Source of the DNA: a virus
Virus record (IMG/VR): IMGVR_UViG_3300030090_000196
Span: 1 to 22,835 of that record
Strand: one strand, 5' to 3'
Length of the DNA stretch: 22,835 bases
Of the stretch, positions 1 to 22,835 are shown piece after piece (the first letter of the stretch is position 1; each line of letters starts with the position of its first letter). Below the pieces are notes generated by a model that did not search any database, was not told the origin of the DNA, and saw only the letters and a program-made list of their open reading frames with translations. The position numbers and the translations under genes were made by a program.

Positions 1-230
1 GATGCACCAGCAGTAACCAAGTTACCGTTAGCGATCATAATAAGATTTTTGATTGAAGTGTCAGCAGGTTGAGTAAAACTAACATCATAAGTAGCGTCTG
101 CTGTTACTGCAATAGTGCCTGTAGTAACAGATGTAGCTGATGTAATTACATTATCTGATAGTTCTCGTACATCTCCTGTACGTGCAGAGTTACGTCCTGT
201 ATCCCTAATATCAACAACTGGATTTGCCAT
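1..230 (-). CDS. Hypothetical protein downstream of terminase (3' end outside window)
   Basis: An open frame on the minus strand starts at the ATG at 230-228 and runs off the left edge, giving 76 codons without a stop. A clear ribosome binding site (AAAGGAGATAAAA) sits just before the ATG. The product begins MANPVVDIRDTGRNSARTG and is rich in Thr, Ser, Ala and Val, as many phage virion or decoration proteins are. It lies 11 bp after the terminase stop codon in the same direction, so it belongs to the late/packaging transcript. I do not recognise the family; a structural role is inferred from position and composition only. Confidence 0.7.
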   Translation of the reverse strand, partial: MANPVVDIRDTGRNSARTGDVRELSDNVITSATSVTTGTIAVTADATYDVSFTQPADTSIKNLIMIANGNLVTAGA

Positions 231-241
231 TTTTATCTCCT

Positions 242-1927
242 TTAATATCCAAATTCCGCATCAACGGGTGTATACGCTTGTTCCATTCTCATGTGCCTAA
301 ATTGATTAAATATGTCATTAACTTTAGGTCTTGACATAATTAAATAACGCAAAGCATCATAAGCATGATCTGGTGCATGTGTATCAACGTCTTCAGGATT
401 AGACTTATCTAATGGTATACTTTGTAGTTCGCGTATCAAGTTAGGACAACTATTAAATATTTGTATTTTAGGTCTGCCACTTGGTTGCACTCGTAAGTAT
501 TCATGTATCTGAATCTTACCCTGAATCCTATTTTTATCTGCTCTACGCAGCTTATGCCCACCTCGCTGAAGTGTTTCTCCAACTGTAGGGCCTGTTGTGC
601 CTGTCCTATTCCATGCTGATGTATCTAAGACACCTTGAACAGAAAAAGGATCTTCTAGCTCCATATTTGTAATCATCTGAGCTAGATCTACACCTGTTAG
701 TCCTTTACGGTATAGCTCTCTATAAATTATTAATGTGCCATCAGTGGGATCAACAGCGCCCCAAACACAAGCACTTTCAGAAGCATACCCATAGTCTATT
801 CCTTTTACTCGCTCCCAACCAATCGGAAGTTGGAAAGGAGCAATAACATGAAGCTCTAAATCAAACTCTGTAAATGCTGCCCCTGCTGTTATGTCCCAGT
901 TACCTTCCAAAAGTTGCTTACGCTGAACATCTGGCAAGGCTTTTAACATTTGCTCGTATCTGCCATCTGTAGATAGATACGGATTATCTTGTAGTCTGGC
1001 TGGTATAAAACGTCTTGTCAAGCCATCTGCACCTACAAAACTTTCATTAGGGGCTGATGGACTTACATAACGATTCTTTACCCATGTTGCACCAGCACCA
1101 CCGGGGTTGGCTGTACAACGCATGTATGGTGTAATTTCAGAGTCTGTAGTACGAAGCCGTGATGCTAAATAGTTCCAAGAAAACTCTGTGTTAAGATGTG
1201 TTATTTCATCAAAACCAATCCATGAGTATGCTTGACCCTGATACCTATATACATCCGCATCTCGCTCCAAAAAGCCAAACTCTAGTTTAGCCCCAGAGGG
1301 GAATGTCCAGATCTTTTCAACCTCTCTGAACTTACACCCCGGAAAAGCCTTTGGATATAACTCCCTAGACTTATCTATAAGTTCCCTGAGTTCAGGCATT
1401 GAGCGTCTTAATACTAACGCTCTGTGAGCAGCCCTATGAGCGAATCTCAGGGGATCTACGAGCATAGCATAGGACTTACCACCCCCTGCTGCGCCACCAT
1501 ACAGTACATCCGTTTCAGGAGCCGCTAAGAAATCTGTTTGCGGCCCATCATTCGGTCTAAAGATAACATTTTCTAGTGCCTCTTCCTTTACTTTTTTTGG
1601 AAGGTGGTGTATATTATCTTCAGTAAGTATCTTTCCTTCTTTAGCAGTTTCTTTATTATCTAGTTTAGCTAATGTGGATTGTGAAACTTTTAAAGTATTT
1701 TTTTGACTTTTTAATTTAGCTTCAGCTTTAGAAATAAGTTTTTCTTTTGTTCGTATAGCTCTGTTAGCTTTCATACGATTTTGTGTAGCCTTGCTATAAT
1801 TATAGCCTCTAGACTTACTACCTTTTTTACGGCCTCCTCTTTTCTTAGGAGTCCCGTCTAGTTTTAAAATGAAGTTACCATCTTCATCTTTTAAATAGTC
1901 ATCTGGATTAACTTCCCAATCGTTCAT
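242..1927 (-). CDS. terL: Terminase large subunit (DNA packaging ATPase/nuclease)
   Basis: Motor and headful/site nuclease that pumps phage DNA into the prohead. The 561-residue product has a basic, Lys/Arg-rich N-terminal extension (about residues 28-80), then an ATPase domain with Walker A GGAAGGGKS at 144-152 and Walker B WIGFDE at 236-241. The coupling stretch TANPGG follows near 272. The C-terminal RNase H-like nuclease shows its acidic residues at D378 (GIDYGYA), D435 (VLDTS) and D520/D524 (DHAYDAL). This is the usual order for terminase_6-type large subunits. The N-terminal basic extension of about 100 residues before the ATPase is longer than in many homologues. The start at ATG 1927 overlaps the preceding 78-aa gene by 20 bp and has only a weak AAGAAG ribosome site, so translational coupling is likely. 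Confidence 0.95.
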   Translation of the reverse strand: MNDWEVNPDDYLKDEDGNFILKLDGTPKKRGGRKKGSKSRGYNYSKATQNRMKANRAIRTKEKLISKAEAKLKSQKNTLKVSQSTLAKLDNKETAKEGKILTEDNIHHLPKKVKEEALENVIFRPNDGPQTDFLAAPETDVLYGGAAGGGKSYAMLVDPLRFAHRAAHRALVLRRSMPELRELIDKSRELYPKAFPGCKFREVEKIWTFPSGAKLEFGFLERDADVYRYQGQAYSWIGFDEITHLNTEFSWNYLASRLRTTDSEITPYMRCTANPGGAGATWVKNRYVSPSAPNESFVGADGLTRRFIPARLQDNPYLSTDGRYEQMLKALPDVQRKQLLEGNWDITAGAAFTEFDLELHVIAPFQLPIGWERVKGIDYGYASESACVWGAVDPTDGTLIIYRELYRKGLTGVDLAQMITNMELEDPFSVQGVLDTSAWNRTGTTGPTVGETLQRGGHKLRRADKNRIQGKIQIHEYLRVQPSGRPKIQIFNSCPNLIRELQSIPLDKSNPEDVDTHAPDHAYDALRYLIMSRPKVNDIFNQFRHMRMEQAYTPVDAEFGY

Positions 1928-2144
1928 TTATAATCTTCTTTAATCCTTGATGACTTAAACTTCTACCTGTTTTATGTTCTAGCCATGCTGATCCTTCTCG
2001 TAAACTTAATACTTGGTCTTTAACCAATACAGATATTTCTTGAAGTGCTTCTAGTTGTTCAGGAACCTCCTCAAGTAGTTTCGGATTAGTTTCTGAAATA
2101 ACGTATCCAAAAGGAATAACACTGCTACGTTTCGGAATACTCAA
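1908..2144 (-). CDS. Small protein between terminase subunits, TTG start
   Basis: A 78-residue product encoded between the two terminase genes, overlapping both by 20 bp. The only usable start is TTG at 2144-2142, preceded by AAGAAGAAG. The C-terminal part (SAWLEHKTGRSLSHQGLKKI) looks like a short helix-turn-helix: a helix, a turn at GRSLS, then a recognition-like helix. Small proteins with this pattern are found next to terminase genes in other phages, where a DNA-recognition role in packaging is plausible. Function here is inferred from position and predicted fold; the coding call itself is supported by the overlaps and tight packing. Confidence 0.7.
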   Translation of the reverse strand: MSIPKRSSVIPFGYVISETNPKLLEEVPEQLEALQEISVLVKDQVLSLREGSAWLEHKTGRSLSHQGLKKIINERLGS

Positions 2145-2511
2145 GGACTACTTCTTCTTTTGCAGGTAAAATAAACACACCACCCTGTACTGTATGATTA
2201 ACATCTAATCTATCAGTTTTACCTAGTCCAATACGATCTAATATAGTCTGAGCAGCTTGAAGTCGTACATTGGCTTGAGGAACTGGTTGATCAGAGTTCA
2301 TTACCTCAGTAAGTTTTAGTGCAGCTTGAGGTGCAGATTGCGCTAAGATATTTGACGCTAGGTCTATAATCTCATTCTTGAGTGACTTGGTAACCTGCCA
2401 ATGATTCCCAGAGTAACCTGCAAGTTCTGCTGCTTTCTTTGGATCACCTCCTACTTCTACAAGATGGCCTAGAAAACTTTGTTGTTTTTCTGTAAGTTGT
2501 TTCTTATTCAT
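2125..2511 (-). CDS. Terminase small subunit-like DNA-binding protein
   Basis: First gene of the leftward block, 128 residues from ATG 2511. The N-terminus (LTEKQQSFL... AAELAGYSG) matches the helix-turn-helix start typical of terminase small subunits, which recognise the packaging site and recruit the large subunit. The centre is helical and suited to oligomerisation (about residues 60-100). The tail ends in an acidic stretch. No Shine-Dalgarno is present. The -10 box of a strong promoter ends only 7 bp before the ATG, so the message may start at or within a base or two of the start codon. A TTG start 12 codons further upstream is possible but would sit inside the -35 box, so I prefer the ATG. 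Confidence 0.75.
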   Translation of the reverse strand: MNKKQLTEKQQSFLGHLVEVGGDPKKAAELAGYSGNHWQVTKSLKNEIIDLASNILAQSAPQAALKLTEVMNSDQPVPQANVRLQAAQTILDRIGLGKTDRLDVNHTVQGGVFILPAKEEVVLEYSET

Positions 2512-2518
2512 GTTGTAC

Positions 2519-2547
2519 AGTATAGGGCTATATTTTGTATTTGTCAA
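2519..2547 (-). promoter_or_regulatory. Leftward sigma70-like late promoter
   Basis: On the minus strand TTGACA (2547-2542), a 17-bp spacer and TATACT (2524-2519) make a near-consensus sigma70 promoter (11 of 12 positions). The predicted start point falls about at the ATG of the terminase small subunit gene (2511). Confidence 0.75.
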
Positions 2548-2559
2548 CTACTTTTTTAC

Positions 2560-2588
2560 TTGACAAACACAAAATATAACTCTATACT
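2560..2588 (+). promoter_or_regulatory. Rightward sigma70-like early promoter
   Basis: TTGACA (2560-2565), 17-bp spacer, TATACT (2583-2588): near-consensus sigma70 hexamers. The start point would be near 2595. It lies about 560 bp before the first rightward gene, so its transcript would carry a long leader containing the palindromic repeat array. Confidence 0.7.
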
Positions 2589-2665
2589 ATTTACAAGCCC
2601 ACCGGGGTTGCATATATATATATACTATAAAGCCCTGCCTAAACACTTTAGCTGCCGTGAATGGC

Positions 2666-2913
2666 ACTCCAGAGTCCCTCCTAAGTCCCGCCCTAAATCT
2701 AGTTGACACTTCAAAGTTTCTAAAATTGTATGTGAATGCTATATATATAGGGGTACCCCCACTGGCCACCTGCCCCATACTCTAGAATACTTCAGAATAC
2801 TTCTAAGTGAATCCCAAAGTAACTCCAGAGTATTCCTCAGAGGTAACTCCAGAGTAGTTTACATTCTAATGAGGACTGTGAAGTAACACTAGAGTAATCT
2901 TCTACTCCAGAAA
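2666..2913. repeat. Array of short palindromic ACTCCAGAGT repeats
   Basis: The 10-bp palindrome ACTC-CA-GAGT occurs at 2666-2675, 2822-2831 and 2846-2855. The last two are embedded in an exact 14-bp repeat, GTAACTCCAGAGTA (2819-2832 and 2843-2856), 24 bp apart. Degenerate copies lie at 2779-2788 (ACTCTAGAAT), 2883-2896 (12 of 14 matching the long form) and 2904-2913. A second unit, AGAATACTTC, is present twice in tandem at 2784-2803 and once more at 4131-4140. Short, dyad-symmetric, regularly repeated sites in a promoter region suggest operators for a dimeric regulator. Confidence 0.7.
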
Positions 2914-3061
2914 ACTACAAAGTATTTCAAAGTGTTAACTAATTTTTGCGAGGCCAGACTGCCGAGCTTTTGAGGTCAATTGAACCCCGCTTTAAATCTT
3001 CGCCTGTTTTCGCGCGGAGCCTTTGGCTCTTCACGCAGGAAAAATCACGCGCCAGATTCGG

Positions 3062-3092
3062 TTGACATTTTTCGGCAGAGCTGGGTTATAAT
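3062..3092 (+). promoter_or_regulatory. Rightward promoter before the first early gene
   Basis: TTGACA (3062-3067) and a perfect TATAAT (3087-3092) precede the gene at 3151. The spacer is 19 bp, or 18 bp if TTATAA is used, slightly longer than the ideal 17. Confidence 0.55.
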
Positions 3093-3150
3093 GTTTCGGC
3101 CGACAACGGAGCGGCAGTAAAATAAATTAACTACTTCAGGAGAAGAGTAT

Positions 3151-3459
3151 ATGAATAATTCATTTGCACAGATCGACTCAAAGCGAACCGCTACTTACAA
3201 GCAGTTTGAATTTGCAGTATATAAACTTGCGGAGGGTCTTGCGAAGAAGAAAAGAATTCCTCAAAAGATTTCTGGCAAGAGTAATCCTGCTTTCAAGATT
3301 TTGAAGGCAAGAGTTTCTGCCGCCACAGCGAAATACTACGGCGACAAAAATTCCAAGATGACTCACGGCGATGCCCAGAAGTATATATCTTCAGGAGTTA
3401 TCCCCAATGACATCTTGGCTCTAGTCAAAGACACCAAAGATCTCAAGAAGAAATCTTAA
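3151..3459 (+). CDS. Hypothetical early protein, basic, 102 aa
   Basis: First rightward gene, with a good ribosome site (CAGGAGAAGAG) before ATG 3151. The 102-residue product is Lys-rich (theoretical net positive charge) and mostly helical, with a Ser/Ala/Lys-rich C-terminus ending DLKKKS. It has its own promoter upstream (3062-3092) and its own terminator 10 bp downstream (3470-3493), so it is a single-gene unit and probably strongly expressed. Position as the first gene of the early arm is where phages often place host take-over proteins; that role is inferred, not seen. No known family recognised. Confidence 0.8.
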   Translation: MNNSFAQIDSKRTATYKQFEFAVYKLAEGLAKKKRIPQKISGKSNPAFKILKARVSAATAKYYGDKNSKMTHGDAQKYISSGVIPNDILALVKDTKDLKKKS

Positions 3460-3469
3460 TTAAACTTAC

Positions 3470-3493
3470 AGGGTCACTTCGGTGGCCCTTTTC
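3470..3493 (+). terminator. Rho-independent terminator, TTCG loop
   Basis: Stem AGGGTCAC/GTGGCCCT (8 bp with one G-T pair) closed by a TTCG tetraloop and followed by TTT. It isolates the first early gene. Confidence 0.85.
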
Positions 3494-3513
3494 AATCTCA
3501 GTCAGGAGTTATC

Positions 3514-3603
3514 ATGGAAGAATATAACTTAGATATTTGGTTCTTAGTTATTAGTATAATTGGAGTTCCAGTACTTCCGTTTGTCATTGCAGTGTTTTCT
3601 TAA
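3514..3603 (+). CDS. Tiny single-pass membrane peptide, 29 aa
   Basis: A 29-codon frame with an upstream GTCAGGAG ribosome site. The product starts MEEYNLDIWF and continues as one hydrophobic helix (about residues 9-28), so it would be an inner-membrane peptide with an acidic N-terminus. Its TAA shares one base with the ATG of the next peptide (TAATG at 3601-3605), which argues for translational coupling and supports both being real. No family recognised. Confidence 0.6.
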   Translation: MEEYNLDIWFLVISIIGVPVLPFVIAVFS

Positions 3604-3695
3604 TGAAGTTATTTATATTATTAACTTCTACAGTAATACTAACTTGGGTGATCTTAGTGTCACCCATCTTAGTTAAATTAACCCTTAGTTATTAG
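3603..3695 (+). CDS. Second tiny membrane peptide, 30 aa
   Basis: A 30-codon frame beginning at the A shared with the stop of the previous peptide. The product starts MKLFILLTSTVILTW and is almost entirely hydrophobic, with only two lysines (K2 and K25), so it is a single membrane helix. It has no ribosome site of its own and would be translated by re-initiation. The next gene's ribosome site (TAGGAG) overlaps its stop codon. Small membrane peptides made early by phages can alter host membrane functions or block superinfection; that is a possibility only. Confidence 0.5.
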   Translation: MKLFILLTSTVILTWVILVSPILVKLTLSY

Positions 3696-3703
3696 GAGTA
3701 ACT

Positions 3704-3955
3704 ATGTCAAGTTTTAATAAGTTTTCTAAGTTATCTTATGCGGATCGTGAGTTAGTAATCTTTGATAATAACTTTCGTGAGATTTTGTGTCAGTTAACAT
3801 TAGCTGAAAGGCATCCCGAAAGATTGGAAGCAGTTAAAGATTTACTTAATGATAAAACTTTTCAGGGCAGTGATGATTACCAGACCAGTGAGTATGATCT
3901 GGCCCAAGCGATGTTGCTAGTTATTAATCGCATCAAAGTTAAATCTGACGATTGA
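3704..3955 (+). CDS. Hypothetical early protein, 83 aa, acidic
   Basis: ATG 3704 is preceded by TTAGGAGTAACT. The 83-residue product is predicted mainly helical and moderately acidic, with no cysteines beyond one and no membrane segment. It follows the two tiny membrane peptides by 8 bp and probably shares their transcript. The coding region contains TGCGGATCGTG at 3739-3749, the same element found in the regulatory repeats at 4363 and a near match to those at 8669-8716. Here it encodes Ala-Asp-Arg-Glu, so coincidence cannot be excluded. No family recognised. Confidence 0.75.
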   Translation: MSSFNKFSKLSYADRELVIFDNNFREILCQLTLAERHPERLEAVKDLLNDKTFQGSDDYQTSEYDLAQAMLLVINRIKVKSDD

Positions 3956-4008
3956 GGTTTTTATGTAAATTTTATTGCCTCGAAAATTTAATTAATACTA
4001 TTAAAAAA

Positions 4009-4026
4009 TAATCATTCGTATGATTA
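4009..4026 (+). other. Perfect 7-bp hairpin in non-coding stretch
   Basis: TAATCAT and ATGATTA pair perfectly around a TCGT loop. There is no T-run after it, so it is not a standard terminator; it could be an operator or a processing signal. The surrounding stretch 3956-4101 holds no gene I can support. Confidence 0.5.
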
Positions 4027-4101
4027 GTGTGTAGTAATCACTGGCTAGTCTTTACTAAGAAGAAAAAAGAAACTTGAGTGATTCCACAGATAGTTAAGAC
4101 T

Positions 4102-4123
4102 AAGGGCGCTTCGGTGCCCTTTC
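4102..4123 (+). terminator. Rho-independent terminator, TTCG loop
   Basis: Stem AAGGGCGC/GTGCCCTT (8 bp, one G-T pair) with a TTCG loop and a short trailing T stretch. It lies 146 bp after the gene ending at 3955 and closes that small transcription unit. Confidence 0.8.
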
Positions 4124-4240
4124 GTCGTTAAGAATACTTCAGAGCGATTCTGAAGCGTTCTTAGAAATACTGGTAGGTAACGTCCAGTTAGTAACTAAAA
4201 CCGCTTAGAAGTGAATTCTGGGCCTCTTAGGAGTATATAT

Positions 4241-4357
4241 TTGGAATGTTCACAGTGTAAGATCAGTAAACCTCCGGGGTTGCTAATAAAATTCAAGAAC
4301 AGGTTAATCTGTGCGACCTGTGCCCTGAAGTCTAAGTATTATTATCTTGATAACTAG
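4241..4357 (+). CDS. TTG-initiated zinc-ribbon-like miniprotein, 38 aa
   Basis: The frame opens with TTG at 4241, placed 7 bp after a strong AGGAG. The 38-residue product carries two Cys-x2-Cys knuckles, C3-SQ-C6 and C24-AT-C27, separated by 17 residues, and a Lys/Arg/Tyr-rich tail. This is the geometry of a small treble-clef or zinc-ribbon fold, which usually binds nucleic acid or acts as an adaptor. There is no in-frame ATG. Evidence for coding is the ribosome site plus the improbable double knuckle. Function unknown. Confidence 0.6.
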   Translation: MECSQCKISKPPGLLIKFKNRLICATCALKSKYYYLDN

Positions 4358-4362
4358 GCTGG

Positions 4363-4425
4363 TGCGGATCGTGACCAAAGGCTTGACGGTCTGGGGTGGA
4401 TCGTGGTTTGATGATGTGGATCGCA
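4363..4425 (+). repeat. Three TGTGGATCGTG-type repeats
   Basis: Copies at 4363-4373 (TGCGGATCGTG), 4395-4405 (GGTGGATCGTG) and 4415-4425 (TGTGGATCGCA). They lie in the 84-bp gap before the gene at 4442, and the middle one overlaps the putative promoter spacer. The same element recurs at 8613-8716. Confidence 0.7.
4383..4412 (+). promoter_or_regulatory. Probable promoter overlapping a repeat element
   Basis: TTGACG (4383-4388) and TTTGAT (4407-4412) are 18 bp apart, with the GTGGATCGTG element inside the spacer. The -10 is weak (4 of 6), so activity may depend on, or be blocked by, the protein that binds the repeats. Confidence 0.4.
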
Positions 4426-4441
4426 AAAACAGGAGTTAATA

Positions 4442-4618
4442 ATGACGTATAAAGAATTAAGAAGGTATCTTGATTGCCTTAACGAAGATGAACTGTCAAG
4501 GGATGTTAGAGTTAAACTTGATGATGAGTTATATCCTCTCATCACCTCTGCACATTTTGTGGATAAGGGCGAGTCTAAGCTGTTTGACAACGGACAACTC
4601 CTGTTAAGAATAAACTAA
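4442..4618 (+). CDS. Conserved-type small phage protein, 58 aa
   Basis: Fifty-eight residues from ATG 4442, with CAGGAG 7 bp upstream. The product opens MTYKELRRYLDCLNEDELSR and then reads DVRVKLDDELYPL, a pattern I recall from small hypothetical phage proteins (helical N-terminus that counts as 'TYKELL..L..L..EQL', then beta strands and 'EFYPV'). Its TAA shares one base with the ATG of the GP88-like gene (4616-4620), so the two are translationally coupled. Function unknown. Confidence 0.75.
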   Translation: MTYKELRRYLDCLNEDELSRDVRVKLDDELYPLITSAHFVDKGESKLFDNGQLLLRIN

Positions 4619-5430
4619 TGAGCAATTTAATATCTTCAGAGTCTTTAGAACTTTTAAGATCTAATAAGACATTTTATATGTCTACTAAACAACCTCTTAT
4701 GGGTTTTAATAGTTCTATAAAGATCTTAAAAGGTCTTAAAAAGTATGATTATACCACAGGAATCTTATACTTGCAACCCTCAAATGCAGTTTCTGTTAAA
4801 ACTTTTTGTCCGTTTGCTGACCCTGCTGGCTGCAAGGATGATTGTTTAGGTAAAACTTCTGGTCGTTTAGCTATGTCACAGTCTCAACGTGCTATGACTA
4901 GGCGATCCATACAGTATGTATTTGACCCTGATGGGTTCAAGGAAAGATTACGACACGAAATAATTAAAAACGAAAGGGATAACTATTGTATCCGTCTCAA
5001 CGGAACCAGTGATCTTGATTGGTCTGATCTCATTGCTAGTTTACCTAATGTGCAGTTCTATGATTATACTAAGGTTTTCAAGAGGTTAGAGCGAAATACT
5101 CTACCTAATTATCACTTAACATTCTCAGCGTCTTTCAAGAGTGAGAATACAATTCAACAAACTAAGGAGGCAGTAAAAAGAAAATATAATGTAGCAATTC
5201 CATTGAACACTAAGGAATGCAAGGGAGAGTTCAAGCGGCCAACGGAGCTTGTCATCAATAGTAAAAAGGAATCGGTACAGAACTTTGATATTACGGATCT
5301 GCGATTTCTTGACAAGCCTTCCAGTATAGGCACTTTAACTCGCAAGGGTTCCAATATAAAACAAAGACTAGGCGAGATGCATCAGCCAAGTTTCTTTGGG
5401 AATCCTTCCACGCTTGCGTTACTAGCTTGA
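4618..5430 (+). CDS. GP88/DUF7227-like phage protein
   Basis: A 270-residue protein of a family widespread in phages but without an established function. Recognisable parts are the cysteine cluster C-x7-C-x3-C (CPFADPAGCKDDCLG, about residues 64-76), the RLNGTSDLDW segment in the middle, and VQFYDYTK followed by LPNYHLTFS. The clustered cysteines could bind a metal or iron-sulfur centre. The spacing recalls other phage families (Gp37/Gp68-like) with a Cys-rich N-terminus, but this is inference. There is no ribosome site; the start overlaps the stop of the 58-aa gene, so it depends on coupled translation. The family assignment is by remembered motif, not by a search. Confidence 0.7.
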   Translation: MSNLISSESLELLRSNKTFYMSTKQPLMGFNSSIKILKGLKKYDYTTGILYLQPSNAVSVKTFCPFADPAGCKDDCLGKTSGRLAMSQSQRAMTRRSIQYVFDPDGFKERLRHEIIKNERDNYCIRLNGTSDLDWSDLIASLPNVQFYDYTKVFKRLERNTLPNYHLTFSASFKSENTIQQTKEAVKRKYNVAIPLNTKECKGEFKRPTELVINSKKESVQNFDITDLRFLDKPSSIGTLTRKGSNIKQRLGEMHQPSFFGNPSTLALLA

Positions 5431-5455
5431 CATGGTTTTGGGGCTGCGTTAAAGT
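5427..5455 (+). promoter_or_regulatory. Possible promoter for the DUF932 gene
   Basis: TTGACA (5427-5432), 17-bp spacer and TAAAGT (5450-5455, 4 of 6) in the 69-bp gap before 5500. The -35 overlaps the stop codon of the preceding gene. A GGGGC/GCCCC hairpin lies in the same gap (5440-5460) but lacks a downstream T-run. Confidence 0.4.
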
Positions 5456-5499
5456 GGCCCCGTCATCACGACAAAGTAATTTAATTATCAGGAGTTCAT

Positions 5500-6450
5500 A
5501 TGAACACAGTAGCATCTTTATTCTCAAACAGAAGATTGATTGATAACCTTCGTAACTCTGGACATGGCGAGGCAGACTTTCAAGTTTCATCCTCACCAGT
5601 ATTGTATAAAAATGGAGGGCACTTCGGTAATCTAAAAGAACTGGAGGGCAAGAAAGTATATTATCGTGAGGATACTGGAGAGGCTTTGGCGATCCACGGT
5701 GAGCGATACAAGCCAGTATCACATACCCAGATGATTGACACTGCTCGTAATGTATTGGAGCGTAGCGATTTAGATCTCAATGATATTAAGGAAACTATCA
5801 GAGTCGGAGATGGCGGATCAGTTTGTTTTATTAGGCACCAGTTACCCAATCATGAAATAACAACTCCTGATGGTGATACTGCAATACTTGAGATGTTACA
5901 TATTAATTCATTTAATTCAGTGTGGCCCTATCAGGCGACAGTTGGTGCATTACAAAGTGCTTGCACTAACCATCAAGTTTTTCTTGGCTCGACTGCTGGA
6001 ATCTACAAGGCTCGACATACTAATAAGTTAAACGTAGACCACGGCGCAAGCCAGATGAATAAGATTATCGGAATATTGGATACTCAGAATGAACTGTGGG
6101 CAAAGTGGGCTAACTTCACAATTAGTCGGCAGCAAGCATTCCAGTATATTGCAGAGGCAACGGGTTCTAAGTTTGCACTTGGTAAACTAAAAGAAAACGA
6201 GACTACAGGATCAATTATGAGTATGCCAAAAGCATATAGTAATGCATCTCTGATGTATGCTTGGACTCAATACAATGAGCGTTACATGCCAGCAATGGGT
6301 AATAACTACTGGGCTGTCTACAATGCTCTTACTGATTGGTCAAGTCACCACGTCGGTAGTCGCAAGAACAAAATTGATATGCCAGTAGCACAGGTCAAAA
6401 GATCTGATAAAGTTCAACAAGTTATTGCTAATTTCCCAATAGCAGCCTAG
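5500..6450 (+). CDS. DUF932-family protein
   Basis: A 316-residue protein matching the DUF932 pattern common in phages and plasmids: an N-terminal AIHGERYKPVSHTQM segment, a central strand-rich region ending in ACTNHQVF (the family's 'CSNG' region), then a helical C-terminal half with NNYWAVYNALTDWSSH. Function is not established. The frequent co-occurrence of DUF932 genes with phage and conjugative-element accessory genes suggests a role in nucleic acid handling or host interaction, but nothing here proves it. ATG 5500 has an excellent CAGGAG ribosome site. It sits with the GP88-like gene upstream and a conserved 78-aa gene downstream, a grouping that probably forms an early accessory cassette. 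Confidence 0.85.
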   Translation: MNTVASLFSNRRLIDNLRNSGHGEADFQVSSSPVLYKNGGHFGNLKELEGKKVYYREDTGEALAIHGERYKPVSHTQMIDTARNVLERSDLDLNDIKETIRVGDGGSVCFIRHQLPNHEITTPDGDTAILEMLHINSFNSVWPYQATVGALQSACTNHQVFLGSTAGIYKARHTNKLNVDHGASQMNKIIGILDTQNELWAKWANFTISRQQAFQYIAEATGSKFALGKLKENETTGSIMSMPKAYSNASLMYAWTQYNERYMPAMGNNYWAVYNALTDWSSHHVGSRKNKIDMPVAQVKRSDKVQQVIANFPIAA

Positions 6451-6516
6451 CTCTCCTGACACCCTGAGCATGGTGTAAAACTGCTCCTCCCTATACCAGT
6501 ACAGATAAGGAATTGT

Positions 6517-6753
6517 ATGAAAACTAGAATCCATGTTAATCAGCACAATATTAAGGCAAACGCCAAGGGTGCTGAGTTACCAGTGATTACTGTCAAAGAT
6601 TACAAACAAAATAGAAAGTCGAACCATGCTGCTATTGTAGACTCTGATGGTAAGCCCTTAGCTAGTATTTACTATTGTCCCGATAACCCGTTGCCATGTG
6701 GCGCTAAGGTTTGGATTGAAACTGAGTTGGAAGTTGTGACCGTTGGAGACTAA
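6517..6753 (+). CDS. Conserved hypothetical phage protein, 78 aa
   Basis: Seventy-eight residues from ATG 6517 (AAGGA ribosome site). The sequence MKTRIHVNQHNIKANAKG, then ITVKDYKQNR, and finally LPCGAKVWIETELEV is a pattern I recognise from many small hypothetical proteins of phages and prophages; it is predicted to be a small beta-rich fold. It follows the DUF932 gene. The 66-bp gap between them contains GAGCA/TGCTC complementary arms (6467-6487) but no promoter I can support. Function unknown. Confidence 0.8.
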   Translation: MKTRIHVNQHNIKANAKGAELPVITVKDYKQNRKSNHAAIVDSDGKPLASIYYCPDNPLPCGAKVWIETELEVVTVGD

Positions 6754-6756
6754 ATA

Positions 6757-6951
6757 ATGAATACGCTTGTATTATTTTTTGCCTTAGACAATGAAGGAAC
6801 GCTACACTCAATAGGGCATCATAGTAGCTATGATTCCGCTGACCGAACCGCTGAAAAATTAGGGTTAGATGTAGTCTGGTTGGCTAATGGTGATGAGGCA
6901 AAGCAATGGGCCTCCACTATTCTTAACAGCATGGAAGTTGCGACCTTTTAA
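6757..6951 (+). CDS. Hypothetical protein, 64 aa
   Basis: ATG 6757 follows the previous stop by 3 bp, with GGAG 8 bp upstream inside the preceding gene. The 64-residue product has an opening beta strand (NTLVLFFAL), a glycine-rich turn and a helix, ending in EVATF; this suggests a small alpha/beta fold. No family recognised; coding is supported by spacing and ribosome site. Confidence 0.7.
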   Translation: MNTLVLFFALDNEGTLHSIGHHSSYDSADRTAEKLGLDVVWLANGDEAKQWASTILNSMEVATF

Positions 6952-6979
6952 AATTAAAATAGTTACTGGAGTTTAAATA

Positions 6980-7168
6980 ATGATAAGAGTAAATCTCAAA
7001 GGGCCTGATGGAAATGCATTTGCTTTGATGGGCATAGCTCGTAATATATGCAAACAGACTGGTGAAGATCCTGATCCTATTATATCTAATATGATGTCAG
7101 GTGATTATGAACATTTAGTTAAAGTATTTAAAAAAGAATTCCAGTATTTGGTAAAAGTAGAGGATTAG
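6980..7168 (+). CDS. Hypothetical protein, 62 aa
   Basis: ATG 6980 with TGGAG 8 bp upstream. The product begins MIRVNLKGPDGNAFALMGIA and ends in a charged helix. The phrase 'NLKGPDGNAFALMG' is one I have seen in short hypothetical phage proteins. No catalytic motif or membrane segment. Ends 2 bp before the next start codon, so it is part of a small-gene operon running to 8606. Confidence 0.75.
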   Translation: MIRVNLKGPDGNAFALMGIARNICKQTGEDPDPIISNMMSGDYEHLVKVFKKEFQYLVKVED

Positions 7169-7170
7169 TT

Positions 7171-7386
7171 ATGTATTGGATAAGTAGAAAAGATCAAGGG
7201 CTTAGTATAGCGATGGGAAAGAAACGCCTTCGAGACTTTAAGCCAAAAGAAGGATGTGAATACTACGTCCGAACTACTAGAAAGATGCCACTGTTTTGTG
7301 ATTTTGTGCCAGTGTATGTTGGAAAAAACGGAAAGTTGGTAAAAACTAATACTGCATCAACTGGTTGGTTTTCGTCAGAGAGTTAA
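7171..7386 (+). CDS. Hypothetical protein, 71 aa
   Basis: ATG 7171 uses GAGGA located in the end of the preceding gene. The 71-residue product is basic in its first half, with aromatic residues (YWI, YYV, FCDFVPVYV) alternating with charged ones, as in small beta-barrel or SH3-like folds. The C-terminus is Ser/Thr-rich. No family recognised. Confidence 0.7.
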   Translation: MYWISRKDQGLSIAMGKKRLRDFKPKEGCEYYVRTTRKMPLFCDFVPVYVGKNGKLVKTNTASTGWFSSES

Positions 7387-7390
7387 AAAT

Positions 7391-7696
7391 ATGGACAATA
7401 TACGTTTATTTGTGGATCATTTTATAATTTATTCCGAAAGCCGCAAGGCGTTCATTTTAAATTCTGGTACTGCTTTAGCATTTGAAAATAGCTTACGTGA
7501 TCTTGTTAATACTCAAATGAAAGAAATACTAACTGATCGCATGAAGCATTATGAAAATGTACTTCGTCTTGCTGAACCTCACAAGCATGTCAGCCCACAG
7601 TATGAACGCACTAAAGATGCTTACAATACTTTAAAAGATTTGCATAACGATATTGCTTTTTGGGAAGAAAAGTATCTCGAAAGGGAGGAAGCATGA
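7391..7696 (+). CDS. Hypothetical helical protein, 101 aa
   Basis: ATG 7391 with a weak GAGAG site. The 101-residue product starts with a short strand-rich segment (about residues 1-25) and continues as long charged helices (about 45-100), which could form a coiled coil. Its TGA overlaps the ATG of the HTH gene (ATGA at 7693-7696), and the last codons provide that gene's AGGGAGGAAG ribosome site. No family recognised. Confidence 0.7.
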   Translation: MDNIRLFVDHFIIYSESRKAFILNSGTALAFENSLRDLVNTQMKEILTDRMKHYENVLRLAEPHKHVSPQYERTKDAYNTLKDLHNDIAFWEEKYLEREEA

Positions 7697-7917
7697 CTAT
7701 TGAATTCTATAAATGCTTGAAGGGCTGCAATGATACTCTTGATAAAATGTATCCAAAAAGAAACTGGCCCTCTGGTGCTATTAAAACTCCTAAGCCTCAT
7801 GTAGTTGAAATAATTAAACTTTACCGCCGGGGCTTTACTTATGCTGAGATAGCTGCTACCATACAAAGACCTCGAAAGGTAGTTAGTTCTATTATAAGAA
7901 AAGCAGGATGCCAGTGA
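7693..7917 (+). CDS. Small helix-turn-helix protein, 74 aa
   Basis: I choose ATG 7693 because it has a perfect GGAGG site and an ATGA overlap; the frame continues upstream to a TTG without a ribosome site. The C-terminal half (about residues 38-72: VVEIIKLYRRGFTYAEIAAT followed by IQRPRKVVSSIIRKAG) is a clear helix-turn-helix resembling sigma-region-4 or resolvase-type helices that recognise short DNA sites. The N-terminal part carries two cysteines (CLKGC, residues 8-12). It is the only obvious small DNA-binding regulator of the early arm and a candidate ligand for one of the repeat families in this window; that link is inference. Confidence 0.75.
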   Translation: MTIEFYKCLKGCNDTLDKMYPKRNWPSGAIKTPKPHVVEIIKLYRRGFTYAEIAATIQRPRKVVSSIIRKAGCQ

Positions 7918-8108
7918 TGCAAAATTTAATTGATATGTGTAATCACATTCTTTACTATTCCACAATATATTGTGGGCTTGAGGATGTTAGTGATGAAATG
8001 CAGGAAGATGCCCTGCGTTTAATGTTAAAGCATGGCGAGGTCTTTCCTGAATCTTTTATTAGGCTTTATTTAAAAACTCAACTGGAGGAAGCAAATGAGT
8101 GCTACTGA
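7917..8108 (+). CDS. Hypothetical protein, 63 aa
   Basis: Two in-frame ATGs (7908 and 7917). I prefer 7917 because it forms a TGATG overlap with the previous stop and is 9 bp after AGGA, whereas AGG is only 2-3 bp from the first. The product is helical and acidic, with a YYSTIYCG segment. It ends inside the next gene, whose ribosome site GGAGGAAG it encodes. No family recognised. Confidence 0.65.
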   Translation: MQNLIDMCNHILYYSTIYCGLEDVSDEMQEDALRLMLKHGEVFPESFIRLYLKTQLEEANECY

Positions 8109-8319
8109 TACTAGGGCAGAGTTTTGTGGCATGGTAGATGACTGGTGGTGTCAGTTGTTTGCTATGCGCCTTGGCTCTCCATTACCCGCAGAAAAGATTA
8201 AATTTAGATTCATAAGTTTTGTCGAGGAACGCTGCGCTGAAGTAGATTGCTGGCGTATAACTGACGATGATCTATGTAAATTATTTCCAGAGTTTATTGA
8301 TAGGCTAGGCGAATGGTAG
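8095..8319 (+). CDS. Hypothetical protein, 74 aa, Trp/Cys-rich
   Basis: ATG 8095 with GGAGGAAGCAA upstream, overlapping the previous gene by 14 bp. The 74-residue acidic protein contains several tryptophans and four cysteines (C11, C19, C47, C52 region and near 61) spread through helices, without a recognisable metal-binding spacing. No family recognised. Confidence 0.65.
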   Translation: MSATDTRAEFCGMVDDWWCQLFAMRLGSPLPAEKIKFRFISFVEERCAEVDCWRITDDDLCKLFPEFIDRLGEW

Positions 8320-8606
8320 AAGATATTTTAAAATTAAAACAAATGCTGTTGAACCCTAAGCGCAGTGATGAGTTTGATACTTGGTATTATCTTGATGGAT
8401 GGCGTATGTGCAGCGTCAAGGTTGGCAATAAGCGCGGTACTATCACGCCTAAATTTGGAAGGGGTAAAATTACAATAGGGATGAGGCAACTTAAAGATGA
8501 GTTGAATGGTCTTTATTGGTACGCTGCTAGGTGTCATGCTAGTAAAGAAGCGAAACTAGAGGGAAGAAATAAACGAAAAAGACAATGGGAAAATCAATAT
8601 TGTTAA
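8313..8606 (+). CDS. Hypothetical basic protein, 97 aa
   Basis: Overlaps the previous gene by 7 bp. The 97-residue product has an acidic N-terminal helix, a strand-rich middle (WRMCSVKVGN, KRGTITPKFG) and a strongly basic C-terminus (KRKRQWENQ), consistent with nucleic acid binding, though not proven. It is the last gene before the repeat-bearing promoter of the replication genes. No terminator is visible between it and that promoter. Confidence 0.7.
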   Translation: MVEDILKLKQMLLNPKRSDEFDTWYYLDGWRMCSVKVGNKRGTITPKFGRGKITIGMRQLKDELNGLYWYAARCHASKEAKLEGRNKRKRQWENQYC

Positions 8607-8612
8607 AGATAG

Positions 8613-8716
8613 TGTGGATCGCGCACACGCTATCAAAGGATCGCGCACGAAAACTTGTTGACAAATAATGTGGATCGTGTATCCTAGTGTGGATCGTGCC
8701 ACTAATGTGGATCGTG
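8613..8716 (+). repeat. TGTGGATCGTG repeat array upstream of replication genes
   Basis: Exact TGTGGATCGTG at 8669-8679, 8688-8698 and 8706-8716 (19 and 18 bp apart), a near copy TGTGGATCGCG at 8613-8623 and a partial GGATCGCG at 8638-8645. The first copy is part of a GTGTG...CACAC dyad (8612-8628). One copy fills the promoter spacer, another follows the -10, and the last ends 38 bp before the first codon of the replication operon. The core TGTGGAT also matches 7 of 9 positions of the E. coli DnaA box read on this strand (TGTGGATAA). Confidence 0.8.
8658..8685 (+). promoter_or_regulatory. Promoter of the replication operon
   Basis: TTGACA (8658-8663), 16-bp spacer, TATCCT (8680-8685, 4 of 6). 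The spacer contains one complete TGTGGATCGTG and a second lies just past the -10, so a protein bound to the repeats would compete directly with RNA polymerase. The first ten bases (TTGACAAATA) are identical to those of the leftward promoter at 2547. Confidence 0.6.
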
Positions 8717-8753
8717 TTTAATATGAATGGTAAAACTAGATAGGAGAAAATCT

Positions 8754-9176
8754 ATGGTTTTAGAAGGCATTGCTTACTGGGCAAGCATCACATCCCCCAA
8801 TACTACTTATGAGCCTGTTTATACAGTGAACTTAGTAGTCACAGATGGGAAGGCTGATGAGCTTAGGGCGCAAGGACTCAAGGTTGTGGATAAGGAGGAA
8901 GGCCCTACCATAGTCATCAAGCGTAAAGTGAATGGCCCTAACGGGATGGTTCGCAGTGCGCCAAGGCTTATGGATGGTAAAAAGTCACCTCTAGACTGTA
9001 AGGTAGGTAACGGCTCAAAGGTTAAAGTTCAATGCAAACCTTGGGAAGTGAATCGCAGTGGCACCACTTATAGGGGGCTAGACTTCCAAGCTCTACAAGT
9101 GCTTGAGCTAGTTAGCTATAGTGCTGACGGTGACGAGTTCGATATTGAAGATGATGAGGAGATTGATGAGCTATGA
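8754..9176 (+). CDS. Single-stranded DNA-binding protein (T7 gp2.5-type role)
   Basis: Coats ssDNA at the replication fork and recruits the replisome. From ATG 8754 (AGGAG 7 bp upstream) the product has 140 residues; a longer frame from 8727 has no ribosome site. The first two thirds are beta-rich, as for an OB fold (GIAYWASITSPNTTYEPVYT, then strands around KVKVQCKPWEV and YRGLDFQALQVLEL). The protein ends in a strongly acidic tail (DEFDIEDDEEIDEL), the hallmark by which phage and bacterial SSBs contact polymerase and helicase. It is the first gene of the replication operon and overlaps the next by 4 bp. Confidence 0.85.
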   Translation: MVLEGIAYWASITSPNTTYEPVYTVNLVVTDGKADELRAQGLKVVDKEEGPTIVIKRKVNGPNGMVRSAPRLMDGKKSPLDCKVGNGSKVKVQCKPWEVNRSGTTYRGLDFQALQVLELVSYSADGDEFDIEDDEEIDEL

Positions 9177-9445
9177 GTGAATCAACAGAACTAAAAACAT
9201 TATCCTTTAGGGATAAGGACTACGACATACAAGGTCTATCAAAGGATGCAGTTGATGCCATCAACATGCTACTTGAGGTTCAATCTGAGATCGCCGCTTT
9301 GCGTAAGAAGATAACTGTGCTGGCTGCGGCAGAGGCTCAGTTGTCTAATCAACTAGAGGCTATACTACCTGAACCTATTAAACCTATGAATGAAGTCCTT
9401 GAGGATGAAGAAGAGGATGAAGAGTTTGGAGGTTACGCATCTTAG
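9173..9445 (+). CDS. DUF6447-like small acidic protein
   Basis: Ninety residues; ATGA overlap with the SSB gene. Begins with a short strand segment (LSFRDKDYDIQGLSKDAVDA), then a helical coiled-coil-like stretch (SEIAALRKKITVLAAAEAQL), and ends in an acidic tail (EDEEEDEEFGG). The layout resembles DUF6447, a small phage family without known function; recalled from motif only. Coupled translation with SSB suggests a replication accessory role. A terminator follows 5 bp after the stop. Confidence 0.7.
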   Translation: MSESTELKTLSFRDKDYDIQGLSKDAVDAINMLLEVQSEIAALRKKITVLAAAEAQLSNQLEAILPEPIKPMNEVLEDEEEDEEFGGYAS

Positions 9446-9449
9446 TTAT

Positions 9450-9472
9450 AGGGGCTTCGGCCCCTTCTTTTT
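9450..9472 (+). terminator. Terminator between SSB/DUF6447 and primase
   Basis: Stem AGGGGC/GCCCCT with TTCG loop and TTCTTTTT tail, ending just before the ribosome site of the primase gene. As the whole downstream operon lacks another promoter I can see, it probably acts as an attenuator that makes SSB more abundant than the replisome enzymes. Confidence 0.85.
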
Positions 9473-9484
9473 ATGGAGAAAATA

Positions 9485-11122
9485 ATGGCCTTTGTGGAAT
9501 ACCATAAGCCTTGCCCGTTGTGCGGGAGTAGTGATGCCGTCAGTATTAATGAAGATGGTTCAGGATATTGCTTTAGCTGCTATGAAAGAATACCAAACTA
9601 TAACAACCCAGAGGAAAAAGTGGGAGACTTTAAAACTTACAAAAACAATTCTATGAACAATAATGAAGGTTCATTTTCAGCATTAACAGATCGTGGTATC
9701 TCATTAGATACTGCTAAGAAATTTGGAGTTAAATCTACAAAGAACCCTGATGGTTCTATTCAGTCACATATGTACCCTTACTACATTGCTAACGAGATCG
9801 TAGGCACCAAGGTCAGGGAATGTAAAACTAAAGAATTTATATGGCGGGGTTCACCAAAAGGCACACTTCTCTTTGGACAACAGCTATGCCAGACAGGTGG
9901 TAAATTTATCACTATAACTGAGGGCGAGTGTGACGCTATGGCGGCATACGAAATGATGGGTTCAAAGTGGCCTGTAGTGTCCGTAAAAAATGGTGCAGGT
10001 GGAGGCGTTAAAGATATTAAAGAGAACTTAGAGTTTCTTGAGTCTTTTGATAATGTTGTTGTCTGCTTCGATAACGACAAAGCAGGATACGAAGCCGCTC
10101 AGAAAGTAGCAAGATTATTTAAGCCCGGAAAAGGCAAGATAGTAAAATTGCCTGATGAGTTTAAAGATCCTAATGACATGCTTCGTAATAAGCGTAGCTC
10201 TGCATTCATGGCTGCTTGGTGGTCAGCTAAAACTTATACACCAGCGGGTGTTTTAAATATCACCGACATGAAAGAAGAGTTTTATAAGAATGATGAAAAG
10301 GAGGCCATAGACTATCCTTGGGCTGGCCTCAATGACATGCTCTATGGTATGCGTAGAGGAGAGCTTGTAACTCTAGCAGCAGGCACAGGGACTGGTAAGT
10401 CTAGTGTGGTGCGTGAGTTAGAACACTGGCTTCTTAAAACAACTGAGGACAAAATAGGCATACTGGCTCTGGAAGAAAACTGGAAACGCACAGTATACGG
10501 GTTGTTGTCAATCGAAGCGAATAAAAGACTATACATAAAACAAATTAGAGATGAATTAACTCAGGCAGAGCATGATGCTCTTTGGGATTCATTAATTGAT
10601 AGTAACGCTAACCGACTAATAGTCCATTCACATCTGGGGGTTCAGGATGTAGATGAGTTATTTTCTAAACTTAGATACATGATTGTGGGCTTGGACTGTA
10701 AGTGGATAGTCATAGACCATCTAGGCATGATGACATCAGCTATGCTTGAGGGTGATGAGCGTCGGGCTATTGATAATATTATGACTAGGCTTCGCTCTTT
10801 AGTAGAAGAAACTAATGTAGGCATGTTACTTGTATCTCACTTGCGTAGAGTCGATGGTAATAAGGGACATGAAAACGGTGTCGAGGTAGCCATGTCTCAC
10901 TTGCGAGGCTCTAATGGTATAGGACAAATTTCAGATTGTGTGATGGCTCTTGAAAGAAATCAGCAGTCCGATGATCCGATTGAAGCTAATACTAGCCGTA
11001 TTCGTATTTTAAAATCTAGATACACAGGTGAAACAGGCGTAGCAGGACACTTGATGTATGATAGAGATACAGGTAGGCTTACTGAAATATTTGTGGACGA
11101 TAACGAGGAAGTGGAACTTTGA
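9485..11122 (+). CDS. Primase-helicase (T7 gp4-like, SF4 family)
   Basis: Bifunctional enzyme that makes RNA primers and unwinds DNA. Start taken at ATG 9485 (GGAG 6 bp upstream); an in-frame ATG at 9473 lies in the terminator tail. The 545-residue product has an N-terminal zinc knuckle (C10, C13, C29, C32; CPLCG...CFSC), a TOPRIM primase core (EGECDA near 146, FDND at 195-198), and a RecA-like SF4 helicase. The helicase has Walker A GTGTGKS (300-306) and Walker B WIVID (407-411), followed by a conserved LLVSHLRR segment. Length is close to T7 gp4 (566). The gene overlaps the polymerase start by 4 bp. Confidence 0.95.
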   Translation: MAFVEYHKPCPLCGSSDAVSINEDGSGYCFSCYERIPNYNNPEEKVGDFKTYKNNSMNNNEGSFSALTDRGISLDTAKKFGVKSTKNPDGSIQSHMYPYYIANEIVGTKVRECKTKEFIWRGSPKGTLLFGQQLCQTGGKFITITEGECDAMAAYEMMGSKWPVVSVKNGAGGGVKDIKENLEFLESFDNVVVCFDNDKAGYEAAQKVARLFKPGKGKIVKLPDEFKDPNDMLRNKRSSAFMAAWWSAKTYTPAGVLNITDMKEEFYKNDEKEAIDYPWAGLNDMLYGMRRGELVTLAAGTGTGKSSVVRELEHWLLKTTEDKIGILALEENWKRTVYGLLSIEANKRLYIKQIRDELTQAEHDALWDSLIDSNANRLIVHSHLGVQDVDELFSKLRYMIVGLDCKWIVIDHLGMMTSAMLEGDERRAIDNIMTRLRSLVEETNVGMLLVSHLRRVDGNKGHENGVEVAMSHLRGSNGIGQISDCVMALERNQQSDDPIEANTSRIRILKSRYTGETGVAGHLMYDRDTGRLTEIFVDDNEEVEL

Positions 11123-12882
11123 GGCAATTAGTCTTTGATATTGAAACAGACGATCTAGAGGCGACAAAGATCTGGTGTCTGTGTACTTTAGATGTAGACA
11201 CTGGAGAGGAAAGGACATTCACATATGAAAACCTTCGTAAAGGTATAGAGTATCTTGAAAGCGCAGATAAATTAATAGGCCACAACATTATTGGATTTGA
11301 TGTGCCTGTTCTTGAGAGCTTAACAGTAGCCAAGTTAAGTGACAAAAAGCTAGTAGACACTCTTGTTCTTTCTAGGTTGTTCAACCCTGTGCGTGAAGCT
11401 GGACATGGATTAGAGTCTTGGGGCTACACTCTAGGTTATCCTAAAATTGAGTTCGATCAGTATGATAAATTCTCACAAGAGATGTTGGACTACTGCGTTC
11501 AAGATGTAAGATTAAACTATAGAGTATATCAAGAGCTAAAGAAACTTAGTAAAGGCTTCAGTAAAGAGGCTGTTGATATAGAGATGGAAACATATAAAAT
11601 AATAACAGCACAAAGACGAATGGGTTTTTTCCTAGATGTCCCGTCTTGTAAAAGACTGTTATCAGAACTACATAATAAAATGGACGAGGTTGTAGAGAAG
11701 GTAGGAGAAAGATTTGTAGCAAAAAAAGAAACTACTTATCTTTATCCAAAGTTTTCTGCTACGGGCGCTTTAAGTAAAACAGCAGTTGATAACTACGGGA
11801 AAGGCACTAGGCTCTCACAACTTGAGTGGTTAGATATGCAAGAGGCGGTCAAACAGGGTGGTAAAAAAGTAAAGATACCTAGAGTAATTATAACTGATTT
11901 TAATTTAGGATCTCGTAAGCAGATCGGACAATATCTAATGGACTTTGGCTGGAAACCAAAAGTATTCACACCTACTGGTCAACCACAGGTAGATGAAAAA
12001 ATATTGTCCAAAGTAGACATACCAGAAGCATCTCTTATCTGTGACTATTTGATGTACCAAAAAAGAATAGCCCAAATAGACTCTTGGCTGAAAGCAGAAA
12101 AGGATTATAGGGTTCATGGATTTGTTAACAGTAATGGTACTATAACAGGACGTATGACTCACAATAGCCCTAATCTAGCTCAAGTACCAAGCTCAAGCTC
12201 TCCGTATGGTAAAGAGTGTAGATCTTGCTGGTGCGTTGATGAGGGGAATAAATTAGTTGGTATTGATGCCAGTGGCCTTGAACTAAGGATGTTGGCCCAC
12301 TATCTAAATGATAAGGACTATACAAATGAAATTATTAACGGAGATGTCCACTCAGCTAACCAAAGATCTGCGGGACTTGAATCAAGAACTCAGGCTAAGA
12401 CTTTCATCTATGCCCTCTTATACGGAGCAGGAAATGAAAAACTTGGAAGTGTGGCTGGGGGAGGTAAGCAACTTGGTGCAAAACTTAGAAAATCTTTCTT
12501 CGATAATTTACCATCATTCAAGACTCTTACAACAAGAGTTGAATCAGCGGCAGGCAAAGGCTTCCTGAAGGGTCTTGATGGTAGAAAGGTATTTGTTCGC
12601 TCTAAACATGCGGCCTTGAATAGTCTGTTGCAGAGTGCTGGTGCAATAGTTATGAAAAAGGCTTTAATTATACTTAACGAAAGTATAAAATCTCAGAGGC
12701 TGGCTGCTCATTTTGTTGCTAATGTACACGATGAGTGGCAGTTAGAAGTCAGGGAAGATCAGGCTGATGTAGTCGGTAGGCTTGGTGTTGAGGCTATAAT
12801 CAAAGCAGGGCAAGAGCTAAATCTTAATTGCCCTTTAGATGGAGAATACAATGTCGGAAACAACTGGTCAGAAACCCACTAA
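11119..12882 (+). CDS. polA: Family A DNA polymerase with 3'-5' exonuclease
   Basis: Replicative polymerase of T7 gp5 type, 587 residues (T7: 704). Exonuclease motifs: D7/E9 (FDIETDD), D61 (NIIGFD), Y125 and D129 (DYCVQD). Polymerase motif A carries D383 (IDASGLELR), motif B is R423-K427-Y431 (RTQAKTFIYALLYG), and motif C is H537-D538-E539 (NVHDEW). The residue equivalent to E. coli Pol I F762 is Tyr431, as in T7. Translation begins at TTG 11119, overlapping the primase stop (TTGA) behind GAGGAAG; no ATG exists nearby and the exonuclease motif starts at residue 5, so TTG is the real start. Confidence 0.95.
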   Translation: MRQLVFDIETDDLEATKIWCLCTLDVDTGEERTFTYENLRKGIEYLESADKLIGHNIIGFDVPVLESLTVAKLSDKKLVDTLVLSRLFNPVREAGHGLESWGYTLGYPKIEFDQYDKFSQEMLDYCVQDVRLNYRVYQELKKLSKGFSKEAVDIEMETYKIITAQRRMGFFLDVPSCKRLLSELHNKMDEVVEKVGERFVAKKETTYLYPKFSATGALSKTAVDNYGKGTRLSQLEWLDMQEAVKQGGKKVKIPRVIITDFNLGSRKQIGQYLMDFGWKPKVFTPTGQPQVDEKILSKVDIPEASLICDYLMYQKRIAQIDSWLKAEKDYRVHGFVNSNGTITGRMTHNSPNLAQVPSSSSPYGKECRSCWCVDEGNKLVGIDASGLELRMLAHYLNDKDYTNEIINGDVHSANQRSAGLESRTQAKTFIYALLYGAGNEKLGSVAGGGKQLGAKLRKSFFDNLPSFKTLTTRVESAAGKGFLKGLDGRKVFVRSKHAALNSLLQSAGAIVMKKALIILNESIKSQRLAAHFVANVHDEWQLEVREDQADVVGRLGVEAIIKAGQELNLNCPLDGEYNVGNNWSETH

Positions 12883-13393
12883 TAAAAATATTCGCTTTGA
12901 AGACGGAAGATGGTGGTATGTAGGAGCCAACGATGGGGCCAGAAGGTCTTTAGAGGCACATGAAAAGAAAAATCAAAACAGGATGTTTGTAAATGGAAAG
13001 TATATTCCAAAGAGCCATCCGCTACATAAACCGGGGAGGTATGAAGGCTTCCAAGACGCAGCATTTAACTCTCTAGAAAACTATTCGACTAACCTCAAAG
13101 GTGAAATATACATCTTATATAATCCACACTTCCAAGGCTGGTGTAAGATAGGTATGGCTGTAGATTCTAATGATAGATTAAAAAACTATCAAACCAGTTC
13201 TCCTTATAGGGACTACAAGTTGCACAAATGCTATCTTGTTGACAACAGAAGAGAGGCAGAGCAGCAAGCACATACCTTACTAGAAGAAAATCACACAAGA
13301 GAGGGGGAGTGGTTTATCTGCCCTCCTACTGTAGCAGAGTCAATACTAGACAAATACTTTTTAAAAGGAACACAACTTGAACTCTTTAACTAA
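12851..13393 (+). CDS. GIY-YIG/T5orf172-like domain protein
   Basis: From ATG 12851 (GGAG 7 bp upstream) 180 residues; an in-frame ATG at 12839 lacks a ribosome site. The C-terminal half has the T5orf172/MUG113 version of the GIY-YIG nuclease fold: GEIYILYN, then WCKIGMA, an Arg in DRLKNYQT, a Glu in RREAEQQAHTLLEE and the strand GEWF. Such proteins are probable endonucleases in phages, some being free-standing homing enzymes. The N-terminal part (aromatic FEDGRWWYVG and basic segments) may bind DNA. It overlaps the polymerase by 32 bp and the next gene by 17 bp, which is more like an integrated replication or recombination gene than a recent homing insertion. Confidence 0.8.
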   Translation: MSETTGQKPTNKNIRFEDGRWWYVGANDGARRSLEAHEKKNQNRMFVNGKYIPKSHPLHKPGRYEGFQDAAFNSLENYSTNLKGEIYILYNPHFQGWCKIGMAVDSNDRLKNYQTSSPYRDYKLHKCYLVDNRREAEQQAHTLLEENHTREGEWFICPPTVAESILDKYFLKGTQLELFN

Positions 13394-14246
13394 TTTAGTT
13401 TCAGATATATACGAAACGATCCAGCCTCTTTGTGATGGTAATAGTATTGATATTTCAGATGATCTTATAGATGAGCTATCAGACAACATAAGATCTGTAT
13501 TCAAGCAGTGGCAAGATGTTCCTGAAAGAAATAAAAAATTTACTATTAGGATGTCTAATGTGGGCCGCCCTGCTAGACAACTTTGGTATGAAAACAAATC
13601 TGGTGCTAGTGGAAAAGGAAATATAGAGCCATCTACCTTTATCAAGTTTATGTATGGGCATATACTAGAAGAGGTGCTGCTTTTCTTGGTTAAAATATCA
13701 GGACACAATGTTAGTGACTGCCAGAAAGAGATCAGTGTTAAAGGCGTTTCTGGACATATGGACTGTAAAATTGATGGGGAAGTTGTCGATATAAAAACTG
13801 CTTCAGGTAGAGCATTCCAAAAGTTTTCAAACGGAACTTTACCTGATGACGATCCGTTTGGATACATAGCCCAGCTATCTGGTTATGAACAAGCAGAGGG
13901 CACAAATAATGGTGGCTTCTTAGCTATCAACAAAGAGACAGGGGAGTTAGCTTTTTTCCAACCAGAAGAGCTTGACAAAATCAATATAGACGATAAAATA
14001 GATAGTTTAACTTCTAGTTTAGAAAAACACACTCCCCCTGAAAAATGTTATAATCCCATACCTGAAGGTAAGGCAGGTAATATGAAATTACCTAAAGGCT
14101 GCGTGTATTGTGCATACAAGTTCGAGTGTCACTCAGACACAAATGATGGTAAGGGATTAAGAACTTTTAACTATGCTAAAGGCCCAGTGTATCTTACAAA
14201 AGTAAAGTCTGAACCAAGAGTAGAAGAGATACTTTATGAACTCTAA
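13377..14246 (+). CDS. PD-(D/E)XK exonuclease (Cas4/RecB-like)
   Basis: Probable 5'-3' exonuclease that degrades host DNA or removes primers, the role of gp6 in T7. TTG start at 13377 behind AAGGA. Of 289 residues, the nuclease core shows E98 (GHILEE), D129 (GHMD), D138-x-K140 (VVDIKTAS) and Q166-x3-Y170 (QLSGY), the RecB-type signature. Four cysteines near the C-terminus (C224, C242, C245, C251) have the C-x2-C-x5-C spacing that binds an iron-sulfur cluster in Cas4 and AddB. The classical N-terminal cysteine is replaced (SNVGRPARQLWY), with C224 as the likely fourth ligand. Overlaps both neighbours. Confidence 0.88.
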   Translation: MNSLTNLVSDIYETIQPLCDGNSIDISDDLIDELSDNIRSVFKQWQDVPERNKKFTIRMSNVGRPARQLWYENKSGASGKGNIEPSTFIKFMYGHILEEVLLFLVKISGHNVSDCQKEISVKGVSGHMDCKIDGEVVDIKTASGRAFQKFSNGTLPDDDPFGYIAQLSGYEQAEGTNNGGFLAINKETGELAFFQPEELDKINIDDKIDSLTSSLEKHTPPEKCYNPIPEGKAGNMKLPKGCVYCAYKFECHSDTNDGKGLRTFNYAKGPVYLTKVKSEPRVEEILYEL

Positions 14247-14514
14247 AATTTGCAAAAGAATATCTAGACGGGCTGATCAAATACAATTCGAGTGGTTTAA
14301 AACCATAATACCTGAACATGAGCATGATAAAGTAAACATTGATAACTTCAAACAATACGTGCCAAAAACATCCTACTTTTATAACAATGGTAAACTAATG
14401 CTTAGTACTTATTGTGATAAGTGGTTAAGGAAGGGACTTAAAAAAATACATTGTTCTGGTCAGGACATAAATCAAATATCTATAGAAGATATAGAATTGA
14501 TAATGAATAAGTAG
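14236..14514 (+). CDS. Conserved-type phage protein beside endonuclease, 92 aa
   Basis: ATG 14236 overlaps the exonuclease stop by 11 bp. The 92-residue product has an opening basic helix (CKRISRRADQIQFEWFKTII), a middle with YVPKTSYFYNNGKLMLSTYC and a Lys-rich end. I recall short hypothetical proteins with the same layout near the endonuclease gene in other marine-type phages. No catalytic motif. Probably a replication or recombination accessory. Confidence 0.75.
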   Translation: MNSKICKRISRRADQIQFEWFKTIIPEHEHDKVNIDNFKQYVPKTSYFYNNGKLMLSTYCDKWLRKGLKKIHCSGQDINQISIEDIELIMNK

Positions 14515-14570
14515 GAAGCATCATCAGCACAAAGAAACACACTCCTAAGCCTAAAGTTAGAAAACCAAGA

Positions 14571-15047
14571 GTGCCAAGACCTAAAAAATATATTGGCCCA
14601 AATAATTCAAGGTATGATTCTATATGGGAGGCACTACTGCATGAGTCAATTTTAAAAGATTGGGATCATCATGTAGATCATGTGCATTATGTTATAGAAC
14701 ATAAGTACGAGCCTGACTTCGTTAGAACTATAGACGGTAAAAAAATTCTTCTAGAATCTAAAGGTAGGTTCTGGGACTTTCAAGAATATAATAAATATAT
14801 CTGGGTTAAAAAACGCTTGCCTCCCGACACGGAACTGGTATTCTTGTTTGCCAATCCTTCCGCCCCCATGCCCGGAGCTAAACGCCGCAAAGATGGAACT
14901 AAACGATCACACGCTGAATGGGCAGAGTCTCACAGTTTTCGATGGTATAGTGAAGACAGTATCCCTGACGAGTGGATTGATGTTAAAGCCAGACAATCTG
15001 AAGAATATAAAAAACGTAATGATAAAACTAAAATGGAGATGCCATGA
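14571..15047 (+). CDS. Endonuclease I / Holliday-junction resolvase (T7 gp3-like)
   Basis: Resolves branched DNA before packaging and helps break down host DNA. The catalytic set is present: E20 (SRYDSIWE), D49 (YEPDF), E62-x-K64 (LESKG), numbered from GTG 14571; T7 endonuclease I uses E20, D55, E65, K67. The C-terminus ends in a charged tail. The start is uncertain. GTG 14571 lacks a ribosome site, while the frame is open back to 14511, and an AGGAAGC site directly precedes ATC at 14520. That would add 17 basic residues (STKKHTPKPKVRKPR). The end overlaps the DUF3310 gene by 4 bp. Confidence 0.88.
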   Translation: MPRPKKYIGPNNSRYDSIWEALLHESILKDWDHHVDHVHYVIEHKYEPDFVRTIDGKKILLESKGRFWDFQEYNKYIWVKKRLPPDTELVFLFANPSAPMPGAKRRKDGTKRSHAEWAESHSFRWYSEDSIPDEWIDVKARQSEEYKKRNDKTKMEMP

Positions 15048-15394
15048 AAAGTATTGATGACGCAACACCAGAAGAGTGGGATGCTCTTAATAAAAGAATA
15101 GCTAGGCACTATAAAAATAAACCTGCTACACCAGTATCTGATGCACGGAACCATGTTTACGATGATATTAATAAACCAGAACACTATAATAACGGATCTA
15201 TGGAGTGCATTGATGCAATTAGGGGTATGCTTTCCCATGAGGAATACATAGGGTATCTTAGAGGTAACTCTCTCAAGTATCGCTGGCGCTTTCGATACAA
15301 AGGCAGACCCGTAGAGGATCTAAGAAAAGCAAGGTGGTATGAAGACCGTCTTTTGAATTATGAGTTGGAGCATCCTAGTGAGCAGCTACGATAG
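15044..15394 (+). CDS. DUF3310 protein (SaV-like)
   Basis: A 116-residue protein carrying the DUF3310 signature in its C-terminal half: INKPEHYNNGSMECIDAIRG, then YLRGNSLKYRWRF and LRKARWYEDRLL. The same domain occurs in the T7 gp1.7 nucleotide kinase and in many phage proteins of unknown role. The N-terminal 45 residues are variable and charged. ATG 15044 has GGAG 6 bp upstream and overlaps the endonuclease stop. It lies between the endonuclease and the nucleotide-reduction genes. Nucleotide metabolism is a plausible but unproven role. Confidence 0.85.
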   Translation: MKSIDDATPEEWDALNKRIARHYKNKPATPVSDARNHVYDDINKPEHYNNGSMECIDAIRGMLSHEEYIGYLRGNSLKYRWRFRYKGRPVEDLRKARWYEDRLLNYELEHPSEQLR

Positions 15395-15545
15395 AAAAGC
15401 AGAACGAACTGCTAGGTTTAATAAAAAGAAACAGTCTAAAAATAAAGCTCGTACTAAGGGGTACAGGAAAGAGCAGCTACAAGAAAAGGATGATATAGAT
15501 GACATCAAAAATTGGAAAGCAGGATTACTTAGGGATTCAGATTGA
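15378..15545 (+). CDS. Small basic protein overlapping nrdA start, 55 aa, GTG start
   Basis: GTG 15378 is preceded by TGGAG 7 bp upstream and is preferred over ATG 15360, which has no ribosome site. The 55-residue product is very Lys/Arg-rich in its middle (FNKKKQSKNKARTKGYRKEQ) and acidic afterwards (EKDDIDDI). It overlaps DUF3310 by 17 bp and nrdA by 47 bp, more than any other pair in the operon, so either gene start deserves a check. Unknown function; nucleic acid binding is possible. Confidence 0.55.
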   Translation: MSSYDRKAERTARFNKKKQSKNKARTKGYRKEQLQEKDDIDDIKNWKAGLLRDSD

Positions 15546-17385
15546 TTATGACCTAGAGTATAATCTAAACACCTTTTCTTTAGAAACAATAAAAGATAGA
15601 TATTTATGGAAGGATGAGACACATGCTCAAGAAGCTTTTGCTAGGGCTTCAGTCTACGGCGCTACATATCAAGGACATACTGATTATAATCTTGCACAGC
15701 GACTTTATGCTTACGCAAGCAAGGGCTGGTTCGGTTTTAGCACTCCTATACTTAGTAACGGGGGAACCACACGTGGCTTACCTATTAGCTGCTTTCTCAA
15801 TTATGTTCCTGATTCAAGGGGTGGGCTTTCTGATCACCATGATGAAAACATATGGTTGGCGAGTGGAGGTGGAGGCTTGGGTGGATATTGGGGTGATGTT
15901 AGAAGTAATGGTGTTTCAACTTCTAACGGTAGTCAGTCTACTGGTAGCATTCCATTCATGCATGTAGTCGATAGTCAGATGCTTGCCTATAATCAAGGTG
16001 TAACAAGAAGGGGTTCCTATGCGGCATATATGGATATTAGCCACCCAGAAATTGAAGAGTTTATTGCCATGCGTAAAACCACTGGCGGTGATCTTAATCG
16101 TAAGTGCCTTAATCTCCACAATGGCGTTACCATTTCTGATGAATTCTTGCAATGTGTACGTGATGATGGCAGTTGGCGGCTCATCGACCCCAAGTCTTTA
16201 CTGGCAACCAAGACAGTTGCCGCACGAGATTTGTGGTGGCAATTAATACACACTAGAGCAGAGACAGGTGAGCCATACATTGTTAACCTAGATCGCTGTA
16301 ATGAAACCTTACCCCAGTCCCAAAAAGATAAAGGTTTAAAAATAGTTCAGAGTAACTTATGCTCTGAGATAACGCTACCTACAAGCGAGGAACGCACAGC
16401 AGTATGCTGCTTGTCCAGTGTTAATTTAGAATACTTTGATGAGTGGAAAGACGATGATTTATTTATAAGTGATTTAATCACTATGCTGGACAATATTCTA
16501 GAACACTTTATAAACAATGTTACAGATGGAAACCATGTTTGGCAGGTCAGTAATAATTTAGAGGAGTTCATGGGCAATGTTAAAAAAGGGAAAGAATTTG
16601 AGGGGAAGAGAAAAGCCGCTTATTCAGCATATAGAGAACGTGCGGTTGGTCTTGGAGCGATGGGTTTTCATAGTTACCTTCAACGTAATGGAATCCCTTT
16701 TGAAGGAATGTACGCCGCCAGCTTCAACAATAGAGCGTTTAAACTCATCAAAGAAAGATCTCAGATGGCTTCCCGGCGTTTGGCTGGAAACCGTGGGGAG
16801 GCTCCTGACATGGTTGGCAGTGGCTTGCGTAATTCCCATCTGCTTGCTATTGCCCCTAATGCTAGTAGTAGTATTATATGTGGCGGAACAAGCCCTTCTA
16901 TTGAGCCTACGAGGGCTAACGTATTTACGCACAAAACTCTAACAGGATCATACAAAGTAAAAAATAAGTATTTGGAGAAACTGCTTGAAGACAGAGGAAT
17001 TAACGACGAACAAACGTGGAAAGATATTGCGGCTGCTGAAGGGTCTGTTAAAAACTTGGAGGAACTCACGGAAGAAGAAAAGGAAATATTTAAAACATCG
17101 ACTGAACTTAACCAGCTTTGGATCATCGAACACGCATACCAGAGACAAAAGTACGTCTGCCAAGCGCAGTCAGTAAATCTGTTTTTTGAACCACCGCCAG
17201 CTACTGCACCACAGGAGGTACATGATGAGTATTTGGAATATGTTAATCATGTTCATTGGACAGGAGCTAACAAACTCAAATCTATGTATTACTTCAGAAC
17301 TACAGCGGCTAGAAATACAGAGAATGTTAACATCAAAATCCCAAGAATTAACTTAGAAGAGGAGTGCCTAAGTTGTGAAGGATAA
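15499..17385 (+). CDS. nrdA: Class I ribonucleotide reductase, large subunit
   Basis: Reduces ribonucleotides to deoxyribonucleotides for phage DNA synthesis together with NrdB (19042). The 628-residue product has the active-site cysteine pair C98 (PISCFL) and C303 (AVCCLSS), catalytic N286-x-C288-x-E290 (NLCSEITLP), the radical-path tyrosines in YYFRTTAARN, and the C-terminal redox pair C623/C626 (ECLSCEG). It lacks the roughly 90-residue N-terminal ATP-cone, so overall activity inhibition by dATP is expected to be absent; this suits a phage. ATG 15499 has AAGGA 8 bp upstream. The C-terminal CxxC would need a host or phage thioredoxin or glutaredoxin; none is encoded in this window. Confidence 0.96.
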   Translation: MTSKIGKQDYLGIQIDYDLEYNLNTFSLETIKDRYLWKDETHAQEAFARASVYGATYQGHTDYNLAQRLYAYASKGWFGFSTPILSNGGTTRGLPISCFLNYVPDSRGGLSDHHDENIWLASGGGGLGGYWGDVRSNGVSTSNGSQSTGSIPFMHVVDSQMLAYNQGVTRRGSYAAYMDISHPEIEEFIAMRKTTGGDLNRKCLNLHNGVTISDEFLQCVRDDGSWRLIDPKSLLATKTVAARDLWWQLIHTRAETGEPYIVNLDRCNETLPQSQKDKGLKIVQSNLCSEITLPTSEERTAVCCLSSVNLEYFDEWKDDDLFISDLITMLDNILEHFINNVTDGNHVWQVSNNLEEFMGNVKKGKEFEGKRKAAYSAYRERAVGLGAMGFHSYLQRNGIPFEGMYAASFNNRAFKLIKERSQMASRRLAGNRGEAPDMVGSGLRNSHLLAIAPNASSSIICGGTSPSIEPTRANVFTHKTLTGSYKVKNKYLEKLLEDRGINDEQTWKDIAAAEGSVKNLEELTEEEKEIFKTSTELNQLWIIEHAYQRQKYVCQAQSVNLFFEPPPATAPQEVHDEYLEYVNHVHWTGANKLKSMYYFRTTAARNTENVNIKIPRINLEEECLSCEG

Positions 17386-17563
17386 AATAAAAAAGCTAGT
17401 AGAGATTATGGATTACTACGATCTAGCCGAAGATGAACGTAGATTAGAATTAAGAATATACAAGGTTAGATGGATATGGTATCATACTATACTCGCTATA
17501 GGATTAGGCATTGTTATCTGGCTACTATACGAAATCAACAACAAACTGGAGTTTTTAGTATGA
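17375..17563 (+). CDS. Small single-pass membrane protein, 62 aa
   Basis: GTG 17375 with GGAG upstream, overlapping the nrdA end by 11 bp. Charged N-terminal half (KDKIKKLVEIMDYYDLAEDE), then one membrane helix (about residues 33-52, WIWYHTILAIGLGIVIWLLY). Its TGA overlaps the next ATG (ATGA at 17560-17563). No family recognised. Confidence 0.7.
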   Translation: MKDKIKKLVEIMDYYDLAEDERRLELRIYKVRWIWYHTILAIGLGIVIWLLYEINNKLEFLV

Positions 17564-17928
17564 AGTTAAAATCAACAATGCTGTGGGTTTACTACACATG
17601 GGAATCGTTTATGGATTTAAAATATAATCCATTTAGATTTATTGGTGATGTAAGTATGCAAATGTATTTGATGGTTGTGTTATCCGTTATTTGGTCTGCT
17701 AGTTTTTGTGCCCTTATAGCTGGTTGGTCTGGACTTATACCTTTGATATGGGGCCATGTCATTACAGTATTTGCCTTATTTATGACCTACGCTACATTTA
17801 AAGATGCTGAGAAGAATAACTCAGCATGGCTTATAAGATGGAAAGAAGATTACAATCTACTTTCTTTATTCAAAAGGAGAGGCAAAAATAAAAATATTTG
17901 CCAATGGGACTTGGAGAAAGAAGCATGA
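17560..17928 (+). CDS. Two-pass membrane protein, 122 aa
   Basis: ATG 17560 (GGAG 8 bp upstream) gives 122 residues; the longer frame upstream lacks a ribosome site. Aromatic amphipathic N-terminus (MLWVYYTWESFMDL), two membrane helices (about 34-54 and 58-80) and a charged cytoplasmic tail ending DLEKEA. I recall marine phage hypothetical proteins with a similar aromatic N-terminus and 'TFxDAEK' after the second helix. Overlaps the lipoprotein start by 4 bp. Function unknown. Confidence 0.75.
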   Translation: MKLKSTMLWVYYTWESFMDLKYNPFRFIGDVSMQMYLMVVLSVIWSASFCALIAGWSGLIPLIWGHVITVFALFMTYATFKDAEKNNSAWLIRWKEDYNLLSLFKRRGKNKNICQWDLEKEA

Positions 17929-18098
17929 AAATACTATTAGCATTATCTTTACTGTTATTCACAGCCTGTAGCACTACATCAGGTGATGGGAGCAGGTGGA
18001 AAAATATGGGGCCTGATCAGGTGCATTGTAAAAAACATGAGTTTAAAATGTGCAGTTACTACGGGGCACTTTACATTTGTGAATGTAGGCTGGCATGA
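17925..18098 (+). CDS. Small lipoprotein, 57 aa
   Basis: From ATG 17925 (GGAGAAAG upstream) the product starts MKILLALSLLLFTACSTTSG: a short basic/hydrophobic signal followed by a lipobox-like LFTA-C15 and a Ser/Thr-rich linker, so it should be lipidated and cleaved. The mature part has four more cysteines (C35, C43, C52, C54 region), consistent with disulfides in the periplasm. It is not next to the lysis genes, so a spanin Rz1 role is less likely than a superinfection-blocking or envelope role. Placement between nrdA and nrdB is unusual. Confidence 0.75.
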   Translation: MKILLALSLLLFTACSTTSGDGSRWKNMGPDQVHCKKHEFKMCSYYGALYICECRLA

Positions 18099-18352
18099 CG
18101 CAGCACCCAGCTTACAGAGCGCAGTTTTACATACAGGAACTAAAAAAGTATGCTACTTGGCCTGAGTATCTGGCATACTACAGAGAGCAAGATGACAAGA
18201 TAATGCAGTTTAGTCACTACTGTATGCAGATGTGGTCTAGCTATATGAACGATAAAGTCAAGCAGCAGAAAGCACCACTTAGTTATAAGCAATATATAAA
18301 CAAATATAAAGATTTATTAGAGGAGGGCTATAATGTTAGACCCGAAAATTAA
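18095..18352 (+). CDS. Hypothetical protein, 85 aa, Tyr-rich
   Basis: ATGA overlap with the lipoprotein gene (18095-18098). The 85-residue product is helical with many tyrosines, lysines and glutamines (QFYIQELKKYATWPEYLAYY, SYKQYINKYKDLLEEGY). No catalytic motif and no membrane segment. It overlaps the next gene by 20 bp, providing its GAGGAGGG ribosome site. Confidence 0.7.
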   Translation: MTQHPAYRAQFYIQELKKYATWPEYLAYYREQDDKIMQFSHYCMQMWSSYMNDKVKQQKAPLSYKQYINKYKDLLEEGYNVRPEN

Positions 18353-18536
18353 GGCACTGTGTTGCCTGTATAAAGCAGAGATAGCTATGTACACCGCAGA
18401 GGTTAATAACTATATAGATAATCCTGTTGCTGTAGGCGAACACGGTAATCTTGTTGAAACTATGGATAAATTAGTTGCTAAGATTGCTGAAGCAGAAGAT
18501 AAGTTAATCGTACTGGAGACACGTTTCAATGGGTAA
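18333..18536 (+). CDS. Hypothetical helical protein, 67 aa
   Basis: ATG 18333 behind GAGGAGGGCTATA. The 67-residue product is nearly all helix (LCCLYKAEIAMYTAEVNNYI; MDKLVAKIAEAEDKLIVLET) and probably forms a small coiled coil. Overlaps the next gene by 8 bp. No family recognised, though the opening resembles short conserved phage proteins. Confidence 0.75.
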   Translation: MLDPKIKALCCLYKAEIAMYTAEVNNYIDNPVAVGEHGNLVETMDKLVAKIAEAEDKLIVLETRFNG

Positions 18537-18747
18537 TGTTATTAATATCATACCAGAAAAAGCATCTGCTGATGAAATACTAGAGGATGCAAAAGATCAA
18601 TACAAAGAAGTTCTTATACTTGGCTGGGATAAAGATAATATAATGAGAGCTAAAGCTAGTTCTACATTAGAAGTAAAAGATATAATATATATGATAGAAG
18701 TATTTAAACAGACATTAATTAGCAGTGGGTATGAAGCGCATGAGTGA
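18529..18747 (+). CDS. Conserved-type phage protein, 72 aa
   Basis: Seventy-two residues from ATG 18529, GGAG about 10 bp upstream. The pattern 'NIIPEK...ILGWDKDNIMRAKASS...IIYMIEVFKQTLIS' resembles small phage proteins in which an 'ILGWDKDG' strand is followed by a helix. Its function is unknown. It overlaps the MazG-like gene by 8 bp and is part of the nucleotide-supply operon. Confidence 0.75.
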   Translation: MGNVINIIPEKASADEILEDAKDQYKEVLILGWDKDNIMRAKASSTLEVKDIIYMIEVFKQTLISSGYEAHE

Positions 18748-19045
18748 TGAATTGATACATCTTATAAGCGTGTGGGCTATGGAGCGCGGTATAATAAACA
18801 ACAGCACACCGCTGGCACAATTTGCCAAGCTTGTATCTGAAATAGGAGAGCTAGGAGACAACATAGCTAAACAGCGAGATGTTACTGATGACATAGGAGA
18901 CTGTTTAGTGGTGTTAAACACACTAGCAATTATGAACGACACTACCTTAGAACAATGTCTAAAGGTAGCTTACAATGATATTAAAGATCGTAAAGGACAC
19001 ATGAATACGCATGGTGTCTTTATCAAAGAGGGAGATGTTGCATGA
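18740..19045 (+). CDS. MazG-like nucleotide pyrophosphohydrolase
   Basis: A 101-residue all-alpha NTP-PPase of the MazG family, which hydrolyses (d)NTPs or the alarmone-linked nucleotides to monophosphates and metal-binding Glu/Asp residues are visible: SEIGELGD (E-x2-E) and DDIGD (about residues 34-56). The ending IKDRKGHMNTHGVFIKE is typical of phage MazG proteins. ATG 18740 follows a weak GAAG; GTG 18725 and ATG 18731 are in frame but fit the family start less well. It overlaps nrdB by 4 bp, linking it to the dNTP pool. Phage MazG proteins have been suggested to tune host ppGpp or nucleotide pools; I only infer that here. Confidence 0.85.
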   Translation: MSDELIHLISVWAMERGIINNSTPLAQFAKLVSEIGELGDNIAKQRDVTDDIGDCLVVLNTLAIMNDTTLEQCLKVAYNDIKDRKGHMNTHGVFIKEGDVA

Positions 19046-20013
19046 GTTTATTAGGAACTAGAGATTACTACAAACCGTTTGACCATCCTTGGATGTTTGA
19101 CTACTACTCACAACAGAATCAGATGCACTGGTTTCCAGAGGATGTGCCGCTGCATAACGATGTGAAAGATTGGCAGACAATGACTGACGAAGAAAAGAAC
19201 TTACTGACTCAGATCTTTCGTTTGTTTACTCAGTCAGATGTGGACGTTGGGGCTGGGTATGTAGACCGCTATATGCGTATCTTCAAGAAGCCAGAGGCTC
19301 GTATGATGATGTCTTCCTTTGCTAACATGGAATCTATACATCAACACGCCTACAGCCTTCTACTGGATACTGTAGGAATGCCAGAGGTAGAGTATAAGGC
19401 ATTTGCAGAGTATGAGGCTATGGCAGACAAGCATGAGTATATTAATGCTGTAAAGGTAGCTAAGGGCGATAGGAAGTCTATTGCTAAGGCGCTTGCAATA
19501 TACTCAGCCTTTACTGAAGGTTTACAGTTATTTTCAAGCTTCATTATATTACTAAACTTCCCGCGCTTTGGAAAGATGAAGGGCATGGGGCAGATTATTA
19601 CCTACAGTATACGTGATGAGTCTATGCACGTAGAAGCAATGACAAAGCTTTTCAGAGAGTTTATACAGGAGAATATTGATCTGTGGACTGATGACTTCAA
19701 GAAAGAAATATATCAAGCATGTCGAGAAATGGTTGACCTAGAGGATAGGTTCTTGGATTTGGTGTTTGAGCAGGGTGATATACCCGGACTGACTAAGAAA
19801 GAAATGCAACAGTACATTAGGTATATTGCTGACCGTCGCCTGTTACAACTAGGACTAAAAACTAATTACAATGTAAAAGATAACCCATTGAACTGGCTTG
19901 ATGATGTTTTGGGAGTAGAACATCAGAACTTCTTTGAAGGCCGCGCTACTACCTACATGAAGGCAGGATTACGTGGAGATGTCTCCAAGGTGTCCTTTGG
20001 TAAGGTTGCCTAA
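19042..20013 (+). CDS. nrdB: Class I ribonucleotide reductase, small (radical) subunit
   Basis: Generates the tyrosyl radical needed by NrdA. The 323-residue all-helical protein has the di-iron ligands D66 or D68 (SDVD), E97 and H100 (MESIHQHAY), E159 (EGLQLF), E193 and H196 (RDESMH). Tyr104 sits seven residues after E97, as Tyr122 follows E115 in E. coli NrdB, so this is a normal tyrosyl-radical enzyme and not a Phe- or Leu-type variant. Start at ATG 19042 overlaps the MazG stop by 4 bp. It is separated from nrdA by seven genes in about 1.65 kb. Length is somewhat shorter than E. coli NrdB (376). Confidence 0.95.
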   Translation: MSLLGTRDYYKPFDHPWMFDYYSQQNQMHWFPEDVPLHNDVKDWQTMTDEEKNLLTQIFRLFTQSDVDVGAGYVDRYMRIFKKPEARMMMSSFANMESIHQHAYSLLLDTVGMPEVEYKAFAEYEAMADKHEYINAVKVAKGDRKSIAKALAIYSAFTEGLQLFSSFIILLNFPRFGKMKGMGQIITYSIRDESMHVEAMTKLFREFIQENIDLWTDDFKKEIYQACREMVDLEDRFLDLVFEQGDIPGLTKKEMQQYIRYIADRRLLQLGLKTNYNVKDNPLNWLDDVLGVEHQNFFEGRATTYMKAGLRGDVSKVSFGKVA

Positions 20014-20014
20014 C

Positions 20015-20221
20015 ATGGAAGGTAATATTATAAGTTTTAAAGTTCTTGTGAACCGCAAGGGTCAGGTGATGAGCGAATATAGTAAACTGCCAGTTGAAAA
20101 GCTGGCGACTATATTTGATGATAACGACATACCACTAATGAAGAAAATACTAGCTGAAGTCGATTCAAAAGTAGGTACACTACATGAGCATTTAGAAAAA
20201 GAACTAGATGCTTTAAACTGA
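20015..20221 (+). CDS. Hypothetical protein, 68 aa, end of rightward arm
   Basis: ATG 20015, one base after the nrdB stop, with AAGG about 10 bp upstream inside nrdB. Sixty-eight residues: a strand pair (NIISFKVLVNRKGQV) then charged helices with an acidic/leucine-rich end (LHEHLEKELDALN). Last rightward gene; its last 9 bp overlap the end of the leftward gene 20213-20422. No family recognised. Confidence 0.7.
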   Translation: MEGNIISFKVLVNRKGQVMSEYSKLPVEKLATIFDDNDIPLMKKILAEVDSKVGTLHEHLEKELDALN

Positions 20222-20422
20222 AAGATTTATGGTCTGAGATGAAGAGGACACATTTCGCACACTTACTGTGCCGTGACTATACTCATAGTACACAGTTCTG
20301 AAAACAGTAGTATCAATTCTATTAGTACCCCCAGCAGGATCACTAACAACATTATGTCTCGTTTGCGTATCAACGTAGCTACTTAGTAGCATATTTGATA
20401 CAGGCGATACAGGCCCTACCAT
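20213..20422 (-). CDS. Probable last gene of the leftward arm, 69 aa
   Basis: ATG 20422 overlaps the stop of the preceding basic-protein gene (20416) by 7 bp, and there is no ribosome site, so translation would be by coupling. The product is beta-rich and Ser/Thr/Val-heavy (SYVDTQTRHNVV, VSVRNVSSSSQTINLSV), unlike its Lys-rich neighbours. Overlap of its stop with the convergent gene leaves no room for an ordinary terminator. Coding status is likely but not certain. Confidence 0.55.
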   Translation of the reverse strand: MVGPVSPVSNMLLSSYVDTQTRHNVVSDPAGGTNRIDTTVFRTVYYEYSHGTVSVRNVSSSSQTINLSV

Positions 20423-20706
20423 TTGACACGGTTTGCCCAGTATGCGGCACTCATCTTACCCTTCGCAATATTCTTACGATGTCGAGCCTTGAAGCTTGCA
20501 CGTTTCTTTTTCATACGTTCAGACTCTCCCGGCTTGGGCTTACCCGCTGTACTTGCTCCCTGTTGTCCGAATCGTATCGTCTTTATCTTGTCTCCTTCTT
20601 TTGCCACAACAATATGCGACTTCGTAGGATGCTTTGGAGTCCTCTTGGGCTTGTTGAAGCCCGACACACCTGCACGTTCTAGGCGTGAATCTTTTTTTTT
20701 ACTCAT
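20416..20706 (-). CDS. Small very basic protein, DUF6321-like
   Basis: Ninety-six residues from ATG 20706 (AGGAAG site; ATGA overlap with the gene upstream). Strongly basic throughout. The phrase KKKRASFKARHRKNIAKGKM followed by SAAYWANRVKW is one I associate with short hypothetical proteins of marine phages and large viruses (DUF6321-type); the assignment is by memory. The charge suggests DNA or RNA binding, perhaps a packaged or nucleoid-like protein. Last but one gene in the leftward arm. Confidence 0.75.
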   Translation of the reverse strand: MSKKKDSRLERAGVSGFNKPKRTPKHPTKSHIVVAKEGDKIKTIRFGQQGASTAGKPKPGESERMKKKRASFKARHRKNIAKGKMSAAYWANRVKW

Positions 20707-20951
20707 GACTTCTTCCTGTATTGTCGAGTCTTCTTAGCAATCTTTTTGGGCTGCTTGCTAAACTGCTTACCCTTAGCAGTATCCTCACGCTTCTTGCGCG
20801 AAGTAGCTGCATATTCCTTAGAAGATAAAGATTTAATGGCCTTCTCAGGCAGGTAACGCTCTCCAGTTTCACTAGACTTCTTACCCGACTTGGTACGCCA
20901 CTTTTGTTTTGTCCAGTCTTTTAAAGATCTCTGAGATTTTTTAAGTGCCAT
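20703..20951 (-). CDS. Small very basic protein, KDWTKQKWRTKSGK motif
   Basis: Eighty-two residues from ATG 20951. About a third are Lys or Arg. The sequence SLKDWTKQKWRTKSGKKSSE with GERYLPEKAIK belongs to a small basic family often seen in marine phages and algal viruses (I associate it with DUF5872, unverified). ATG overlaps the TAA of the 29-aa gene (TAATG) and its TGA overlaps the next ATG. Nucleic acid binding is likely from charge only. Confidence 0.78.
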   Translation of the reverse strand: MALKKSQRSLKDWTKQKWRTKSGKKSSETGERYLPEKAIKSLSSKEYAATSRKKREDTAKGKQFSKQPKKIAKKTRQYRKKS

Positions 20952-21040
20952 TATTGATTGTGCCTTTCATCTTGTTGTTGCTTACGATGCTCTTCAAGTT
21001 CTTCTTCACTTGGTCTTTCTTGCTGTGTTTGTTTTGCCAT
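20951..21040 (-). CDS. Tiny Gln/Glu-rich protein, 29 aa
   Basis: A 29-codon frame on the minus strand from ATG 21040, with an almost ideal GAGGAGGAAGC ribosome site in the previous gene. The product MAKQTQQERPSEEELEEHRK... is a charged helix. It overlaps the upstream gene by 35 bp in another frame and its TAA shares one base with the next ATG, fitting the packed style of the operon. Too short for homology; evidence is the ribosome site and the junctions. Confidence 0.55.
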   Translation of the reverse strand: MAKQTQQERPSEEELEEHRKQQQDERHNQ

Positions 21041-21308
21041 GCTTCCTCCTCAGAGATTCTTTTGCCTTCTTAGCAATCTCTGCCTGCTTAGACTTACCAG
21101 CAACCTTAGCTCTCTGCTCCATGACAGTTAATATTTGTATCTTACGTGCGTAGGGCTTACTTATACCTTTTACTTTACGTGCAGTGTCTCTAGCGTCTTG
21201 CACAGTAGCGTACTTAATACGAACAGTATCTTTAGGGTTCTCATCAGTGTATAGCCTACGCCCTGAACCCTTGGGCTTCTTGCCTGTACCCTTCTTAGGA
21301 TCAGCCAT
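21006..21308 (-). CDS. Small very basic protein, GSGRRLYTDENPKDTV motif
   Basis: One hundred residues from ATG 21308, TAATG overlap with the gene before. The N-terminus (KKGTGKKPKGSGRRLYTDE) followed by a YARKIQILTVMEQRAK segment is a pattern I recall from small hypothetical proteins of marine phages and algal viruses. The C-terminus is highly basic (RRKHGKTNTARKTK). Likely nucleic acid binding from charge; function unknown. Confidence 0.75.
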   Translation of the reverse strand: MADPKKGTGKKPKGSGRRLYTDENPKDTVRIKYATVQDARDTARKVKGISKPYARKIQILTVMEQRAKVAGKSKQAEIAKKAKESLRRKHGKTNTARKTK

Positions 21309-21511
21309 TACTTGTAGCCGCCGCCTGCATCTTTGTAAGCTTTCGCTAACATCTGGGCTTTACGCGCACTCCACTGTCCCGGCTTACCACCCTTGCTTCC
21401 AGCCTTGATCCTGTTAAACTGACGCTTACGCATCTCAGGCTTAGTATAGTTACCCGCTTCGTTAACTCTAGACTTTGCTTTCTTTTTTGCTGGCTTCTTC
21501 TTAGCTGCCAT
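21308..21511 (-). CDS. Small very basic protein, 67 aa
   Basis: Start set at ATG 21511, 5 bp after GGAGG; a TTG four codons upstream would sit on the ribosome site. The product begins MAAKKKPAKKKAKSRVNEAG, a histone-tail-like Lys/Ala run, and continues RKRQFNRIKAGSKGGKPGQW with SARKAQMLAKAYKDAGGGYK. The same pairing of Lys/Ala tail and 'GQWSARKAQMLA' occurs in small proteins of other marine phages and viruses in my memory. Possibly a DNA-condensing or nucleic acid-binding protein. Confidence 0.78.
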   Translation of the reverse strand: MAAKKKPAKKKAKSRVNEAGNYTKPEMRKRQFNRIKAGSKGGKPGQWSARKAQMLAKAYKDAGGGYK

Positions 21512-21512
21512 A

Positions 21513-21980
21513 TTATCCTCCAAAAGTTTTAATTATAATACTTAATGTAGCAACTGCTATTATAGCACCAATTAAAAATACAAGTCCACCTACTGCTATT
21601 TCATTCATAAGTCTTTCTCTTTCTTTTTTCTTTTTTGCTATGAGCCGCAGGTGTTGCTGCCTAGCAGCCTCTTGCTCTGCCTTGGCTTTTTTAAACGCTT
21701 CCAAAGTGTCTGGATCTGCCACTAATAATATATCGTGTACATCTTTCCAGTATCTCTCATAGCTTTTCTTTATCTGAGTTAATTTTAAGATCTCGCTCTG
21801 ACTCAGGGGCTTAAAGGTGCTAGACTTTCGATCTACTTCAAAGTTTGTTAGAGCTTCTCCGAAATCGCTAATAGTACCCATAAGCTGCTGGATACCCTGC
21901 CCGGATTCATTAGCCGTCTTTATCAGCCCATTCAGACTCGACAAGATAGCTGAAGCTGCTGCGACACTCTCTATAATCAT
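21513..21980 (-). CDS. Membrane-anchored coiled-coil protein after holin, 155 aa
   Basis: ATGA overlap with the holin gene at 21977-21980. Helical N-terminal region, a middle long charged coiled coil (about 100-126, KAKAEQEAARQQHLRLIAKK), and a C-terminal membrane helix (about 130-150, GGLVFLIGAIIAVATLSIII). Its position directly after holin and endolysin suggests a lysis accessory such as a spanin-like or regulator protein, or a virion-associated protein. I see no lipobox. Function is inferred from context. Confidence 0.75.
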   Translation of the reverse strand: MIIESVAAASAILSSLNGLIKTANESGQGIQQLMGTISDFGEALTNFEVDRKSSTFKPLSQSEILKLTQIKKSYERYWKDVHDILLVADPDTLEAFKKAKAEQEAARQQHLRLIAKKKKERERLMNEIAVGGLVFLIGAIIAVATLSIIIKTFGG

Positions 21981-22366
21981 TTTCTAGTCTTTTCGTAGCT
22001 CCTCATTGCGCCCAGACCTAACATGCCCATAAGGACAGGCATCATAGTCTCTAGCGGTACTAGAGGAATGACAATATTTATTTCAAGCAGTGCCAGTACA
22101 AAGTTTGCGAATGGTATTGTGATGAAGTTTCCAAACATTCCCAGCCCACACGTCCAACCAACGAAGGGTCTCCACCCAGACACAAATAAATTAGAGTTAC
22201 TGGCTTCTACTTTATTGACCTCTATCTGAGCCTTCATAAGATCCTGATGATGTTCTTCTGACATCGTTGCAATCTTGTGGGCCAGCATAGCCTTCTGATC
22301 TTTGTCTTCAATAAACTTGTCCAGTAATCCTGTAACAGGGCCTACTAGTGTTGCTACTAAACTCAT
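21977..22366 (-). CDS. Holin, GTA_holin_3TM type
   Basis: A 129-residue protein with a charged N-terminal helix (DKDQKAMLAHKIATMSEEHH), then SGWRPFVGWTCGLGM, the signature of the 3-TM holin family. Two to three hydrophobic segments follow (about 62-80, 83-100, 104-120), and it ends in a Lys/Arg tail. Holins form membrane lesions that release or activate the endolysin at the end of infection. GGAG lies 8 bp before ATG 22366. The gene sits one base after the endolysin stop. Confidence 0.88.
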   Translation of the reverse strand: MSLVATLVGPVTGLLDKFIEDKDQKAMLAHKIATMSEEHHQDLMKAQIEVNKVEASNSNLFVSGWRPFVGWTCGLGMFGNFITIPFANFVLALLEINIVIPLVPLETMMPVLMGMLGLGAMRSYEKTRK

Positions 22367-22367
22367 A

Positions 22368-22784
22368 TCAATAACTCCATACGTGTGGTCTTGGGCGACC
22401 TTCTGAGTCTTCTAGGTCATCAATGTGGATGAATCTAGTTGGCCCTTTCTGACTGACACCAATGCCTGTAAAACCTGCCTCTAGAGCGCCCTGTAAGAGC
22501 CTGTGAGCCTGTTCTCCACGTACCATGATGTCTAGTGCCCTACCTGACGCATGAGCGCCGGGAGAGGCTTTACGGGCCTCTATGGGGTGCTGTGGGCATC
22601 TGTATGCAGAACTTATCTTAAAGGGAAAGTCTAGTTTACCTCTTAGTACATCTACTTTACGCATGAACTCTGGGTTCATACCCGACTCATCACAGTGCTT
22701 GCAAGCTACTTCCTCTTCTGTAAAATACTTGTACATAAATATTCCTAGTAGTATTAAAGGTATAAAAACATAAACATTACGCAT
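22368..22784 (-). CDS. Endolysin, M15-type peptidase with N-terminal membrane anchor
   Basis: Zinc peptidase that cleaves peptidoglycan peptide cross-bridges. From ATG 22784 (138 residues) the zinc ligands are H78 and D85 (GAHASGRALD) and H120 (RFIHIDD), the M15A/D-Ala-D-Ala carboxypeptidase-like pattern; SAYRCPQHP precedes them. The first ~20 residues (MRNVYVFIPLILLGIFMYKYF) form a hydrophobic signal anchor, so export via the Sec route and membrane tethering are possible in addition to holin release. The start overlaps the end of the preceding gene (ATGCGTAA), with GGTGG just upstream. Confidence 0.9.
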   Translation of the reverse strand: MRNVYVFIPLILLGIFMYKYFTEEEVACKHCDESGMNPEFMRKVDVLRGKLDFPFKISSAYRCPQHPIEARKASPGAHASGRALDIMVRGEQAHRLLQGALEAGFTGIGVSQKGPTRFIHIDDLEDSEGRPRPHVWSY

Positions 22785-22835
22785 AACCACCAAAGCCTAA
22801 ACGTCTAAGGGGATCGGCTTTCCCACCATGATACA
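22777..22835 (-). CDS. C-terminal end of an upstream late gene (partial)
   Basis: On the minus strand an open frame enters from the right edge and ends at TAA 22779-22777, encoding YHGGKADPLRRLGFGGYA. Its end overlaps the endolysin start by 8 bp in a different frame. A short C-terminal fragment like this, with 'DPLRRLGFGG', is typical for phage virion proteins, but the identity cannot be given. Confidence 0.6.
   Translation of the reverse strand, partial: YHGGKADPLRRLGFGGYA

Follow-up and report, generated by a model that had tools for sequence, protein, structure and literature searches.

The window, by which we mean the whole 22,835-nucleotide stretch of DNA that was analysed (positions 1 to 22,835 of the virus record IMGVR_UViG_3300030090_000196), contains a short intergenic segment from which genes diverge. 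The features of this locus are given below in window coordinates.

242-1927, minus strand: terL, terminase large subunit, in the left arm (65.5% identity to the HTVC115P terminase large subunit)
2125-2511, minus strand: terS, terminase small subunit (PHROG 2538, E 5e-06)
2519-2547, minus strand: left promoter P_L, TTGACA-17-TATACT, predicted driver of terS and the packaging/structural arm
2548-2559, no strand: 12-bp centre separating the -35 boxes of P_L and P_R (in relatives 7-97 bp)
2560-2588, plus strand: right promoter P_R, TTGACA-17-TATACT, predicted driver of the replication/metabolism arm
2595-3150, plus strand: right leader, about 555 nt, non-coding, with dyad repeats ACTCCAGAGT at 2666, 2822 and 2846
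2596-2609, plus strand: predicted 5' stem-loop at the right transcript start (AGCCC-ACCG-GGGUU), weak in the window alone (z -0.46)
3062-3092, plus strand: possible second right promoter, TTGACA-19-TATAAT, with perfect hexamers, about 58 nt before the first right-arm gene
3151-3459, plus strand: first right-arm gene, encoding a 102-aa basic protein (pI about 10) whose family occurs in 99 loci

The complete record (G000) is 49,283 bp long with 40% GC, and carries rightward genes between 3.15 and 20.2 kb (about 17 kb) and leftward genes across the remaining map. Its ends (1-1503 and 47780-49283) overlap by 1.5 kb at only 88.8% identity. This points to a circularly permuted genome whose map, about 47.8 kb, is nearly complete, and to a contig in which related strains, probably two, have been joined. 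TerL of the window is 64-66% identical to that of Pelagibacter phages HTVC103P, HTVC104P and HTVC115P and 44-49% identical to that of HTVC033P and HMO-2011-type phages. A related terminase and the terS-terL gene order place the phage in the HTVC103P/HMO-2011-related group, and its terS/terL, structural and replication modules are as in HTVC103P-type pelagiphages and HMO-2011-type phages. The GC content lies outside the range of the HTVC103P-type group III (30.8-34.0%) and inside that of the hostless group IV (31.9-44.4%) (PMC8528129). These promoters go unmentioned in the descriptions of HMO-2011-type and HTVC103P-type phages that were searched (PMC9038755, PMC8528129).

Structure of the promoter segment

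The left unit (TTGACAAATACAAAATATAGCCCTATACT, minus strand 2547-2519) and the right unit (TTGACAAACACAAAATATAACTCTATACT, plus strand 2560-2588) match at 26 of 29 positions and flank a 12-bp centre (CTACTTTTTTAC). The three mismatches, at positions 9 (T/C), 20 (G/A) and 22 (C/T), are all transitions, and the 29-bp inverted repeat described in the original prediction is real. It is the longest local inverted repeat of the window (arms of 32 nt, 88% complementary and 6 nt apart), and the promoter segment has a fold z-score of -9.5. It is also well above chance, the best repeat with 29-nt arms in 20 first-order Markov copies of the window reaching 19-21 of 29.

Both units have the form of sigma70-type promoters, with TTGACA- and TATAAT-like hexamers matching at 11 of 12 positions and a spacing of 17 bp, inside the 16-18 bp range. 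Since the hexamers supply 12 of the 26 matches, the excess likeness sits in the spacer. There, 14 of 17 positions are identical between left and right; among pairs that combine left and right arms of different relatives, 0.09% reach this level.

P_L and P_R are the only sites in the 49-kb record that match TTGACA-17-TATAMT with at most one mismatch, and their unit was found only twice in the record. At two mismatches there are 20 sites against 13 for a reversed control pattern, which is not far above it. With only two near-consensus sites and genes diverging from them, both arms are most simply read as served by one bidirectional hub. Its sequence marks the segment as a two-way hub of sigma70 type in a marine phage related to HTVC103P and HMO-2011. 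Searches with the exact 29-mer family pattern in viral contigs gave no matches, the promoter region showed no DNA similarity to isolate phages, and no Rfam families or tRNAs were found in the window.

Conservation of the promoter pair

Both near-consensus promoters stand back to back upstream of terS in 199 of 205 loci with a terS relative; the 199 loci represent 119 distinct pairs and include duplicate loci and the window's own copies. Two of the other six loci are truncated contigs (L018, L269), and HTVC033P, also outside the 199, has a divergent pair with one -35 mismatch. CRP-1, CRP-3 and HMO-2011 lack the pair because their terS, unlike that of the window, sits inside a run of co-oriented genes. 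The same divergent pair as in the window is present in HTVC115P and HTVC033P. Every intact relative with a divergent terS therefore carries the pair, which supports the reading as two divergent near-consensus promoters, and a check for relatives that had lost one arm found none. Loss of the right arm was suspected in L009 and L017 and rejected, as both carry it beyond a centre of 96-97 bp.

The long centre of these two loci (3396-3505 in L009) contains an inserted palindromic element, TAACCGAACAAG...TTGTTCGGTTA, which is clearest in L009. The motif TAACCGWACA was seen in 15 of the loci compared and is absent from the window.

The geometry of the pair is variable. The centre ranges from 7 to 97 bp, and arm-to-arm spacer identity from 3 to 14 of 17, with the window at the top together with three others. 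Judged from these loci, near-identity of the arms is no family rule. The idea that near-identity makes a required symmetric switch is not supported, since such variation in spacer and centre speaks against a dimer of fixed geometry spanning the dyad and shows that the arms need not be identical. The arms themselves do not indicate flipping of the unit, as they keep their sides more often than they swap; swap-like pairs do exist. The near-identical inverted pair had also been called out of the ordinary, which holds for the degree of identity; divergent pairs themselves are common in viral contigs. Divergent phage promoters are a known kind of structure, and it is the co-evolution of the arms that is unusual.

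Concerted substitutions in the two arms

Across the relatives, the spacers of a locus's own pair are more similar to each other than are shuffled pairs, and the rank correlation of this similarity with centre length is not significant. Substitutions were mapped on a FastTree phylogeny of terS codons with 108 tips. A substitution was scored as concerted if the same base arose at the same position on the same branch in both arms, the count being a parsimony count on a single-gene tree. There were 44 concerted substitutions against 18.5 +/- 4.3 expected with positions shuffled (0 of 3000 shuffles reached this number), and 34 against 16.5 when the window's clade was left out. Among 42 disjoint sister pairs, 16 concerted differences were found, compared with 3-8 in slid controls. 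On this tree, the arms co-evolve across relatives, as the original prediction had proposed checking.

The signal is strongest at spacer positions 16-23, just upstream of the -10 box (28 concerted against 8.7 expected), and weak at positions 7-15 (16 against 11). The flanks of the units show no co-variation (10 against 11.2 expected). The co-varying block comprises -16 to -13 plus position 5 of the -10 box. Co-variation in the -35-proximal half, positions 9-15, is confined to phages with centres of at most 14 bp, the window among them; at -16 to -13 it is still present with centres above 25 bp. The hub, its conservation and the restriction of co-substitutions to the promoter unit are direct readings of the aligned sequences.

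A conserved pair with co-evolving arms favours constraint beyond the hexamers, possibly a regulator site. This speaks for the suggestion that the spacer match may mark such a site. The proposed symmetric switch, of equal strength or flipped by one protein, is supported in part only.

Predicted transcripts and the first right-arm protein

The terS ATG (2511-2509) lies 7 nt past the -10 box of P_L, and in about 97% of 125 distinct loci it lies 6-11 nt past the left -10 box. The predicted left start falls on this ATG (about 2512-2511), which would make the left transcript essentially leaderless. This is a correction to the original prediction, whose left 5' end near 2511 would coincide with the start codon. 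Across relatives, a left mRNA leader of 0-4 nt is predicted.

For the right transcript, a stem-loop is predicted at the 5' end. In 68 relatives its mean fold energy was -5.9 kcal/mol, compared with -2.5 kcal/mol in shuffles, and stems of at least six pairs were present in 32 of 93 right transcripts against 4 of 93 shuffles. RNAalifold gave no consensus for the right leaders, probably as a result of misalignment. Between 2660 and 2935 the window's leader contains ACTCCAGAGT-type dyads plus degenerate copies, and the leaders of relatives have their own versions of the dyad, for example CTCTGGAGTA in L009. The array is possibly an origin or a protein-binding array, going by its repeat structure. 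Elements like the 3062-3092 site occur at a similar distance in several relatives (L004, L008, L252, L253).

The first right-arm protein of the window matched no family in Pfam or PHROG, and its relatives gave weak, sub-threshold matches only. Those relatives often have lysine/proline-rich tails, some with an AT-hook-like GRGRPKGSKNK. Its structure was modelled confidently as helical (pLDDT 86). A comparison with the PDB returned no match with E <0.001 (best Z 4.3), and we assign no function from the fold. By its position, its charge and the DNA-binding-like tails of its relatives only, the protein is a candidate trans-acting factor for the hub. TerS is another candidate. The search of Pfam and PHROG found no regulator beside the hub.

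Discussion

We tentatively favour, at a little short of an even chance, a bidirectional hub in which one trans-acting factor contacts both spacers and thereby keeps the arms alike. P_L and P_R would both be held at consensus as host-sigma70-type promoters. P_L would yield a (nearly) leaderless mRNA beginning at the terS ATG and serve the packaging/structural arm; P_R would yield a long leader with an initial stem-loop, followed by the small basic protein and the replication/nucleotide genes. The factor, most likely phage-coded, would read the block from -20 to -13, which directly precedes the -10 box, and a change in one arm would be matched in the other because a single factor contacts both. 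Promoter activity and start sites are deduced from the sequence patterns, as are the factor itself and whether it would activate or repress. With spacer identity of only 3-14 of 17 in the family, any shared site of the factor must be short or loose. Against such a factor counts the presence of the unit only twice in the record, which is unlike a typical operator regulon. So does the -35-proximal half of the spacer, in which the window's arms match too but co-variation is limited to short-centre phages. HTVC115P (MN698247.1) has two further promoters, before its Hsp20 and portal genes (18832-18860 and 50898-50926 (-)), that share AGGTGTATAAT with its divergent pair, as a trans-acting factor would require.

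The strongest rival is quasipalindrome homogenisation, in which DNA polymerase changes template inside the imperfect palindrome, so that one arm is rewritten from the other. The arms would then be kept alike by mutation and not by regulation, with selection preserving the hexamers only. Short inverted repeats are known to undergo both arm homogenisation and spacer inversion (PMC8604942), which counts for template switching, and the enrichment of co-substitutions drops as the centre lengthens, from 3.25 (at most 14 bp) through 2.36 (15-25 bp) to 1.92 (above 25 bp). The window's own right arm points the same way, as it lacks the TCTGANGC block usual in relatives and looks like a left arm. So does its centre, 10 of whose 12 positions agree with a sister clade's centre once that is inverted, although this comparison rests on low-complexity sequence. 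However, flanking bases inside the same palindrome do not co-vary, which argues against template switching as the sole cause, and the -16 to -13 signal persists where the centres are long. As the full explanation we consider it rather unlikely. Both causes may act together, template switching contributing the -35-proximal matches where centres are short, as in the phage of the window.

Parallel evolution under the same host sigma70 and RNA polymerase could likewise produce similar spacers next to the -10 box by co-adaptation or balancing of promoter strength, with no phage regulator. The co-varying block adjoins the part contacted by sigma, and both arms are the closest-to-consensus promoters of their genome. 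Yet in nine genomes with extra perfect promoters, these match their own genome's pair at 2.75 of 8 positions of the block and foreign pairs at 2.44, whereas the arms of the pair match each other at 5.57 of 8; other perfect promoters thus do not share the block, HTVC115P excepted. Matched strength, moreover, needs no identical bases, and we regard this explanation as quite unlikely. Least probable, and in our judgement very unlikely, is an ordinary consensus pair, derived from an old inverted duplication in AT-rich sequence, whose co-variation is an artefact of tree or alignment. Nearly half of the 26 matches are hexamer positions, and a slight own-pair excess (6.65 against 5.51) is also seen in viral contigs for divergent pairs unrelated to this one, but none of the controls (position-shuffled, slid, flank, sister-pair) reproduces the signal.

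Carried further, the trans-factor reading would have the whole lytic phage genome run from two mirror-image host-type promoters, with a phage-specific, fast-evolving spacer site read by one putative phage factor (perhaps the first right-arm basic protein) and a late arm expressed as leaderless mRNA. We consider this extended version unlikely. HMO-2011-related phages are among the most abundant in the ocean, and the literature searched is silent on gene control in this group; a search for transcript data on these phages found none. HTVC027P, a pelagiphage of another group, is reported to depend on host RNA polymerase throughout (PMC12753301). A conserved two-way hub with co-evolving arms offers a precise and testable entry point to that control, and can be used to tell whether regulation or mutation makes promoters palindromic. 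A family-wide leaderless terS mRNA, if true, would be a striking and easily tested feature of translation, and a spacer-reading phage factor, if true, would mean a control circuit not described before, in a group of marine phages that is abundant.

Comparison with other promoter systems

In phage lambda, the divergent sigma70 promoters pR and pRM share one intergenic region and transcribe opposite arms. The window resembles this arrangement in that two promoters in one intergenic region feed opposite arms; it differs in its near mirror-image promoters and predicted leaderless left transcript. A lambda-type divergent operator switch does not fit the window, which has neither a repressor gene nor a set of repeated operators between its arms, no regulator by the hub in Pfam or PHROG, and just the two copies of its unit. 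In phage P22, Arc acts at Pant, an example of a phage operator that sits inside a promoter spacer. A comparable regulator site, lying between the -35 and -10 boxes, would explain the spacer constraint of the window; unlike at Pant, the putative site here would stand in two inverted promoters and co-evolve.

About 12 sigma70-type promoters in both orientations lie within 5.3 kb of L189 (IMGVR_UViG_3300009108_000013), and the arrangement is also seen in L287 and L288. The L189 promoters share a core like TTGACANTGTCNCACYNGTRTGCTATACT, and six of them form three inverted pairs with 11-13-bp centres. From this layout, L189 looks like an operator-carrying promoter regulon; no phage record similar to it was found. 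It has in common with the window strong sigma70 promoters with a shared spacer core and inverted pairs, but repeats its unit about 12 times in 5.3 kb, compared with twice in 49 kb. The 198,785-bp record behind another locus (G018, L093) contains 39 perfect TTGACA-17-TATAMT promoters, 36 of them on one strand, and in most a TG stands one base ahead of the -10 box (extended -10).
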